Below are positions 1 to 64,000 of a stretch of 64,000 nucleotides of DNA, one piece after another (within the stretch, counting starts at the first letter, position 1; each line of letters begins with the position of its first letter). The stretch lies in contig LUUF01000012.1 of the NCBI GenBank assembly GCA_001644045.1, positions 1 to 64,000 on the forward strand, written 5' to 3'. The notes under the pieces were generated by a model. The model was not told where the DNA came from. It did not search any database and saw only the letters and a program-made list of their open reading frames with translations. The DNA comes from Methylomonas methanica (GTDB lineage: Bacteria > Pseudomonadota > Gammaproteobacteria > Methylococcales > Methylomonadaceae). A program made the translations under genes and the position numbers.

Positions 1-2
1 TA

Positions 3-86
3 CTCGTTGAAACTTTCATTGCCAGACATACTGCGGGTCCTGCTGAAGAAGTAGTGATAGAGGATGACAATATTGAATTATTCTAG
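3..86 (+). CDS. C-terminal end of an unidentified protein (truncated by window start)
   Basis: Reading frame 3 is open from the window edge to a TAG at 84-86. It gives 27 residues that end in an acidic tail (EEVVIEDDNIELF). The composition looks like a real, charged C-terminus, and the other two forward frames are closed by stops (at bases 8-10 and 52-54). Nothing in these few residues identifies a family. The gene would run in from the left. Sure only that the frame is open and plausible. Confidence 0.4.
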   Translation, partial: LVETFIARHTAGPAEEVVIEDDNIELF

Positions 87-239
87 CAAGGGAAGAACGG
101 TCATGTTTGATAGCGCAAGGTAACCTGGCACCACACCTATCTTCAGACCTGAGAATGCCTCAACTACCTGACGGGATTGTAATTGGTTTCACTACGCTTC
201 ATTGTACAAGTTACCCTTATCGTTGAGCGACTGCTCTGA

Positions 240-277
240 GACCATCACCTTCCATTGATTTAAAAAGCGTGATGGTC
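240..277. repeat. Inverted repeat, 9-bp perfect arms
   Basis: GACCATCAC at 240-248 is mirrored by GTGATGGTC at 269-277 around a 20-base AT-rich loop. There is no T-run, so it is not a typical intrinsic terminator. It lies about 150 bases past the stop of the partial gene at the window edge. Confidence 0.5.
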
Positions 278-449
278 AGCTTTCGGCCGATAGCCGCGCA
301 AACACTCCCCAAACCTGCCAAAAATCCATTGCTGATTTGCATTCAATTCCAGGGTGATTGGTTAGTGCTCGGCATGATTTTCTTCGGGGGAATATGGATT
401 TCCCCTTAATTCGGGCCTTGAAGCCTCACGCTAATCGCATTGAGCTATT

Positions 450-886
450 CACGAAAGCCCCTTTCGCTCGGACTCAAGCTAAAATGCGTTGCCGCATGGT
501 TTAGTAAGCTGGCGGGCAATACAGAAAGCTTTGCGACGCTAGCAAATCACCTTGTGCGCGAGCTTAAACCCGTTGCGCGCAAGGCATTTTGCCGGAACGG
601 CGAATCAATTTGCCTTGCCCGCAAAGCTTTTAGGTTTAATCGCCAGGCTTGGCAAGCTTGCGTGCAAGGTAAAAAAGTTTGTGACGATAGCAAAATACCT
701 CGTGCACGAACTCAATCGGGTTGCGCGCTAGGCATTTTGACGGACGGGCGAATCAATTTACCTTGCCCGCAAAGCTTTTAGGTTTAATCGCCAGGCTTGG
801 CAGGCTTGCGCGCAAGGTAAAAAAGGTTGCGATAATAGCAAAATACCTCGTGCACGAGCTCAAACGGGTTGCGCACAAGTTTAAAG
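450..886. repeat. 148-bp tandem repeat array
   Basis: Two full units of exactly 148 bp occupy 542-689 and 690-837. A third, partial unit starts at 838 and fades after about 886. A diverged and internally shortened unit precedes them at about 450-541. Units differ by scattered substitutions but keep the same landmarks: a gcaaaatacctcgtgc-type opening, an imperfect palindrome (CCTTGTGCGCG...CGCGCAAGG in unit 1), a GCAAAGCTTTTAGG block and an AAGGTAAAAAAG block. The unit is not a multiple of three, so the frame shifts each repeat and the array does not encode a repeat protein. Confidence 0.85.
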
Positions 887-1156
887 TAAGTAGCCTCTAT
901 GCAATCGAGGTTTCGAAAGGCAATGTCCTGCAATTGCCGATGCGGATTTGGTGACCAGCTCCCCGACACCCTCGAATCCGCTGAGGCTGCGTCGAGGCTA
1001 CAATCTCCCCACAGCGTTGCAGTCAATGACAATCGACATGCAGTTGTCGATTTATGGCCGGCTGGAGCCACTGGCAAGTTTCAATTGGAATCGGTGGCGG
1101 ATTAAACAGCCGAACAAACAAGGTTTGCCCGGCTGATTTTTAAACGGCGGGAAACA

Positions 1157-2533
1157 TCATTTCCACTTTTTGAGCAACCCTTTTAGCCCGGCAGGCTTGG
1201 CTGGCTCGACTGCGGCGGCGACTGTTTCGGCAATCGGCTCGGGTTCCGCCGCTACCGGTTCAGGCTCAACGACAGGCTCTGCGGATTTTTTTCCGAACAA
1301 ACTTTTCAGCTTACCGCCAACGCCAGCAGCCGGCTCTTTAACCGCTTCGGCGGCAGTTTCCGCGATTTCCACCACATTTTCTTTAAGCTCAACAGCCGCT
1401 TCCATTATAGGTGCGGCAATTTCTTCCAACTCTTCCTGGATAGCCTCGGCAGCGACTTCTGTCTGTGTACCCAGCTTCTGATCCAACTTGGCCATTTGCT
1501 GCATGGTGTTGTTCAACATTTGCTTGAACTTGCCGAAACCGCCGCTTTTCTCGGCCAACTTATCCACGGATGACTGCTTTGCCGGTGCCGGCTCGGCCAC
1601 CACTGGTTTGGGCTTATCGACAACCTGAGCAACTTCACGCACGACCGGCTTTGGCGGCTCGACAGGTGCTTGAACCACAACAGGCTCAGCAACAACAGCC
1701 GGAGACGGCTGGATAACGGCGGGAGCTTCGTTGATAACAACTTTTGGCTCCGGTTGAGAAACCGGCTGCGAGTAAGCAACCGCAGGCGCAGACGAATGTT
1801 TGGCCGAGTCGGCATAACGCGCCAGTTCGACTTGATGTTTTGCAATGGTATCCGCCAGCAGTTTTTCCGCGCTGGCTTGTTCGCGCTCGCGCAGAATTTT
1901 TTGCTCTTCCACCGCCAATTCCAGTTTATTCAACTGTTCGGTTTGCGACTCCAAACGCAACTGCAACGGCCCTAAAAGCGCATCTTTTTCCGCCAGTTTG
2001 GAGGTTTCCGCCCACAGAGCCAATTGCAGCTCGGTTTTACCTTGTTGTTCAGCCTTAAAGCGTTCGGAAATTTGCGCGGTAAGTGCAAAATATCTTGGCC
2101 ACAGATCGGTCGATTGCAGATCGTTCGCGGCCGGTAACGCCGGCTCGGTCAATTCAAAACCACTGGCCAAGGTTTTGACGCTGTCGATCACTTGCCGATT
2201 AGCCTGTACCAGTTTTTCTTCCAGACTGGCTGCCCGTTGCGCTTCACTATCAGCAACGGTTTTGGCGGCCTCCAGCTGCTCGGTGTTGGCGGTTAATTGT
2301 TCTTGCAAGGCTTGCTGCTGCTGTTGCACCGTATCGAAATCGGCTTGCAAAGCAAGGCGCGCTTTTAAATTGATGGCATTGGTTTTCTTTAAAAAATAAA
2401 TCCTGATGCTGTAAAACATTGCCGTCAGCAACCACACGGCAAGCGCCAATGCGCCGGCATATTCCCGGTTTTCCAGCGTAAATCGATACCAATCCGACAG
2501 TATGCTTTGAATCATGGGCAAATAAGCTTCCAT
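1157..2533 (-). CDS. Membrane-anchored coiled-coil protein, Pro/Ala/Val/Glu-rich C-terminal half
   Basis: 458 residues, family not recognised. An N-terminal hydrophobic segment (about residues 26-48) suggests a single membrane anchor. It is followed by a Gln/Glu/Ala-rich region with strong coiled-coil character (about 55-140, including a run of five Gln, and again about 165-240). A low-complexity region rich in Pro, Val, Ala, Glu and Lys follows, then two Lys-rich GLKxLxxK / KLKSLFGKK-type segments near the end, the last at the very C-terminus. The composition suggests an envelope-spanning or scaffold protein with the repetitive part in one compartment, but this is inference. It is transcribed divergently from the LCCL-domain gene. 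The reading frame is long, intact and has gammaproteobacterial codon use, so the gene itself is secure while the function is unknown. Confidence 0.75.
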   Translation of the reverse strand: MEAYLPMIQSILSDWYRFTLENREYAGALALAVWLLTAMFYSIRIYFLKKTNAINLKARLALQADFDTVQQQQQALQEQLTANTEQLEAAKTVADSEAQRAASLEEKLVQANRQVIDSVKTLASGFELTEPALPAANDLQSTDLWPRYFALTAQISERFKAEQQGKTELQLALWAETSKLAEKDALLGPLQLRLESQTEQLNKLELAVEEQKILREREQASAEKLLADTIAKHQVELARYADSAKHSSAPAVAYSQPVSQPEPKVVINEAPAVIQPSPAVVAEPVVVQAPVEPPKPVVREVAQVVDKPKPVVAEPAPAKQSSVDKLAEKSGGFGKFKQMLNNTMQQMAKLDQKLGTQTEVAAEAIQEELEEIAAPIMEAAVELKENVVEIAETAAEAVKEPAAGVGGKLKSLFGKKSAEPVVEPEPVAAEPEPIAETVAAAVEPAKPAGLKGLLKKWK

Positions 2534-2849
2534 AAATAATCCTGGCTAATATAGTTTTTATAATAATGACGTAGGCTTCCGACCAGGAACAGCAAATAGC
2601 GATCCTGAAACAGGCGGAAGCCAGTATATCAGTTTGACTATGCAACTTTACCGTAAGCTGCTGGAATAGGACAGAAAAACGCCTAAGCCTCGCGCTTTTC
2701 CCGGACTGAAAAATACCACTCGGCACCCGCCCGATTGACGCTGGCTTAGGCAAACTCAAGATTACTCGTTTATTTCAGACCATTATCTTGTGCGGACTGC
2801 CGGAACGGCTTAACCTGTGACCTTAAATTTTTCGGCTTGGGAGACATCG
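2534..2849. other. Divergent intergenic region with a long-arm inverted repeat
   Basis: This 316-bp gap separates two divergently transcribed genes and must hold both promoters. It contains an inverted repeat, GGCTTCCG (2574-2581) against CGGAAGCC (2615-2622), with a second inner pair CAGGA/TCCTG inside it. The structure would fold into a two-tier stem-loop of about 49 nt. No sharp promoter consensus is visible. Confidence 0.5.
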
Positions 2850-3527
2850 ATGGACGAAATCGTCAAAGCCCTGTTTAGCGCCCCTTTAGCCACGGTGTTT
2901 GTGATCGCGGGCCTGATATTCTTACTGGTCGCGGTGGTGGGTAATATTAGCGGCAAGATAGAGCCGGGCCCGAAAGGGCGACTATTTTCCGGGATATTGG
3001 GATTGGCGTTCGTGATTGTCGGTTTAGCCATGCATTTCGCGCAATATCCCGCTCAACCAGCCGCCACGCTGAACAACGCAACAGCTCCCACTAAACCGGC
3101 CGAGCAAGTTACCGTGGTATCGCAAGCCACTATTCCGCAAGCAGCCAACAACCCGCCCGTTTACGCTCCTGCCAATCAACCGCCAGCGACGATAAACATA
3201 CCGGCCAACGCTGAAATAATCGAAGCCGGTTGCAGTTTTTCGGCCGCGCAGATCGAGGGCGAGCCGGGCTCGACTCATTTAGTAGCGTGCCCGGCCGAGT
3301 GCGATGCGGCTTATCAAATATTGAACGGTACCGACACCTACACCAGTAATTCCTACATCTGCCTGGCCGCCATCCATGCCGGACTGATCGGTCCTCAAGG
3401 CGGTGCCGTGCAAGTGATCATCGAAAAAGGCCGTCCCGCTTACCGTGGTTCGATTCGGCATAAAATTCAGTCTTCCGACTATGGAAAATACGAAGGTTCT
3501 TTTAGACTCGCGCCACCTACGCAATAG
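2850..3527 (+). CDS. Membrane protein with C-terminal LCCL domain
   Basis: 225 residues from the ATG at 2850, which has a GGGAG ribosome binding site seven bases upstream. A longer version from a GTG at 2817 lacks one. Two transmembrane segments (about residues 10-30 and 45-65) flank a short loop. A Pro/Ala/Thr-rich linker follows and then about 107 residues that read as an LCCL domain: paired Cys residues, the YTSNSYICLAAIHAG core, a GGxVQV strand, YRGS, and the SSDYGKYEGSF ending. LCCL domains are known mostly from extracellular eukaryotic proteins such as Limulus factor C and cochlin, and are sporadic in bacteria. The topology suggests the domain is exposed in the periplasm. Its ligand cannot be read from sequence. 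Domain assignment is fairly secure, role unknown. Confidence 0.7.
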   Translation: MDEIVKALFSAPLATVFVIAGLIFLLVAVVGNISGKIEPGPKGRLFSGILGLAFVIVGLAMHFAQYPAQPAATLNNATAPTKPAEQVTVVSQATIPQAANNPPVYAPANQPPATINIPANAEIIEAGCSFSAAQIEGEPGSTHLVACPAECDAAYQILNGTDTYTSNSYICLAAIHAGLIGPQGGAVQVIIEKGRPAYRGSIRHKIQSSDYGKYEGSFRLAPPTQ

Positions 3528-3813
3528 GTTTAAAAGCTTTAGCTTACGCGGTGCGCTAATGGAAACCGGCGGGAAAATTTATGAAAGGGGGTAAATCGCA
3601 GCCTGCACGCCCGGCCAGAAGTTGCCGCATGACGGACAACTTTTATACATTGACGTTGATAGCATCAGTGCCGCCAGCAGCGGGTAATTTAATCTGGCTG
3701 ACGACTGCGCTATAAGTTAACTATATATGGTTACGCCAAAACCGGGTTGCTTTGAAAGATTTAAGAATTACCCTGGGCTAACTAACAACTAAAAATGACC
3801 GTGCGCCAATGTC

Positions 3814-4563
3814 CTAGGCTCTTTGCCGCTTGGCGACAGACTGCTCGAACACCTCGGAATATTTGCGGTAATCCAGTCTATAGTCTTTTTGCCACAAGGG
3901 ATTGGCAAGAATATGCTCGACATCCAAGGCATAAGGAATACGCTGACCGCGATGATCGCACGCGCCTCCCACTTGCTGCATTTCGAAGCCCTCTTTCTTA
4001 ACCGCGTAAGCCAAGGATGGCGTCACTAATATGTACCACTGCTTAATATCGTTCTGCGCCGAGTAGACGACCGCAGCGCGGTATAAGCCCCACATGATAC
4101 TGCGAGTCTGGTTCTTGATGGTATGCAGGTATCTGATGTTACCGCTATCCTTGGCGGTTTGTTCCGCATCGGCATCCTGTTGCGGGAAAGCCCTTGGCGC
4201 AAAACGTCTGGCTTCTCTCAATACGCATAGGCGAGATATTTCTATGGACTGCTGGTATTGCTGAGCGCTTATCGGTTGGTCGGGAACGCATTTGGCTTCG
4301 AAAGGGAACACGGCTTGATTCTGATAAACCAATCGTAATGCACCCAGCCATTGCCCGGTGTATCTGTGCCTGACCATGAAATGCACGGAATGACGATCCC
4401 ATTCGTCGAATTCCATTTGATCCGGAAAATTTTCTTTGTCCTCGTAACCCATTTCGTCGCAATAGACTTGGTATCTGAGGTTGTAATGAATTCGTTTGCT
4501 TTCAGGCGTGTCAGCTAAAAAAACCTCAAAACAACTATCAAATGAATGCTTTTCAGAAATCAA
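3814..4563 (-). CDS. PEP-CTERM/exosortase system-associated acyltransferase (autoinducer-synthase-like GNAT fold)
   Basis: 249 residues. The N-terminal half reads like the family of N-acyl amino acid synthase-type acyltransferases that accompany exosortase/PEP-CTERM systems: RYQVYCDEMGYE early (as in LuxI/FeeM-like enzymes), then FDEWDRHSVHFMVRH, WLGALRLV and an acidic/basic core. Family members are thought to transfer an acyl chain from acyl-ACP to an amino group, but the product here is unknown. No exosortase or PEP-CTERM substrate gene lies in the window, so the partner genes must be elsewhere. The upstream region carries a 16-bp motif (4811-4826) identical to one upstream of the exopolysaccharide operon, which suggests common control. 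Family call fairly confident, reaction inferred. Confidence 0.75.
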   Translation of the reverse strand: MISEKHSFDSCFEVFLADTPESKRIHYNLRYQVYCDEMGYEDKENFPDQMEFDEWDRHSVHFMVRHRYTGQWLGALRLVYQNQAVFPFEAKCVPDQPISAQQYQQSIEISRLCVLREARRFAPRAFPQQDADAEQTAKDSGNIRYLHTIKNQTRSIMWGLYRAAVVYSAQNDIKQWYILVTPSLAYAVKKEGFEMQQVGGACDHRGQRIPYALDVEHILANPLWQKDYRLDYRKYSEVFEQSVAKRQRA

Positions 4564-4810
4564 GATGAAACTCCATAACGTAATTAATCAAATTCCCTAA
4601 ACATCCGGGCACTACTCTTTAAACTCAAAGAATTGATAACAAATGTCGCTGTTATCCCCGCTCTATCGCTACAAGGCTACATTGGCCCGTAAGTAAATCC
4701 AACGGTGTGTTTTTGCTAAATCTTTGCTGAAGCATGCAGGCGGGAAGCCTATGTGCAATTATCAGTAAAAACCGGTTTGGGCTGGAAAAACACAATGTTG
4801 GGTAGGAATC

Positions 4811-4852
4811 TACAGAGTCAAGATGAAGAAAAACTGTAATTTAGATTAAGAT
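4811..4852 (-). promoter_or_regulatory. Element shared with the exopolysaccharide operon (copy 1)
   Basis: On the plus strand the 16 bases TACAGAGTCAAGATGA at 4811-4826 are identical to 17332-17347. Similarity continues for about 26 more bases (an AAA run, CTG, then TTTA-ATTAAGAT). Read on the minus strand it contains TTGACT and lies about 250 bp ahead of the acyltransferase start. A conserved position ahead of two minus-strand genes suggests a regulator site or a promoter. Which of these it is cannot be told from sequence. Confidence 0.55.
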
Positions 4853-4883
4853 AAGATGAAGATTGGATTAATTTTAGAACGAG

Positions 4884-4904
4884 TTCCGCCGTTATCCGGC
4901 GGAA
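4884..4904 (-). terminator. Hairpin after the exopolysaccharide operon
   Basis: A perfect 8-bp stem (TTCCGCCG/CGGCGGAA) with a five-base loop lies about 35 bp past the last stop codon of the operon. On the minus strand it is followed by a T-poor CTCGTTCTAAAATT stretch, so it is at best a weak intrinsic terminator or an mRNA 3'-end stabiliser. Confidence 0.45.
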
Positions 4905-4938
4905 TTACTGGCCTGATTGTTGAGCTGAAATTACCGCC

Positions 4939-5889
4939 TTACGATCTGCCGTCGCTGGCATTTTCAGGAATAGCGCTTAACCAGTAGGCTTTATGCAAAC
5001 TAAAACGTCTATTCAAACTCTGCGGCATTCTAGCGTGCATTGCCCCGCCCATTTTATAGCCCAGCCATTTCAAACCGGTCCGCAACCATGCCGAAGGCAA
5101 CAGCCAAGGCGCATTTTTCAGCAGATACTTCAGCTCTGACAGGACAAAACGCCTACCTTCGCCCGCAGCACCACCAAAGGTTTGCTGTAACCAGGGCGTA
5201 TGGGCGTGAAACACGCCAATATCGAAATAGCGCTTAAATTCGTCGAAAAACCCGTAGTCGTGCGAATGCAAAACGGCGGCATCACCGCAATAAGCCACTT
5301 TCCAGCCGTTTACCAACATCCTGCCGACCACAAAAGTATCTTCGTTCATGATGGTGTTTAGGGGAAACCCGCCAACTCCCAGCAGCGCACTGCGCCGGTA
5401 AGCGGCAAAAGAATTGGAAACAAACACGGTCTTGATGCCAAATTGCGCCTTATCCTGCAAGCTACGCAACTGGTTTTGCGGCGGGTAATTGAATAAACGG
5501 GCATGGGCACCGATCGGACCGGCATTGCGGTGCGGCAATTGCCGACCGTAAGCTGCGCCGACGCTGTCGTCCGTAAACGCTGCCAGTAACTTTTCGATGG
5601 CATCGGGTCCCGCCAGCAGAGCATCCTGAGTCAGGAACACCAGAATATCCGCATCCGCCAGCCAATTCACGCCGAACTGCCGGGTACCGCCATGATTAAA
5701 CTCGGATTTGGGTATCACCTGCACGTCAAAACCCGCTTCAAGCGCCAAAGCCACCGTATGGTCGTCGGATGAGGAATCTATCAGCAGCAAATAATCCGGC
5801 TTCACCGTTTGCGCGGCAAAGGCTTGCAACCAGGATACCCAAAGTTCGCCGGCATTCAGGGTCGGTACGATCAAACCCACCTTACTCAT
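4939..5889 (-). CDS. Family 2 glycosyltransferase (rhamnosyltransferase type)
   Basis: 316 residues. It begins with the GT-A nucleotide-sugar fold: GLIVPTLNAG at the N-terminus, LLIDSSSDDHT, then a GGTRQFG motif typical of rhamnosyltransferase-like GT2 enzymes (RfbF/WbbL group), FLTQDALL holding the metal-binding acidic positions and NEDTFVVGR as the likely catalytic-base region. It would add one sugar of the repeat unit to the lipid-linked intermediate at the cytoplasmic face of the membrane. Last gene of the exopolysaccharide operon. Its start overlaps the preceding gene's stop by 8 bp, which indicates translational coupling. Donor sugar not readable from the sequence. Family sure, specificity open. 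Confidence 0.85.
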   Translation of the reverse strand: MSKVGLIVPTLNAGELWVSWLQAFAAQTVKPDYLLLIDSSSDDHTVALALEAGFDVQVIPKSEFNHGGTRQFGVNWLADADILVFLTQDALLAGPDAIEKLLAAFTDDSVGAAYGRQLPHRNAGPIGAHARLFNYPPQNQLRSLQDKAQFGIKTVFVSNSFAAYRRSALLGVGGFPLNTIMNEDTFVVGRMLVNGWKVAYCGDAAVLHSHDYGFFDEFKRYFDIGVFHAHTPWLQQTFGGAAGEGRRFVLSELKYLLKNAPWLLPSAWLRTGLKWLGYKMGGAMHARMPQSLNRRFSLHKAYWLSAIPENASDGRS

Positions 5890-7084
5890 AAGAAGAGCCC
5901 TCTATCAAGGGTTGCGGCAGACTGGCATGATTCGCCTTAGTCAACACGTTCCAGACTTTATCGCCCAGTTTAACCGGATCCAACTGCTGTTCGACATATT
6001 GCCGGCTTCGCAACGACATTTCTTGCCAAGTCGCTTGAGTCACCACTTGCGTTTGCCGCAGCACGGCGCAGACCGAAGTCTCGTTGCGCTCGAAGACCAA
6101 GCCGGCGCCATACATTGCCAAGTGATCCCAGGCCAAGCCTTTCGCAACCAACACCGGCCGGCCGGCAGCCATCGCCTCCGCCACCACATTGCCAAAATTC
6201 TCGCGCATGCCGCCCGTTTCCTCCAAACCGGACGGCAACACCAGAAAATGACTGTCGGCCAGCAATTGCTTCACGTCTGCGACCGGCAGATAACCTTTAT
6301 AGCTGATGGCACCTTGGGCCTGCGCCAGCAAATCCTGGAACTCTTCAAAATATGCGCCATCGACACTGCGGCCGGCCACAACCAAGCGATCCGTGGGCCG
6401 GCGCGTTTGTAACCAGGCCCGGATAAACGCATTAATGCCTTTTTCTTGCTGCACGTGGCCCAGAAAACACAACTGCGTGCCCTCGCCTTCCGGACAGTCG
6501 GCAACTTGAAACTCCCTACTGTCGATGCCGTTCGGCACCAGTAACACCCTGGCGTCCTTCCCCAACACGTCGGTTACGCCCGCCGCTTCCGTATCGCTGG
6601 TGCAATGCACTGCAATGGCCCGGCGCAAGGTCGGGAAAGTCAGCCATTTATAGAACAACCATTTGTGCGGCTTCTGCCGACGAATCAGCGCCACATGTTC
6701 CGGCATCAACCCGCCGTGTACCGCCACCATAAATGGCCGGCGCAGCAATACGCAAAATACAGCCGCCAAGGTCGAAGGCCAGGTGGCAATACCGTGGATA
6801 TAGATTCGTGGCGCCTGCCAGCAGAGCCTGAAAATTTTTGGAATGGCGCCCAGCCCGAAACCCCAACGCCGAAAACCGTAACAACGGTAAAGCCTGACAT
6901 CGACTCGCTTGCCCAGCCTTACATCCTCGGCGCACAAGCGACCGTCTATCGACTCGTCGGCTGCGACCAGCGCCATGTTGTGGCCGCGTTCCGCCCAGGC
7001 TTTGGTCAACACGCCACAGGTGACCGATACGCCGCCGTAGCCTTTAGCCGGCGGCACATGCGTCGTGACAATACCTACATCCAT
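5882..7084 (-). CDS. Family 4 glycosyltransferase
   Basis: 400 residues with the two-Rossmann GT-B layout. The N-terminal acceptor domain starts GIVTTHVPPAKGYGG. The C-terminal donor domain has LVVAGRS, the VLPSGLEETGGMRENFGNVVAEAMAAGRPV block (the E-x7-E signature of retaining GT4 enzymes) and a C-terminal helix. It builds the exopolysaccharide repeat unit at the inner membrane. It is the second-last gene of the operon and overlaps the next gene by 8 bp. Only 22 bp separate it from the gene upstream. Donor and acceptor unknown. Confidence 0.88.
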   Translation of the reverse strand: MDVGIVTTHVPPAKGYGGVSVTCGVLTKAWAERGHNMALVAADESIDGRLCAEDVRLGKRVDVRLYRCYGFRRWGFGLGAIPKIFRLCWQAPRIYIHGIATWPSTLAAVFCVLLRRPFMVAVHGGLMPEHVALIRRQKPHKWLFYKWLTFPTLRRAIAVHCTSDTEAAGVTDVLGKDARVLLVPNGIDSREFQVADCPEGEGTQLCFLGHVQQEKGINAFIRAWLQTRRPTDRLVVAGRSVDGAYFEEFQDLLAQAQGAISYKGYLPVADVKQLLADSHFLVLPSGLEETGGMRENFGNVVAEAMAAGRPVLVAKGLAWDHLAMYGAGLVFERNETSVCAVLRQTQVVTQATWQEMSLRSRQYVEQQLDPVKLGDKVWNVLTKANHASLPQPLIEGSSYE

Positions 7085-7106
7085 TTCATTTCTCCTGAAA
7101 CAGTCT

Positions 7107-7976
7107 TTAAATACATTTTTCTGATTTGCCGTACGTCAAAAACCCGCGCCAGATACCGACCAGGTTGTAAAACGAATACGCCAGTTTTTGCGGATTGAAG
7201 GTGACCAACGCCAAGACCATTTTCAATACCGGCGCGACAAACATCTTGCGCACGATGTAATACAAAATGAACGCATCGTGCTGATTGGTAAACTTGCGGA
7301 TATAAGCACCGATGCCGGTGGAATACATCAGCATCCTGGCAGTGCCTAGTTTGTAATGATCCTTGTTGGCATGAAAAATCTTGATCTCGGGGGTGTAAAA
7401 CGCGTTGCCGCCGGCGCGCAGCAAGCGGTACAGCAGCTCAAAGCCTTCCGCGCCGGAATATTTGGAACCGATGCCAAAATCGTGATCCAGATGAAACTGC
7501 CGCCTATCGACCCGTTGCAGATCGAAAAACTGAGTAAATTCCACGCCCATCATCCGAAAGCGGTTGAAATAACCGGCTTTGCGGCTATTCACGCCGATGC
7601 TGAACCGGGTGGCGGAAAAATCGTAGGAACCCGCCACCAGAATGGCGAGGTCTTCGCGGCGCTTAAATTCCGCGACCACTTTTTCCAACACATCCTTGTC
7701 ATAAGCACAATCGTCGTCCGGAAACGCGACGATACGGCCTTGCGCCAAGCCGATGCCATAGTCCCTAGCCCGGGCGTTGCCGGTGAAATCTACTTTGATG
7801 TGTTTGATGTCCATCAACGCTTGATAAGACTCCAGAATGGCGTCGATCTTGCCGTCGCGATTTTGATCGATAACGATCAGCTCGAAGTTTTTATAGGTTT
7901 GAAACAGCAGGGATTTCATAAAATCCAAGACTTCGCAGTCCCTGCCCAGCGTTGCCAATACCAGCGAAATTTTCAT
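7107..7976 (-). CDS. Family 2 glycosyltransferase
   Basis: 289 residues. A clear GT-A fold: SLVLATLGRD at the N-terminus, ELIVIDQNRDGK, ARARDYGIGLAQG and FPDDDCAYD carrying the DxD-like metal site. The C-terminal 80 residues are hydrophobic and probably lie against the membrane. It overlaps the upstream glycosyltransferase gene by 4 bp. It is one of four glycosyltransferases in the operon, which together with the initiating phosphosugar transferase is compatible with a repeat unit of about five sugars (inference). Confidence 0.85.
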   Translation of the reverse strand: MKISLVLATLGRDCEVLDFMKSLLFQTYKNFELIVIDQNRDGKIDAILESYQALMDIKHIKVDFTGNARARDYGIGLAQGRIVAFPDDDCAYDKDVLEKVVAEFKRREDLAILVAGSYDFSATRFSIGVNSRKAGYFNRFRMMGVEFTQFFDLQRVDRRQFHLDHDFGIGSKYSGAEGFELLYRLLRAGGNAFYTPEIKIFHANKDHYKLGTARMLMYSTGIGAYIRKFTNQHDAFILYYIVRKMFVAPVLKMVLALVTFNPQKLAYSFYNLVGIWRGFLTYGKSEKCI

Positions 7977-8764
7977 TGCGCACTCCTCGCCCAGTTACCG
8001 GCTTTTGCTTGCAGATAAATCGTGGCTTCATACCAGGTAAACATCAGCGCAAACTCCAAGCCAGCCGCACCGTCCAAAAAGCCACCCCGTAATAAATAGT
8101 GATAAGAAAACCGCGCCAGCACTCTCAGCCAGGAGCGCCCCAGCAGCACGCTTAAGCGGCCGCGCGTGGTCATCACCGCACCGGCAGTCGGTTGCAACTG
8201 CACTTCTTGCGCGGCCTTGCCGACATGCTTGTGCATCCATTCGATGATTTCGCCGTGGTAAAAATAATGCTCGTAGGGAATCTCGGAATAGCCTATCCGG
8301 CAGCTATCCAACACCGCTTCGCCATGCCCGGTGTGGTTGCGCACAAAACGGGTAGTCTCGCGGCGCACCAGCCTGGGGTGATAGATCGGATAACCGGGCG
8401 CATGATTCAAGCGTTTGCCGCGCAGATACAGTACCGACGGCACCATCAACACATCGATGCCATGCGTCTCGGATAGCTTGGCTTCAAACCAGTCGTAAAA
8501 GTGTTGCGGATAAATTTCGTCGGCATCGACGAACAATATCCACGGTGAATCTATGCCGCACTGCCGGATCGCGAAGTTGCGTTGTTCGGCAAAACCCGGC
8601 CAGGGATTGCGATGGATCGCGCAGCCTCGTTCTTGGGCAATCGCCAGCGTGTTATCGGTACTGCCGGAATCGACAATCGCGATGGGGTAGCGTTCGGGTA
8701 TGCCCGCTAAGCAGCGCGGCAGGTTGGCTTCCTCGTTTTGGGTCAGAATAACGACGGTCAACAT
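7973..8764 (-). CDS. Family 2 glycosyltransferase, WaaE/KdtX-like
   Basis: 263 residues. It reads as the short GT2 subgroup related to lipopolysaccharide core beta-1,4-glucosyltransferases: VVILTQNEEANLPRCL, IVDSGSTDNTLAIA, the RNPWPGFAEQRNFA block and LFVDADEIYP (DxD metal site). These features are all characteristic of that subgroup. Predicted to act at the cytoplasmic membrane on the exopolysaccharide precursor, given its position within the operon. The next gene starts 4 bp before its stop. The family is secure. A role in LPS core is possible but less likely from context. Confidence 0.88.
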   Translation of the reverse strand: MLTVVILTQNEEANLPRCLAGIPERYPIAIVDSGSTDNTLAIAQERGCAIHRNPWPGFAEQRNFAIRQCGIDSPWILFVDADEIYPQHFYDWFEAKLSETHGIDVLMVPSVLYLRGKRLNHAPGYPIYHPRLVRRETTRFVRNHTGHGEAVLDSCRIGYSEIPYEHYFYHGEIIEWMHKHVGKAAQEVQLQPTAGAVMTTRGRLSVLLGRSWLRVLARFSYHYLLRGGFLDGAAGLEFALMFTWYEATIYLQAKAGNWARSAQ

Positions 8765-8767
8765 GGC

Positions 8768-9712
8768 TTATTTCTTCACCGCATAGACGTTCACGTAAAT
8801 ACCCAAGCCCAAGCCATCCATTAACGCTGCAAACGGAATCTGCGCGTACTTCACCAATGTGTCGGCCAGCTTGGCCAAGCCGCCTGTCAGGCCCAAGCGC
8901 CTGGATAGCGCGTTGTACTGAATTCGGGTGAGTTGCTCGGTTTTAACCACCTGCAAGCCGTTACGCTCCAGCAAGCTTTTCAGACCTTGCTCGGTAAAGT
9001 AATTCACGTGTTCCGGCACCCATAGGCAGGCGTTCTCCTTGGTACCCAGCAGTTTGACCAAAAACGATGCGTAGTTCGGTACCGCACAAGCCAGCACGCC
9101 GCCGCTTTCCAGCAGATCGGCCACCTTGGCTATCGCCCGGTCCGGCTCCAGCAGATGTTCCAACACTTGCGACATCACGACGACACCAAAGGCTTGCTCC
9201 GCCTGATACTCTTCAAACATGATGGGTAAAGGCTCGTCGCCATTTAAATCCCGAAATACCCGATTTTCATACTGGCCAGGATTGATGCTGATGGTGCTAT
9301 AACCTAACAAGCGCAAAGCCCGGGTATAAAAGCCAAAACCGGAACCAATATCCAGAGCTCGATGATTGTCGGACTTGTTCAACTGATCTGCATGCAGCGC
9401 CATGCGCTTGGCATCCACGGTGCAGTTAGGAAATGCCGCTTCCCGATCCAGCACTTCGTCCAGCGTAATCTCCTGCGTCAGCGCCTGCCCCGAGTATTGA
9501 TAGATGGCCTGCAACCAGTGCCGATGCGGCGGCTGATTCAAAAAGCCGGTGCCGCAGCACGCGCAGCGATAGATCTGAAACGCTTTGCTGCTGGCGCTAT
9601 CCGTATACAGGTAATCTTTTTGCCGCCAAAAACCGATTTTCTCCGCGCCGCAAGCCACGCATGCGTGCAGCACTTCGCCGTAAGTTTCTGTTGTCATTGT
9701 CGCGTATGTCAT
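8768..9712 (-). CDS. SAM-dependent methyltransferase with N-terminal zinc-ribbon-like segment
   Basis: 314 residues when started at the ATG at 9712, behind GGTGGAG. A longer open frame reaching 9937 would run deep into the flippase gene and is unlikely. The N-terminus has two CxxC pairs (CVAC and CACC), likely a small zinc knuckle. The catalytic part is a class I Rossmann methyltransferase with ALDIGSGFGFYT (motif I) and QVLEHLLEPDRAI, followed by a GGVLACAVPN motif typical of the Methyltransf_23 group. In this operon it may O- or C-methylate a sugar of the polymer, or cap the chain. Which of these is unresolved. Confidence 0.8.
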   Translation of the reverse strand: MTYATMTTETYGEVLHACVACGAEKIGFWRQKDYLYTDSASSKAFQIYRCACCGTGFLNQPPHRHWLQAIYQYSGQALTQEITLDEVLDREAAFPNCTVDAKRMALHADQLNKSDNHRALDIGSGFGFYTRALRLLGYSTISINPGQYENRVFRDLNGDEPLPIMFEEYQAEQAFGVVVMSQVLEHLLEPDRAIAKVADLLESGGVLACAVPNYASFLVKLLGTKENACLWVPEHVNYFTEQGLKSLLERNGLQVVKTEQLTRIQYNALSRRLGLTGGLAKLADTLVKYAQIPFAALMDGLGLGIYVNVYAVKK

Positions 9713-9732
9713 CTTCTCCACCGTTGTCAAGC

Positions 9733-11058
9733 TTAGGCATCGGCCGCGAACGGCTCTTGTCTCAATTTTTGAATAGTTCCAGGCATGGGGCTGCGGTTCG
9801 CTTGCCAGGGTTTTGCCAATATCGCCAACACCAGGGCTTCGATTCCGAAATAGACCGGATTGGCCCAGGCGGCGCCAGGCAAACCGTATTGGCTGACCAA
9901 CACAGGAATCGTAATCGCCGCCGTCACCGCACCGCACAACCGCCCTTTCAGCAAGGTTTTGGTACGCTTATGCGCCAGCAGCGGTTGCGCCAGTGCCGTA
10001 CCCAAGGCATGCAAGGCACAGCCCAGCGCCATGGCCGGCATTAAATCGACCGCGGCGTGATAGGATTTTGCCAACACTAAAGAAGCCACCCAATCCTTAG
10101 TCAGCAGTAACAGCAACAAACCTACCGCGCCCAAAGCCGCGACGCTGGTTATCCAGAGCCATAAAATCGAAAAAGCCTTTTGCAATTGTTGTGCGGAGAA
10201 AGCCTGAAAATAGGCTGGTTGAAACGTACGCAGCAACACCATCGCGCTGCGATTGAAGGCCTCGTTGACGATCATATAGGTCGCGGCATACAAGCCTACG
10301 TCGGCGGCGGTCAGCAAATAGCCGATCACATACCGATCGCCCAAACCGTTGATCCAGAAAATCAACTCCATCGGAATCAAGGGCAAGGCATAAACCCAGA
10401 CTTCGCGGCGGAAAGACCGGCTGGCGGTCGCGGGCATCCGCACGGCGCTGCGGCGCTTCACAACCATCCAAACCAGATTGGACAGCAAGCTGGCCAGGAT
10501 ATAACCCAGCAACACCCATTCCGGATTGCCGCCCAGCCACCAGACCAGCGCTATCGCCAATGCAGGTCTTAACACGCTGTCGCTGGTTTGCCAAAGACTG
10601 GCCAGGCGCTGTTTGCGCTCGCCTATCGCCAACTGTATGCCCAACTCGCGCTGTACCGTCATCGCCAACAACACGCCGGCCAGCAAAAACAGCACGGAAC
10701 TGCCATCGGTAAAATAACCGTAAGCAAAACCGCCAAGCACCAACAAAGCTATCACCAAACCGGTGGCTTGCAGCGTCAAGCCGGCGACTGCGGCATGCAA
10801 AGCGTTGCGTTCGCCTGCGGTTTCGCATTCAGGAACGATACGCATACCGGCGCAGATAAACGGGTAAGAAAACACCGCTACGCCCAATGCGACAAATCCG
10901 TTCAACAAGGCCACTTGGCCGTAAACCGCCGGGCTAACCAGCTCGGTCAGTAAGCGCGTACCCAGCAACAAGGCCAGCGCCGATGCCGCCTGGCCGAACA
11001 AGGCCCAAAAGGCATCGCCGCATAATTTGGAATTTTTTAAGGCACTAAACATATGCAA
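9733..11058 (-). CDS. Polysaccharide flippase (Wzx/MOP family)
   Basis: 441 residues, largely hydrophobic, with about 12-14 predicted membrane-spanning segments. The N-terminal portion (FGQAASALALLLGTRLLTEL) and the conserved charged residue spacing match the polysaccharide-specific branch of the MOP flippase superfamily. It would turn undecaprenyl-linked repeat units from the cytoplasmic to the periplasmic leaflet for polymerisation. It sits directly next to the polymerase/ligase gene (4-bp gap), as expected for a Wzx/Wzy-dependent pathway. Family confident, substrate unknown. Confidence 0.85.
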   Translation of the reverse strand: MHMFSALKNSKLCGDAFWALFGQAASALALLLGTRLLTELVSPAVYGQVALLNGFVALGVAVFSYPFICAGMRIVPECETAGERNALHAAVAGLTLQATGLVIALLVLGGFAYGYFTDGSSVLFLLAGVLLAMTVQRELGIQLAIGERKQRLASLWQTSDSVLRPALAIALVWWLGGNPEWVLLGYILASLLSNLVWMVVKRRSAVRMPATASRSFRREVWVYALPLIPMELIFWINGLGDRYVIGYLLTAADVGLYAATYMIVNEAFNRSAMVLLRTFQPAYFQAFSAQQLQKAFSILWLWITSVAALGAVGLLLLLLTKDWVASLVLAKSYHAAVDLMPAMALGCALHALGTALAQPLLAHKRTKTLLKGRLCGAVTAAITIPVLVSQYGLPGAAWANPVYFGIEALVLAILAKPWQANRSPMPGTIQKLRQEPFAADA

Positions 11059-11061
11059 GGG

Positions 11062-12321
11062 TTATCGCCAAGGCTGAGAGTAACCGGTTTGCGCGGATAC
11101 CGGCGCTTGTGCCATGTCGGAATTAACCGCATGTGTTTTCGCGGCGCAGCCTAGCACCATGCCCCACAGCAACATCAACAAGGCATTCTGTGGAAAATAC
11201 TCCCACATATTGAAAGTCAGGCCGGCCGCGAAGATAAACATCGTCACCAGACCTTTATTGGGGTGGACAGACATCCGTGTCGTGATCCATAAAAACGTCA
11301 GATAAGCCAGTAAGCCGATCACGCCGTAGCCGTTCAACAAGAACAAATACAGGCTGTCGGAATCGAACTGGCCCGGAAAATACTCGGCACCGAACAGCAG
11401 ATTGACAGTATTGGAACTCAAACCCAAGCCCCAGCCAAACAACACATCCATCGGTCCGTGCACATGATCGGCAAACACGCGCTGCCACAAGTCGATTCGG
11501 CCGTCTTGAGTGGGGTCGGCATCGTCGCGACCGCTCAACAAGGGGCTGGACGCCAGAATCAACGCCCCCACCGCCAGGATCGGCGCCGGCATCAGCAATG
11601 CCCAGCGATCGCGCGGCCGCAACGCGGCGTACACCTGAAAAAACACTACAAGCAAGGAACTGATAAACGCCGTGCGCGAACCGCTCAGCAAGGCTAAAAA
11701 TACGCTTAAGGCCAACCAGCGGCGCATGCCCGGTACCAAGGCAAACACCAATGCACAAGTCGCCATCGTCGCACCGAACAAATTAGGGCTAACGAAGGTG
11801 CCGAACGGCCGGCCGCCGCCCAGCATCGATACGCCGAACAAGGGCGGCGCCCACAAAGCCTGGGCGATGGCTAATACGGTCTGCAGCGCCAGGTAATAGC
11901 GCAGGTAGCTGGCGAACTTGTACAGCACATAATCGCCGGCACCCAAGCGACTGGTCACGAAACCAATCAAAGCCACCGGCAGATATTCGAACACCCGCAG
12001 ACCGGTCATCGGCACGACTAGCGGCAAATCCAGATATAAGGCGTAGCCCACTTCAAATAACACATAGCTGCAAATCACGCCCAGAAACGCCAACACCGAA
12101 CTGCTAAAAATCCCATTGCGCAAACGCGGTTCCAGCCAGGCGTAAACGATCAACACAGCCAACAAGGCCTCGCGCAGAATCCGCAAACCCATTTCCTGTT
12201 CGCCGTAGACTTCCTTGATACCTGCCCAAGCCGATTCGACTTGCGGCAGCGAGGCCACCGTTGACGCGCCGACCAGTGCAATCAACAGTACGGGTAGGTC
12301 TTTTTCCAGGCGGATTCTCAT
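11062..12321 (-). CDS. O-antigen ligase/polymerase family protein (Wzy-like)
   Basis: 419 residues with about 10-12 membrane segments and a large periplasmic loop in the second half. The FGTFVSPNLFGATMA block and the later GSRTAFISSLLV segment are typical of the O-antigen ligase (Wzy_C) family, whose members polymerise or ligate undecaprenyl-linked glycans. With flippase, Wzc-like and Wza-like genes alongside, polymerase of the exopolysaccharide is the likeliest role. It falls between the tyrosine kinase and the flippase in one transcription unit. Confidence 0.85.
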   Translation of the reverse strand: MRIRLEKDLPVLLIALVGASTVASLPQVESAWAGIKEVYGEQEMGLRILREALLAVLIVYAWLEPRLRNGIFSSSVLAFLGVICSYVLFEVGYALYLDLPLVVPMTGLRVFEYLPVALIGFVTSRLGAGDYVLYKFASYLRYYLALQTVLAIAQALWAPPLFGVSMLGGGRPFGTFVSPNLFGATMATCALVFALVPGMRRWLALSVFLALLSGSRTAFISSLLVVFFQVYAALRPRDRWALLMPAPILAVGALILASSPLLSGRDDADPTQDGRIDLWQRVFADHVHGPMDVLFGWGLGLSSNTVNLLFGAEYFPGQFDSDSLYLFLLNGYGVIGLLAYLTFLWITTRMSVHPNKGLVTMFIFAAGLTFNMWEYFPQNALLMLLWGMVLGCAAKTHAVNSDMAQAPVSAQTGYSQPWR

Positions 12322-12330
12322 CGTTGCTGG

Positions 12331-14685
12331 TTAAACCCGCTCGTCGCTTTCGGCGGGAACCGGCAACAGCTCCCTATCCAACTGCTTACCCAACCAATCA
12401 CCCACTGCCTGGTATTTATCGCTCCAGCTGGACTCGTCCTTTGGCTCCTGATCCGCGCGTTGGTAGGCATAACCGTAATACGGATAGTAAGACGAGCCTT
12501 CCTTCATATCGTTGATGATGAAGCCATTGGGTTTGATGCCCACTTGCTGGAAGCGACGGGCGCTGACTTCCAATTCCTGCGCGGTGTAGCGGCCTTCTTT
12601 TACCACCAGGAACGTGGCGTCGGCGTGTTTGCCCAGAATCGCCGCATCGGTCGCGCCCAGAATCGGCGGCGAATCGATGACGATGTGGTTATAAAAGCTT
12701 TTCAGTTGCTCCAGGGTTTCGGACAACTCGCCCAGCACCAGCAATTCCGCCGGGTTTAACACCATATTGCCGCGCGGGATCAAATCGATACCCACATCCG
12801 GTAAGCTGACGATCACCTCGCCCAGCGTGGCTCGACCGGCCAGCAAATCGGACAAGCCCGGTTGTTTGCCTATCGAAAAGGTATCGTGCAAGCGGCCGTT
12901 GCGCATGTCGGCGTCGATCACCAACACCCGTTTCTTGATACTGGCCAGCAAGGCCGCCAAGTTGGCGCTGACAAAGGACTTGCCCATGCCCGGCGCCGGA
13001 CTGCTGACCATGATCACCTTGCTTTCATGTTGCGCCAAAGTAGCTTCCAGCGTAGTGCGCAGACCTCGCAGCGACTCGACGGAAATATCCAGCGGATCTT
13101 GGCTGACTAATATGCCGTTGTCTTTGTCCTTGCCCAGCAAGCGTCCCAATTTATGCTGCTTTTTGCTGTGCGGAATCGCGGCGAACAGCGGCAAGCCCAC
13201 TTGATATTCCAGCAGGGCCGGATAGTTATCGTGGCGTTGCAGCGAATGTCTCAGGAAAATCAACGCCGAGCCCAAGCTCAACCCCAACAGGCCGGCAATC
13301 GCCAACAACAAGCTGGGTTTTGGCCAATAGGGTTTTTCCGGCGTGACCGCGAAATCGACGATGCGCGAGTTGCCCAAGGAACCGGCGGCGGCGATACGCT
13401 GCTCCTGTGCGCTGTTCAACAAAGAGGTATACAACTCGGTATTGACCTGCACGTCGCGCGACAGGCTCACCATATTCTGTTGAGTTTTCGGCAAATCCTT
13501 GATGCGCTTTTCCAAAGCCGCCAGCTTGTTATTCACGCGCTTGATCTGGGCATTGGTGGAGATCATATCCGGATGCTCGGATTCCAAACGCTGGCTTTGT
13601 TCGTCGTATTTTTGTTTGAGTTGAATGCCCAGGGTTTCCATATCGGAGGCCTGTTTCAACAGAATTTCGGCCTCGGCGGAAATATCCACCGCGCCGTGTT
13701 GCTGACGATAAGCGCTCAAACCTTGTTCGGCTTTTTCCAGACGCTCCTTGACGATGGGCAACTGGCTCTCCAGAAAACCCAGTTTTTGCGAAGCTTCCGC
13801 CGACTCCCAGTTCACCGTGGCGTTCACGTAAATCGCGGCAATATCGTTCACCGATTTGGCCAGTTGCTCCGGATCGCGGCCCTTCAGTTCCACGCTCAGA
13901 ATGTCGGTGTCCTTGGATACTTCTTTGACCGCAAAGGCTTTTTGCAGGGTTTCGATAGCCGACAGCGCGGTGCGGCGGGTTAATTCGAAATGCGTACCCG
14001 GATGTGCTTCCAGGGTCTCGACTTTAATGGTCACCGGGGTTTTCTCGCCGATCTCGGCGCTCAACACTTCGCCAACCTGGCCAGCCAACAATTCGTCGCC
14101 GCGCGGGTCGAGCAGCTGAAAACGACCGTCTTCCAGCGCGATCAAGGTAAATTGTTTTTCCAGATAACGATCAGGCACGCTGAACGCGGCGATTTTCAGC
14201 TTTTCACCACCCCAAGCCCAGCGGCTGAAGCCCCACCAGGCATCCGCGATGCCGTCATGCGCATCGTGCCGGCGCGCCAGGGTTTCGCCTATCAACGGAA
14301 AAAAGTAAGGCTCGGTTTCTATGGTCAAATTCAGGTTATCCACGACTTTGCCCAACACCGAACGCGAGCGCAAAATCTCCACTTCCCGCTGCGCGCGCGG
14401 GCTTTCCGCTTCCGCCGGCGCTTGATTGTTCTCACTGCGCAACGTGGCAGACAGCAATGCCTTATTTTTATCGATTCGCAACAAGGCGTCGGCCTTGTAA
14501 GTGCGCGGCGCCAGCACCAGATAAACTGTGGTGACCAGCAACACCGAGCACAGTGCGATAAAAATGGTTTTTCTGCCTTCGATCAGCAAATCGACGTAGT
14601 CGCGAATACTGACGCTAGGCTCCGCCATCCGCGCCTGATTCACCGTTTGCAATACCGGAGTGGCTTCGTTTTGTGAATAAATCAT
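12331..14685 (-). CDS. Polysaccharide co-polymerase / BY-type tyrosine kinase (Wzc-like)
   Basis: 784 residues from the ATG at 14685, three bases after the wza-like stop and behind a GGGGAT ribosome site. The N-terminal Wzz domain has two membrane segments (about residues 35-55 and 475-495) around a long periplasmic coiled-coil region. The C-terminal kinase has Walker A (SSPAPGMGKS), Walker A' (VLVIDADMRNG) and Walker B (IVIDSPP). It ends in a tyrosine cluster (SSYYPYYGYAYQR) that would be autophosphorylated. It sets chain length and couples polymerisation to export through the Wza-like channel. Cognate phosphatase not present in the window. Very confident. Confidence 0.93.
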   Translation of the reverse strand: MIYSQNEATPVLQTVNQARMAEPSVSIRDYVDLLIEGRKTIFIALCSVLLVTTVYLVLAPRTYKADALLRIDKNKALLSATLRSENNQAPAEAESPRAQREVEILRSRSVLGKVVDNLNLTIETEPYFFPLIGETLARRHDAHDGIADAWWGFSRWAWGGEKLKIAAFSVPDRYLEKQFTLIALEDGRFQLLDPRGDELLAGQVGEVLSAEIGEKTPVTIKVETLEAHPGTHFELTRRTALSAIETLQKAFAVKEVSKDTDILSVELKGRDPEQLAKSVNDIAAIYVNATVNWESAEASQKLGFLESQLPIVKERLEKAEQGLSAYRQQHGAVDISAEAEILLKQASDMETLGIQLKQKYDEQSQRLESEHPDMISTNAQIKRVNNKLAALEKRIKDLPKTQQNMVSLSRDVQVNTELYTSLLNSAQEQRIAAAGSLGNSRIVDFAVTPEKPYWPKPSLLLAIAGLLGLSLGSALIFLRHSLQRHDNYPALLEYQVGLPLFAAIPHSKKQHKLGRLLGKDKDNGILVSQDPLDISVESLRGLRTTLEATLAQHESKVIMVSSPAPGMGKSFVSANLAALLASIKKRVLVIDADMRNGRLHDTFSIGKQPGLSDLLAGRATLGEVIVSLPDVGIDLIPRGNMVLNPAELLVLGELSETLEQLKSFYNHIVIDSPPILGATDAAILGKHADATFLVVKEGRYTAQELEVSARRFQQVGIKPNGFIINDMKEGSSYYPYYGYAYQRADQEPKDESSWSDKYQAVGDWLGKQLDRELLPVPAESDERV

Positions 14686-14687
14686 TG

Positions 14688-15788
14688 TTACATCCCCATC
14701 ATCGCGGCTTGCGACATGATTGCGGTAAACGAGCCAGGTAAAATCTGGTTCAGCACCCGCGACCATTGCGTGACACCGGCGGTACCGATGAACAGCGTGT
14801 CGTGGGCTTGCAGCGGAAATTGGTCGGCCAAAATCATCGCATCGGGCGATTCGGCATCCAGTTGGAAAATCTCGGGATGCATATCGCCGGCGCGAATCAC
14901 GTATATATCGCCGGGCCGCGAGGTATTGAAGTCAACCCCGGAGGCTTCGGCTAAGGCTTGCGACAAACTCATGCGGCCTTTGTTGATCTGGATGGCTTGC
15001 TGGCGATTGGCCTCGCCCATCACGAATACCTTGCTGTCTTTTTGATCGCCGACATTCAACACGTCGCCGTCTTTCAACAACAGGTTCTGGGTGGTCAGGC
15101 CTTTTTCGTACATGGACTGCACGTCCAGTTTGTAGAGCTTGCCGTCGCGGGCCAACGCCACATTGGCAAAATCCGAGTCCTTGGTGGAACCGCCGGCGCG
15201 GGTAATGGCTTCCGCCACGGTTAACGGCGTTTCGTTCATGGTTTGCACGCCGGGACGCACAACCTCACCCACCACTGCCACCCGATGCGCCTGGAACGAC
15301 AGCACGCGGATATCGAGTTTGACTTTTTTGAAGTACTTGGACAGTTCACGGGTCAAGTCGGCGCGCGCTTCGCTGACGGTTTTACCGGCCACGTGCATGC
15401 TGCCGACATAGGGGTAATACAGGTCGCCGTTTTCGTCGACTACTTTACCGGCCAGTTCCGGCATGATTTTCTCGCCGCCGGGATCGTTCAGTTCCGGATG
15501 TTCCCAGACCGTAATCTGCAATCTATCTTGCGGACCGATGCGGTAGCTGGTTTTGTTGGGGTCCACCGGCGGCAAGCTGTTGATGGCCTGCCGGCGATTG
15601 CTCTCCCGCTCTATGATCAAATCGGCGGTAATCGGCACGATGCGGACCTTCTCTTTCACCAACTGCCCGTCTCGATTGGTTGGCAGTTCGATTTCGGTCA
15701 TGCCGTTATCGTTATTCATATCCATGCCCGGCGCCAGGAAACAACCGGGCAAGGTTAAAATCAGCATGATGGGAATCAATCTAAACAT
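14688..15788 (-). CDS. Polysaccharide export outer-membrane lipoprotein (Wza-like)
   Basis: 366 residues. A lipoprotein signal peptide ends in a lipobox (LPGC, Cys16). The polysaccharide-export domain follows (YRIGPQDRLQITVWEHPEL), then two SLBB-type beta-grasp repeats (VAVVGEVVRPGVQ and VFVMGEANRQQAI). The C-terminus would form the helical barrel through the outer membrane. It partners the Wzc-like kinase encoded just downstream. Length is normal for the family. Confidence 0.92.
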   Translation of the reverse strand: MFRLIPIMLILTLPGCFLAPGMDMNNDNGMTEIELPTNRDGQLVKEKVRIVPITADLIIERESNRRQAINSLPPVDPNKTSYRIGPQDRLQITVWEHPELNDPGGEKIMPELAGKVVDENGDLYYPYVGSMHVAGKTVSEARADLTRELSKYFKKVKLDIRVLSFQAHRVAVVGEVVRPGVQTMNETPLTVAEAITRAGGSTKDSDFANVALARDGKLYKLDVQSMYEKGLTTQNLLLKDGDVLNVGDQKDSKVFVMGEANRQQAIQINKGRMSLSQALAEASGVDFNTSRPGDIYVIRAGDMHPEIFQLDAESPDAMILADQFPLQAHDTLFIGTAGVTQWSRVLNQILPGSFTAIMSQAAMMGM

Positions 15789-15800
15789 GTAAGCATTTCC

Positions 15801-17222
15801 TTAGTAGGCGTTTTTATTGATAAATCCGGTCAGCACAGTGCGGAACGCGATCTCCAGATCAAACCACAGCGACCAATGCTGGATGTAATACAAATCGTGT
15901 TCGATGCGGCGGTTCAAATCGGTGTCACCGCGCCAGCCGTTAACTTGCGCCCAGCCGGTAATGCCGGCTTTCACCATGTGTTTTTTCATGTAGTTAGGCA
16001 CTTGGTCCTTAAACACTTCGACAAAGTCAGGACGCTCCGGACGCGGACCGACCAGCGACATATCGCCGCGCAATACGTTGATCAACTGCGGCAGTTCGTC
16101 CAGGCTGGTTTTGCGCAAGAAAGCTCCGAACGGGGTGGCGCGATTCTCGCCGGGCTTGGCCCAGACCGCGCCGGTTTTGGCTTCGGCATCGACCGGCATG
16201 GAGCGGAACTTCAGCATCGTGAACGAACGATTATTCCAACCCACCCGCTCCTGCCGATAAAACACCGGGCCGCGTGAGCTCAGCTTCACGCCCAATGCCA
16301 GGAATAACATCAAGGGGCTGATCAGCAGTAATAAAATCAAAGCCAGCAAGCGGTCTTCCACTTCCTTGATGTAACGATTGATGCCGTGCAGTGGCGACAC
16401 GGAGAAATCCAGGGTCGGGATGCCAGCCACGGTGTTCAAACTGAGGAATTTGCTTTGTTTGAAGGCAAAACAATCGATCACCAGACGAATGCTGACCGGC
16501 AAATGACGTAGTTGATATTGAGCGCGTTCGGTCAACGACTCGCCTTGATAGGCCACCCACACTTCATCGATGGCTTGACTGGAAATAATGCTTGGCAAAT
16601 CGTCCAATGTACCCAATCTTGGCAAGACGTAATCGCTGATTGCCTGACGCTCTTCCGAACGATCATCGACATAACCGATAACTTGCAGGCCGGCCCAGGA
16701 CGAATGATTCAACTGCCGTGCAACCGCGACTGCCATTTGATTCAAACCGACCATCACAATGCGGCCCTGCGACCAGCCCCGAGCCCGCAAGAAACGCAGC
16801 ACTTGCGACAACACGCCGCGCGCCGCCAACACGAAGACCAAACCCAACACGCCCCAGGAAGCAATCCAGCGGTAACTGGAACCGAACCAAAAATGTAGCC
16901 TGATTAACGCAACTATGGACACCACCGCCACTAAAGCCGAGATCCAGGCTCTGACGATACGGGCAATCTCGCCGCGCATCGCATCGTTACGCCAAGGCCG
17001 ATACACCTGGCCTATTTCGAAGAAGATAATGGCGCCCAAGATACCCAGCGCGATGACGATCCGGTAATCCTGATCGACGACGTATTCGCGCAACCAGAAA
17101 TAGTGAGTCACCCAAGCGGCAGCAAACAACATGGCGACGTCGATGACGCGCAGCAACAGAATCACCGTGTGTCCATACTGCTTAAAAAGCCCGTTGAAAA
17201 TATTTCCCAAACCGAGTGGCAT
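15801..17222 (-). CDS. Undecaprenyl-phosphate glucose phosphotransferase (WcaJ-type initiating enzyme)
   Basis: 473 residues. Four to five N-terminal membrane segments are followed by a Rossmann-like CoA-binding-type domain (IVMVGLNQMAVAVARQL) and a further membrane segment. The C-terminal catalytic bacterial sugar transferase domain carries RVGWNNRSFTMLKFRSM, SLDELPQLINVLRGDMSLVGPRPE and YIQHWSLWFDLEI. It transfers a hexose-1-phosphate to undecaprenyl phosphate, the first step of exopolysaccharide synthesis. As first gene of the operon it is preceded at about 110 bp by the regulatory-looking element also found upstream of the acyltransferase gene. Confidence 0.92.
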   Translation of the reverse strand: MPLGLGNIFNGLFKQYGHTVILLLRVIDVAMLFAAAWVTHYFWLREYVVDQDYRIVIALGILGAIIFFEIGQVYRPWRNDAMRGEIARIVRAWISALVAVVSIVALIRLHFWFGSSYRWIASWGVLGLVFVLAARGVLSQVLRFLRARGWSQGRIVMVGLNQMAVAVARQLNHSSWAGLQVIGYVDDRSEERQAISDYVLPRLGTLDDLPSIISSQAIDEVWVAYQGESLTERAQYQLRHLPVSIRLVIDCFAFKQSKFLSLNTVAGIPTLDFSVSPLHGINRYIKEVEDRLLALILLLLISPLMLFLALGVKLSSRGPVFYRQERVGWNNRSFTMLKFRSMPVDAEAKTGAVWAKPGENRATPFGAFLRKTSLDELPQLINVLRGDMSLVGPRPERPDFVEVFKDQVPNYMKKHMVKAGITGWAQVNGWRGDTDLNRRIEHDLYYIQHWSLWFDLEIAFRTVLTGFINKNAY

Positions 17223-17691
17223 GTCTGTTTAACCCCTATATCGTCTTTTTCCAATGACATGGGTAACCGTCCCTGGAAACCCAACCTGATGCGAACGGGT
17301 TGATAATCCCTATTCGCTTGGGCTTGTAGATTACAGAGTCAAGATGAGAGAAAGCCTGAGGGTTTAATTAAGATCGTATTAGGAACGGCTTAACTTTGGA
17401 TGAGGGGCTTGCTGGAGATGGTGTGTGGGCGTCTGGGAGCGGGGACCAAAAGGTAATGGTCGGTCGGGTATTGTGAGTTCACTACACCAATCCCGAACGA
17501 TGCAACTACATATCGTGGCTCCTGGATGCTGTTTCGCGAGCAACAGATCTTCATTAACATCAAACAAATCATCAAGCTACTGTTTGCCAACAATGAAATC
17601 TAAAAGCTCTTGTAGCAAACATAGATTTATTACCATATAAATCATAAAATAAACAATATTTCGTTAAATTTTTACTTTATAGGCCTATTTT
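17223..17691. other. Intergenic region between the exopolysaccharide operon and the ATPase/RloB pair
   Basis: 469 bp between divergent genes. The left part holds the shared element (17332-17374) ahead of the exopolysaccharide operon. The right part is much more AT-rich than its surroundings (especially 17600-17691) and would carry the promoter of the ATPase gene. A minus-strand frame at about 17460-17625 reads like degraded coding sequence broken by one TAG. See findings. Confidence 0.5.
17332..17374 (-). promoter_or_regulatory. Element shared with the acyltransferase gene (copy 2)
   Basis: The perfect 16-mer TACAGAGTCAAGATGA (17332-17347) plus a looser 26-base continuation matches the element at 4811-4852. 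It lies 110-150 bp ahead of the first gene of the exopolysaccharide operon. The minus strand reads TTGACT within it, but no convincing -10 box follows at 16-18 bp. An operator or activator site is therefore as likely as a promoter. Confidence 0.55.
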
Positions 17692-18873
17692 ATGCTGCAT
17701 AGCTATGCATTTTCTAATTTTCAGTCGTTTGCTGAACGTGTAGATGTTGATCTAACCATCAAACGCAACACGACATTGACTGATTGGATGATTGACGATG
17801 TATGCGGCAACCGAGTTTCCAAGCTCATCAGCGTTGTGGGTCACAACGCCAGCGGCAAAACTGCGTTACTCAAGCCAATCGCATTTTTGCATTGGTTTAT
17901 TTGCCACTCGTTCGCCAGCCAACCCAATTCACCAATTCCCTTTTCTCCTCATTTGGCGCATATCAATTCACCAACTGAATTTGAATGTGTCTTCGATTTT
18001 GATGGCAATCTATGGCGCTACGTGCTTCACGCCACGCCGACCCGGGTTCTCCGCGAAGCGTTGTATCAGAAGAAGGAACGATTCAATTATGTGTTTGTTC
18101 GCGAATGGGATTCTGACAGTAATAGCTACTCGGTCAAACAACAAGATTTTGGATTACCTGCGAAATCAGCTAAGAAGGTTCGTCAAAATGTGTCATTGAT
18201 TGCTTGGGCCGCCCAATATGACGTTGCGTTGGCTAAGCAGTTCATCGCAAGCAGGGTGATAACTAATCTGAATGTTGTAGGTCGCCTACCGATTAGTGAA
18301 CAAGCTATTATGCTTGCCGCCGAGCATTTTTCCGCTTACCCAGAACAGCACTCATTAATGAACAGCCTCTTATCGACCTGGGATTTAGGTTTGTCTGGTG
18401 TGAAATTACAGGAAATTCAGCTAAATCCAGTGGAGGCTCCTGAGCAAAAATCCTGGATAGCTCTCGGTGAGCACGTCAGCGGAAACACAACTTTTCGATT
18501 GCCTTTTAATATGGAATCCAATGGTACTCAAGGTGCTTTTGTATTGTTGTCGCGACTCTTGCCTATTCTGGAAGGTGGCGGCTTGGCTGTCATTGATGAA
18601 TTTGAGAATGACTTACATCCACACATGTTAGAACCCATCTTAGATTTGTTTGCTACTCCGATAGCAAATCCCCATGATGCTCAACTAATATTCTCAACCC
18701 ATGCCATAGAAGTGCTCAACTTAGTTGAAAAATCGCAAGTTATGCTGGTTGAGAAAAACGAAGATTGTGTCAGCACGGCTTATCGTCTGGACACGTTAGA
18801 TGGCATCCGTAATGATGATAATTTTTACGCTAAATATATGGCTGGCGCTTACGGAGCAGTGCCCAATTTATGA
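17692..18873 (+). CDS. AAA/ABC-type ATPase of a two-gene RloB-like (AbiL-type) pair
   Basis: 393 residues. ABC-type head: Walker A at about residues 50-57 (GHNASGKT), an ESNGTQ signature-like motif at about 275-280 preceding GAFVLLSRLLP, Walker B (LAVIDEFEND, about 298-307) followed by LHP, and an H-switch in FSTHAIEVL. This is the AAA_15/AAA_21 architecture seen in OLD, RloA, PARIS and Abi-type defence ATPases. No long coiled-coil insertion is visible, so it is a compact member. It is followed with a 4-bp overlap by a RloB/TOPRIM-like gene, and base composition is more AT-rich than the neighbouring exopolysaccharide and nif genes, consistent with horizontal acquisition. Role in phage defence is inferred from architecture. 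Confidence 0.8.
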   Translation: MLHSYAFSNFQSFAERVDVDLTIKRNTTLTDWMIDDVCGNRVSKLISVVGHNASGKTALLKPIAFLHWFICHSFASQPNSPIPFSPHLAHINSPTEFECVFDFDGNLWRYVLHATPTRVLREALYQKKERFNYVFVREWDSDSNSYSVKQQDFGLPAKSAKKVRQNVSLIAWAAQYDVALAKQFIASRVITNLNVVGRLPISEQAIMLAAEHFSAYPEQHSLMNSLLSTWDLGLSGVKLQEIQLNPVEAPEQKSWIALGEHVSGNTTFRLPFNMESNGTQGAFVLLSRLLPILEGGGLAVIDEFENDLHPHMLEPILDLFATPIANPHDAQLIFSTHAIEVLNLVEKSQVMLVEKNEDCVSTAYRLDTLDGIRNDDNFYAKYMAGAYGAVPNL

Positions 18874-19370
18874 GCAAATCCAGACCACAGAAACAGACGT
18901 TGCTTTTGGTTGGCGAGGGCCATGACGAAGAAGCATTTTTAAAATATCTCAAATCTCAACTCGTCGGTAGAGAAGTCGGCCTGGAAGTTAAGATCAAAAA
19001 CGCCAAGGGTAAAGGTGCAAAACATGTAGTTGAATGGACGATCCGCCAAGCCAAGAATGCCGATTACGATAGAGTTGCTGTGTTATTGGATACCGACCAA
19101 GATTGGACTCCTGCAGTAAAAAAACAAGCTAAGTCCAAGAAGATTATTGTTTTGGAATCCGACCCTTGTTTTGAAGCCATGCTGCTCAGGCTTTATGGCG
19201 TTACACCCGAGCGCGATAGCAAAAAACTGAAAAGGCAGTTTGAGCCGTATGTAAATAATGCTGCGACGAATTCAGTAAATTATGCCGAGTATTTCAATCC
19301 TGATGCGCTTAAAAGTAAGCGCCACTTGGAAAAAACCATTGACCAGTTGCTGATTCTTCTCAATACATAA
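18870..19370 (+). CDS. RloB/TOPRIM-like putative nuclease, partner of the upstream ATPase
   Basis: 166 residues. TOPRIM-like acidic motifs: GEGHDEE (about 15-21), LLDTDQDW (about 72-79) and SDPCFEAMLL (about 97-106). The last of these matches the NPCFE-type motif of RloB family proteins. The conserved acidic residues would bind Mg2+ in a nuclease. The ATG overlaps the ATPase stop (ATGA), so the two are translationally coupled and probably form a complex. Pairs of an AAA ATPase with a RloB protein are described in AbiL-type abortive infection systems. PARIS and OLD-type systems are related alternatives, but this protein is smaller than usual partners. The fold call is moderately confident, the function inferred. 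Confidence 0.7.
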   Translation: MSKSRPQKQTLLLVGEGHDEEAFLKYLKSQLVGREVGLEVKIKNAKGKGAKHVVEWTIRQAKNADYDRVAVLLDTDQDWTPAVKKQAKSKKIIVLESDPCFEAMLLRLYGVTPERDSKKLKRQFEPYVNNAATNSVNYAEYFNPDALKSKRHLEKTIDQLLILLNT

Positions 19371-19417
19371 CATAAAGTCAGGCCACTATAGGTAATAACC
19401 ATAGAGTAAAAGATGCA

Positions 19418-20692
19418 TTACACCCTATCCGCCAACAACCGTATCGGATGCACCAACTTAAGCGCGGTCTCGGCGCGGTCGGCATTGAGGTAAAACGCGC
19501 AGCTGAAATTGCTGCTGACCACCACATCGGCACCGGATCCTTCGATGGCTTGGCGCTTGGCGTTGCGCAGTTGTTGGGCATTGTCGGGATGACTCAGCAT
19601 ATAGCTGCCGCCGGCACCGCAGCACAATTGATTGTCCGGCAAAGCTTCGATATTCAAACCGGGGATTTTCCGCAGCAGCTCGTGAACGGCGCGGCCGTTT
19701 TTCAACACGTTGCGCTGGCTGCAAGGCTCGTGGACTGCGACGTTTAAATTGGAGGCCGCCGGCTCCAGCGTGTCCGGCCAGTGCGCCAATAAAAAATCGT
19801 TGATGTCTTGCAAGCTGCGGCCAAACCAGCCGGCGGTTTCGCTATCGTCGCCTTGATACTCGCTGAGCATGGCGCCGCAACCGCTGGCGACATAGATCAC
19901 CGCTTCCACTTCCAGCTCATAAAACGCTTCGATATTTTTATCTTTCAAGGCTTGCGCGGAACAGCCGTTATGCTGATGTATCGCCCCGCAACAGCCCTGG
20001 CCTTCCGGCACTACCACTTCGTAGCCTATGGTATTGAGTAATTTGATCGCCGCGCGTTGAGTGGCGCGGTCGAAATGCTCGGCCAAGCAACCGGTAAACA
20101 AGGCCACCCGTCCGCGCTGCCGCTGGCGTCTGCCGACCGGATAAATCCCGGCCAAACTGCCCAAGGCCGGCTCGTTAAGCAAACTTTCGGCGTTAGCCAA
20201 TTTTAATTTGCGCAGCAAACCGCTGGCTCTTAGCGGTTTTCGCAAGCCGGAACGTAAATACAAAGACAGCAAGGGCAGTAACATGCGTCGCCGACGTTTA
20301 TGTTCGATTAAATACATAGCCAGTTTGGCTAACCTGGGCCGCGCAACAGTTTGCTGCAGTTTCATTCTGGCCTGGTCGAATAAAGAACCGTAGCTCATCC
20401 GGCTGGGACAGGCGGTTTCGCAGGCCCGGCATTGCAGGCAGTTATCCAAATGGCCGCGCTCTTCCGCGCTGATGGGCACATCCTCTACCAATACTTTACT
20501 GATGGTGCGGATCCGTTGCCGTGGGGTTTCCATATCGGTTTCGAACAAACGGAAGGTCGGGCAACTGCTGACGCACATGCCGCAGCGCATGCATTCGCTG
20601 GCTTCCGGGATATACGGACCGCTGGGCGCAGACGAATCCGAGCCGCTATCGCCGGTAAATTCGCCAATGCCAAAATCCATAATATCGAACAT
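19418..20692 (-). CDS. GlcF-like iron-sulfur oxidoreductase subunit
   Basis: 424 residues. Two [4Fe-4S] motifs lie near the N-terminus (Cys34/37/40/44-Pro and Cys85/88/91/95-Pro). Two CCG domains follow (GCLAEH...GQGCCGA and EPCSQR...NQLCCGAGG), as in GlcF, the iron-sulfur subunit of glycolate oxidase, and in heterodisulfide reductase B-like proteins. It would pass electrons between a flavoprotein and a quinone or other carrier. No GlcD/GlcE-type flavin subunit is adjacent. It is the last gene of the run that continues from the nif accessory genes, with a single base between it and the gene upstream. The substrate is open, and an electron-supply role for nitrogen fixation is a guess from context. 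Confidence 0.8.
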   Translation of the reverse strand: MFDIMDFGIGEFTGDSGSDSSAPSGPYIPEASECMRCGMCVSSCPTFRLFETDMETPRQRIRTISKVLVEDVPISAEERGHLDNCLQCRACETACPSRMSYGSLFDQARMKLQQTVARPRLAKLAMYLIEHKRRRRMLLPLLSLYLRSGLRKPLRASGLLRKLKLANAESLLNEPALGSLAGIYPVGRRQRQRGRVALFTGCLAEHFDRATQRAAIKLLNTIGYEVVVPEGQGCCGAIHQHNGCSAQALKDKNIEAFYELEVEAVIYVASGCGAMLSEYQGDDSETAGWFGRSLQDINDFLLAHWPDTLEPAASNLNVAVHEPCSQRNVLKNGRAVHELLRKIPGLNIEALPDNQLCCGAGGSYMLSHPDNAQQLRNAKRQAIEGSGADVVVSSNFSCAFYLNADRAETALKLVHPIRLLADRV

Positions 20693-20693
20693 G

Positions 20694-21146
20694 TTAGCCC
20701 TCCATCATTTTTGTGTAAGCCCGGCGCAGCAACTCCATCTCGGCTGGCGGACGACCGCGTAATTCCGGCAGCGTGCGCATCTGGCAGCCCAAGGTCTGCA
20801 TCAAGCGATGCGGCGGGTCCAGCAGTTTGAAGCGCGCCATGTAGACGGTGACGATGCCTTTCGGGGTATCGACGTATTCCTGATAACCGGCTTCGGCATA
20901 CAGCAAATCGTTATCAAATCCCAGAATTTGATTAATGGCACTGACCAGCGTTGCCGGGTGAACGGTGATTTTCCCTTCAGCTACCGCTGCGTCTTCATCG
21001 AAGGCGACGGACAGCGGCGGCAAGGATTGCGGAAAACACACGCTACCGCCAGCCTGTTGTGCAAACATGGTCAGGGCGCTGATATCGCCTTTGTACATCA
21101 ACAACAATCTATGGCTTGCAAACACTTCCGGTACGGCAATATTCAT
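20694..21146 (-). CDS. Hypothetical protein of the nif-adjacent accessory run
   Basis: 150 residues, family not recognised. No signal peptide, membrane segment or metal-binding cluster is visible. The C-terminal third (FKLLDPPHRLMQ, then RGRPPAEMELLRRAY) has an alpha/beta character that loosely recalls the end of Nudix-like proteins, but no Nudix box is present. It is packed between the DUF364 protein (3-bp gap) and the GlcF-like protein (1-bp gap), so it almost certainly works with one of them. Confidence 0.6.
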   Translation of the reverse strand: MNIAVPEVFASHRLLLMYKGDISALTMFAQQAGGSVCFPQSLPPLSVAFDEDAAVAEGKITVHPATLVSAINQILGFDNDLLYAEAGYQEYVDTPKGIVTVYMARFKLLDPPHRLMQTLGCQMRTLPELRGRPPAEMELLRRAYTKMMEG

Positions 21147-21149
21147 TCA

Positions 21150-22112
21150 CTACCCAGCGGCATAGTTATCCCATAGCGATTTAAAACTACTATCCAGACG
21201 CGACAGCCGGCTGTTGATTTGATCCAGCAAGGGGTAATGCGGAAAGCGCGCCTTATTGCCGTCGCGATACCATTGCTCCATCGCTTCGGTTAGTTGGGTC
21301 CGTTCGGCAAAGCAATCGGTGATTTGCTGTTTCAGCCAGCTGATACTGCTTTGCGGCACCAATTCCGCGACGCGATAGCGTAAGCCGTTGTTAAAGATTC
21401 GCACGCCGCCGCCTTGGGCTGCAGTGTGATACAAAGCCTCCTGATCGACGATTTCCACGCCAGCCAAATAATCGATGCCGAATTCGTGCAACTGCGGCAG
21501 CCAGGGTACGGTCGGCCCCATCAACACAGTTTTGGCGTGGCTAGACAGCTCCACCAAGCGCGGAAAAGTTTTATTCGGAATGCTGCTGGCAGTCAGAAAC
21601 ACCCAGTCGGCTTGCGGCAGTAAAAACTCGCACGCCGAGTCCGGCAAATCGGCGGCGGACGGCTGCCGTTCCAGAATGGTTAAATGCATTTTGTCTTGAT
21701 AGCGCTCGATACCCGGATAACGGCCGATCACTACCACGTTTTTGCCTTGCAATTGCGGCAGAAAGTAATCGAATACCGCCAGATTGGCATGTTCGTCATG
21801 ACTGTCCAGCACTACCGATTCCGGCAAGGGCCGGGCGTTGATGCAGCTATTGATCGCCGCCATCGCCACCGTCGCCTTGTAAGGCTCCCATTCGGTGATC
21901 CAGGCCGCTAGATCGGTGACCGGTTTGCCGCCCAGGGTACCAGACCACGGCAAGGTGCGCGTGCTCTGCCCCGGACTCATCGCCAAACCGGCGGTAGCCT
22001 TGCCCTTGCATTGGCACAGGGTCCAAACCAAACCTATCATCAGGTTGTCCACCACGGCATCGCTGCTGCAGTAATCCAACAGCAATTCGTACAAACGTTT
22101 TGGGTTAGCCAT
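21150..22112 (-). CDS. DUF4213/DUF364 protein (putative heavy-metal chelation domain)
   Basis: 320 residues. The N-terminal part (LLLDYCSSDAVVDNLMIGLVWTL) matches the DUF4213 extension. The central part has a Rossmann-like VVVIGRYPGIERY strand-loop, LPQADWVFLTASSIPNKTFPRL and VLMGPTVPWLPQL, which are hallmarks of DUF364. Family members often lie in nitrogen-fixation or metal-related loci and the domain has been proposed to bind metals. Here it lies five genes past fdxB. A role in molybdenum or iron handling for nitrogenase is plausible but not shown by the sequence. Confidence 0.75.
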   Translation of the reverse strand: MANPKRLYELLLDYCSSDAVVDNLMIGLVWTLCQCKGKATAGLAMSPGQSTRTLPWSGTLGGKPVTDLAAWITEWEPYKATVAMAAINSCINARPLPESVVLDSHDEHANLAVFDYFLPQLQGKNVVVIGRYPGIERYQDKMHLTILERQPSAADLPDSACEFLLPQADWVFLTASSIPNKTFPRLVELSSHAKTVLMGPTVPWLPQLHEFGIDYLAGVEIVDQEALYHTAAQGGGVRIFNNGLRYRVAELVPQSSISWLKQQITDCFAERTQLTEAMEQWYRDGNKARFPHYPLLDQINSRLSRLDSSFKSLWDNYAAG

Positions 22113-22121
22113 TGCCCCCCC

Positions 22122-22502
22122 TTATTGCGGGATGTCTAGCAATTTTGCATCGGTTTTAATGTTGTCTTGCTGCCCCCAGGCATTGATTGCTTCGACGAAC
22201 CATTGCTTTTTAGTCGGGTGCGGCTGCACAACGTCGTATTCGGCATAAAAACTGCCGTCGCCATGAAATTTGATCTGGCCGATACGCTGCTTACCGGCGC
22301 TGTACCAGTAACCCACCAGATCCTGAGTTTGGGTAAACGGGTCGGTCACCAGACTGAATTCGGCACTATCGAATTTCGGCAAACTGAGTTCGGTTTGCAC
22401 CGGAAAACCCAGCTTGACGATATTCTCAGTCATGCGTTGGCAGACTATCTCACCAAAAGCCCGTCTTGCCGCCACATGCTCGGCCAGTAGTTCGTTACTC
22501 AT
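22122..22502 (-). CDS. Hypothetical protein of the nif-adjacent accessory run
   Basis: 126 residues, no recognised family. It is a small soluble protein with an aromatic, beta-rich centre (GYWYSAGKQRIGQIKFHGDGSFYAEYDV) followed by PHPTKKQWFVEAINAWG. No cysteines that could bind a cluster apart from one near the N-terminus (IVCQRM). Its ATG overlaps the stop of the TPR-like gene upstream by 4 bp, so the two are coupled. Found in the same run as nif accessory genes. Confidence 0.65.
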   Translation of the reverse strand: MSNELLAEHVAARRAFGEIVCQRMTENIVKLGFPVQTELSLPKFDSAEFSLVTDPFTQTQDLVGYWYSAGKQRIGQIKFHGDGSFYAEYDVVQPHPTKKQWFVEAINAWGQQDNIKTDAKLLDIPQ

Positions 22503-23005
22503 GCGGCATCCTCCATCACCGCGTCGGCCAAATCCATGATCACCGATGCCCCGGAACGGTCTTCCGGATCGAGCGCCCGCATCACCACCAAAATTGATTG
22601 TGCTTCCGCGTCCAATTGCCGGCGCAGCTTGATAAAGGCCAGGGCTTTTAAGCTATACAGGTAAAACAAGGCGATGTCGCTGGCATACATATCCCACTGC
22701 CCCAGTTCCCGGGCCAATTGCCGATAGTCGGCCGGAAAGCCGCCCTGACGAGCTGCCTCGGTCAGCGCGGCCATCACTTCGCACTCGGCTTCCAGCAGGC
22801 GGCCTTGATAAAAATAGAATTTATACAAGGCAAAATAGGTCTGCAGACAAGCACCATCCAAGGCTTGTGCCTGTCTGAAATATTTTTCCGCCAAGGGTTT
22901 GTCGGCATGACTGGCAGCCACGGCCATCTGCAACAGTTTATTCACCTCTTCCGGCACATCCGGACTGAATAAAACCCGTTCTTCAAAAAAGCCAATTTGA
23001 CTCAT
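22499..23005 (-). CDS. TPR-like helical protein of the nif-adjacent accessory run
   Basis: 168 residues, almost entirely helical. Pairs such as LLQMAVAASHADKPLAEKYFRQAQALD and YFALYKFYFYQGRLLEAE show the small-large-small residue pattern of tetratricopeptide repeats (about two to three repeats). TPR proteins act as adaptors, here possibly for the adjacent [2Fe-2S] ferredoxin or the DUF364 protein. It starts 3 bp after the ferredoxin gene and overlaps the next gene by 4 bp. No enzymatic motif. Confidence 0.7.
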   Translation of the reverse strand: MSQIGFFEERVLFSPDVPEEVNKLLQMAVAASHADKPLAEKYFRQAQALDGACLQTYFALYKFYFYQGRLLEAECEVMAALTEAARQGGFPADYRQLARELGQWDMYASDIALFYLYSLKALAFIKLRRQLDAEAQSILVVMRALDPEDRSGASVIMDLADAVMEDAA

Positions 23006-23008
23006 TTG

Positions 23009-23332
23009 TTACCAAACCTCGGCAGGCGCTACCAAGGCCGCGACCGGCGTCCCACCCAACAGATGCTGATCAATGATGGTCTTGACGTCGTCCTTGGTAA
23101 CCTTGCCGTACATGATTCCTTCCGGATAGACCAGCACGCTGGGGCCGAGCATGCAAGGCCCCATGCAACCGGTATTGGTTAGACCGATTTTCTCGAACAG
23201 GTTGCGTGTTTGAATTTGGTTCATGAACTCGTTCATCACTTCGGCACAGCCGCTGGCGGTACAGGAGCCGCGTGGGTGGCCTTGCGGACGAGCTTGAGTA
23301 CAGACGAATACGTGTTTATCGGGACGAGGCAT
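23009..23332 (-). CDS. Thioredoxin-like [2Fe-2S] ferredoxin (Shethna type)
   Basis: 107 residues from the ATG at 23332, preceded by GGAAAG. A longer frame extends into the repeat element and is not credible. Cluster cysteines fall at 11, 24, 56 and 60 (C-x12-C...C-x3-C), the spacing of thioredoxin-fold [2Fe-2S] ferredoxins such as those of Azotobacter and Aquifex. GSCTASGCAEV and TGCMGPCMLGPSV are characteristic. Such ferredoxins are common in nif regions, where they serve in electron transfer or nitrogenase protection. The upstream gap contains two copies of the hairpin-rich repeat, so how this gene is transcribed with nifENX is unclear. Confidence 0.88.
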   Translation of the reverse strand: MPRPDKHVFVCTQARPQGHPRGSCTASGCAEVMNEFMNQIQTRNLFEKIGLTNTGCMGPCMLGPSVLVYPEGIMYGKVTKDDVKTIIDQHLLGGTPVAALVAPAEVW

Positions 23333-23363
23333 GATAGCTTTCCTTTTTTGAAATGAAAAATTG

Positions 23364-23590
23364 GTGTCGCTATCGCGACGGGTATTTGAATGTCGGTTCT
23401 CGGACCGACAGCCGAGATACTTTTCTTTGCTTGTCCAAAGAAAAGTATCCAAAAGAAAAGACACCCGGATTTCGCCCTAACCCTGCGCTTCTCGTTTTTT
23501 GCAGGGGTTGGCAAAAGGGGCTTCCTGCCCCTTCGCCAACGAGCGGCATCCCTGCCGCTCCCCTCCGGGCTAATCCCACAAAAAACTGCG
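23364..23590 (-). repeat. Structured repeat element, diverged inverted copy (C)
   Basis: On the minus strand this stretch follows the same order of blocks as the two long direct copies. It shares the GATACTTTTCTTTGGACAAGC block and the end block around CGTCGCGATAGCGACAC. The head has a stem GTTTTTTG (23494-23501) against CAAAAAAC (23579-23586), arms AAGGGGC/GCCCCTT (23515-23533), GAGCGGCA/TGCCGCTC (23541-23560) and CCC/GGG (23561-23569). The sequence of these arms differs from the other copies while the pairing is kept. The long hairpin tail present in the other copies is mostly missing. Confidence 0.7.
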
Positions 23591-23695
23591 ATGCTCGGGG
23601 TCGAAATACGGGACCGCAACCATCCCCAACTAGAACGGTTTTTAATTTAGAAAAATAACGATCCAACCCAGCAACACAGCATCGTTGTTCCCCCT

Positions 23696-24012
23696 ATGCC
23701 GCGCCGAGCACCGCAGCGTTTATCGAGAATAGCCCGAAGGGGTGCGGCAGGGATGTCGCATGTCGGCGGAGGGGCTGGGAAGCCCCTTCTGTCGACCCTC
23801 GATAAACGCTACGGCGCGCAGGATCTAAGCGGCATCGGGGTGGCCTTTTATTTGGGTACTTTCTTTTGGCCAAGCACAAATTCGTTTGGAACGAATTTGA
23901 ACAGCCAAAGGCTGGCCCGTTAGGGCGAAAACCACGGATGGTTTTCGTACCGAAAGTATTTCGGCTGTCGGGCCGAGACCCGACTTCTAAAAAGTCGTCG
24001 CGCCAGCGACAC
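23696..24012 (+). repeat. Structured repeat element, copy A
   Basis: 317 bp, closely matching copy B at 25174-25492 over its full length. The head is closed by GCAGCGTTTATCGAG (23713-23727) and CTCGATAAACGCTAC (23798-23812) and contains smaller hairpins. The tail contains AAATTCGTT/AACGAATTT (23878-23898), AGCC/GGCT (23903-23913) and GAAAACC/GGTTTTC (23927-23946). It is intergenic, between fdxB and the [2Fe-2S] ferredoxin gene. The frames that cross it are by-products of the repeat. Confidence 0.9.
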
Positions 24013-24027
24013 ATTACCCCTCACTGC

Positions 24028-24050
24028 GTGGGCACAAAACCCGTGCCCAC
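24028..24050. repeat. Perfect 8-bp hairpin after repeat copy A
   Basis: GTGGGCAC (24028-24035) pairs with GTGCCCAC (24043-24050) around AAAACCC. It lies between repeat copy A and the 3' end of fdxB. It could serve as a transcript end for fdxB, though no T-run follows on the minus strand. A small dispersed palindrome is the other possibility. Confidence 0.6.
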
Positions 24051-24082
24051 CCTACAATCAGCCGAATTTCAAAAGCTAAAAA

Positions 24083-24400
24083 TCAAGCCGCAGCCTTATG
24101 CTCATGCGTAAAACAATCCTTAGGACAAACCTTGGAACACGCCTCGCAACCAATACAATCAGCAGCGTTTTTCAAGCTCATCACCATGCTGTTATCGTCA
24201 TCGTCTTCAAAGTCACCGTAGTCGTCGCCGAAATCCTCGGCCGACAACGCTTCGTCTTTTTCGACCAAATCAAACACGTCGCGCGGACAAACCTTGAAAC
24301 AACGGCCACAACCGATACAGGTACGCTGATTGATGTCGGTAACGTACGAAGGCGTCCAGACCGTGCCGCCATAGGTAACGCCGGTTACAAATTCGCTCAT
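24083..24400 (-). CDS. fdxB: Nif-specific ferredoxin III (FdxB type)
   Basis: 105 residues with two [4Fe-4S] motifs, CIGCGRCFKVCP and CIGCEACSKVCP, separated by a long acidic insert (FGDDYGDFEDDDDN). The insert and the N-terminal YGGTVWTPSYV segment are typical of the ferredoxin III family found in nif clusters of proteobacteria. It probably supplies electrons for FeMo-cofactor assembly or nitrogenase. It follows the CCE_0567-type gene by 9 bp within the nif run. Confidence 0.9.
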   Translation of the reverse strand: MSEFVTGVTYGGTVWTPSYVTDINQRTCIGCGRCFKVCPRDVFDLVEKDEALSAEDFGDDYGDFEDDDDNSMVMSLKNAADCIGCEACSKVCPKDCFTHEHKAAA

Positions 24401-24409
24401 ACTCGCCTC

Positions 24410-24628
24410 CTATGCCGTTTCGCTGCTGGCAGCCAAGAATTTCTTGTTGGCTTCGTCCCAGGCTTTGCACGCATCGTAAGTGGCCTGCGCGATGCCCATC
24501 AGTTCGCCATAGGCATCCGGCAGTTTGTCCTCGATCAGATCGTGGAGTACCGACGCCGCTTCATTAGCGATACGCTTGGCCTTCTTTACTTCTTTTTCCA
24601 GTGCTTTGAGTTCTTCGTCGCTCATCAC
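24410..24628 (-). CDS. CCE_0567 family (DUF683) nitrogen-fixation protein
   Basis: 72 residues, helical throughout: EELKALEKEVKKAKRIANEAASVLHDLIEDKLP, then AYGELMGIAQATYDACKAWDEANKKF. This matches the small DUF683 family that is nearly always encoded next to nifX and the NifX-associated protein. Structural work on a family member showed a helical dimer that binds metal. Its precise role is unknown. It sits 5 bp after the NifX-associated gene and 9 bp before fdxB, one transcription unit. Confidence 0.88.
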   Translation of the reverse strand: MMSDEELKALEKEVKKAKRIANEAASVLHDLIEDKLPDAYGELMGIAQATYDACKAWDEANKKFLAASSETA

Positions 24629-24633
24629 TCACC

Positions 24634-25107
24634 TCACGCTTCGGCTACTTCTCTATAGGTTTCGATCAAGCCCAGCGCTTTTTCGATCGTCGCATCGGTT
24701 TTAGACGCCAGATCTTCCAGGCTAGGGAATCCGAAGCGATGCACATCGCGCAAGACTTTATCCACCACGATCAATTTGCCGACCAATACCAAGGCCCGGC
24801 CGAAACCTTCGTGGGTGATGTTGATTACCGGCACGGCCATCAAGCCGCCTCTCTTTTCGATCAAAGAGGCGATGGAGTTGTAATACGCTTTAACGCGCGC
24901 CAAGGTAATTTCATCGGGATCGCCGATAATCGGAATTTCCCGTTTACGTTCCTTGGTCATCACCAAGGGATCGATGATCTTTTCTTCCGACCATCCTTCG
25001 TAGGTATCGTAGGTATCGAGTGCGCGCAGTTGTTTGACCATTTCGACGACGATATCCGAAGTCATGAAGGGGTCGCCGGCTTCGACGACTAATGCTGGTT
25101 GGGCCAT
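24634..25107 (-). CDS. NifX-associated nitrogen fixation protein (DUF269)
   Basis: 157 residues. DPFMTSDIVVEMVKQLRALDTYDTYEGWSEEKIIDPLV, IPIIGDPDEITLARVKAYYN and IEKRGGLMAVPVINITHEGFGRALVLVGKLIVVDK match the DUF269 NifX-associated family over its full usual length. These proteins accompany nifENX and are thought to assist FeMo-cofactor maturation or transfer. A 417-bp gap carrying repeat copy B separates it from nifX, an unusual break in what is normally a tight gene string. Confidence 0.92.
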   Translation of the reverse strand: MAQPALVVEAGDPFMTSDIVVEMVKQLRALDTYDTYEGWSEEKIIDPLVMTKERKREIPIIGDPDEITLARVKAYYNSIASLIEKRGGLMAVPVINITHEGFGRALVLVGKLIVVDKVLRDVHRFGFPSLEDLASKTDATIEKALGLIETYREVAEA

Positions 25108-25173
25108 GGTGGTTCTCCTAATTTAGTGTTTGATTAATTTGAATACTTTTAATCGCGCAGGGTTAAACCCCGT

Positions 25174-25492
25174 ATGCCGCGCCGAGCACCGTAGCGTTTA
25201 TCGAGAATTGCCCGAAGGGGTGCGGCAAGGATGCCGCACGTCGGCGGAGGGGCTGGGAAGTCCCTTCTGCCGACCCTCGATAAACGCTACGGCGCGCAGG
25301 GTCAAAGCGGCGTTTCGGGTGTCGTTTCTTTTGGATACTTTTCTTTGGACAAGCACAAATTCGTTTGGAACGAATTTGAACAGCCAAAGGCTGGCCCGTT
25401 AGGGCGAAAACCACGGATGGTTTTCGTAGCGAAAGTATCGCGGTTGTCGGTCCGCGAACCGACATTAAAATCAGTCGTCGCGTCAGCGACAC
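25174..25492 (+). repeat. Structured repeat element, copy B
   Basis: 319 bp, a direct copy of the element at 23696-24012. The head is a perfect 15-bp stem, GTAGCGTTTATCGAG (25191-25205) with CTCGATAAACGCTAC (25276-25290). It encloses CCCGAAGGG, GTGCGGCA/TGCCGCAC (25220-25239) and a GGGGCT/AGTCCC arm. The tail repeats the AAATTCGTT/AACGAATTT, AGCC/GGCT and GAAAACC/GGTTTTC hairpins. It fills most of the gap between nifX and the NifX-associated gene. Confidence 0.9.
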
Positions 25493-25524
25493 AAAAATCT
25501 GGCCGTTAAGTAGCCGCAACAAAA

Positions 25525-25956
25525 TCATTCATCCCAACCTTCCTCTTCCATCGCATTAAACCGCTCAGGACTCGGCCCTTTGTGTTGGTTGATGGCTTTC
25601 GCCAGCCAGCTCGATGGACCGGCTTTCATTTCAGCCTGTAAATCCGAGATCAAATCTTTTATCGTGGCGCCTTCTTGGACTTTGATCGGCTGAATGCCTT
25701 GCGCGACGATTTGTTTAACCGCCGATGCGCCGATAGCCAGGCAGTAAACCGCCGCGCAGCCTTCCAGCAATTGAATCTTCACGGACAATTTGTCTTCGTT
25801 GCCATCCTGCGCCAGTTCGCCGAACTGGGCGGCTTCCATTAACTCCGACTGTTCCGGATCGACCGCGTAAACGGCAAACGATTTGGCGGAACCGAAATGC
25901 TGATTCACATACACCATGTCGGTGGTGGCAAAAGCGACTTTAATGGCGGTTTCCAT
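25525..25956 (-). CDS. nifX: NifX, FeMo-cofactor carrier/assembly protein
   Basis: 143 residues from the ATG at 25956, which has GAGG seven bases upstream. A start further upstream at 26010 would overlap nifN and adds an unrelated N-terminus. IKVAFATTDMVYVNQHFGSAKSFAVYAVD and CAAVYCLAIGASAVKQIVAQGIQPIKV are the conserved dinitrogenase iron-molybdenum cofactor-binding fold. NifX carries NifB-co or the VK-cluster to the NifEN scaffold. It lies directly after nifN, the usual order. Confidence 0.93.
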   Translation of the reverse strand: METAIKVAFATTDMVYVNQHFGSAKSFAVYAVDPEQSELMEAAQFGELAQDGNEDKLSVKIQLLEGCAAVYCLAIGASAVKQIVAQGIQPIKVQEGATIKDLISDLQAEMKAGPSSWLAKAINQHKGPSPERFNAMEEEGWDE

Positions 25957-26000
25957 GGAAATCCTCTGTTCGTTTGTATGCAAAACTTGTATACGGCGCG

Positions 26001-27398
26001 TTAATGACATGACGGCGAGCAGGCTTGACGTTCGGATTCGGGTTTTTGCGCATACGGCGAGTAATACGGCTCGATCTCTTCATGGGCAAAATTGATCACC
26101 AGATTGGCCAGATCGAACAAGGTTTGCCGGGTGCCGCGATAACCGATCCAGGTTTTTTGATAGCCGCCGATGATGTCGTAGAGCGGAAAGCCGATGCGCA
26201 GAATGGGTATGCCCAACCGTTCCGCACTGGCGACGGCGTGCGAGTTGCCGATCAACAATTGCGCCTTGCGCTCCTTGGCCATTACTTCCAAATCTTCCAG
26301 ATCGCCGATCTTGATGCTGTCCACCGGCGCCGTCGCCAGCACCGGGGTGTTGCCGGCGCAGATTGCGGTCACCACTTCCGCACCCATGCCTTGCACTAAA
26401 TGAATCAAGGCGTTTAACTGGTCCGGATCGGCGGCAATAGCCACCCGCAGCTGACCGAGCATGAAATGGGTATCCAGCATCGCATCCTGCAATTGCGCGC
26501 GCTGCCGTTCGATCTTTTGCGGCACCGGCATTTCGCTGATGTCGGCCAGAGCCGTAATCAATGCATCGTTGGCTTGTAAACCGTACAGATGATCGAAATA
26601 GTGGCTAGGCACACCGGTCTTTTCCTGCAACAGCTCGCCGGATTTACGCAGGGACGCACCGATAATCAAGCTGGCTCTGGCTTCACCCAGTGTCGCCAGT
26701 TCCGAGACTGGCGTACCGCCGATAGTCACCGGCGAAAAGTCATCGTCAGTCAGACTACCGTCAAGAGAATCGGACAAATCAGGCACCAATACGGGCCGTA
26801 AATTGAATTGTTCGATCAAATCACGCAAGGCTTCAAGGTCGCCCGGCGTCAGCATCGGGCTGACCAAACAATTGACCTGCCGTTGGCGATTACCGGGCTT
26901 GGTGCCGGCAGTTTCCGCATCCGGCACCAAGGCCTTGACGATTTCATAAATAGTCGCCGCGTAACCGGTTTCGACGCAGCCGGTAAAATCCGGCGTATTG
27001 ACTGCAACCACGGCCACATGTGCATATTCCGGGTATCTTTCGCGAAATTCACGGACGTTGCGATGCACGTCGCAGCCTTGGGTTTCCGCTAGACCGGTGG
27101 TCAACACCGCAATCAAGGCCGGATTGGATTTTTCGGCGATAGCCTTGATACCCTCGATGACGTTTTCGTCGGCACCCAATACCGAGCTGGCTTGGTCCAT
27201 CGCGGTGGTTTGCAAGGGAATCGGCTCGCGAAAATGCCGCACAAAAAACACCTTGGCAAACGCGGTGCAACCTTGCGAACCATGTAACATGGGGATCGCC
27301 CGATCAAAGCCTAGGCAAGCCAAGGAACCGCCGGTGGGCTGACTGGCCTTTAAGGGATTGACCGACAGGGCCTTGTTGCGTTTAACGATTTCGGCCAT
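26001..27398 (-). CDS. nifN: NifN, beta-type subunit of the FeMo-cofactor scaffold
   Basis: 465 residues, normal length. N-terminal NPLKASQPTGGSLACLGFDRAIPMLHGSQGCTAF with the cluster-coordinating Cys, TTAMDQASSVLGADENVIEGI, and ETQGCDVHRNVREFRERYP follow the NifK/NifN pattern. It forms the NifE2N2 scaffold with NifE on which FeMo-cofactor precursor is matured with Mo and homocitrate. Its ATG is one base past the nifE stop, the tightest possible operon contact, so its expression follows nifE. Confidence 0.95.
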   Translation of the reverse strand: MAEIVKRNKALSVNPLKASQPTGGSLACLGFDRAIPMLHGSQGCTAFAKVFFVRHFREPIPLQTTAMDQASSVLGADENVIEGIKAIAEKSNPALIAVLTTGLAETQGCDVHRNVREFRERYPEYAHVAVVAVNTPDFTGCVETGYAATIYEIVKALVPDAETAGTKPGNRQRQVNCLVSPMLTPGDLEALRDLIEQFNLRPVLVPDLSDSLDGSLTDDDFSPVTIGGTPVSELATLGEARASLIIGASLRKSGELLQEKTGVPSHYFDHLYGLQANDALITALADISEMPVPQKIERQRAQLQDAMLDTHFMLGQLRVAIAADPDQLNALIHLVQGMGAEVVTAICAGNTPVLATAPVDSIKIGDLEDLEVMAKERKAQLLIGNSHAVASAERLGIPILRIGFPLYDIIGGYQKTWIGYRGTRQTLFDLANLVINFAHEEIEPYYSPYAQKPESERQACSPSCH

Positions 27399-27399
27399 G

Positions 27400-28842
27400 T
27401 TATGCCGCCTGAGCCGCTAAAGGCTCCGCTTGAATCTCTGTAGCCGTAGACTTTTTCAGGCCGCCGGTGCGCCAAGGCGGCGTGGCCCGCACAGCTTCCC
27501 AAACCGGGCTTTCCAAGGTCAAAGCCAATTGCCGCACCAGTTCCAGCATGCCTTGATAGCCTTCGTAACCGAACTCGCGCTCTTGGTTGATGTCCAGGAA
27601 TGGGATGCGCGCTTTCAAAGCGGTATACATATTCCGGCCGCCGGCAATCAGGATGTCGGCTTTGTAATCGGCCACCACTTTTAACAAGGCTTTCGGGCTA
27701 CCGTCTTCGATCATCAAAGTCTCTTCGCCCATCAGTTCGCGAATCCGCGCCTTGTCTTCCTCGGTGGATTTTTTGGTACCGGTGGCAACCACCACCATGC
27801 CTAAATCCTGCAGCGCCGAGATCACCGACCAGCTTTTCACGCCGCCGGTAAACAGCAATACCCGTTTGCCTTTTAGCCGTTCTCTCCAGGGCGCCAAGGC
27901 TTCGCGGATACGGTTTTCCTCGCGGGCAATGATGGCTTCGGTGCGTGCTATCAAATCGGGGTCATTAATCACTCTGGCGAAGTCGCGCAAGGCTTGACTG
28001 GTATCGGTAATGCCGTAAAAACTGCCTTCGAACCACGGCGTGCCGTAGCTTTGTTGCAGCTTGCGAGCCACGTTGACCATGGCCTTAGAACAGACCATCA
28101 TGTTGACCTCGGCTTTGTGCATGGTTTGCACTTCGCGGAAGCGAGCGTCGCCGGACAGGGTGCACAGCACGCGCAGACCCATTTCGTCGAGCAGCGGCAG
28201 CACATGCCAGAACTCGCCGGCGATGTTGTATTCGCCGACCAGGTTGACGTCGTGAACCTTGATGCCGGGGCGTTCGGTGCCGAGCGGCAACGGGTCGGGA
28301 TCCCGGGTGCCGATCACATGATTGACCATCGCGTCGCCGGCGATGCGGTTACCCAGGTTTTTGGTGCCGTAAAAACCGGCGCAATCGATAGGCACCACCG
28401 GCACGCCCCAACGTTCGGCGGCGGATTTGCAGGTGGCGTTGATGTCGTCGCCCACCAGGGCCGGTACGCAGGTGTTGTAAATAAACACCGCCGGCGGATT
28501 GTAGGTTTCAATAGCTTGTTTGATAGCGTGGAACAGGCGCTTTTCGCTGCGCCCCATCACCACGTCTTGTTCGGTCAAATCGGTAGTCATGCCAATCCGG
28601 TAAAGTTCCGAACCGGAAGAACGGGTACCGCGGTTGTCCCAAGAACTGCCGGCACAGGCAATCGGGCCGTGGACGATATGCGCGACGTCGGCGATCGGTA
28701 ATAGTGCAATCTGCGCACCATCGAAGGCGCATCCGCCCGCCGCCGAGCCGGGTTTGGGTTTGGCGCAGCCGGACTTTTCCTTCTTGTTATGCTCGCAAGC
28801 CGGTTCGTCCAGCAGTTCCGCAATGTCTTTGGTCGATTTCAT
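27400..28842 (-). CDS. nifE: NifE, alpha-type subunit of the FeMo-cofactor scaffold
   Basis: 480 residues. [40 protein letters not shown] at the N-terminus, the [17 protein letters not shown] segment and [14 protein letters not shown] carry the cysteines that hold the bridging cluster. [24 protein letters not shown] is typical of NifE. First gene of the nifENX group. Directly upstream are a perfect sigma-54 -24/-12 promoter and a NifA-type activator site. nifHDK are not in the window, because a divergent channel gene lies upstream. Confidence 0.96.
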
Positions 28843-28873
28843 AACACAACCTCACGTTTTTATTAAAGCTTGA

Positions 28874-28888
28874 GCAACGGTTGTGCCA
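28874..28888 (-). promoter_or_regulatory. Sigma-54 (-24/-12) promoter of nifE
   Basis: On the minus strand it reads TGGCAC-AACCG-TTGC, an exact match to the sigma-54 core consensus TGGCAC-N5-TTGC. It is 31 bp ahead of the nifE start codon, which places the expected transcript start just before the gene. Confidence 0.9.
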
Positions 28889-28932
28889 ACTCATAAATGA
28901 CTGAATTTTCTATGGTTTGAGCCAAGCCTGTT

Positions 28933-28948
28933 TGTAGCAAACCCGACA
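28933..28948. promoter_or_regulatory. NifA-type upstream activator sequence
   Basis: TGT-AGCAAACCCG-ACA fits the TGT-N10-ACA palindromic consensus of the NifA binding site. Its centre lies about 60 bp upstream of the sigma-54 core, roughly -80 from the expected transcript start, which is at the near edge of the usual range. Confidence 0.7.
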
Positions 28949-29058
28949 ATCAGCCTCTCGCGCCAAACAAAATATTGTCTGAATTCGTCCGACAAGCCGG
29001 GCTGGATTTATACTTTGCCGAACAGGCAGCACTCCCCCACCGTTTGCAATCGAGAGCC

Positions 29059-29916
29059 ATGACCGCAAAGCCCAAACGCCAGCTCCGCTACAACCAAGGC
29101 ACGACACTTTCCGCATGGCGCGAGGCGCTGAATCAAATCGTGTTTGGTTCGGAAACCGCTGCCGGCCGGCGTTTCGATATCACCGTAATCGTGGCGATTT
29201 TGCTGAGCATCCTGGTGGTGATGCTCGACAGCGTTGCCGATTTTCAACAACGCTACGCGACTACGTTGTTCTGGGCGGAATGGTTGTTTACCGGTTTGTT
29301 TACGCTGGAGTACGTGTTGCGTTTGATTTGTGTGCGCCGGCCTTGGCTGTATGCACGCAGCTTTTTCGGCATCGTTGACTTGTTGTCGATTCTGCCCGCC
29401 TACCTGGGCTTGCTATTGCCCGGCGCGGAATACATGCTGACTTTGCGGATTTTGCGCTTGCTGCGAATTTTTCGGGTGCTGAAGCTTTCCGAGTATCTGG
29501 AAGAAGCCGACATACTGGTGGTAGCCCTGGTCAACAGCGTGCGAAAAATCACCGTGTTTTTATACGCGGTGCTAACCCTGGTCGTGGTGTTCGGCACCTT
29601 GATGTATGTGGTGGAAGGTCCGGCCGCCGGCTTTACCAGCATACCCAAGGCAGTGTACTGGGCCATTGTCACCATCACTACCGTCGGTTACGGCGATATC
29701 GCCCCGAAAACGCCGATAGGGCAAATGATCGCGTCGACCATCATGATTATGGGCTACGGCATTATCGCGGTGCCGACTGGCATTTATAGCGCCGAATTGC
29801 TGAATACCCGCAAAAACCAGAATCTGGACAATCGCGCCTGTCCGGATTGCGGCGCCGCCAGCCACGATTTCGACGCGGCGCATTGCAAGTATTGCGGCCA
29901 TCGCTTGGACGCGTAA
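29059..29916 (+). CDS. Voltage-gated potassium channel with C-terminal zinc ribbon
   Basis: 285 residues from the ATG at 29059. An upstream TTG at 28975 is also open but would lengthen the N-terminus with unrelated residues. Six membrane segments (S1 about 38-58, S2 about 70-92, S3 about 103-120, S5 about 166-186, S6 about 223-245). The S4 segment has arginines in LRILRLLRIFRVLKLS, and the selectivity filter is TVGYGD (208-213). After S6 a short linker leads to CPDC...CKYC (261-279), a zinc-ribbon-like knuckle. The gene faces away from nifE and shares its intergenic region. Confidence 0.9.
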   Translation: MTAKPKRQLRYNQGTTLSAWREALNQIVFGSETAAGRRFDITVIVAILLSILVVMLDSVADFQQRYATTLFWAEWLFTGLFTLEYVLRLICVRRPWLYARSFFGIVDLLSILPAYLGLLLPGAEYMLTLRILRLLRIFRVLKLSEYLEEADILVVALVNSVRKITVFLYAVLTLVVVFGTLMYVVEGPAAGFTSIPKAVYWAIVTITTVGYGDIAPKTPIGQMIASTIMIMGYGIIAVPTGIYSAELLNTRKNQNLDNRACPDCGAASHDFDAAHCKYCGHRLDA

Positions 29917-29959
29917 TGGCTGAGCTTACCGCGAAATCGCAAAGCTAGAGCGTCGGCTG

Positions 29960-30757
29960 ATGCTGGAAGAGTTTTGGCATTATCTGGGCGTGCGCACCGC
30001 CAGCCGCGAAGCGTTCTTACTGGGTTACGCCAGGGAAATGGCTGCCTTGCAAGCCCGGCAGCGCCGCTGTCGCCAGGCTTGGAGCGCACATATCCAGGCA
30101 ACCAAACACGCCTTGCTGAATGCCGCACGAGGGCTGGACAATAGCGGTGGCGCAGCCCTGATTATCGGTGGCGGCAGCGCGCACGACCTGCCGATTACCG
30201 AGTTATTGCAGTATTTCGAACAGATCGTGCTACTGGATATTGCCTTTAGCTACCCGACCCGGCGCCTGGCCAAACGCTGGCCGGGCCGAGTGTTATGCCT
30301 TCCGCATGATGTCACCGGTGTCGTGGGCTGGCTGGCGCAGCATCCACGGATACCGCTGCAAGAATTAATGATGAAGCCACCGGTTCCAGAGTTACTGGTC
30401 AATCCACGTTGGGTCGCTTCGGTTAATTGCCTGACGCAGTTGCCATTGCTACCGCTGGACTGGTTGGCAAATGCGGGCACGGAATCTTCACAATTGGAAG
30501 CTTTCGGCCGAGCCTTGATTCTGGCCCATCTAAATTGGCTGGATAGCTGGCAAACGCCGGTTTGCCTGATCACGGAAATTGAAGATCAGCGTCAGGGCAG
30601 CAACGAGCAGTTGGATCGAACCGACTACCGACCAATTTTGGCTGACTATCTGCAACAGGCCAATCAGTTGGCGAGTTGGAATTGGCTTGTAAATCCCCCG
30701 GGCGAATTGCCGGGCGGGGTTTGGGAGTCGCGAACGGTGGCGGCCTATCTAAAGTAA
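29960..30757 (+). CDS. SAM-methyltransferase-like protein of unknown function
   Basis: 265 residues. A Rossmann-like core is visible: ALIIGGGSAHDLPI (glycine-rich loop), IVLLDIAF (acidic residue at the end of beta-2) and VLCLPHDVTGVVGWL. These fit the nucleotide/SAM-binding part of a class I methyltransferase. The catalytic site and substrate are not recognisable. There is no clear partner, as the upstream channel gene ends 43 bp before. Intact frame with normal codon use. Confidence 0.6.
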   Translation: MLEEFWHYLGVRTASREAFLLGYAREMAALQARQRRCRQAWSAHIQATKHALLNAARGLDNSGGAALIIGGGSAHDLPITELLQYFEQIVLLDIAFSYPTRRLAKRWPGRVLCLPHDVTGVVGWLAQHPRIPLQELMMKPPVPELLVNPRWVASVNCLTQLPLLPLDWLANAGTESSQLEAFGRALILAHLNWLDSWQTPVCLITEIEDQRQGSNEQLDRTDYRPILADYLQQANQLASWNWLVNPPGELPGGVWESRTVAAYLK

Positions 30758-30894
30758 ACCCTTGTCCGTTCGGTTCGAGAAAGGTGCAGGCCCCAAAAAT
30801 TTCGAAGCCATTAAACACCGAGATTTTGAAAACTCCACGTAGGCAAAAGCCGGATCGTCGCATGGCAACGATCCAGCTCCTAAGATTTAGCGCG

Positions 30895-31095
30895 TCAGAA
30901 TGCGCAACCCGATTTGACGCCGAGCTTTTTCAAAATAATCGCCAACGGGCAAAAACCGCTGAACGACGCCTGCAACAGATTGGCGCCGACGAACGCGGTA
31001 AACCACAGCCAATTCGGCGAATGCCAGTGCGCCAGCGCCAGACTAATCAGGATGAACGAGCCGGCAAACGCCATAACCATGCGATCGATAGACAT
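30895..31095 (-). CDS. DUF2892 small membrane protein
   Basis: 66 residues with two membrane segments (about 8-23 and 29-48). [19 protein letters not shown] and the [15 protein letters not shown] ending are typical of DUF2892 (YgaP C-terminal) proteins. In other bacteria the family is found alone or fused to rhodanese domains in sulfur or detoxification contexts. Here it starts 9 bp after the sulfide:quinone oxidoreductase gene, so the two are co-transcribed and the small protein may help dock or stabilise the oxidase at the membrane. Confidence 0.85.
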
Positions 31096-31104
31096 AGCAA
31101 CCTC

Positions 31105-32382
31105 CTATTTCAAACGCACCACGCCCATCAGTTTTAGCATCATCCGCTCGTAGAACGGTTCGCTGATACCTTTTCTGACTTTGCGCATAAAATATTTCTC
31201 GAAACCGATTTTGGCCAGATGCACCCATTTGCCATGGTTGGACCAAGTGGTATTTCTGGGCGGAATTTGCGGCACGGCCAAAAACGCCACGCCGGTATCG
31301 CCCAAATCGGCCAGACACAACGCACTTAAACTGGGTATATCGGACGGCTGTTTGCCGGCCAGTTCGTCGCGGATGTTATGTGCCGTAGCGGTCACCATGG
31401 ATTCGATCATATAACCGGTTTTCGGCGTGCCGGTCGGCACCGGCGTTTTTTCCACCGGCGGCAATGCCACGCAGACACCCACCGAATATATGTTTTTGTA
31501 CGTCGGATTGCGCTGATGTTTATCGACGATCACGAAACCGCGCGGATTGGTCAAACCTTCCGCGCCGGAGTGCCGGACCGCATCCACGCCGGTAAAAGCC
31601 GGCAGCATCATCGAGTGTTTAAACGGTACTTCGTGTTTTTTCTTTTCGTTGCCGTCGTCATCGACTTCGGTAACATACATCATGCCGGCTTCGATACGAT
31701 CCACCTTGGCGTTGGTAATCCATTTGATGGTTTTGTCGCGAAGCGCGCTTTCCAGTAAACCTTTGGTATCGCCGACGCCGCCTAGGCCCAAGTGACCGAT
31801 ATAAGGCTCGGAAGTGACGAAGGTCATCGGCACCTTGTCGCGGATTTTACGCTTACGTAGTTCGGTTTCCAGAATCATCAGGTATTCGTAAGCCGGGCCG
31901 AAGCAGGACGCGCCTTGCACCGCGCCGACCACAATCGGGCCGGGGTCTGCCATGAACTTGTCCCAATCCTGCGCGGCAATTGCCGCATGATCGACATGAC
32001 AGACTGATGATGTGTGACCGCCGTGCGGCCCCATGCCCGGCACTTCGTCGAAAGCCAGGCGCGGGCCGGTAGCGATAATTAAATAGTCGTATTCGACGGA
32101 ACTGCCATCGGCCAGATCGATTTTATTGTTAACGGGATCGACCTTGGTGGCAGCCTTTTGGATAAAGTTGATGCCTTTTTTCGCCATCACCGGCGCCAAC
32201 TCAATTTTTAAATCTTCCGGTTTACGCCATTTCGGCGGCACCCAGGGGTTGGACGGCACAAAGTGGAAGGTTGGCGAATCCGAAATCACCACCACTTCAT
32301 GCGCCTTGCCGACAATTTCCTTCATTTCATACGCCATCGGCACGCCGCCGATACCCGCGCCTAACACTACAATTCTAGCCAT
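31105..32382 (-). CDS. sqr: Sulfide:quinone oxidoreductase
   Basis: 425 residues. FAD-binding GAGIGGVP at the N-terminus and a second glycine-rich region near the middle. The three redox-active cysteines occur at 128 (SSVCHVDHA), 160 (GASCFGPAYE) and 356 (SALCLADLG), exactly the positions known from the Acidithiobacillus ferrooxidans enzyme. It oxidises sulfide to sulfur/polysulfide and reduces the quinone pool at the membrane, supporting respiration and detoxification. It is divergent from the msrB gene and followed by the DUF2892 membrane protein. Confidence 0.93.
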   Translation of the reverse strand: MARIVVLGAGIGGVPMAYEMKEIVGKAHEVVVISDSPTFHFVPSNPWVPPKWRKPEDLKIELAPVMAKKGINFIQKAATKVDPVNNKIDLADGSSVEYDYLIIATGPRLAFDEVPGMGPHGGHTSSVCHVDHAAIAAQDWDKFMADPGPIVVGAVQGASCFGPAYEYLMILETELRKRKIRDKVPMTFVTSEPYIGHLGLGGVGDTKGLLESALRDKTIKWITNAKVDRIEAGMMYVTEVDDDGNEKKKHEVPFKHSMMLPAFTGVDAVRHSGAEGLTNPRGFVIVDKHQRNPTYKNIYSVGVCVALPPVEKTPVPTGTPKTGYMIESMVTATAHNIRDELAGKQPSDIPSLSALCLADLGDTGVAFLAVPQIPPRNTTWSNHGKWVHLAKIGFEKYFMRKVRKGISEPFYERMMLKLMGVVRLK

Positions 32383-32589
32383 GACATTCTCCTCGCTGCT
32401 GTTTAGATGAACACTGTCGAAGTATTTATTATTTTTATAGCGTTGTTATAAGCTTCGAAACCGTGTGACTCAAGAATATTAGAATTTCCTGATATTATCA
32501 ACCGAAATATTCCTGGTTTTTGATTGCTTTTGATGCCGCAGCAGACTGAGTACAATGCCATCTATACCTAGCTACTGCGGAATACCACG

Positions 32590-32985
32590 ATGACCGATCA
32601 ACACGATACTGAACAAGCCTGGCGCGAGAAGCTGACTCCCGAGCAATTTCATGTCTGCCGGGAAAAAGGCACCGAGCCGCCATTTACCGGCAAATATACC
32701 GATTGCGACGAAGCCGGCATCTACCGTTGCGTCTGCTGCGGTCACCCATTGTTTACCTCCGAGCAAAAATTCCATTCCGGGTGCGGCTGGCCCAGCTTTT
32801 GGAACCCGCTGAATTCGGAAAGTCTGGATCAGCATCCCGATAACAGCCATGGCATGCGCCGTATTGAAGTGACTTGCCAATCCTGCGGCGCTCATCTTGG
32901 GCATGTGTTCGAAGACGGACCGCAGCCGACCGGACTGCGTTACTGCATTAATTCCGTGGCGCTGACGCTGGAAAAACAATCATGA
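32590..32985 (+). CDS. msrB: Peptide-methionine (R)-S-oxide reductase MsrB
   Basis: 131 residues. Zinc-binding CxxC pairs CVCCGHP and CQSCGAH, the SGCGWPSFW substrate motif and the RYCINSVAL catalytic cysteine are all present and in order. It reduces methionine-R-sulfoxide in oxidised proteins. Its stop overlaps the start of the M18 aminopeptidase gene by 4 bp (ATGA), so both are translated from one message. Normal length, cytoplasmic. Confidence 0.96.
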
Positions 32986-34286
32986 CCGCTCAGCGACAAG
33001 CGCAAGACTTACTCGATTTCATCGACGCCAGCCCCAGCCCTTGGCATGCGGTCGCCACGATAGAGCAACGCTTGCTGGACTACCAGTTCCAACGTATCCA
33101 GGAAAACGAGTCCTGGTCATTGGCTCCCGGCGGGCGCTATTACGTGATCCGCGACGACTCTTCGATCGCCGCATTTGTAATCGGCAAACAAGCCTTGGCG
33201 AAAACTGGCTTCAAGATACTCGGCGCCCATACCGATTCGCCGGGGCTGCGCGTCAAACCGCAACCCCTGCTCGACTCGGACAAATTGCTGCGGCTGGCCG
33301 TGGAAGTATACGGCGGCCCGATTCTCGCCACGTTTGCCGATCGCGATCTGAGTCTGGCCGGCCGCATTGCCTACCTGGATAGCGACGGCAACATCGCCAG
33401 CCGGCTGGTGCGCTTCGACGAACCGCTACTGCGGCTGCCAAATTTGGCCATTCATATGAACCGGGGCGTCAACGAAGACGGTCTGAAATTGAAAAAACAA
33501 ACCGAGTTACCGCTGATTTTCTCGGCCAGTGTCGAGCAACAATTACCCAGCGACCGGTTTCGCCAAGTGCTGGAGCAAGCCAGCAATATTGCTGCCGACC
33601 GAATTTTAAGCTGGGAACTGAATGCTTACGACACCCAGAAGGGCGTCCTTTGGGGCGACGGACAACTGTTTTACGCCGATAGCCAACTGGACAATCTGGC
33701 GTCCTGCCATGCCGGACTGACGGCATTACTGGATGCCCCGACACTGGATACCGACAGCACGCTGGTCTGCGCGTTTTTCGATCACGAGGAAATCGGCAGT
33801 GAGAGCTGTAAAGGGGCCGCCGGCAGTTTCCTGCCCGATGTACTTGAGCGCATCGCCAATTCGGTCGGCAATAACCCGGACGACTACCGGCGCTCGCTAG
33901 CCAATAGTTTTATGATCAGCGCCGATATGGCGCATGCCTATCAACCCAATTTTCCCGGAGCCTACGAACCCGGCCACAAAATCATCGTCAACCACGGGCC
34001 GGTCATCAAGGTAAATGTTAACCACCGTTATGCCTCGGAATGCATTTCAGAGGCCACTTTCATCCGCATTTGCCAACTAGCCGAGGTGCCTTATCAAAAA
34101 TACGCGCATCACGGCGATCTGCCCTGCGGCAGCACGATAGGCCCGATAGCATCGGCGAAATTGGGTATCCGCAGTGTCGATGTCGGCTCACCGATGTGGG
34201 CCATGCACAGCATTCGAGAAAGTGCCGGCGTACTCGATCATACCTATATGATTCGGGCGTTGCGGGGATTTTTCAGCAACCGATAA
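32982..34286 (+). CDS. apeB: M18 family aspartyl-type aminopeptidase
   Basis: 434 residues. [15 protein letters not shown] provides the first metal-binding His and Asp. [19 protein letters not shown] carries the catalytic Glu pair. [18 protein letters not shown] and [16 protein letters not shown] add the remaining metal ligands of the M18 fold, usually a dodecameric dizinc enzyme. It removes N-terminal acidic or neutral residues from peptides in the cytoplasm. It is coupled to msrB, a pairing that fits turnover of oxidised proteins. Confidence 0.92.
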
Positions 34287-34333
34287 TTTTTCAACTATCC
34301 TTGCCTGATGATTTTATCCGGTAGGGAATAACC

Positions 34334-34915
34334 TTGGTTTCCGTCTTTTCCACTGATGACGCATTATTGTTGCGGCGTGCAATTGAGCTCGTAAAGTGGG
34401 TAATCCTATGCTGCTGTGTCAGCCAGTCCTCGCAGGCAGATGAGCTGAACCTGGAATACAAAGTCAAGGCCGCTTATCTATATAACTTCACCAAATTCAT
34501 CACGTGGCCGGAGAAAACTAGCCCTACCTTTAATATCTGCATCCTCGGCCACGACCCCTTCGGTAGTTTACTGAGCCCGCTGGAGGGCAAGACCGTTCAG
34601 GACAAACCGATTCGTTTGTTCAAGTTCGACACCCCCAAACAGGCTAAAGATTGCGATATCGCCTATTTTGACAACCCCGAGCAGCGCGCGGATCTTGCCT
34701 TACCGGGCGTATTATTGGTCGGTTCGTTGAAAAAATCATTGACCGTCAGCAGCGAGCCGTTTTTCGCCGAGTCCGGCGGAATGATCGGTTTTGCGCTGGA
34801 CGATGGCAAAGTAAAACTACATCTCAACCTCAAGGCTTTGAAGCAAAGTGGTTTTAACGTCAGCGCCAAACTCATCGAAGTGGCCACCCTGGTGGAGGGG
34901 ACCGAGCATGAGTAG
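34334..34915 (+). CDS. YfiR family periplasmic regulator (DUF4154)
   Basis: 193 residues from a TTG at 34334 behind GGGA. An N-terminal signal sequence (VKWVILCCCVSQSSQA, about 20-35) is followed by LEYKVKAAYLYNFTKFITWPE, FNICILGHDPFG, and GGMIGFALDDGKVKLHLNLKALKQSGF, all standard YfiR landmarks. In Pseudomonas YfiR represses the diguanylate cyclase YfiN (TpbB) through its periplasmic domain, adjusting c-di-GMP in response to envelope or redox stress. Here it overlaps the GGDEF/EAL gene by 8 bp, a sign of coupled translation and a direct partnership. Confidence 0.88.
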   Translation: MVSVFSTDDALLLRRAIELVKWVILCCCVSQSSQADELNLEYKVKAAYLYNFTKFITWPEKTSPTFNICILGHDPFGSLLSPLEGKTVQDKPIRLFKFDTPKQAKDCDIAYFDNPEQRADLALPGVLLVGSLKKSLTVSSEPFFAESGGMIGFALDDGKVKLHLNLKALKQSGFNVSAKLIEVATLVEGTEHE

Positions 34916-37268
34916 ATTCTTCTCCCGGCTATCCATCAAAGGCAAATTGTTTACCATCGCTATTACGTCCAGCCTGTTTTCCATGCTGCTGGCCTTGGTG
35001 ATTTTGGTAACGGTCAATGTCACCGATGTGAAGCGCAAGGCCCAAAGCGATCTAATGGCCGTGGCCGGTTTGATCGCCAATCGAAGCGTCGCCGCGGTAA
35101 TGTTCGACGATGCCAATTTGGCCAAGGAAAACCTGGTCTCGTTGAATAACCTGCCCGATTTGCGTAGCGCATGCATCTACACCAAAAAAGGCCAGCTCTT
35201 TACCTCGCTGAACAAGCAAACCGTCACCTGTCCAGCCGTCTCGCATGGCTTGCGCAACCATTTTGATAAACTCAGTCTCTATGTCTATCAACCGATGCGC
35301 CTGGACGATGAGATTGTCGGCGCCATTTATCTGTCCTCCGACCTCAGTGCCGCGTTCTGGCGGGAATTGCAATTTGTCGGCGTCGTCCTGATTGTGTTGT
35401 TCGTCGCTTTGTTTATTACCTTTTTGCTAACCGCGCCCTTGTTAAACCGGGTGGCCAAGCCAATCGCCCAATTGGCTAAAACCGCGCAAAAAGTCAGTCA
35501 GGAACACGATTATTCCCTGCGCGCAGCTAAGCACAGCAACGATGAAATGGGCATTCTGGTCGATGCATTCAACGATATGCTGGATACCGTCGAGATTCAA
35601 AACAAAGCCTTGATTAGCGTCAAAAATAATTTCCAGGCGCTGTACGACAACAATCCAACCATGGTGTTTAACCTGGATATGCAAGGGCAAATTATCTCGG
35701 TGAATCGCTTTGGCGCCCGCCAGTTAGGTTTAAGCGTTGAGGAACTGCAAGGCTGTTCTATTTTCAATTTTGCGCATCCCGAAGATATTGGCAACTGCAA
35801 CCAGTTCTTCCAAATCTGTCGTAATCACCCCGAGCAAGTACATAAGCTGGAAAGCCGCATTATCTGCCGCAACGGCAACATCATCTGGGCCCGGGAAACC
35901 GCGCGCCTAGTCAAGGACGAAAACAATCGCCCTCACCTGTTGCTGGTCTGCGAAGACATTACCGAAACACGGCGGCTGTCGGAAAAAATCGCTTACCAGG
36001 CCAGCCACGACGAATTGACCGGTCTGGTTAACCGCCGCCAATTCGATATTCATATTCAAAATCTGGTGCTGGAAGCGCAAGCCAACGATAGCTACCACGT
36101 GCTGTGCTATTTGGATCTGGATCAATTCAAAATCGTCAACGATACTTGCGGGCATCTGGCCGGGGACGAGCTGCTAAGACAACTCGGCGAAGTATTGCGC
36201 CAACAAGTGCGGAGAATGGACATATTGGCTAGACTGGGGGGCGACGAGTTTGGCATCCTGATGTCGTATTGTTCTCTGGAACAAGCCATCATTACCGGCG
36301 AAAAGCTGCGCAATGCGGTATGCGACTTTCAATTTGCCTGGGAGAACCGTAGTTTCAATATCGGGGTCAGCATAGGTATCGCCCCGATCAATCGCGCCTG
36401 CGGCAATGCCGTGGATGTATTGAAGGAAGCCGATGCCGCCTGTTACGCCGCCAAGGAAAAAGGCCGCAACCGGGTGCATATTTTTAGCCCTGACGACGAA
36501 GAATTAACGATGCGTCAAGGCGAAATGCAATGGGTCGAAAAAATCCGCATGGGAATCGAACAAGACCGTTTCCAGTTATTCGGTCAATTGATCGTGCCTA
36601 TTGCCGATAATCGCGGCGGCCTACATTTCGAAACCCTAATCCGCTATCGAGACGACCAAGATAAAGTAATTCCGCCCGGCGCCTTTCTACCGGCCGCGGA
36701 GCGCTACAACATGGCATCGCCTTTAGATCGCTGGGTAATCTCCCGTTTGTTTGAATATTTGGCGACGACGCCCGGCTTCCTCGATCGCTTGGAAATGTGC
36801 TCGGTGAATCTGTCCGGTTTATCCTTATCGGACCAAGCCATGCTGGGCTTTATCGACGAGCAATTCCGGAAATGGCAGATACCGACGCATAAAATTTGTT
36901 TCGAAATTACCGAAACAGCCGCTATCAGCAATCTTTCCTATGCCCGGCAATTTATCGATTCGCTACGTCAAAAAGGCTGCTCATTTTCCCTGGACGATTT
37001 CGGCAGCGGCTTGTCGTCATTTGCATATTTGAAGAACCTACCGGTCGATTATTTAAAAATAGACGGGCTGTTCGTAAAGGACATACTGGACGATCGTGTG
37101 GATTTGACTATGGTTAAAGCGATTAACGAGGTCGCCCACGTGATGGGCAAAAAAACCATCGCCGAATTTGTGGAGAACCAAAATATTTTCGATCTACTAC
37201 AAACCTTGGGTGTGAATTACGCGCAAGGCTACGGTATTGCCAAACCGGTGCCCCTGCGGGAGTTATGA
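34908..37268 (+). CDS. YfiN-like sensor with CHASE8, HAMP, PAS, GGDEF and EAL domains
   Basis: 786 residues from the ATG at 34908. First membrane segment about 15-38, a periplasmic CHASE8-like region with two cysteines, second membrane segment about 155-178, HAMP to about 232, PAS about 245-350, GGDEF with intact GGDEF at 444-448 and an RRMD inhibitory site five residues before it. The EAL domain has FETL in place of EAL but keeps DDFGSG and the KIDG motif. It could thus make and possibly degrade c-di-GMP. The arrangement with yfiR indicates that YfiR holds the sensor inactive from the periplasm. Its stop overlaps the TonB receptor start (ATGA). Confidence 0.9.
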   Translation: MSRFFSRLSIKGKLFTIAITSSLFSMLLALVILVTVNVTDVKRKAQSDLMAVAGLIANRSVAAVMFDDANLAKENLVSLNNLPDLRSACIYTKKGQLFTSLNKQTVTCPAVSHGLRNHFDKLSLYVYQPMRLDDEIVGAIYLSSDLSAAFWRELQFVGVVLIVLFVALFITFLLTAPLLNRVAKPIAQLAKTAQKVSQEHDYSLRAAKHSNDEMGILVDAFNDMLDTVEIQNKALISVKNNFQALYDNNPTMVFNLDMQGQIISVNRFGARQLGLSVEELQGCSIFNFAHPEDIGNCNQFFQICRNHPEQVHKLESRIICRNGNIIWARETARLVKDENNRPHLLLVCEDITETRRLSEKIAYQASHDELTGLVNRRQFDIHIQNLVLEAQANDSYHVLCYLDLDQFKIVNDTCGHLAGDELLRQLGEVLRQQVRRMDILARLGGDEFGILMSYCSLEQAIITGEKLRNAVCDFQFAWENRSFNIGVSIGIAPINRACGNAVDVLKEADAACYAAKEKGRNRVHIFSPDDEELTMRQGEMQWVEKIRMGIEQDRFQLFGQLIVPIADNRGGLHFETLIRYRDDQDKVIPPGAFLPAAERYNMASPLDRWVISRLFEYLATTPGFLDRLEMCSVNLSGLSLSDQAMLGFIDEQFRKWQIPTHKICFEITETAAISNLSYARQFIDSLRQKGCSFSLDDFGSGLSSFAYLKNLPVDYLKIDGLFVKDILDDRVDLTMVKAINEVAHVMGKKTIAEFVENQNIFDLLQTLGVNYAQGYGIAKPVPLREL

Positions 37269-39436
37269 GAATTACTATGTTGAAAACAGTAAAAAAACGG
37301 CTTTTCAAACACTCTCTAGTCCTCAGCCTACTCGGCCAGCAGGTCCATGCAGAACAGACCGTAAACGATTTGTTGGATTTATCGCCAGCGGAATTAGCCA
37401 ATATTTCGGTCAGTATTGCCTCCGGCACCGCCAAGCCGGTGTCGCAATCGGCTGCAGTGACCAGTGTTATCACCGCCGATCAAATTGCCGCGATGGGCGC
37501 CACCGATCTGCATGAAGTGCTGGAAACCGTGCCTGGCATGCACGTGACCATCCAACCTGTCACCAACGATTATAGTTACACGATGCGCGGCATTCGTAAC
37601 GAAACCAATGCAGAAGTGTTACTGATGCTCAACGGCACGCGTTTTTCGGTGCCTTATCAGGGCACGCATATGGCGGGAATGATCATTCCCGTCGAAAACA
37701 TTCAACGTGTCGAGGTGATCCGTGGACCGGGCTCGGCGCTGTACGGCGCCGATGCCTTTGCGGGTGTAATCAATATCGTCACCAAAAAGGCGGCGGATAT
37801 TGATGGCGCCACGGTTGGCGCGCGCGGCGGCAATGCCGATACCAAAAGCGCTTGGGGCCAGTATGGCGGCAAATGGCAAGGTTGGGATGTGGCTAGTAGC
37901 CTGCAATATAGCCATAACGGTGTCGATCCGGATCGAATCATCACCGCCGACGCGCAAACCAAAGTCGACCAAGCGCTAGGCACGAATATATCGCTCGCCC
38001 CTGGCCCGATGCAAAATCAAAACGAACGCTGGAACGGCCACCTCAATTTGCAGCGCAAACATTGGGATTTAGGCTTTTGGGCCTTTAACGAAGCCGATTA
38101 CGGCTTTCGCTCCGGAACCTTTGGTGCCCTCGACAACAAAGGCCGGGGCAATGGCGCCAGCTATCTGGCGGATGTGCGTTATTCGACCGAGGATGATCTG
38201 GAGAACTGGGAACTTCAAGCCCACGCCAGCTTTTTGCATACCGACATCTCGGCCAATATATACGGCTTCCCGGGTGGCGCAATTTTACCTATCGGCGCGG
38301 ACGGCAACGTTACCGATCAGCTGGCGTCGACCAGAGGCTTGGTCATGTTTCCAGAGGGCTTACGGTTCATAGCCGGGTTTAAAAACACGGTCCCCAGCTT
38401 TGAGTTCACCAGCATTTATAAAGGCTTTTCCGATCATCTAATTCGCGTGATCACGGGATTCCGATACGAAGAATTAAATACTCGGGAAGCACGTAATTAC
38501 GGTGCAGGTGTGATTGACAGCGCCACCCTCTCGGCTATTCCCAGCATAAACGTAGCGGGTGGTCTGCAGAATCTTACCGGCACGCCATTAACACTGATAG
38601 ACGACCACCACAGAGACATATGGTCGATGGCAATCCAAGACGAATGGCAGTTTGCCCAAGACTGGCACTTAACCACCGGCCTGCGTTTCGACCACTACTC
38701 CGACTTCGGCAGTACCTGGAACCCGCGCGCGGCTCTGGTTTGGGACATTAACCCGCAGCTAACCGGAAAACTGCTGTATGGCCAAGCGTACAGAGCCCCA
38801 AGCTTTCTGGAGCAATATCAGCAAAATAGCCCGCTGTTTCTCGGCAATCCTACCTTGCGCCCGGAAACGATCTCGACCACCGAACTGGCATTCGACTATC
38901 GTCCCACGAAAAATCTGAGAACCGCCCTGAATTTATATCATTATGAGATCAAAGATTTGATTAGCGGCCCGATTTCGGGCGCCGGCACGCTGACGGAACG
39001 GAACACGTCAGGTCAGGACGGCTACGGCAGCGAATTTGAATGGGATTGGAAATTTCACACCGATTGGAATCTGCGCGGTAACTATGCGTGGCAATTTGCC
39101 CGAAACGAAGCCACTCACACCAGGGTTAGCAACGTCCCTGAACATCATATTTATACCGCTCTCGCCTGGAATTTCATGCCGAAATGGCAGATTCAAACCC
39201 AAATCAATTGGATAGGTCACCGCCTTAGCAGCCCGGAAGATACGCGAGTTTTAAAAGACTATGAAACGGTCGATTTGACTTTAAATGCCAAAAAACTGAT
39301 GGGTTATCTGGATTTGACTGCATCCGCTCGGAACCTGTTCGATAGCCATGGTAAGGAACCCGCTACGTCCAGCTATCCGTATAATCTGCCCATCGCCGGA
39401 CAATCTTTTTATTTCGAAGCCGGTTTACACTTTTAG
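37265..39436 (+). CDS. TonB-dependent outer-membrane receptor
   Basis: 723 residues. Signal peptide to about residue 30 (cleavage near VHAEQ). The plug domain spans about 50-160, with SAAVTSVITADQIAAMGATDLHEVLETVPGM, YTMRGIRNETNAEVLLMLNG and RVEVIRGPGSALYGADAFAGVINIVTKK. A 22-strand barrel follows and the protein ends in Phe (AGLHF), as required for outer-membrane insertion. Ligand unknown; siderophores, cobalamin, or a metal chelate are possible. Being the third gene of the yfiR/GGDEF-EAL unit with a 4-bp overlap suggests it senses or imports the signal for that circuit. Confidence 0.9.
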   Translation: MRITMLKTVKKRLFKHSLVLSLLGQQVHAEQTVNDLLDLSPAELANISVSIASGTAKPVSQSAAVTSVITADQIAAMGATDLHEVLETVPGMHVTIQPVTNDYSYTMRGIRNETNAEVLLMLNGTRFSVPYQGTHMAGMIIPVENIQRVEVIRGPGSALYGADAFAGVINIVTKKAADIDGATVGARGGNADTKSAWGQYGGKWQGWDVASSLQYSHNGVDPDRIITADAQTKVDQALGTNISLAPGPMQNQNERWNGHLNLQRKHWDLGFWAFNEADYGFRSGTFGALDNKGRGNGASYLADVRYSTEDDLENWELQAHASFLHTDISANIYGFPGGAILPIGADGNVTDQLASTRGLVMFPEGLRFIAGFKNTVPSFEFTSIYKGFSDHLIRVITGFRYEELNTREARNYGAGVIDSATLSAIPSINVAGGLQNLTGTPLTLIDDHHRDIWSMAIQDEWQFAQDWHLTTGLRFDHYSDFGSTWNPRAALVWDINPQLTGKLLYGQAYRAPSFLEQYQQNSPLFLGNPTLRPETISTTELAFDYRPTKNLRTALNLYHYEIKDLISGPISGAGTLTERNTSGQDGYGSEFEWDWKFHTDWNLRGNYAWQFARNEATHTRVSNVPEHHIYTALAWNFMPKWQIQTQINWIGHRLSSPEDTRVLKDYETVDLTLNAKKLMGYLDLTASARNLFDSHGKEPATSSYPYNLPIAGQSFYFEAGLHF

Positions 39437-39855
39437 TTGATAAGTTGAACCGTATAATTCTGGTGGACAGCATCCAAAACGTAAGCAACTATCTTGCGGC
39501 TCAACCAGGCTTCTCCGGCAGCGACTGCGTGAATCATTCTATTGATATATGCCTCCAGCGACAGGCTATTTTGATAGCCTTTGGCGCCCGCCAACACACA
39601 GTGCAGAATTTGCTCTTCATGTAAGTCATCGCCGATGATAACGATATTACTCGTCGGACTGGCCGCTAATAACAAATTGGTATACTCGGCAGTCTCACTT
39701 CCGCGTAACGCAAAATTCAGCAAAATCATATTGGGCTGAAGCTGTTCGGCAGCATTTAGCGCCTGGATCTCATCCGAATAAAAAGCAACATCGGCTTCAG
39801 CCATCAGCACCAGTGGCTGGATTTGACCAATGTTATCGATTATTTGAATTTTCAT
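39433..39855 (-). CDS. Degenerate receiver-domain protein (orphan, no output domain)
   Basis: 140 residues that follow the fold of a NarL-type receiver: MKIQIIDNIG at the N-terminus, NMILLNFALRG where the phosphoacceptor Asp would be (Asp replaced by Asn), NIVIIGDDLHEEQILHCVLAGAKGYQNSLS where the conserved Lys is lost, and a linker ending GEAWLSRKIVAYVLDAV as usually precedes a LuxR-type helix-turn-helix. It stops there, so there is no DNA-binding domain. It overlaps the TonB receptor gene tail-to-tail by 4 bp. Probably a phosphorylation-independent adaptor, or a decaying regulator. Confidence 0.7.
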   Translation of the reverse strand: MKIQIIDNIGQIQPLVLMAEADVAFYSDEIQALNAAEQLQPNMILLNFALRGSETAEYTNLLLAASPTSNIVIIGDDLHEEQILHCVLAGAKGYQNSLSLEAYINRMIHAVAAGEAWLSRKIVAYVLDAVHQNYTVQLIN

Positions 39856-39952
39856 GATAAATCTTGCTGTCTGTTAACTGACTGGCTTGCAACTTTAACC
39901 GCCGGAACTGTTTTACTAGATTCCTAAACGACATTGCCCCTTACTGTTAAAT

Positions 39953-40726
39953 TCAGTTGGTAACATCGATAAAACCATGTAGTCCACGTTTAGAATCGAC
40001 TGCCAACCAACTTCTTAAGTATTGCAGCTCTTCGGTAGATTGCAATTCTTCAAGGCTTTTTTTATTTTTTAACAATCTGAACGCGGCTGAGAGCACTTTG
40101 TAATTTTCACCCACTATACCGGCTCGCCTTAAACCCACGATGTTAAGCCGATAATGTTTCGCGGGCCGGCCGCCTATCAGCATAAACGGAATCACATCCA
40201 TGTTAATCCCCGTTGTACCTTGGACAATGGCGTAAGCGCCGATCCGGCAAAATTGATGAACGACTACCGCTCCGCCCATAAACACATTATTACCAACCTC
40301 TACATGGCCGCCAATTGCCACATTATTGGCAAAAATAGTTTTGTCGCCCACCGAGCAATCATGGGCAACATGGCTATTATTCATGAAATAACAACCGGAA
40401 CCGATCCTGGTAGAACCGCCCGTTGCGGTAGCCCTATGCGCGGTAAAACCTTCGCGAAACACGTTGTTGTCGCCGATCTCCAGCCACGACTCGGTTTGCG
40501 CGTCAAATCCCAAATCCTGCGGTAAACCGCCCAGTACCGCGTGCGGATGTAAGACATTACCGTCGCCCATTTTGACATGCGCATGCACTACGGCATGGGC
40601 GCCTATTTGACTATTCGCGCCAATCACAGCCCCCGCCTCTATCACCGCAAACGGCCCAACGCTGACATTCTCTCCGAGCTTAGCGTCGGTTTCGATAAAA
40701 GCGGTTGGATGAATCAGTGCAGTCAT
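39953..40726 (-). CDS. lpxA: LpxA-like UDP-GlcNAc O-acyltransferase
   Basis: 257 residues. Left-handed beta-helix of hexapeptide repeats from IHPTAFIETDAKLGENVSVGP onward, the NNSHVAHDCSVGDKTIFANN block with the catalytic His of the HDC motif, VHQFCRIGAYAIV and the C-terminal helix LNIVGLRRAGI. These match LpxA, which adds the first 3-hydroxyacyl chain in lipid A synthesis. The usual lpxD-fabZ-lpxA-lpxB surroundings are absent. It follows xerD by 2 bp instead, so it may be an additional copy or a related acyltransferase. Confidence 0.85.
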   Translation of the reverse strand: MTALIHPTAFIETDAKLGENVSVGPFAVIEAGAVIGANSQIGAHAVVHAHVKMGDGNVLHPHAVLGGLPQDLGFDAQTESWLEIGDNNVFREGFTAHRATATGGSTRIGSGCYFMNNSHVAHDCSVGDKTIFANNVAIGGHVEVGNNVFMGGAVVVHQFCRIGAYAIVQGTTGINMDVIPFMLIGGRPAKHYRLNIVGLRRAGIVGENYKVLSAAFRLLKNKKSLEELQSTEELQYLRSWLAVDSKRGLHGFIDVTN

Positions 40727-40728
40727 GG

Positions 40729-41613
40729 TTAACCTCTTGGATGATGTTGGGTATGTAATAATTTCAAGCGCTGTTGGGCAATATGCGTATAGATTTGGGT
40801 AGTGGATAAATCGGAATGACCAAGCAATAATTGTACGACTCGAAGGTCAGCGCCATGATTCAACAAATGCGTGGCGAACGCATGGCGCAGCGTATGCGGC
40901 GATAAGTGTTTGTCGATACCTGCCAGCGCGGCGTAACGTTTAATAACATGCCAAAAAGCCTGCCTGGTCATACACGTACCCCGGCTGGTAACAAACAGAT
41001 AATCGCTTTGTCTATTTCCCAGGATTGCTTGTCTGGCAGTATTCAGATAACGCTCAGCCCAGTCCATGGCTTCTTCGCCAACCGGCACCAAACGTTCCTT
41101 ATCGCCTTTGCCGACGATACGTACACAACCTTGCCGAAAATTGATTTGACCGAATTTAAGTTCGACTAACTCCGATACCCGCAGCCCGGTAGCATAAAGC
41201 ATTTCGAGCATCGTCCTATCCCTAAAGCCTAACTTATCGGTAATTTCCGGCGCATTTAACAATAACTCGACGTCGGTTTCCGATAATGAATCCGGCAACG
41301 TGCGACCAAGCTGTGGCGCATCTATCAATTGGGTAGGATCGATGCTGATTTTACCCTCGCGCAGCAGATAACCGTAAAAGCGCCGTAAGCAAGACACTAT
41401 TCTGGCCGACGAACGGCTTGTAATGCCTTGTTGCTGCCGGGCGGCCAAAAAGCTCTTGATCGTGGTTTCGTCAACAGCCGTTATATCCTTATCTTTCAAC
41501 CACTTCGCAAACAATTTGAGGTCGCTGCCGTAAGCCGATAGCGTATTGTTGCTTAAGCCGAATTCCAGCCACAACACGTTTAAGAAAGACTCTATGGTCT
41601 GAGCCGAATTCAT
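40729..41613 (-). CDS. xerD: Tyrosine recombinase XerD
   Basis: 294 residues, normal length. The N-terminal SAM-like DNA-binding domain is followed by the catalytic domain with LYATGLRVSELVEL (first Arg), KGDKERLVPV (Lys), SPHTLRHAFATHLL (His-x-x-Arg), LLGHSDLSTTQIYTHI (His and nucleophilic Tyr). It resolves chromosome dimers at dif with XerC. No mobile element flanks it, and it lies between ogt (4-bp overlap) and the lpxA-like gene, so a housekeeping role is likely. Confidence 0.93.
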   Translation of the reverse strand: MNSAQTIESFLNVLWLEFGLSNNTLSAYGSDLKLFAKWLKDKDITAVDETTIKSFLAARQQQGITSRSSARIVSCLRRFYGYLLREGKISIDPTQLIDAPQLGRTLPDSLSETDVELLLNAPEITDKLGFRDRTMLEMLYATGLRVSELVELKFGQINFRQGCVRIVGKGDKERLVPVGEEAMDWAERYLNTARQAILGNRQSDYLFVTSRGTCMTRQAFWHVIKRYAALAGIDKHLSPHTLRHAFATHLLNHGADLRVVQLLLGHSDLSTTQIYTHIAQQRLKLLHTQHHPRG

Positions 41614-42116
41614 TCCCTGCCCAATCTCAGACCACGTTCGTATTCAAGTAAACGGTGCTTAAGCGCGACAAACTCGCCATCAACATGCCCCATAAAACCG
41701 CCGATGCCATTTTTTGCCACCACGCGATGACAGGGGATAATCCCCGCATAAGGGTTGTTGCGGCAAGCTCCGGCTATTGCCCTAGGCCCCGAACTCAACT
41801 TCTCAGCCAATCCTGAATATGTTTCTACTTGCCCGACGGGAATCGCCAATAACGCGTTCCAAACGGCGTTGCCGTGGGCGCTACCCTGGCTTAGCAAGGT
41901 AAGATGCAGCTCGGTTTGCTGGGGATTTAACAGATAACTTTGCACTCTGACAGCCTGCGGTGACAAAGCCTTGGTTAACTCGCCTCCAACATGCCAAGAG
42001 GCATCCGTAATGATTTCACCGACCATGGTTAATCTCAATTCCGCATCGAGTATTGGCACGGAGAGCAGCGACTCATCCCCATCCGCAACAGCTTGCCAAA
42101 CGATATGTAAAGGCAT
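41610..42116 (-). CDS. ogt: Methylated-DNA--protein-cysteine methyltransferase (Ogt)
   Basis: 168 residues. An N-terminal ribonuclease-like domain is followed by GNAVWNALLAIPVGQVETYSGLAEKL, RAIAGACRNNPYAGIIPCHRVVAKNGIGGFMG, where PCHRV holds the acceptor Cys. It repairs O6-methylguanine in one suicidal transfer. The start of xerD overlaps its stop by 4 bp. It is separated from rplS by a strong terminator. Confidence 0.92.
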   Translation of the reverse strand: MPLHIVWQAVADGDESLLSVPILDAELRLTMVGEIITDASWHVGGELTKALSPQAVRVQSYLLNPQQTELHLTLLSQGSAHGNAVWNALLAIPVGQVETYSGLAEKLSSGPRAIAGACRNNPYAGIIPCHRVVAKNGIGGFMGHVDGEFVALKHRLLEYERGLRLGRE

Positions 42117-42137
42117 GACTATTCTCTTGCTGTCGGC

Positions 42138-42169
42138 AAAAAAAAAGGCAGCTAAGCAGGCCGCCTTTT
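42138..42169 (-). terminator. Rho-independent terminator after rplS
   Basis: On the minus strand an AAAAGGCGGC...GCTGCCTTTT hairpin is followed directly by a run of nine T. It lies about 45 bp past the rplS stop and separates the ribosomal-protein operon from ogt. Confidence 0.88.
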
Positions 42170-42211
42170 CTAATTAACTGATTCGATATAAACGAACCAG
42201 ATTGCAGCGTA

Positions 42212-42565
42212 TTAAGAAAGTTTTTCTTTAATACGTGCGGCTTTACCAGCCAAATCGCGCAGATAATAAAGTTTAGCGCGACGAACGTCACCGCGACGCT
42301 TTACTTCGATGCTACCAACCGATGGGCTGTGAGTTTGGAAAACACGTTCAACACCAACACCATGCGAAATTTTTCTGACGGTAAATGCTGAATTCAAACC
42401 GCGATTACGTTTAGCAATCACGATGCCTTCAAAAGCCTGTAATCTTTCCCGTGTGCCTTCAGTTACTCTAACTTGCACTACGACAGTGTCGCCAGGTCCG
42501 AATTCCGGTACATCTTTTTTCAGCTGTTCAGCTTCCAATTCTTCAATAATTTTACTCATAACCAC
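42212..42565 (-). CDS. rplS: 50S ribosomal protein L19
   Basis: 117 residues, normal length. [60 protein letters not shown] and [21 protein letters not shown] match L19 throughout. It lies at the 30S-50S interface. Last gene of the rpsP-rimM-trmD-rplS operon, 6 bp past trmD, and followed by a good intrinsic terminator. Confidence 0.97.
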
Positions 42566-42571
42566 ACCCTA

Positions 42572-43312
42572 TTAAACAACTTCAGTTCTAAATTCTTTCA
42601 ACAAAGCATCCTGCTCTGCACTTAATGTTACTTTTTCAAGCATATCAGGCCGCCTCAACCAAGTCCGTCCCAACGCTTGTTTCATACGCCATCGCTTGAT
42701 GTCGGCATGATTTCCGCCGAGCAACACATCCGGGACGTCGCCAATATCGCTATGCTCGGGCCTAGTGTAATGCGGGCAATCCAGTAGCCCATCAAAATGC
42801 GAATCTTGTTTAGCAGACTCTTCGTCGCCAAGCACGCCAGGAATTAACCTAGTAACCGCATCGATTACTATCAAAGCCGCAAGCTCACCACCGCTGATTA
42901 CGTAATCTCCCAGCGACCATTCTTCATCGCAACATTGCTGGATAAAACGCTCGTCTATGCCTTCATAGCGACCGGTCACGAGGATCAATTGATCGTAGCA
43001 ACTCGCATCCAGCAACAGCTCCTGATTAAGCAATCGCCCCTGAGGACTCAGGCAAATCACTTTGCGGTTAGCCAAGACATTATGCTGTTTGGCTGCGTTT
43101 ACCGCATCGCGCAAAGGCTGGCATTTCATCACCATTCCCGGTCCGCCGCCATAAGGTCTATCATCGACGGTCCGGTGTTTATCGTGCGTGTAATCACGAG
43201 GATTCCAAACGGACAAATCTACCAAGCCGCGCTCAATTGCTCTACCAGTTACCCCGTAACTAGCGGCATCGGATACCATATCAGGGAAGAGGCTGATAAC
43301 ATCGAAACGCAT
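42572..43312 (-). CDS. trmD: tRNA (guanine-N1)-methyltransferase TrmD
   Basis: 246 residues from the ATG at 43312. An upstream in-frame start at 43339 would overlap rimM by 19 bp and is not needed. [40 protein letters not shown] and the [27 protein letters not shown] trefoil-knot segment bind SAM. It methylates G37 next to the anticodon and prevents frameshifting. Operon position between rimM and rplS is standard. Confidence 0.96.
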
Positions 43313-43320
43313 GCCTTGGA

Positions 43321-43830
43321 TTAAAAGTCCGGATCCCAATCAACGATAATCAGGCCATCGTCAAGATTGATTTTTAAAATAGTGCTCTGCTGCAAAAACG
43401 GAATCAGACGCTCTAGTTCGCCATCAACTACGACCAGAACATCGTTAGCACCGGTTTCCAACAAATGATCAACCTTGCCTAATTTGCAACCTTCTCGATT
43501 GTGTACTTCCAGCCCAATCAGATCTGCCCAATAATATTCGCCATCGCTCGCTTTGGGTAGTTGTTGCTTACGTATCAAAATATCCGCGCCCATCAACTCA
43601 GCTGCGAGATCTCTGTCAGTAATACCTTGCAACTCTGCAACGACCAAACTACCTTGCCGCCGGCCTCCAAGCAATTTAACTTCCTGGATCTGGCTATTTT
43701 TCCGCAGAATCCATGGAGAATACTGCAATATGTTTTCGCGGGGATCGGTGAAAGAGTAGACTTTTACCCATCCTTTTACACCAAAAACGCCGGACACTTG
43801 GCCGACGTTCAAAAAATCCCCTGCTGGCAA
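43321..43830 (-). CDS. rimM: 16S rRNA processing protein RimM
   Basis: 169 residues. [23 protein letters not shown] at the N-terminus, the [14 protein letters not shown] segment and the PRC-barrel half ([22 protein letters not shown]) are characteristic. It assists maturation of the 30S head, binding S19. Eight bp separate it from rpsP. Confidence 0.95.
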
Positions 43831-43838
43831 AGCTAAAA

Positions 43839-44090
43839 TTAAGCGGCCGCTTTATCGGCGTCTTTAATCAATCTAGCGACACGGTCAGTTGGTTGGGCGC
43901 CGTTGGCTTTCCAATATTGGACGCGTTCGCTATCCAAAACCAATCTTTGCTCACCACCGCGAGCCAACGGATTAAAGAAACCTACGCGCTCGATATAACG
44001 ACCATCGCGACTGCTTCTGCTGTCGGTAACAACAACATGATAGAAAGGACGATTCTTAGCGCCGCCTCTGGACAAACGAATGCTTACCAT
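43839..44090 (-). CDS. rpsP: 30S ribosomal protein S16
   Basis: 83 residues. [41 protein letters not shown] is the standard S16 start and the length is typical. It is the first gene of the rpsP-rimM-trmD-rplS string. It lies 88 bp after ffh, a gap likely to hold its own promoter. Confidence 0.97.
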
Positions 44091-44178
44091 TTGGATACCT
44101 TAAAAAACATTGAATCAAAAAACTTAATCAAACTATTCTACGCGATTTTCACAATAAGTGAAGGACAAATTACTACAA

Positions 44179-45534
44179 TCACATTCTCATGCCGCGCATA
44201 TTGCTCTTCAAGCCGCGCATCATGTTGGCAATATTGCCCTTGCTGAATTTTTTCATCATCTTTTCCATCATTTGATGCTGCTTCAGGACACGATTCACTG
44301 CCTGCAAATCCAAGCCGCAACCATCGGCGATCCGCTGTTTGCGACCACCTTTGATCAAATCGGGGAAACGCCGCTCTTGCTTGGTCATCGAGTTAATCAC
44401 CGCTATCTGATGCGCCAAATCCTTATCATTGACCTTGTCTTTGATGTCCTTGGGAACGCCCCCCATACCCGGCAGCTTGTCCATCATCGCACCAAGCCCG
44501 CCCATATTCTGCATTTGTTCGAGCTGTTCCTTCAGGTCGTTCAAATCGAAGCTTTTGCCTTTTTGCAATTTTTTGGCTAATTGCTCAGCCTTTTTCTTGT
44601 CGACATTTTGTTCGATATTCTCGATCAGCGACAACATATCGCCCATACCCAGAATACGGGAGGCAAGACGATCAGGATAGAAAGGCTCCAAGGCATCGGT
44701 TTTTTCGCCGACCCCGATAAATTTGATCGGCTTGCCGGTAATATGCCTGATGGACAGCGCCGCACCGCCACGCGCATCCCCGTCGGCCTTGGTCAGAATC
44801 ACGCCGGTCAACGGCAGCGCATCATGAAAAGCCTTGGCGGTATTCGCGGCATCTTGACCCGTCATGCTGTCAACCACGAACAAGGTCTCGATCGGTTTGA
44901 TTGCCGCATGCAAAGCCTTGATCTCAGCCATCATCTCGTCATCGACATGTAAACGACCGGCGGTATCGACGATAACCACGTCTAAAAATTGACGCTTTGC
45001 CGCATCTATAGCTCGATTAACAATGTCGACCGGATTTTCGCTGACATCGCTTTCGAAAAACTTCAAGCCAACATCGGCTGCCAGCGTCTCTAACTGCTTG
45101 ATCGCAGCAGGACGATAAACGTCAACGCTAACAACCCCAACCTTTTTCTTTTTCTTTTCCTTCAGATGGCGGCCTAATTTTGCCACCGTGGTGGTTTTGC
45201 CGGCACCTTGCAGACCCGCCATCAATACGATTGCCGGTGGATTGGTACGTAGATTAAGCTCTTCGTTAGCCGAGCCCATCACTTTCACCAATTCCGACTG
45301 CACCACCTTGATCAGTGCCTGTCCGGGCGTCAAACTGGTTTGCACTTCCTGGCCTAAGGCGCGCTGAGTAACCTGATCGATAAAATCGGTCACCACCGGC
45401 AAAGCAACATCGGCCTCCAGCAAAGCCATTCGCACTTCGCGCATGGTGTCCTGGATATTGCTCTCGGTCAGACGACCCTGGCCTTTAATTTTTTTTAGCG
45501 TGCCACTGAGGCGATCGGATAAATTATCAAACAT
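44179..45534 (-). CDS. ffh: Signal recognition particle protein Ffh
   Basis: 451 residues. N domain, then GTPase G domain with GLQGAGKTT (G1), DVYRPAAIKQL, VDTAGRLHVD (G3) and TKADGDARGG (G4), then a Met-rich M domain ending in MMRGLKSNMRGMRM that binds 4.5S RNA and signal sequences. It targets inner-membrane proteins together with FtsY. The gene upstream of rpsP is ffh in most gammaproteobacteria, as here, with a divergent ccsA/ypjD-like gene on the other side. Confidence 0.96.
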   Translation of the reverse strand: MFDNLSDRLSGTLKKIKGQGRLTESNIQDTMREVRMALLEADVALPVVTDFIDQVTQRALGQEVQTSLTPGQALIKVVQSELVKVMGSANEELNLRTNPPAIVLMAGLQGAGKTTTVAKLGRHLKEKKKKKVGVVSVDVYRPAAIKQLETLAADVGLKFFESDVSENPVDIVNRAIDAAKRQFLDVVIVDTAGRLHVDDEMMAEIKALHAAIKPIETLFVVDSMTGQDAANTAKAFHDALPLTGVILTKADGDARGGAALSIRHITGKPIKFIGVGEKTDALEPFYPDRLASRILGMGDMLSLIENIEQNVDKKKAEQLAKKLQKGKSFDLNDLKEQLEQMQNMGGLGAMMDKLPGMGGVPKDIKDKVNDKDLAHQIAVINSMTKQERRFPDLIKGGRKQRIADGCGLDLQAVNRVLKQHQMMEKMMKKFSKGNIANMMRGLKSNMRGMRM

Positions 45535-45660
45535 ATCTGCGTCTTTATTTTTCTAAGGTTCCGGCGGATGTCTGCCAACACAAACGGATTACAACAATTG
45601 GTCTGCTTAGTTTAACATAACCGTATCGCAACACCTTTTGATTATTCCCCTGCCATCGCC

Positions 45661-46458
45661 ATGTACACCACACCCGTCGGTCTATTTTCGATATTGAGCT
45701 ATGCGATCGCCGCAACATTGATCGTTAAAGAAATTTTTGGCGCCAAACAGCATCGCATATCTTCGCAACTCGGCTGGCTGGGAGCTGCTCTGCATAGCGC
45801 CTACACCGTCTTGAACGTACAAAACCATGAAGGATTCAACTTCAGCTTTTTCAGCACCGCATCGCTGGCAGGCCTGGTTATTTGCCTTTTACTGTTGTTT
45901 GCCTCACTGGATAAGCCAGTGGCAAAACTTGGCGTATTGATTTTCCCAGTCGCCGCAGCAATGCTGGCTTTAGATATGATTTACCCGGCCACACCCCACC
46001 TGCTGATTAATCACAATTGGCAGATGAGCACTCATATATTGACATCGATATTGGCATTCAGCCTGCTAAATATCGCCGCTTTACAAGCCATTTTATTGGC
46101 AGTCCAAGATCAGCAATTACGCCATCACCATCCAAAACGCTTTATGCTGGCTTTACCTCCGTTGCAGGCTATGGAATCGCTATTGTTTCAAATGATTGCA
46201 ACAGGATTACTATTTCTGACCGCATCCTTGGTCACAGGCTTCTTTTTCGTCGAGGACTTATTTGCGCAACACTTGGTTCATAAAACTGTGTTGTCAATTC
46301 TGGCTTGGATAATTTTTTCCGCCTTGTTATTTGGCAGAATACGTTACGGATGGCGCGGCCAAAGCGCAATTCAGTGGACCCTGATCGGCTTTACTTCATT
46401 ACTGCTGGCCTATTTCGGCAGCAAAATGGTCTTGGAACTGATATTGAAAAAAGTTTGA
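45661..46458 (+). CDS. CcsA/YpjD-like cytochrome c assembly family membrane protein
   Basis: 265 residues, about eight membrane segments. The body (LLINHNWQMSTHILTSILAFSLLNIAALQAILLAVQDQQLR and WIIFSALLFGRIRYGWRGQSAIQWTLIGFTSLLLAYFGSKMV) matches the YpjD branch of the CcmF/CcsA heme-handling family. The tryptophan-rich WWD motif of true heme lyases is not seen, so heme handling is uncertain. In many gammaproteobacteria it lies divergently from ffh, as here. Confidence 0.87.
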   Translation: MYTTPVGLFSILSYAIAATLIVKEIFGAKQHRISSQLGWLGAALHSAYTVLNVQNHEGFNFSFFSTASLAGLVICLLLLFASLDKPVAKLGVLIFPVAAAMLALDMIYPATPHLLINHNWQMSTHILTSILAFSLLNIAALQAILLAVQDQQLRHHHPKRFMLALPPLQAMESLLFQMIATGLLFLTASLVTGFFFVEDLFAQHLVHKTVLSILAWIIFSALLFGRIRYGWRGQSAIQWTLIGFTSLLLAYFGSKMVLELILKKV

Positions 46459-46496
46459 CCGATAAAATAGTCCAACCTCAAACACGCTATCCGCGA

Positions 46497-48992
46497 CTAA
46501 AACCCCGCTGAAGCCAAGGCAGTTTTCATAGCCACGGCAACTTCAAGACCAGGCTTTTGCGCCAAAATATAATCCAGCATCATCCCAGCCGCATCGTAGA
46601 TCCCTTGCTCCGTGTACAAGTTAGCCAACTTGATTTGCACCAAAGTATCTTGAGGGAATTGACCTATGTAATTATTGTACGCATCGATTGCGACCAGCAC
46701 ATCACCATGTAGCCGCTGCATTTCCGCATACAAAGGCAAATAAAAGGGATTCAATTGCGACAAGCACTGTAACGCCAGATTAGCAGTATGAATATCATCA
46801 TTGTCGATACCGATATCTGCAATTCTTATCAGAGCCTGCTCGACCAACGCCTCGCCACCGTCAACAATATGTCGGTATGCATCCAAAGCCTGAGCGGGTT
46901 TGTGTTGCAACTCGGCCGAGTAACCGGCAATCAATTGCCGATATGGCTCGACCGCCTGCTGATCCTGGTGCTTGTCCAAACTCGCCAACAAATCGTTCAA
47001 TTCTTCGACTTTTTTATGCTTGAACAACAAGCCCGCGCGTTGCCTGAGACTTGAGAGACTTCCATGACTTTTAGCCTTGGCAAAATGCCGCGTATTTTTA
47101 TCATGAACAATCTCTACGAAGCGTTTTTCAAACTCGGTAAATTCAGTCTGGACATGGCCCGGCACCTTGGCAGCACTAGCCTTCCACACCCTTACGCGCC
47201 CGAAACTCCTATCCTTTCGATATTGCGCCGTCACCAAATCAAAATTCGGCACGGCTGCATATTCCTGTTGCCGTGCCTGAACTCTCTCGACCGATTCGTC
47301 CAATAAACGCATCAACTTTGATGCACCTTCCTGATAGGCGTCGTAAAAAACGTTGCCAAGTTGCTTGGCTTCTTCAGCACTCCATTCTTCGTCGTTAAAT
47401 GGTTTGGTCAACTTGATAAAACTTCTGATACCGAAGCTCTTTACCAATTTGCTGTAATGCCTATGTTCGCGTTTAAACTTCTTTTCGATCTGATCGAGTC
47501 TTTTCTTATCCTTATAGTTTTCAATGATTCCATCAGCGCTATACATCTCATCGTTTATACGGCGGGCGTTTTCCGCCAGGCGGGCAATTCCTTTGATCTG
47601 AAATTGGGCGCGCCCTAACTCGTCAAGAATTTTTTTATGATATTTATCATATTCAGCAGATTCATTAACCCGTTCAGCCACAATTTCCGCCACATTAACA
47701 TTGCCATCACCAAACTCTATTTCGGATATAGGCAAATACTCAATATGGTCGACTTTGGCGGCACTACCGGAAATATTGATAATCCGGCACCCCATATCTG
47801 ATAACTGTTTTGCCTGAAAACTCAGCGAGAGAATAGCTTGCGCGAAATCACAACTGGTAGGCGCCATAAAACCGGCATTTGTCTCTACTTGCAGCGATGT
47901 CAAATTAAAGCGCGGCCCGGCCAACTGTTCGTCGCTACCGGAGGCATGGGTAAAGCCTTCCCTGGTGAAGCACAAGTCCACGCCAGCCAGCACTATTCTT
48001 TTGAATCCAAAATGATGAGCCACACTCAACGCCGTATTGGTTACGGTCGGCCCGGCACTTCCAATATTCGCTACGTTCAGTGGAGACGGCCACGGTAGTC
48101 GCGGGCCAAGATAAAGTCCAAGACCGTGCCATTGATTAACTAAAGTCGGGACAGTGTGATAGGAATAAACGAAAATGGGTTTATTGCTGAACTCCAGCAT
48201 TTCTTTGCTAATATCAAAGCTCAGCTCGGTCGGATCCACCGAAAACACAAAATCCGGCTCGATGTTGGCCTGTAATAATTGTCGTGAAATCCTGGAAACC
48301 GCAAAAACCACGACTTCGTCACGATGTAAGCCAAGCCATGGCAACACCTCGTCCAGCGATGGGCCGCCCGCCAACAGTAATACTGTCTTATCGATAAAGG
48401 CCTTTTCCAGCAATTTTGCCGGCCGTCCATTATCGGCCAAATTGACAATCTGCCTGGCAATGAATGCTTCGCTACCCAGCTCAACGCTAATTTGCCAATG
48501 TAGTTGCGATAGCACCTCCGTGATATGCCAACTTAACTCCGCATACTCGCCTATATGATCGTCTTGTGCACAAATCGCATTGTAGGACCGTACCGCATTG
48601 ATATATAGATAATCACTTATTTTGAAACTTTTAATAGCCTCCGGCCATTGTTCTAAACCGATACAAAGAATCTTCTCATCCAAGCCATCAAGCAATTGGT
48701 TTTGCTTTAAAGCCTGCAACACACCTTCCGGCTCAATGAAGATGTAGCGCGCACCCTTTGGTAAAGATTTACGTTGCAAGTATTGCGGGAGCAACCCGGA
48801 ATCCGTACCAATAATCACGTTAAGGGTATCTTCACCAAACAGATCCTTACCGTATTTCGAATCAAACAGAGCCTCCGCACTAACTTTATCGAAGCTATTT
48901 CTATTTAGGTTGAAAAAATATTTTTCGCCAAAGTTATTTAGGCTTATTGGCCCTAAATCGTACTGTCCCACCCGATCGAGTTCATCAACCAT
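46497..48992 (-). CDS. Maf/DUF115 motility accessory factor (putative flagellin nonulosonate transferase)
   Basis: 831 residues. The central domain (about 190-440) has LLAGGPSLDEVLPWL, VVVFAVSRISRQLLQANIEPDFVFSVDP, NIGSAGPTVTNTALSVAHHFGFKRIVLAGVDLCFTREG, all characteristic of DUF115 proteins such as Campylobacter and Aeromonas Maf1. These transfer pseudaminic or legionaminic acid to flagellin. An uncharacterised coiled-coil section and TPR-like helices fill the C-terminal part. It follows a flagellin gene by about 105 bp, and the nonulosonate pathway lies 5 kb away, so it is the best candidate for the flagellin glycosyltransferase. Confidence 0.85.
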   Translation of the reverse strand: MVDELDRVGQYDLGPISLNNFGEKYFFNLNRNSFDKVSAEALFDSKYGKDLFGEDTLNVIIGTDSGLLPQYLQRKSLPKGARYIFIEPEGVLQALKQNQLLDGLDEKILCIGLEQWPEAIKSFKISDYLYINAVRSYNAICAQDDHIGEYAELSWHITEVLSQLHWQISVELGSEAFIARQIVNLADNGRPAKLLEKAFIDKTVLLLAGGPSLDEVLPWLGLHRDEVVVFAVSRISRQLLQANIEPDFVFSVDPTELSFDISKEMLEFSNKPIFVYSYHTVPTLVNQWHGLGLYLGPRLPWPSPLNVANIGSAGPTVTNTALSVAHHFGFKRIVLAGVDLCFTREGFTHASGSDEQLAGPRFNLTSLQVETNAGFMAPTSCDFAQAILSLSFQAKQLSDMGCRIINISGSAAKVDHIEYLPISEIEFGDGNVNVAEIVAERVNESAEYDKYHKKILDELGRAQFQIKGIARLAENARRINDEMYSADGIIENYKDKKRLDQIEKKFKREHRHYSKLVKSFGIRSFIKLTKPFNDEEWSAEEAKQLGNVFYDAYQEGASKLMRLLDESVERVQARQQEYAAVPNFDLVTAQYRKDRSFGRVRVWKASAAKVPGHVQTEFTEFEKRFVEIVHDKNTRHFAKAKSHGSLSSLRQRAGLLFKHKKVEELNDLLASLDKHQDQQAVEPYRQLIAGYSAELQHKPAQALDAYRHIVDGGEALVEQALIRIADIGIDNDDIHTANLALQCLSQLNPFYLPLYAEMQRLHGDVLVAIDAYNNYIGQFPQDTLVQIKLANLYTEQGIYDAAGMMLDYILAQKPGLEVAVAMKTALASAGF

Positions 48993-49097
48993 TTGCTACT
49001 TCTTGATTAAAAATTTACGGAACACGCTATTGCATATCAGCTTAGCATTCCTTTACTCAAGCGCACCGTCAATTCAGCCTAATTACTGACGTTACTT

Positions 49098-49955
49098 TTA
49101 TTTTAATAACGACAGTACACCTTGAGTTACTTGATTCGCCTGAGCTAACATCGCTGTACCTGCTTGTTGCAGAATCTGACTACGACTTAAATTTGCTGTT
49201 TCGGAAGCGAAATCAGCATCCATAATCCGCGAACGAGCTGAGCTTTGGTTTTCGATTGACGACTGCAAGTTAGAGATAGTGGTCATAAACCGATTTTGTA
49301 TCGCACCTAAATTCGAGCGGAACGTATCTATTCGTTTTATAGCGGTATCGATAGCAGATATCGCTGACCGGACTTTAGTAGAAGCCGCTCCCGATCCAAT
49401 AGAGTACCCGGCCGTACCAAAAAGTGCACTTAGACTTGTAACCTTTATCAAGTCTGAAACAGTAACAGAAACTTGGTTATCTGCCGCAGTATTCGCACCG
49501 ACTTGAAAATTCGCACCTATTAATGAGCCGTTTAAGATTTTTTTGCCGTTGAATTCGGTATTTTGAATAATCCTTTTTACTTCAGATCCCAATTGTCTGA
49601 ATTCAGTCTGTAGCTTATCTCTGTCGCTACCACTTACAGCGGCCCTGTTAGCGGCTTGCACGGCTAAGTCACGCATCCGCTGCAAGGTCTCGGTAATAGT
49701 CCCCATACCCGCTTCAGCAGTTTGCGCCATTGAGATACCGTCATTGGCATTACGCATGGCAACGGTCATGCCGCGAATTTGCGATGTCATCCGGTCGGCA
49801 ATCGCCAAGCCAGCGGCATCGTCTTTAGCACTATTGACTCTCAGACCTGATGATAAACGCTCCATAGACATTTGCAGACTATCATTAGTCCGCGTCAGAA
49901 ATTTCTGACTATTCAATGACGCGATATTTGTATTGATGACCATTGATGATGGCAT
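49098..49955 (-). CDS. fliC: Flagellin (short form), copy 1
   Basis: 285 residues. N-terminal D0/D1 ([47 protein letters not shown]) and C-terminal D1/D0 ([28 protein letters not shown]) are intact. The central hypervariable region is reduced to about 50 residues, so D2/D3 domains are missing. It carries no signal peptide, as expected for export through the flagellar channel. GGGAGAAC precedes the ATG. Highly similar to the second flagellin at 53167-54018. The two may differ in filament position or in glycosylation. Confidence 0.95.
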   Translation of the reverse strand: MPSSMVINTNIASLNSQKFLTRTNDSLQMSMERLSSGLRVNSAKDDAAGLAIADRMTSQIRGMTVAMRNANDGISMAQTAEAGMGTITETLQRMRDLAVQAANRAAVSGSDRDKLQTEFRQLGSEVKRIIQNTEFNGKKILNGSLIGANFQVGANTAADNQVSVTVSDLIKVTSLSALFGTAGYSIGSGAASTKVRSAISAIDTAIKRIDTFRSNLGAIQNRFMTTISNLQSSIENQSSARSRIMDADFASETANLSRSQILQQAGTAMLAQANQVTQGVLSLLK

Positions 49956-50502
49956 GATCGTTCTCCCGATTGATACTAAATGGAATAGGCATTATTGCCG
50001 CCACCAAACATCAATCACTTTTCATACCAAAACCAAAAATTCCTTTTAAATTAAATAATTAGTAAATATTTACCTCTATCAAGATCATCACTTGCGACTT
50101 AATGACACCTGGTTTAGGCCAGCTTCCCCGTTTAATTGGACTTGAAATAATTGGAACGACATTTTTTTGACTCCCACGTCTGAAAACCAGTGCTTAGAAA
50201 AACCTCAAGTCAACCAATACACAACAAAAACAAAAAACATATTTAAATCAACAGCATGGATAATATTCATGCGATTTAAAAATCGTTATTTTAGTACATG
50301 AAAAGGTTACGAAAACGCCGAGAAAAACCACGCGCTAAAACTGCGACAAATGATTGCTTGCCATAATGACGAGAGCGGCATTTCGTTGCCGCTAGGGCAA
50401 TCAATCGGTGAAATTAGGAGGTATTTCAATTACGCTGAAGCGCGTATAGTGACGGAAGAACTTGAAAAATACGGGGAAAAACTTGAACTAGCTAACTTAC
50501 AC
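49956..50502. other. Intergenic region between fliT and flagellin copy 1
   Basis: 547 bp, AT-rich, without a supported gene. A 115-residue plus-strand frame at 50350-50697 overlaps fliT and is an antisense shadow. The region must hold the promoter of flagellin copy 1 and the end of the fliT transcript. The clear sigma-28 consensus seen at the other flagellin gene is not found here. A GGCAATAAT box on the minus strand lacks a matching -35. Confidence 0.5.
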
Positions 50503-50841
50503 TTAATAACTGTTATAAGCCTGCATTGCCTTGCGGCCACGATCCAAGACAGATTGCTGACTAGCGGAACGCATTTTCTGCTCTTCAATATAGGAAATAA
50601 AAACAGCGTCTTGTTCAAGTATCGACAGAGCGAATTGCTTGATAAGAAGTTTTTTATGCTCGGAAAAGGACGTAGCTCCCACAAAAAACTGCTCTAAATA
50701 AACATGCCTGGCATCCAAAGTATCAGCCAACCGCTCCCATTCGGCCCGCATTACACAATCTTGAATATTGTCAGCATACCACTGTAACTGCTGCTGCCAT
50801 TTTTTCAGATCCGGATCCGAGTCAGGGACATCAACAGACAT
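50503..50841 (-). CDS. fliT: Flagellar chaperone FliT-like
   Basis: 112 residues from the ATG at 50841 that shares bases with the fliS stop (TAATG). An upstream in-frame start at 50859 is inside fliS. Small helical protein (KKWQQQLQWYADNIQDCVMRAEWERLADTL) without metal-binding motifs. In other bacteria FliT chaperones the filament cap FliD and inhibits the FlhDC regulator. Position after fliS supports the call. Sequence conservation is low in this family, so it is less sure than its neighbours. Confidence 0.75.
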   Translation of the reverse strand: MSVDVPDSDPDLKKWQQQLQWYADNIQDCVMRAEWERLADTLDARHVYLEQFFVGATSFSEHKKLLIKQFALSILEQDAVFISYIEEQKMRSASQQSVLDRGRKAMQAYNSY

Positions 50842-51227
50842 TAGGCAATCGCATCCCAAGCTTCTTTAACGTCTTTCATCAACACAGTTACTTCATTCAA
50901 TATGTCTTCGCTGTTTTCACTGCTTGCCTGTAACAGCCGAAAGTTGATGTAATCGTAAAGTTGACGAAGATTGACGGCAATTTCGCCACCCTGTTCTAAG
51001 TCCAACACCTCGTTCAGACCACCTACTATGCCGATTGCCTTGGATATATAGATACTTTTCGCTTCCATATCGCCATGAGTAATTGCACCTTTAGCAGAAT
51101 TGATTCGCGCCAAAAATCCTTCCATTAACATTTGTATCAATCGATGGGGAGATTCCTCGCCAAAATTGCTGGAGGTATGAACCTCAGCATATTGTCTAGC
51201 ACCTTTTCTATGAGCATCAACGTACAT
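50841..51227 (-). CDS. fliS: Flagellin export chaperone FliS
   Basis: 128 residues. Four-helix protein: ARQYAEVHTSSNFGEESPHRLIQMLMEGFLARINSAKGAITHGD, KSIYISKAIGIVGGLNEVLDLEQGGEIAVNLRQLYDYINFRLLQAS are typical of FliS. It binds the C-terminal D0 of flagellin in the cytoplasm and prevents early polymerisation. It lies 14 bp after fliD and overlaps the fliT start by one base. Confidence 0.93.
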   Translation of the reverse strand: MYVDAHRKGARQYAEVHTSSNFGEESPHRLIQMLMEGFLARINSAKGAITHGDMEAKSIYISKAIGIVGGLNEVLDLEQGGEIAVNLRQLYDYINFRLLQASSENSEDILNEVTVLMKDVKEAWDAIA

Positions 51228-51241
51228 GGAAAACCTCTTTA

Positions 51242-52639
51242 TTACAATTTGCTGATCCAGTTACTTAAAAAAGCACCGGTTGATTTAAATTTACCTACAT
51301 TGACGTCCATGGCTGTGAATTGCTTTTGCAAAGTCTTTTGCAAATTGTCTAATCTAACCTGCACGTCGGCTTTACGGCCATCCAAGGTTGACAATTGTTT
51401 TTTCAGCGATGTTTGCTGGCTATCCAATGGCCCACCCGATTGCAATACATTATCCAATTTTGAGTAAAGGCGAGTCGCTACACCATCAGATGACGAAAAC
51501 ACATCGCTTACAGACTGTAAACTGGCACTCAATGCGGTGTTAAGCCGTGTACTATCCAATGACATCACACCATCTTTATCTATTTTCACGCCTATCATGG
51601 CTAACGAATTATAGTTTCCGGTTGCTGACGAAACAGGATTCGCCGAATCCTGCCTGACTTGAGACGTCACGTAACGCAGAGTAGCATCGCCGATTAATGC
51701 GCCATTTCCGGAACTGCTACCGCCAGTACCGCCACCGTATTTGCCCAAATCTTTGGCGGTAGTATGTAACTTGTTGTATGCAGTTACGAAACTTGTCAGA
51801 GTTTTATTGACAGCCTCGTTATCCAAACTAACATCAACGTTCACTTTGGTACCAACTTGAGCAGATTTCAAATCTAAGGTCAGACCTTGAATTACGTCAG
51901 TTATGGAATTGGTGCTTCGCGTCGCGGTTTGACCATCGACTTTGATAATAGCGTCGGTAGCCGTTGTCTGAGCACTCAAATTAGAAGAAAAAATTTGTGA
52001 CAATCCGGACGTATCGGTGTTGTTTCCATCATCATCACTACCCGTCACGGTAAATGCGTTTGCGAGTCCGGAGTTTTTGGCTGTCAGGACAAGCTTGGAA
52101 ATTGTACCGGTGCCAGTCGAGTTATCGACGTTAACGATACTTGCTGTAACGGAGGTATTGCCGGAAGCGTTGTTGATAGCGTCCCTTATGCCCATTAGCG
52201 TGTTATTGCCTGAAGCGACCGTCACGTTGAACGAAGCTCCTGCCGTGGTCGCGATAGTCAAAGATCCAGTCCCGACGGTGGCAGCCGAGCTGGCAAACTC
52301 CGCCGAAATAGATTTTTGCGCCTTTGCCAACTGGGTAACTTCCAGGGCATAAGAACCGGCCACGGATCCGGCGCCCGCCGCAACTTTTAAGATAGATTCG
52401 TCGGCAGATGCGGCTTTATGCGTTTTAAACAGATTCCCATCTTTAAGTTTGCTTACGACCGTCTGAAAATCAGACAACGCGCTTTTCAAGGTACCCAGCC
52501 CACTCAAGCGCGCGTTTGTTGTGTCCTGTTGCCGCTGAATCGCATTCAGTGCCGGCTGACCTTCAGCTGCCACCAATTGCGTTACGAGGGTGCCAATATC
52601 GATACCGCTACCAATACCCGTCGACGAAACTATGCTCAT
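51242..52639 (-). CDS. fliD: Flagellar filament cap FliD
   Basis: 465 residues. STGIGSGIDIGTLVTQLVAAEGQPALNAIQRQQ opens the D0 helix, ALSDFQTVVSKLKDGNLFKTHKA follows, and the C-terminal coiled region VATRLYSKLDNVLQSGGPLDSQQTSLKKQ ends in a helix typical of the FliD family. It forms the pentameric or hexameric cap on which flagellin folds. Downstream of flaG by 26 bp. Confidence 0.94.
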   Translation of the reverse strand: MSIVSSTGIGSGIDIGTLVTQLVAAEGQPALNAIQRQQDTTNARLSGLGTLKSALSDFQTVVSKLKDGNLFKTHKAASADESILKVAAGAGSVAGSYALEVTQLAKAQKSISAEFASSAATVGTGSLTIATTAGASFNVTVASGNNTLMGIRDAINNASGNTSVTASIVNVDNSTGTGTISKLVLTAKNSGLANAFTVTGSDDDGNNTDTSGLSQIFSSNLSAQTTATDAIIKVDGQTATRSTNSITDVIQGLTLDLKSAQVGTKVNVDVSLDNEAVNKTLTSFVTAYNKLHTTAKDLGKYGGGTGGSSSGNGALIGDATLRYVTSQVRQDSANPVSSATGNYNSLAMIGVKIDKDGVMSLDSTRLNTALSASLQSVSDVFSSSDGVATRLYSKLDNVLQSGGPLDSQQTSLKKQLSTLDGRKADVQVRLDNLQKTLQKQFTAMDVNVGKFKSTGAFLSNWISKL

Positions 52640-52665
52640 GACACTCTCCTCATCCGACTAACTTA

Positions 52666-53112
52666 CTAAGCACGATCCTGAATCATAGAGCCTTGTTGGC
52701 CATCCAACTCCTGCATTCTTCTGATAAACGCCAGCATTTCTTCCGAAGGAATTTGCCGCACGACATCACCAGTCTCACTGTCGACAACTTTCACCACTAA
52801 TTCCTTGGTTGAATCGTCTACCTTGAATTGGAGATTGCGGTTAACTGATTGAAGTAACGAATTTCCTTTATCCGCAGCTTTTTTCACCGAATCGAAGGAA
52901 GGTTTGGCTTCATTCTGTTTGTCCTGCTCTTGGTTAGAAATTGAAGAGGACACAGTCGAATCATTTTGCAAAGTGGAAATGCCAAGGCTACGCTTTTCAG
53001 CGTCGGCCTTGGCACCCGCAAATGATTTTTCATCCGTTTGCTTATCGGCTTTAGCAACAGTCACGGGAGATAGCTTTAATACATTTGAAATCTCACTGTT
53101 CATGACATTCAC
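52666..53112 (-). CDS. flaG: FlaG family protein
   Basis: 148 residues. The C-terminal half (LLQSVNRNLQFKVDDSTKELVVKVVDSETGDVVRQIPSEEMLAFIRRMQEL) is the FlaG domain. The N-terminal part is charged and disordered-looking. FlaG influences filament length in polar flagella (Vibrio, Campylobacter). It is the first gene after the flagellin stem-loop and precedes fliD, the usual polar-flagellum order. Confidence 0.9.
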   Translation of the reverse strand: MNVMNSEISNVLKLSPVTVAKADKQTDEKSFAGAKADAEKRSLGISTLQNDSTVSSSISNQEQDKQNEAKPSFDSVKKAADKGNSLLQSVNRNLQFKVDDSTKELVVKVVDSETGDVVRQIPSEEMLAFIRRMQELDGQQGSMIQDRA

Positions 53113-53133
53113 CTTATGCTTTTCGTATTAAAC

Positions 53134-53158
53134 GGGAGGTTGCGGTCCGCAACCTCCC
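53134..53158 (-). terminator. Stem-loop between flagellin copy 2 and flaG
   Basis: GGGAGGTTGCGG and its complement form a near-perfect 11-12-bp stem with a minimal loop, 8 bp past the flagellin stop. The sequence after it on the minus strand (GTTTAATACG) is only weakly T-rich. It may therefore act as a partial terminator or 3' stabiliser that keeps flagellin message above that of flaG-fliD-fliS-fliT. Confidence 0.75.
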
Positions 53159-53166
53159 AATCAAAA

Positions 53167-54018
53167 CTACCTTAGCAAACTCAACACGGATTGACCGGAC
53201 TGATTAGCCTGCGCCAGCATCGCTGTACCCGCTTGTTGCAAAATTTGCGTTTTACTCAAATTGGATGTCTCAGTTGCAAAATCGGTATCCAGAATTCGGG
53301 ATCTCGCAGCACTTTGATTCTCTATGGAAGACTGCAAGTTAGCAACAGTGGTGGTAAACCGGTTTTGAATCGCACCCAAAGTAGATCTGAAAGTATCGAT
53401 CTTTTTAATGGCACTATCAATAGCCGATATAGCCGATCTAACTTTGGCGGAAGCCGCACCCGATCCGATCGAATAACCAGCGGCCCCGAACAAGGCACTA
53501 AGGCTGTTAACTTTTTCCAAGTTAGAAACAGTAACAGAAACTTGGTTATCAGTCGTGGTATTCGCTCCCACTTGAAAGTTAGCACCCTGCAATGAACCAT
53601 TCAGAATTTTTTTACCGTTAAATTCGGTATTCTGAATAATCCTTTTTATCTCAAGACCCAGCTGTTTAAATTCGGTTTGCAGCTTATCCCTGTCTGATCC
53701 ACTCACTGCGGCCCTGTTGGCAGCTTGGACAGCAAGATCACGCATACGTTGCAGAGTATCGGTAATCGCGCCCATACCGGACTCTGCCGTTTGCGCCATC
53801 GAAATACCGTCGTTGGCGTTTCTTACCGCCACGGTCATGCCGCGAATTTGTGACGTCATTTTATCGCTGATCGCCAAACCTGCCGCATCGTCCCGCGCTG
53901 AGTTAATTCTCAAACCGGATGACAAACGCTCCATTGAGGTAGCCAGCGAGTCATTAGTTTTATTCAGAAAACGTTGACTATTCAACGATCCGACGTTTGT
54001 GTTGATTACCATTGCCAT
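53167..54018 (-). CDS. fliC: Flagellin (short form), copy 2
   Basis: 283 residues from the ATG at 54018 ([18 protein letters not shown]), with GGAGGG seven bases upstream. A start at 54033 would lie over that ribosome site. As in copy 1, only D0/D1 plus a short central part are present. The C-terminus is the standard [19 protein letters not shown] motif, ending VLSLLR. A sigma-28 promoter matches the consensus about 95 bp ahead of the start. It probably leads the flaG-fliD-fliS-fliT unit. The copies differ mainly in the central loops and the ends. Confidence 0.95.
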
Positions 54019-54109
54019 GATGTTACCCTCCAAATTTCGAGAACGTTCAGCGCTTCGAAAATTTTGTGTTGTGTTGAATTAAAAAAGATTTGTTTCAAAC
54101 TCGAATGAT

Positions 54110-54136
54110 GTATCGGCCCGGGTTTGGAGAACTTTA
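54110..54136 (-). promoter_or_regulatory. Sigma-28 (FliA) promoter of flagellin copy 2
   Basis: On the minus strand TAAAGTTC (54136-54129), an 11-bp spacer and GCCGATAC (54117-54110) match the sigma-28 consensus TAAAGTTT-N11-GCCGATAA in 14 of 16 positions with exact spacing. The start codon follows about 90 bp downstream. This is the expected late-class control for a flagellin gene. Confidence 0.9.
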
Positions 54137-54146
54137 ACCCTCTAAT

Positions 54147-55199
54147 TCAGAAATATTGGGCGAATTCGCCTTGTGCTCTCAAAAAATCGGCTTCGCGGCC
54201 AATGTCCAGCCAGTAGTCATTAACCGGAAACATAGATACCGTCTCGCCTCGCACCACTTGCTGGTTCAATAAAGTCGGCATATCCAGCTTTTTCTGGGCC
54301 GCGATACTGTTGATCAAACTGTGATCCAGTACATAAATTCCCGCGTTGGCCAAGCAGCTTTGCAGCGGTTTTTCCTCGATACCGATGACACGTTGCTGCT
54401 CCAGAGTAACCACGCCGTAGGGAATTTGGTACTCGTACTGGCGCACGCATAAGGTCGCAATAGCTTGCTGTTCGTTGTGATAGGCCAGAAGTCTGGAAAA
54501 ATCGATCTGGGTCAGAATATCGCCGTTCATCACGATCAGAGGCACATCGGGCAAATTCTCCGGCAATAGCCCGATCGCTCCGGCCGTGCCCATGGGCTCC
54601 ATCTCGTCGATGTAGTCGATTTTGACTCCCCAACGCCCACCATCGCCGAAATAATCCTTTATCTGCTGCGCACGATAATGTACGGCGATATAAAACTGCC
54701 GAAAACCCGACTTGACGAAATTCTCGATAATGGTTTCCAAAATCGGTTTACCGCCAATTTCCAAAAGCGGCTTGGGGCAATCGTCGGTGTAAGGCCGTAA
54801 ACGAGTACCGAACCCTCCCGCCATCAAAAACACCGGATTTGGGAATGCCGGCTGCTTATACAGCGCTTGCAGCGACTCCAGTCGCACCACCCGCCCTTGA
54901 TCATCCACCACGGGCAATTGATAGAGATGATGGCCTTCCATCATCGCAATCAACTGAGTTTTACTATCCTGCAAGGCGGCGACCTTCGGCCGTTTATTCA
55001 TCACTTCGCCAACCGGATGCTCCAAAGATAAACCGCGGATCAAGGCTCGGCGAATATCGCCATCGGTGACTACTCCCAGCAATTTTTCTTGCTCATCCAC
55101 CACCAACGCGATCTGTAATGCGGCGCGGTCTATCACCTCGATTGTGGCTCGCAATGTCGCTTCGGGCCGAATCAAAACCTGTTGCCAATGCTGTCTCAT
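54147..55199 (-). CDS. CBS-domain sugar nucleotidyltransferase (PtmE-like)
   Basis: 350 residues. Two N-terminal CBS modules (about 10-115) and a C-terminal nucleotidyltransferase domain starting VFLMAGGFGTRLRPYTDDCPKPLLEIGGKPILE, with MNGDIL as the acidic metal site. This combination is that of Campylobacter PtmE, glucosamine-1-phosphate guanylyltransferase of the legionaminic acid pathway, which supplies the GDP-sugar precursor. It is the last gene of the nonulosonate operon, 3 bp after the acetyltransferase gene. A mannose-1-phosphate type activity is the alternative. Confidence 0.85.
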   Translation of the reverse strand: MRQHWQQVLIRPEATLRATIEVIDRAALQIALVVDEQEKLLGVVTDGDIRRALIRGLSLEHPVGEVMNKRPKVAALQDSKTQLIAMMEGHHLYQLPVVDDQGRVVRLESLQALYKQPAFPNPVFLMAGGFGTRLRPYTDDCPKPLLEIGGKPILETIIENFVKSGFRQFYIAVHYRAQQIKDYFGDGGRWGVKIDYIDEMEPMGTAGAIGLLPENLPDVPLIVMNGDILTQIDFSRLLAYHNEQQAIATLCVRQYEYQIPYGVVTLEQQRVIGIEEKPLQSCLANAGIYVLDHSLINSIAAQKKLDMPTLLNQQVVRGETVSMFPVNDYWLDIGREADFLRAQGEFAQYF

Positions 55200-55202
55200 T
55201 AG

Positions 55203-55847
55203 TTAATCCTGTTGCAAATCCTGTACGTGCGAACGGCTCGGGTAGACGATCTGTTTGCATCCGATATCTCGAGTCACCACGCTGCCCGCGCCTACCACAC
55301 TGCCGGCGCCAATACGTATGCCTTGAATAATGGTCGCGCCGGTACCGATATGCACTTTATCACCCAGTTCAACGCCGCCACTCAGCACCGCGCCAGGTGC
55401 GATGTGTACATGACGGCCGATCCGGCAATCGTGCTCGACAACCGCCCCGCTATTAATAATGCAATTTTTAGCAATTTGTGTGCCTGCCTGAATAATGACA
55501 CCCGCCATCACCTGCACACCCTCGGCCAATGCCGCATCGGTCGCCGTAAAGGCATGCGGATCGATCAGTGTTCTAAAACGATAGCCCTGCCCCCGGCACT
55601 GCTCAAACAAGGTCGCGCGCAACCCGGAGTCGCGCGGCAAGGACCCTAAACCGTTGACCAACTCGATTCGGTCCGTTGGATAAGCCAATATCGCCGAATC
55701 GTCGCCTAGGATCTTAACGCCTAAATAATCGCTGCCGGCCGGACGATGAGGGTCTACGATACCCAACACGTCGACGCACATCCGCCGCAGCATATCCAAT
55801 AAAACTCGGGCATGACCGCCGCTACCCAGTAAAATGATCGGCTTCAT
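55203..55847 (-). CDS. NeuD/LegH-type sugar O- or N-acetyltransferase
   Basis: 214 residues. An N-terminal Rossmann-like part (IILLGSGGHARVLLDMLRR) is followed by a left-handed beta-helix of hexapeptide repeats (VMAGVIIQAGTQIAKNCIINSGAVVEHDCRIG, HIAPGAVLSGGVELGDKVHIGTG), as in PglD, NeuD and LegH. In the legionaminic pathway this family N-acetylates the 4-amino sugar made by LegC. A NeuD-like O-acetylation is the alternative. The start lies inside the end of the legI-like gene (4-bp overlap). Confidence 0.87.
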   Translation of the reverse strand: MKPIILLGSGGHARVLLDMLRRMCVDVLGIVDPHRPAGSDYLGVKILGDDSAILAYPTDRIELVNGLGSLPRDSGLRATLFEQCRGQGYRFRTLIDPHAFTATDAALAEGVQVMAGVIIQAGTQIAKNCIINSGAVVEHDCRIGRHVHIAPGAVLSGGVELGDKVHIGTGATIIQGIRIGAGSVVGAGSVVTRDIGCKQIVYPSRSHVQDLQQD

Positions 55848-56911
55848 TCGATCAAATCGTCCGTTTCATAGTCGCGGCCGCTGATTTGACCTAATAATCG
55901 CCAATAGTCCATCGGACTCAATCCTGTTCCCGGCCGTTTGCAGGTCAAATTTTTGGCGCTTAATTTCTCGCCGGCGATTATGGGTGTGGCAGCCACCAGA
56001 CTTTTACGGACGACGGCGCGATTTTGTAACTCGACAGCTTGCGGCATCTTGCCGGGTCGTCCCAGCGCTTGCTCGACCGTGCGAATCTCCCACACCATTT
56101 GTTTTAGCTCGGCGGGCTCCAGCGATACCTGATGATCCGGACCTTTTTGACTCCGATCCAACGTGAAATGCTTTTCGATCACTACTGCACCCCGCGCCAC
56201 AGCGGCAATTGGCACCACAAGGCCCTCGGTATGATCCGAGTAACCAACCGGTAAACCAAACGCATGCTGCAATACGTCCATTGCCCGCAAATTCACATCA
56301 GCCATAGGCGTTGGATATTCGCTGGTGCAATGCAGTAGAGTGACTTTTTCTTTTAAAACGGCTTGCCCGGCCTCCGTGCTGTAGGCTTGTTGAAATGCCG
56401 CCAGAGACGGTTGCTCCCAACCCAGAAAACCAAACGCTAAAACCCCCAGCGCCGCTTCCACTTCACCCAGGGTGGCCATGCCGGTGGAAACAATAACACC
56501 CTTGCCAGCTTGCGCATGGGCCAGCAAAAACGGCCCATTGGTAATCTCGCCGGACGGAATTTTCAGTCGGGATATTCCGAGTTCGTCCACCAAAAACCGC
56601 AGACTATCCAAATCGAACGCCGTCGACAAAAACTCGATGCCCTGGCTTTGGCAATAATCGCGCAACTGAAAATGAAATTCGTACTTCAGCTCCAACTTAC
56701 GCAACATATCCAACTGGCTCTCGGCGGCGCCCGTGGTGTGTTTTTGATAATCGGCCTTGGCGGCGGACTGGGTGACCAATTTCTCGGCTTTAAAGGTCTG
56801 AAACTTCACTGCATCGGCGCCAGCAGCTACTGCGGCATCGACCAGTTGCATCGCGGTTTGCAAGCTGCCGTTATGATTGACGCCCGCCTCGGCAATGATG
56901 AAAACGCTCAT
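55844..56911 (-). CDS. Nonulosonate synthase (NeuB/LegI family)
   Basis: 355 residues. TIM-barrel part with IIAEAGVNHNGSLQTAMQLVDAAVAAGADAVKFQTFKA, LKIPSGEITNGPFLLA, VIVSTGMATLGEVE and GYSDHTEGLVVPIAAVARGAVVIEKHFTLDR. It ends in the antifreeze-like SAF domain (ATPIIAGEKLSAKNLTCKRPGTGLSP). The enzyme condenses a 6-carbon N-acetyl sugar with phosphoenolpyruvate to form a nonulosonic acid. Given LegB/LegC-like genes in the operon, legionaminic acid synthase is more likely than sialic acid synthase. Both neighbours overlap it by 4 bp. Confidence 0.9.
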   Translation of the reverse strand: MSVFIIAEAGVNHNGSLQTAMQLVDAAVAAGADAVKFQTFKAEKLVTQSAAKADYQKHTTGAAESQLDMLRKLELKYEFHFQLRDYCQSQGIEFLSTAFDLDSLRFLVDELGISRLKIPSGEITNGPFLLAHAQAGKGVIVSTGMATLGEVEAALGVLAFGFLGWEQPSLAAFQQAYSTEAGQAVLKEKVTLLHCTSEYPTPMADVNLRAMDVLQHAFGLPVGYSDHTEGLVVPIAAVARGAVVIEKHFTLDRSQKGPDHQVSLEPAELKQMVWEIRTVEQALGRPGKMPQAVELQNRAVVRKSLVAATPIIAGEKLSAKNLTCKRPGTGLSPMDYWRLLGQISGRDYETDDLIE

Positions 56912-58086
56912 GCACCCACCTTTAAATCGTAAAAATGCTTTTTCAGCAGCCCATCCAAAGGCGTCTGTTTGAGTAAATCTTTAATCTTCAACGATGCCCC
57001 TCCCCGCCCATGGGGATTTTCAACAGCCGCCAAGATATTGGCAAACGCCCCGGAAAACACTTTCAGCAAGGCTTCGCGGATCGCATCGGCATGCGGCGAA
57101 CAGTGCAATACGCTATCGGCACAGATTCGTCCGCGCTGGCGATCGCCGATATTGACAGTAGCGATCTTAAAAGCCGGCGCTTCTAAAATGCCGCTGGAAG
57201 AATTCCCAACCACGGCATCGACCAACTTCAATGTGGACAGATAGCGCAGAGAGCCCATGGAAACAAAGCTCGTCACTCTATCCACATGACGTTGCCGATA
57301 ATCTTCTATCATCCCGGCTATGGCCCTGCCGTCGGCATCGGCATTGGCGTGGGTAAATATGATGTGTACATCGTCAAACGTATCCAAAGCTTGTAATAGC
57401 TGCTCGAATTGTTGAGTAGCCGTGGCATTTTCCAAGGTAGCCGGATGGAAGGTGACCAGCAAATTGCGTTTGCCGAACTTAAAATCGAGCGCCTGTTCCA
57501 ACCGTTCTTTATCCAGCAACGGCAGGCGGTAAACATTATCCAGGCCCGGCGCACCGACGTTGAATACCCGCTCAGGCTGTTCGCCAAGCTGAATCACCCG
57601 TTGCCGATAGATCTCGGTTGAGGTGAAATGTAGGTGGGCCATTTTGGTGATGGCATGGCGAATCGCATCGTCGACCGCACCTTCGGTGAGTTCGCCGCCG
57701 TGGATATGCGCAATAGGTAGCCGTTGATTCATCGCCGCTTGAACTGCTGCGAAAATCTCGAATCGATCGCCCAGCACCACGAGGATATCCGGTTGCAAAT
57801 CATGCAAGGCATCGGCGAAACCGATTAAAGCCAAGCCCATGGCCTTGCTAATGCCAACCGGGGTATCGGAGGACAACAACATTTCCACCTTGCGGTTGAT
57901 CGTAAAACCATCGGCGGCAATTTGCCGCCAGGTCAACCCGAACTCCGAGGACAAATGCATGCCGGTTACAATCAACTGCAACTCCAGTTCGGCGTCGGCC
58001 TCGATTTCCCGCAACAGCCAGTACAACAAACCGTACTCGGCTCTGGAGCCGGTGACGACGCAAATTTTGCGCGGCGCTGTAGCCAT
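56908..58086 (-). CDS. Hydrolysing UDP-GlcNAc 2-epimerase family enzyme (NeuC/LegG)
   Basis: 392 residues. ICVVTGSRAEYGLLYWLLREIEADAELELQLIVTGMHLSSEFG, LVVLGDRFEIFAAVQAAMNQRLPIAHIHGGELTEGAVDDAIRHAITKMAHLHFTS and GNSSSGILEAPAFKIATVNIGDRQRGR match NeuC/LegG. In the legionaminic route it removes the nucleotide and inverts C2 to give the 2,4-diacetamido-hexose used by LegI. It overlaps the synthase gene by 4 bp and the aminotransferase gene by one base. Confidence 0.9.
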   Translation of the reverse strand: MATAPRKICVVTGSRAEYGLLYWLLREIEADAELELQLIVTGMHLSSEFGLTWRQIAADGFTINRKVEMLLSSDTPVGISKAMGLALIGFADALHDLQPDILVVLGDRFEIFAAVQAAMNQRLPIAHIHGGELTEGAVDDAIRHAITKMAHLHFTSTEIYRQRVIQLGEQPERVFNVGAPGLDNVYRLPLLDKERLEQALDFKFGKRNLLVTFHPATLENATATQQFEQLLQALDTFDDVHIIFTHANADADGRAIAGMIEDYRQRHVDRVTSFVSMGSLRYLSTLKLVDAVVGNSSSGILEAPAFKIATVNIGDRQRGRICADSVLHCSPHADAIREALLKVFSGAFANILAAVENPHGRGGASLKIKDLLKQTPLDGLLKKHFYDLKVGA

Positions 58087-59294
58087 TATAAGACCACGCT
58101 GCTGGGCACGTTGACCAACCGTTCGGCCAGCCGGCGCGATTGCGTCAAACTATCGCGTTGGCAATGTTTATACATAGGCAAATCCGCCATCAGTTCCCAT
58201 AACGGTCGAGTCATCACCCCCTGGGCGTTGCTGTATTCCAGAAAGGCATTGCGCTGCCGCACATCGTCCAGCAATAAAGCATTGAGCCAGTAATTCGAGC
58301 GGGCGCCAGTCGGTTCCACGACGATTTGCGCGCCGTTAGTTTGCGCCCAATCCAGATAGCGCTGCGCCAACGCACGCTTGCGTTCGACAAACGCTGGCAA
58401 CTGTTCAAGCTGGGCCAATCCCAAAGCGGCGTTCAGGTTCGGCATCCGATAGTTGTAGCCGATCTGATCGTGCGCAAATCTCCAGGCGTGCGGCAATTTC
58501 GCGGTGGTAGTTAGATGTTTGGCATGACGAGCCAGCTCGTCATCATCGGTAAGTATCATCCCGCCACCACCAGTGGTAATAATTTTATTACCGTTGAAAC
58601 TCAACACACCCAATTTGCCCAAGGCGCCGCAATGTTTCGCATATTTTGTCGCCGGGGTAGATGCCAATTCATTCGCACTCACAGCTGATGGGGCAAACGA
58701 ATTCGACCCTACAATACGGCTGCCCAACGCTTCGGCGGCATCTTCGACGACGGGAATCCCATACCCCTCGCAGACTTGCAGCAAGCCGAGCATGTCACAG
58801 GGGTGGCCGAATGAGTGCATAGGCAGACAGGCGGCGATGCGCTTGCCGCTAGTTTTGTTGTAGATACCGCCGTCACGACGTTCGCCATGGCAGTCCAGAA
58901 AATTGGTCAACGCGGCGGGCGACAAACCTAGCGTAGCGGCATCGACATCCACAAACACCGGCTCGGCACCGCAGTAATGAATCGCATTGCAGGTGGCAAC
59001 AAAGGTCACCGCTTGAGTAATCACTTCCTCGCCCGGCTCAACGCCGGCCAGCAACAGGGCAACGTGCAGCGCGGCGGTGCCGTTGACGGTGGCTATCGCG
59101 TGTTTGGCACCGGTGTATTCGGCAATTTTGGTTTCGAATTCGCCGACGTAGGGACCGACGCTGGAAACGAATGTGCTATCGATCACGTCCAGTAAATATT
59201 GTTTTTCGTTACCGGCGAAGCGCGGTTCATGCAAGGGGATAAATTGCTCGGTTTGATAAATCTCCCGGACCAGGCGGATAAAACCGTCAAACAT
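58086..59294 (-). CDS. LegC family PLP-dependent sugar aminotransferase
   Basis: 402 residues from the ATG at 59294, which overlaps the legB-like stop by 8 bp. A longer frame to 59333 lies inside that gene. FIPLHEPRFAGNEKQYLLDVIDSTFVSSVGPYV is typical of the LegC branch of DegT/DnrJ/EryC1 aminotransferases, and LGVLSFNGNKIITTGGGGM holds the lysine that binds pyridoxal phosphate. It installs the C4 amino group on the 4-keto-6-deoxy intermediate. Cytoplasmic dimer. Confidence 0.92.
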   Translation of the reverse strand: MFDGFIRLVREIYQTEQFIPLHEPRFAGNEKQYLLDVIDSTFVSSVGPYVGEFETKIAEYTGAKHAIATVNGTAALHVALLLAGVEPGEEVITQAVTFVATCNAIHYCGAEPVFVDVDAATLGLSPAALTNFLDCHGERRDGGIYNKTSGKRIAACLPMHSFGHPCDMLGLLQVCEGYGIPVVEDAAEALGSRIVGSNSFAPSAVSANELASTPATKYAKHCGALGKLGVLSFNGNKIITTGGGGMILTDDDELARHAKHLTTTAKLPHAWRFAHDQIGYNYRMPNLNAALGLAQLEQLPAFVERKRALAQRYLDWAQTNGAQIVVEPTGARSNYWLNALLLDDVRQRNAFLEYSNAQGVMTRPLWELMADLPMYKHCQRDSLTQSRRLAERLVNVPSSVVL

Positions 59295-60267
59295 TGTAAA
59301 TATCCGCTTTGTATTTTTGCAGATTCTCTGCACTGCCGAACCAAGCCACGGTGCGGCGCAGACCTTCCTCCAACGTCACTTGCGGCGCAAAACCGGTCAG
59401 TTGCCTGATCTTGCTGTTGTCGCACCACAAGCGGTTCACTTCCGATTTTTCCGGTCTAAGCCTTTGCTCGTCAACTAAAAACTCGACATCGCTGGCCATG
59501 ATCCTTTTAATCAGATTTAGCGTATCGCCAACCGAGATTTCGAAATTGGAGCCAATATTCACCGTTTCGCCGATGGTTTGCTCCGACTCGGCCAGGGCGA
59601 TAAAACCCCGGCAGGTATCTTCCACATAATTAAAATCGCGCGTCGGTGACACATCGCCGAGTTGGATCTGTTTTTTACCGTTGGCAATCTGGGTAATGAT
59701 GGTCGGAATCACTGCTCGCGCCGATTGCCTGGGGCCATAAGTATTGAACGGCCGAGCGATGGTGACGGGCAGATTGAAGGCATTGAAAAAACTCATCGCC
59801 ATCGCATCGGCGGCGATTTTCGACGCGCTGTAAGGGGACTGAGGCTGCAACGGATGTTTCTCGTCGATCGGTACATATTGCGCGGTGCCGTACACTTCGC
59901 TGGTGGAGGTATGAATCAGGCGTTTGACACCATTATCCCGAGCCGCCTGGCAGATATTCAGCGTGCCGCGAATATTGGTATCGACATAACTGTCCGGCGC
60001 CTGATACGAATACGGAATCGCAATTAATGCCGCTAGATGAAACACGGTATCGATATCGCGACTGGCAAGCCTGCAAAACTGCGGGTCGCGCACATCGCCG
60101 CAGATCACTTCGATCTCATTTTTACAAGACGAATCCTCCAGCCAACCCCAGTTATTGAAGGAGTTGTACTGTGCCAGCGCCCGCACTTGCAAGCCGCGCG
60201 CCGCGAGCATTTCCGTCAGATGCGAACCGATAAAACCGTCGGCACCGGTGACTAAAACCTTGTTCAT
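59287..60267 (-). CDS. LegB-type nucleotide-sugar 4,6-dehydratase (SDR family)
   Basis: 326 residues. NAD-binding VTGADGFIGSHL (GxxGxxG) at the N-terminus, STSEVYGTA with the catalytic Ser/Thr region and PYSASKIAADA (YxxxK) as active site. ARPFNTYGPRQSARAVIPTIITQI identifies a dehydratase-type extended SDR. LegB makes the 4-keto-6-deoxy-GlcNAc nucleotide sugar that starts the legionaminic route. The upstream cytidylyltransferase gene overlaps it by 4 bp. Confidence 0.9.
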   Translation of the reverse strand: MNKVLVTGADGFIGSHLTEMLAARGLQVRALAQYNSFNNWGWLEDSSCKNEIEVICGDVRDPQFCRLASRDIDTVFHLAALIAIPYSYQAPDSYVDTNIRGTLNICQAARDNGVKRLIHTSTSEVYGTAQYVPIDEKHPLQPQSPYSASKIAADAMAMSFFNAFNLPVTIARPFNTYGPRQSARAVIPTIITQIANGKKQIQLGDVSPTRDFNYVEDTCRGFIALAESEQTIGETVNIGSNFEISVGDTLNLIKRIMASDVEFLVDEQRLRPEKSEVNRLWCDNSKIRQLTGFAPQVTLEEGLRRTVAWFGSAENLQKYKADIYNV

Positions 60268-60965
60268 ACCAGTCCTTGTTTAATAAACGCTTCAGCGATG
60301 GCCCAGTCTTCTTCGGTATCGATATCCAAACTTTGGATCGCATTCATAATCAGCGGCATGGTTCTTTCGGGATAAAACGATTTGTGCTCCAACAGATACG
60401 CTGTCTTACAGCAATACATTGCGCCATTGGGCGTCAACAAGGGCTGAAGCTGCTGGCGAGTAGTCTGGGTAGATTTGGTTTTGTCCAATGGCGATAAAAA
60501 TCCGCCATCGCAACGAAACAAGGTGGTCAAGTCTCGGTGGATTTCCTTACAGCCAATCACCGCATCGGCTTTTCCTGCCGCCAGTATCGCCCAAGCTTGA
60601 TGAAGTATAGCCGGAGAACGAAATGGAGAAGTCGGTTGCAACCACATCAGCGACTCGGGCATATAACCATAGCGGCGTTGAAACCAGTCCAGGGCATGCT
60701 CCGCCACTTGTATAGCCGAAGCGGTATCCGTGGCAAAATCCGCGGGACGCAAAAACGGCGCCTCCAAACCAATTTGCTTGGCCACCTCTATATAAATCGC
60801 CGAGTCGGTCGATAAAATACTCAGACAATCCAACAAACCGGCTTCGACGATGGCTTGGGCTGTCCAGGATAATAAGGGTTTACCGCCGAGCAGCTTGATG
60901 TTTTTGTCCGGCAAACCCTTGGAGCCGCTACGGGCCGGAACGACGATGAGTGTGTTAATTTGCAT
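60264..60965 (-). CDS. CMP-nonulosonate cytidylyltransferase (NeuA/LegF family)
   Basis: 233 residues. VVPARSGSKGLPDKNIKLLGGKPLLSWTAQAI is the CTP-binding site of acylneuraminate cytidylyltransferases, and YMPESLMWLQPTSPFRS and GAMYCCKTAYLLEH follow as expected. It activates the nonulosonic acid as a CMP-sugar, the donor for the Maf glycosyltransferase. First gene of the operon. The 119-bp gap to the divergent gene should hold promoters for both directions. Confidence 0.92.
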   Translation of the reverse strand: MQINTLIVVPARSGSKGLPDKNIKLLGGKPLLSWTAQAIVEAGLLDCLSILSTDSAIYIEVAKQIGLEAPFLRPADFATDTASAIQVAEHALDWFQRRYGYMPESLMWLQPTSPFRSPAILHQAWAILAAGKADAVIGCKEIHRDLTTLFRCDGGFLSPLDKTKSTQTTRQQLQPLLTPNGAMYCCKTAYLLEHKSFYPERTMPLIMNAIQSLDIDTEEDWAIAEAFIKQGLV

Positions 60966-61084
60966 TCCCGTGTTTTAATTTGTCCCGAAAAAATTGGAAT
61001 CCTATTTTTAAGAATAGACTGATCTGCTTTAGCTTTCGGAGCCGCATGCGGCACCATCAAAATTGGACTTGATACGCTACAACT

Positions 61085-62236
61085 ATGACTTCGCGACCAT
61101 TACGCGCGGCAATATTCATGCCCCGCACCAACACATTCTACTTATCTTTGCTATTCGGTTTAAAAAGAGGCTTGGAGCAACACAACGTCGAGGTATTTGC
61201 CTCCGTTAGCCCTTATGACGAACCCTGTCTGCTGGAATTTTGCCATCAGTTCAAACCCGATTTGATCTTTGAAATGAACCGTGCTCGCAGTGCGTTACCC
61301 AATCTACCGGCCCACATCAAGCATATCGCCTGGATTGTCGACACCCTGGGCCACACCGTAGATTACTACCATGGCAGCGACGTAACCTATTTTTTCGGCG
61401 GTAATTGGAAACGCGCCTTTACTGCTAACGGTGGCTTGGTTGACTGGCTACCGCCCGGCACCTGCGAAATCAGCTATAACTTTCAGCCTCAACGGCCACT
61501 CTCTGATTTCTCGTTTGTCGGCCATATTCCCAAACCCTGGACCGAGGAAGAGCTGTCGAGGGAAATTTGCCGACATCAACAAGGCCCCATCAACTTCGGC
61601 AGACTCCATGACGAACTAATCGATTATTGGCGGACCATCAGTTTCGAAAATTTCGAAAATATTACCTATCTTAGTTCAGCTTACCAACTGATCGAGGAAC
61701 GATACGGTCATAAAGTCGAGATTGTGGACCAAAAACTGCGTTACGATCTGGGCTGCAGGATGATCAGACTACGAAATCGCCATCAGTTGATGTCGCTAGT
61801 CCTGGAAAACTCGGCATCAGTGAGGATTTACGGCTCGGAAAATTGGACGGACTGGCCGCAATACCGTCCCCACTATCACCATTTTGTCGATCACAGCCAT
61901 GAGCTAAAGCAGATTTATCAGTCCACCAAACTAAATTTACACGAAGGCGTTGGACCGCATTTCCGGGTGTTCGACGGCATGTCGGCCGGTGGCCTGATGT
62001 TTGTCAAACGCACGCCGGACGACAGCGCCGAAGGCGGTATCCTGGAGATTTTCGAGCCCTTCGTACATTACGTGCCATTTCTGGAACACGACTTTACCGA
62101 ACATGCCGATAAATACCTGCACGACGAGTGCGCCAGACAAAAAATAGTCGCTAACGCCGCAGAGGAAATCCGCGCCAAACACACCTGGACCCATCGTGCT
62201 GCCAAGATCATCAGGGACTATTACCGTGTGCTCTGA
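61085..62236 (+). CDS. CgeB/YkvP-like glycosyltransferase
   Basis: 383 residues. A GT-B-like protein with DLIFEMNRARSALPNLPAHIKHIAWIVDTLGHT, DVTYFFGGNWKRAF, DFSFVGHIPKPW and KLNLHEGVGPHFRVFDGMSAGGLMFVKRTPDDSAEGG. The last segments are typical of the CgeB/YkvP glycosyltransferase family (Glyco_trans_1_2). Family members are found in flagellin or surface glycan modification loci. The product here could extend the glycan attached to flagellin. It runs divergently from the nonulosonate operon and is followed by a methyltransferase gene. Confidence 0.78.
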   Translation: MTSRPLRAAIFMPRTNTFYLSLLFGLKRGLEQHNVEVFASVSPYDEPCLLEFCHQFKPDLIFEMNRARSALPNLPAHIKHIAWIVDTLGHTVDYYHGSDVTYFFGGNWKRAFTANGGLVDWLPPGTCEISYNFQPQRPLSDFSFVGHIPKPWTEEELSREICRHQQGPINFGRLHDELIDYWRTISFENFENITYLSSAYQLIEERYGHKVEIVDQKLRYDLGCRMIRLRNRHQLMSLVLENSASVRIYGSENWTDWPQYRPHYHHFVDHSHELKQIYQSTKLNLHEGVGPHFRVFDGMSAGGLMFVKRTPDDSAEGGILEIFEPFVHYVPFLEHDFTEHADKYLHDECARQKIVANAAEEIRAKHTWTHRAAKIIRDYYRVL

Positions 62237-63314
62237 TCCTAACCCACCGGCACCGCTGGCAATGACCGAGTTTTACGCCGAACACGTGCATAACCATATC
62301 CACGCCGACCCGGAACAGACCCTGCAAAAGTATCGGCGGAGGATTACTTCGGAGTTGACCAAATTCGGTATCGCTGTAGAACAACTCCGCGATAAAACCA
62401 TACTCGACATTGGTTCCGGCTGGCAGGCCATCGTCTTCCAGGAACTGGGTTGCCGGCAGATTTACCACCTGGACATCAATCCCAAACATGTCGATTTTTT
62501 AAATGCTTACCTTGCCGAACACGGCATCAGAAACATTACTAGCGAGCAAGCCGACATCAGCCGTTCACTGGGCTCCGCACACGACATCGACCTCGCCTTC
62601 GTCGCCGGGGTTTATCACCATCTGGCCGACCGCGAAGGTTTTCTCGCTCAACTATTGCCCAACATGGCCAAAGACAGCGACATCTTATTCAGAGTTTACC
62701 GCGCCGGCACCTGGAGCCGCTGGCTGGTCGGGATGTTAAGAACCGCCAGCATCGGCAGACTAACACCGGCACAGTTGCTCGGCGCTTACCGGCTGTTACA
62801 CCCTTACGGACTGGACAACCAGTTTGTCGGCGACCTGATCGACGATCTGCTGACTCCACAATGGCAAGCATTTCGGCCACAGCAATTCATCGTCGATGCC
62901 GAACGACTGCAACTACAGTGCCAGCAGTGTCCGGCGCCGGCATTTGACTTCGATTTCTCGGACCGGGACGAAAACTTTCGGGTGAAATGGCATATAGACG
63001 ACCCTGGCGCAATCAATCTTGCCACCCAGCCAATGGCAACCGGCCAAGCTCATGTCGAGAACACTGGGACCGCACCGCAAATCACCGACCTGGCCGACAA
63101 ATTGACAGAACTTTTGGCAAGCCTTAGCAATTACCCCAACCGCGATGCGGCGACAATATTGGTGGCATTGTATTTTCTGGTCAGAAAACACCATGGCGTC
63201 GACGCTTATCGTGGCCAAATCGCCGATGCTTCAGCCAATCCCGAACTGGCGGATTGGCGTATCGCACAGTTACAAGCTTCGTTAACCTATTTCCGCGACT
63301 GGCTGAGCCGATGA
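62226..63314 (+). CDS. SAM-dependent methyltransferase
   Basis: 362 residues from a GTG at 62226, which overlaps the preceding stop and has GGGA upstream. The ATG at 62262 is the alternative but has no clear ribosome site. A class I methyltransferase core is visible: KTILDIGSGWQAIVFQELG (motif I), YHLDINPKHVDFLNAYLAE (motif II), IDLAFVAGVYHHLADREGFLAQLLPNM. The last 120 residues have no recognised motif. It may methylate the glycan built in this region. The next gene overlaps by 4 bp. Confidence 0.75.
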   Translation: MCSDPNPPAPLAMTEFYAEHVHNHIHADPEQTLQKYRRRITSELTKFGIAVEQLRDKTILDIGSGWQAIVFQELGCRQIYHLDINPKHVDFLNAYLAEHGIRNITSEQADISRSLGSAHDIDLAFVAGVYHHLADREGFLAQLLPNMAKDSDILFRVYRAGTWSRWLVGMLRTASIGRLTPAQLLGAYRLLHPYGLDNQFVGDLIDDLLTPQWQAFRPQQFIVDAERLQLQCQQCPAPAFDFDFSDRDENFRVKWHIDDPGAINLATQPMATGQAHVENTGTAPQITDLADKLTELLASLSNYPNRDAATILVALYFLVRKHHGVDAYRGQIADASANPELADWRIAQLQASLTYFRDWLSR

Positions 63315-64000
63315 ATATACTGGGCATTACCTCCGGCAGCGAAAGCGGCGCCTGCCTGTTCCAACACGGTCAAATAGCGCTGGCCGTCAGTGAAGAACGC
63401 TTAACTCGCAAAAAATTTGACGACGCTTTTCCCGCGCGCTCCATAGCCTGGATACTGCAGGAAAGCGGTTTGGTCTGCAGCGATATTGACTTGATCTGTT
63501 ATGGTTTCAGCCAAGAATTTGCTGATAGCGATGCCGAGCAAGCCTATATCGACCGCTTACTGGCTACGGAAACCGTCACCGATGAAACCAGCCTTGCCAT
63601 CATCAGGCAGCGCATCGACACCGAGCGGCAGATCGACAACAGCAAGCGTCAGGCATTTTTCGCAGCCATCCGCGACCTGTTTCCGGATACGCCGATTTAC
63701 AATTGCAGCCATCACCAATCCCATCAGGCAGCGGCTTTTGCGCCGTCGCCATTTGCCCGGGCACTGGTGGTTACCGCCGACGGCCGTGGCGACTTCAAAT
63801 CGCTGACCATTAGCCGTGCCGATCGCAGCAACGGTATCGAGGAACTCTATGCCAGCCCCAGTTGGCGCAGCCTGGGTTATTTTTATGGCCGTATCACCCA
63901 TTTGTGCGGCTTTACCGCCAACCGCCACGAAGGCAAAGTCACTGGCCTGGCCGCTTTAGGCGATCCACACGTTGCGCAAGACTTGATCGGGCAAATTATT
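63311..64000 (+). CDS. NodU/CmcH family carbamoyltransferase (cut by window end)
   Basis: The first 230 residues of a protein that is usually about 550-600 long, open to the window end. MNILGITSGSESGACLFQHGQIALAVSEERLTRKKFDDAFP and the metal-binding CSHHQSHQAAAF, followed by ALVVTADGRGD, are the Kae1-like half of NodU/CmcH O-carbamoyltransferases. They transfer a carbamoyl group from carbamoyl phosphate to hydroxyls of sugars or antibiotics. In this position it would decorate the flagellin or surface glycan. The start overlaps the methyltransferase stop (ATGA). Confidence 0.88.
   Translation, partial: MNILGITSGSESGACLFQHGQIALAVSEERLTRKKFDDAFPARSIAWILQESGLVCSDIDLICYGFSQEFADSDAEQAYIDRLLATETVTDETSLAIIRQRIDTERQIDNSKRQAFFAAIRDLFPDTPIYNCSHHQSHQAAAFAPSPFARALVVTADGRGDFKSLTISRADRSNGIEELYASPSWRSLGYFYGRITHLCGFTANRHEGKVTGLAALGDPHVAQDLIGQII

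Follow-up and report, generated by a model that had tools for sequence, protein, structure and literature searches.

What are three look-alike sequences doing between the genes of a nitrogen-fixation region, and why do their arms still pair where the letters differ? The question is raised by the window, that is, the whole stretch of 64,000 nucleotides of Methylomonas methanica analyzed here, which is a nitrogen-fixation region as judged by its gene content. We label the repeat elements ENDs, and the copies in the window are A, B, and C in coordinate order. Their features are as follows.

23364..23606, minus strand: element A, left half of the inverted pair, short form, with the head (23464-23606) inner and the tail (23364-23463) outer
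23607..23695, no strand: A/B spacer of 89 bp, geneless, between both heads
23696..24012, plus strand: element B, right half of the A/B pair, long form, with an extra block of ~75 nt
25174..25492, plus strand: element C, long form, solitary copy
23364..23379, plus strand: terminal hairpin of A, GTGTCGCTATCGCGAC, from the genome-wide pattern count
23997..24012, minus strand: terminal hairpin of B, from the same count
25477..25492, minus strand: terminal hairpin of C, from the same count
23547..23554, minus strand: middle-arm loop of A, CAGGGATG, with the ANGGA motif
23748..23755, plus strand: middle-arm loop of B, CAGGGATG
25226..25233, plus strand: middle-arm loop of C, CAAGGATG
23933..23940, plus strand: loop in the extra block of B, CACGGATG
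25412..25419, plus strand: loop in the extra block of C, CACGGATG

Structure of the three elements

A covariance model has three strong matches in the 64-kb window and no others, and these are the heads of C (25174-25318, plus strand, E = 1.8e-40), B (23696-23840, plus strand, E = 3.5e-40), and A (23464-23606, minus strand, E = 2.6e-36); two further hits, both weak, correspond to the opposite strand of the heads of C and B. The folding z-scores against shuffled sequences are -8.7 and -9.3 for the plus and minus strands of C, respectively, and -7.1 for A. Thus, the three elements reported in the initial annotation exist and are far from chance. Its borders are retained for B and C, but the inverted element extends to 23606 rather than 23590. 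Similarly, B and C are indeed long (~319 nt), with a tail of further hairpins and additional hairpins in the extra ~75-nt block, but the inverted copy A, which represents the short form (~245 nt), has a tail as well. A and B stand head to head, 89 bp apart, and form one inverted pair.

The letters of the initial annotation evidently run differently from ours (A for the copy at 23696, B for that at 25174, and C for the inverted copy), and read in this way its statements on the sequence hold. In particular, the arm GTGCGGCA/TGCCGCAC at 25220-25239 corresponds to GAGCGGCA/TGCCGCTC at 23541-23560, which is the compensatory change it described, and the arm that holds G-T pairs lies at 23742-23761. 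At 25191-25205/25276-25290 the outer stem GTAGCGTTTATCGAG/CTCGATAAACGCTAC pairs throughout; one mismatch interrupts it in the copy at 23696, and in the inverted copy it is replaced, as had been noticed, by GTTTTTTG/CAAAAAAC at 23494-23501/23579-23586.

Covariation and strand polarity of the fold

The alignment of 40 heads from the same genome (A1) covers 50 base pairs, i.e. 2000 cells, of which 97.0% are paired, and double compensatory changes are observed in 24 of the 50 pairs. This level of covariation was reached in none of 500 shuffles, and with slid partners the paired fraction is 40-44%. The proposed selection for structure is thus strongly supported: ENDs are real and structure-constrained. 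The mispairs, counted in related and hence not independent copies, are asymmetric, with 133 G-T against 27 A-C in 102 ENDs (25 pairs versus 7) and 61 against 14 in the 40 aligned ENDs of this genome. This asymmetry indicates that one strand is folded, read from head to tail, either as RNA or as single-stranded DNA, and the cruciform offered earlier as an alternative to RNA is disfavoured by it.

ENDs share a sharp terminus, GTGTCGCNNNNGCGAC. The pattern of the terminal hairpin has 43 matches genome-wide, compared to three for the reversed control. The hairpin is unlikely to be an independent repeat, since only about five of these 43 copies are situated away from the listed ENDs.

Distribution of the family

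Further copies, whose absence would have spoken against the initial annotation, are abundant. A DNA search yields 60 matching pieces in the same genome, and the covariance model R1 yields 53 matches with about 48 good copies; these 48 were used, and four of the five weak matches dropped are reverse strands of other copies. Three other Methylomonas genomes (G011, G025, and G031) have 67, 61, and 62 R1 matches, respectively, and DNA matches are present in 34 of the 37 genomes of the genus, including this one. Beyond the genus, and again with the genome itself counted, R1 matches occur in 83 of 201 genomes and 21 of 48 genera of the order, and in 43 of 369 genomes and 37 of 272 genera of the class. 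Such a wide spread suggests that the END family is probably old. The distant copies retain a core like GCCGAGCA..CG.AG/GAAGCGCAGG together with variable arms, and most of those displayed also have a hairpin like CTTTTCTTTGG in the tail. No END match was found in phages, and among plasmids five records match, over just one 41-nt hairpin from the extra block. In the literature searched, judged by title and abstract, no description of such elements was found, and ENDs apparently constitute a large family across the Gammaproteobacteria that has so far had no name.

GGA loops and similarity to CsrA-binding RNAs

The SELEX consensus of CsrA is CARGGAUG. Among the aligned heads the middle-arm loop is CANGGATG in 38 of 40 copies and contains ANGGA in all 40, and 39 copies have GGA at the apex of the third arm, whereas the stems below these loops vary. 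The usual middle loop in Methylomonas is AGGGAT, and in the third arm AGGAA or GGGAA is frequent. These loops are almost confined to one strand: in the predicted folds of 41 ENDs an average END has 1.80 ANGGA/AGGA loops when read from head to tail, versus 0.02 on the opposite strand and 0.11 in shuffles, with at least two such loops in 27 ENDs and none in two. Class-wide, at least two ANGGA motifs are present in 31 of 44 heads, versus 21% of simple shuffles. ENDs therefore carry GGA in hairpin loops, usually paired, as CsrA/RsmA-binding RNAs do; paired GGA loops are a CsrA/RsmA signature according to the available part of PMC4333381, where binding of CsrA is also proposed for the TwoAYGGAY RNA.

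When 18 distant loci were compared with Rfam, TwoAYGGAY (RF01731, in clan CL00106 with RsmW) had five matches, exclusively in END heads and always on the head-to-tail strand, scoring 40.6 (L386), 39.0, 37.6 (L382), 34.3, and 30.2 bits. Two of them (39.0 and 30.2 bits) are full length; the gathering score of 43 bits is reached by no END, the best being 40.6 bits. Other sub-threshold Rfam matches at the distant loci include RsmW, RsmV, Qrr, RAGATH-32, and others. In the window region 22500-26500 nothing exceeds a gathering score, and RsmW is the sole match (20.2 bits, E = 2.6). The similarity to TwoAYGGAY extends to architecture, as both have an adjacent pair of hairpins with ANGGA-type loops and an enclosing stem. 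Neighbouring hairpins whose loops are of the stricter AYGGAY type were seen in the distant ENDs, and the Methylomonas loops mostly read as given above. In contrast to TwoAYGGAY, ENDs possess one more arm plus a tail, occur in many copies, and form inverted pairs; none of these traits is mentioned for TwoAYGGAY in the available portions of PMC4333381 and PMC2864571. Because of the GGA loops, the strand polarity, and the TwoAYGGAY matches we favour ENDs as RNA of the CsrA-binding type. A csrA gene was not found in the Methylomonas sequence examined, which covers part of the genomes, and the one match was in an unrelated bacterium.

Inverted pairs and their cargo

The GGA loops had no place in the initial annotation, nor did inverted pairs around exchangeable genes or the recognition of A and B as such a pair. 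Among the matches listed for four Methylomonas genomes (48 of 53 for this genome and 150 of 190 for G011, G025, and G031), neighbours within 5 kb are oriented '-+' in 63 cases, '+-' in 8, '++' in 5, and '--' in 2. The '-+' order, with tails outward and heads inward, usually encloses one gene. For five further genomes from the order (74 matches) the corresponding counts are 6, 1, 2, and 0, the '-+' pairs all belonging to two genomes, and they are 12, 2, 3, and 2 among the 113 matches listed in the class sample, from which those of the genome itself (G000) and partial or weakest ones had been left out.

Across the four Methylomonas genomes, the median length between the members of a complete pair is 1082 bp. 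ORFs of at least 100 aa number one in 38 of the 52 cassettes, two in 11, and none in 3, and are found on both strands (34 minus and 26 plus). The 66 cargo ORFs are almost all mutually unrelated, with three related pairs at 1e-4. A one-by-one PADLOC scan of 40 cargo proteins gave eight matches to defence models at 1e-5, namely OLD/GajA-like, PDC-S05, PDC-S31, Cas9-type (the HNH domain only), PDC-S20/PifA-like, dCTP deaminase, PDC-M72A, and type IV restriction; the other 32 have no PADLOC model at this threshold. For the dCTP deaminase, 12 of the 37 genomes of the genus contain a match of some kind, but one with E below 1e-80 exists in only three, including the genome of the query. In 64 cargo proteins scanned, RAYTs were the sole transposase-type matches seen, and there was no integrase among the matches. 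One distant END pair, inspected by eye, surrounds a metG-like gene, so pairing need not mean exchange.

The cassettes resemble the gene cassettes of integrons in that mostly one unknown or defence-like gene is held per unit together with folded sites; they differ in having two inverted sites per gene, in being scattered rather than arrayed, and in the lack of an integrase among the cargo matches.

Orthologous slots with different contents

Comparison of 51 complete-ended cassettes placed 53 pairs at orthologous positions, spread over 15 sites, and their flanks are 78-99% alike. The inside of the slot is common over at least 70% in two site pairs, partly in nine, and not in 42, so that the contents differ wholly or partly in 51 of 53; in the nine partly shared pairs the common part is a REPtron. 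Most ENDs are orthologous as well: at orthologous positions they have a mean identity of 0.89, versus 0.80 for others, and identity of at least 88% is seen in 70% of orthologous comparisons versus 5.8% of others. When each of 88 ENDs was compared with those of other loci, its ortholog was the closest for 49 (mean 2.2 and maximum 8 in shuffles). Among the 42 pairs with different contents, both ENDs reach 88% in 23, one in 17, and none in two, which implies that the END itself is sometimes replaced. The tail has little locus signal, and the inheritance of the borders in place thus rests on the head. Three observations were counted against such borders, namely a BLAST version in which the nearest relative lies at the same site for 44 of 88 ENDs and at another site for the other 44, the ENDs below 88%, and the low signal of the tail.

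At five sites displayed, contents often part 20-27 nt inside the head, past a motif like GGGATGGTTTTCTCCCGT; at some slot sides homology continues inside the head for up to 197 nt. Unrelated REPs and insertions occur in or next to several slots. The same cargo at two sites was seen in one case (L041/L182), where homology ends short of the heads.

The sufB-sufC site and the nif site of A/B are each one position reused across many species, with different cargo or none. At the A/B site other Methylomonas have 93-163 bp between the model-drawn ends, and one species has 462 bp with a small ORF; no cleanly empty version of the A/B site was found. At the C site, 20 other Methylomonas regions have an END in the same orientation (6), in the opposite orientation (4), or none (10), and in six species there is a gap of 71-75 bp without an END, too divergent for the junction to be placed.

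Mobile carriage of ENDs

Outside Methylomonas, in two genera of the same family (G139 and G146), solitary ENDs lie within elements of 319-425 bp that bear terminal inverted repeats (TIRs). Target duplications with at most one mismatch flank them, of 7 bp in 8 of 13 copies examined and of 8 bp in 4 of 8. Thus, TIRs plus duplication, the hallmarks of a MITE, are seen in 12 of the 21 examined copies, and in the remaining nine one or both TIRs were not recognised. The two kinds of MITE differ in their TIRs and have the END in common. In Methylomonas, target duplications of 3-9 bp around 51 cassettes show no excess over shuffles, which was counted against the reading favoured below and may reflect the age of the cassettes. 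The suggestion of the initial annotation that the elements are non-autonomous mobile repeats thus gains support from these two genera but not from Methylomonas, where such duplications were not found.

ENDs are in this respect comparable to MITEs, composite transposons, and mobile insertion cassettes, which are likewise non-autonomous, and paired ENDs around a gene resemble a composite transposon. What sets them apart from these systems is that the body consists of one conserved structured module, present in two elements whose TIRs differ, and that target duplications around the Methylomonas pairs are lacking.

Possible function and alternative explanations

What the data show is the structure and its strand polarity, the loops with GGA, the pairing, the slots that are common to several species but filled differently, and the carriage by MITEs in two other genera. 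The reading that accommodates these observations best, and that we hold with moderate confidence, is that ENDs are RNA elements of the CsrA/RsmA-binding type, spread on mobile DNA and bordering slots for exchangeable genes. The head, read from head to tail, would present a pair of GGA-loop hairpins like those of TwoAYGGAY and RsmX/Y/Z, and ENDs would be transcribed and bound by CsrA. Their spread would have occurred on non-autonomous mobile DNA, as suggested by the single END that forms the body of a MITE in two other genera, the mobile copies presumably landing by genes and head-inward pairs being retained. In Methylomonas the pairs would form the borders of slots that hold one accessory gene; slot and borders would stay in place by inheritance while the gene is swapped, most simply via recombination with relatives having the same slot. 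The RNA would most likely act at the points where transcription runs out of the slot, as a stable structure at the 3' end that binds CsrA, and the outward-reading structures may insulate or regulate whichever gene occupies it. The sub-gathering Rfam scores, the weak match in the window, and the failure to find csrA in partial genomes were counted against this reading as a whole. Against the 3' role was counted that the solitary copies in G139/G146 show no preference for a position downstream of a sense-oriented gene, as only 7 of 20 have a co-directional upstream gene.

Alternatively, ENDs could be the ends of non-autonomous transposons or cassettes, folding as single-stranded DNA for a putative recombinase that carries or exchanges the gene. 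The inverted tail-outward pairing, the sharp common terminus, the single ORF in most cassettes, and the parting of contents directly past a ~20-nt motif inside the head at many slot sides agree with this possibility, and the strand-asymmetric folding fits single-stranded DNA equally well. However, the only transposase-type matches in the cargo, the RAYTs, have REPs of their own (see below), no target duplication was found around the 51 Methylomonas cassettes, homology at some sides persists inside the head for as much as ~200 nt, and this model does not predict that two loops should conserve GGA, which leaves the recombinase site a rather doubtful explanation.

A similarly doubtful one is provided by the minimal mobile elements of Neisseria, in which alternative genes occupy one site between conserved neighbours. 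Genes would then be replaced by homologous recombination after DNA uptake, and ENDs would be old repeats with a separate role. The swap between conserved flanks is the same, ENDs are mostly orthologous, and unrelated REPs and insertions are found in or beside several slots, as this explanation would have it; the slots described here add a structured inverted-repeat border, and neither the orientation bias of 63 versus 8 among the matches listed nor its recurrence in other families is explained.

It is still less probable that ENDs are plain transcription-end or mRNA-stability hairpins with no specific protein partner. They are intergenic and very stable, but the conservation of GGA is not predicted, the co-directional upstream gene is again present in only 7 of 20 solitary G139/G146 copies, and a terminator scan is near background (six found, 4.0 expected), and intrinsic terminators were therefore rejected.

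RAYT genes and REPs beside ENDs

Long TIRs around RAYT-type genes are described, along with REP/REPINs, REPtrons, and TIRtrons, in the available parts of PMC3733652 and PMC8266576, and like ENDs these systems consist of intergenic palindromic repeats, often in inverted pairs. An END lies within 400 nt on the 3' side of 18 of 51 RAYTs and elsewhere nearby in six, while 27 have none. The RAYTs with a 3'-side END cluster on the tree (0 of 500 shuffles) in two clades. Of 17 inspected genes of these clades, 15 have their own GTAG-tagged REPs 69-85 nt upstream of the start and 16 have a reverse REP 21-31 nt downstream of the stop, the exceptions being degenerate. The RAYT as mobiliser of ENDs was dropped, because the RAYTs near ENDs possess their own REPs; the slot RAYTs look like passengers, i.e. 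classic REPtrons living in slots. Nor are ENDs REPs themselves, as these are hairpins of 20-40 bp and ENDs are several times longer (245-319 nt), and no conserved GTAG or CGTC tag was found at END borders in the alignments. In a TIRtron, a long TIR takes the place of REPs, and the REPs around the inspected genes thus keep us from filing ENDs there. The remaining reading, of ENDs as long terminal inverted repeats of an enclosed RAYT-type (TIRYT) transposase, would account for the two clades between or beside ENDs but is largely contradicted by these REPs, a few of them degenerate, by the presence of ENDs at only 6 of 80 RAYT relatives in named genomes, all Methylomonas, and by the occurrence of a RAYT-family protein in only 3 of 52 cassettes, and appears very improbable.

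Implications

A much bolder proposal, which we regard as speculative and rather unlikely in its full form, is that of a class-wide, unnamed system, in which a mobile CsrA-binding RNA element, set in inverted pairs, would mark and insulate slots for exchangeable accessory and defence genes and impose a common RNA-level control on them. If ENDs are what we take them to be, three things would come together that were not found joined in the literature searched: mobile DNA, an RNA structure of the CsrA type, and chromosomal slots that stay fixed while their single gene turns over between species. The END family may also generate spurious hypothetical proteins, and several listed ORFs do overlap ENDs. 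The slots, most of whose scanned cargo proteins have no PADLOC model, are an easy hunting ground for new accessory and defence genes.

Repeats adjoining and within the window elements

Immediately beyond element B, the END copy (structured repeat element with a head and a tail) at 23696-24012 on the plus strand, lies a REP-like palindrome, GCGTGGGCAC..GTGCCCACCCTAC (window 24026-24055). Genes of clade A of the REP-associated transposases (RAYTs) are flanked by nearly identical sequence, and the palindrome is therefore probably their GTAG REP. In the extra block of element C (25174-25492, plus strand), a 41-nt hairpin (window 25355-25395; element positions 182-222) matches plasmids of Salmonella (four) and Klebsiella (one) at 90-95%.

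Contents and arrangement of ENDs at other loci

The 534-aa protein encoded by the cargo at L160:1704-3305 carries an N-terminal HNH domain similar to those of Cas9 and IscB, and outside this domain it has no match in Pfam or NCBIfam. The inverted END pair at L384:1218-3266, which belongs to a distant gammaproteobacterium, encloses a methionyl-tRNA-synthetase-like gene, as judged by eye from the first residues of the protein. Besides ENDs, the sufB-sufC intergenic region (L087-L116) holds unrelated insertions in several Methylomonas species, including genes that by eye resemble nucleotidyltransferase/HEPN toxin-antitoxin pairs.

In contrast to the usual inverted pairs, three ENDs form a direct tandem with a spacing of 314-329 bp in the genome of the window (L043:9675-10562). 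Miniature palindromes of about 71-76 bp, consisting solely of two END tails, were observed at three loci:

L133:1403-1473, two-END-tail palindrome
L107:2933-3007, two-END-tail palindrome
L032:7637-7712, two-END-tail palindrome

These could possibly represent remnants or precursors of slots, the chromosomal sites bordered by END pairs in which a cargo gene lies.
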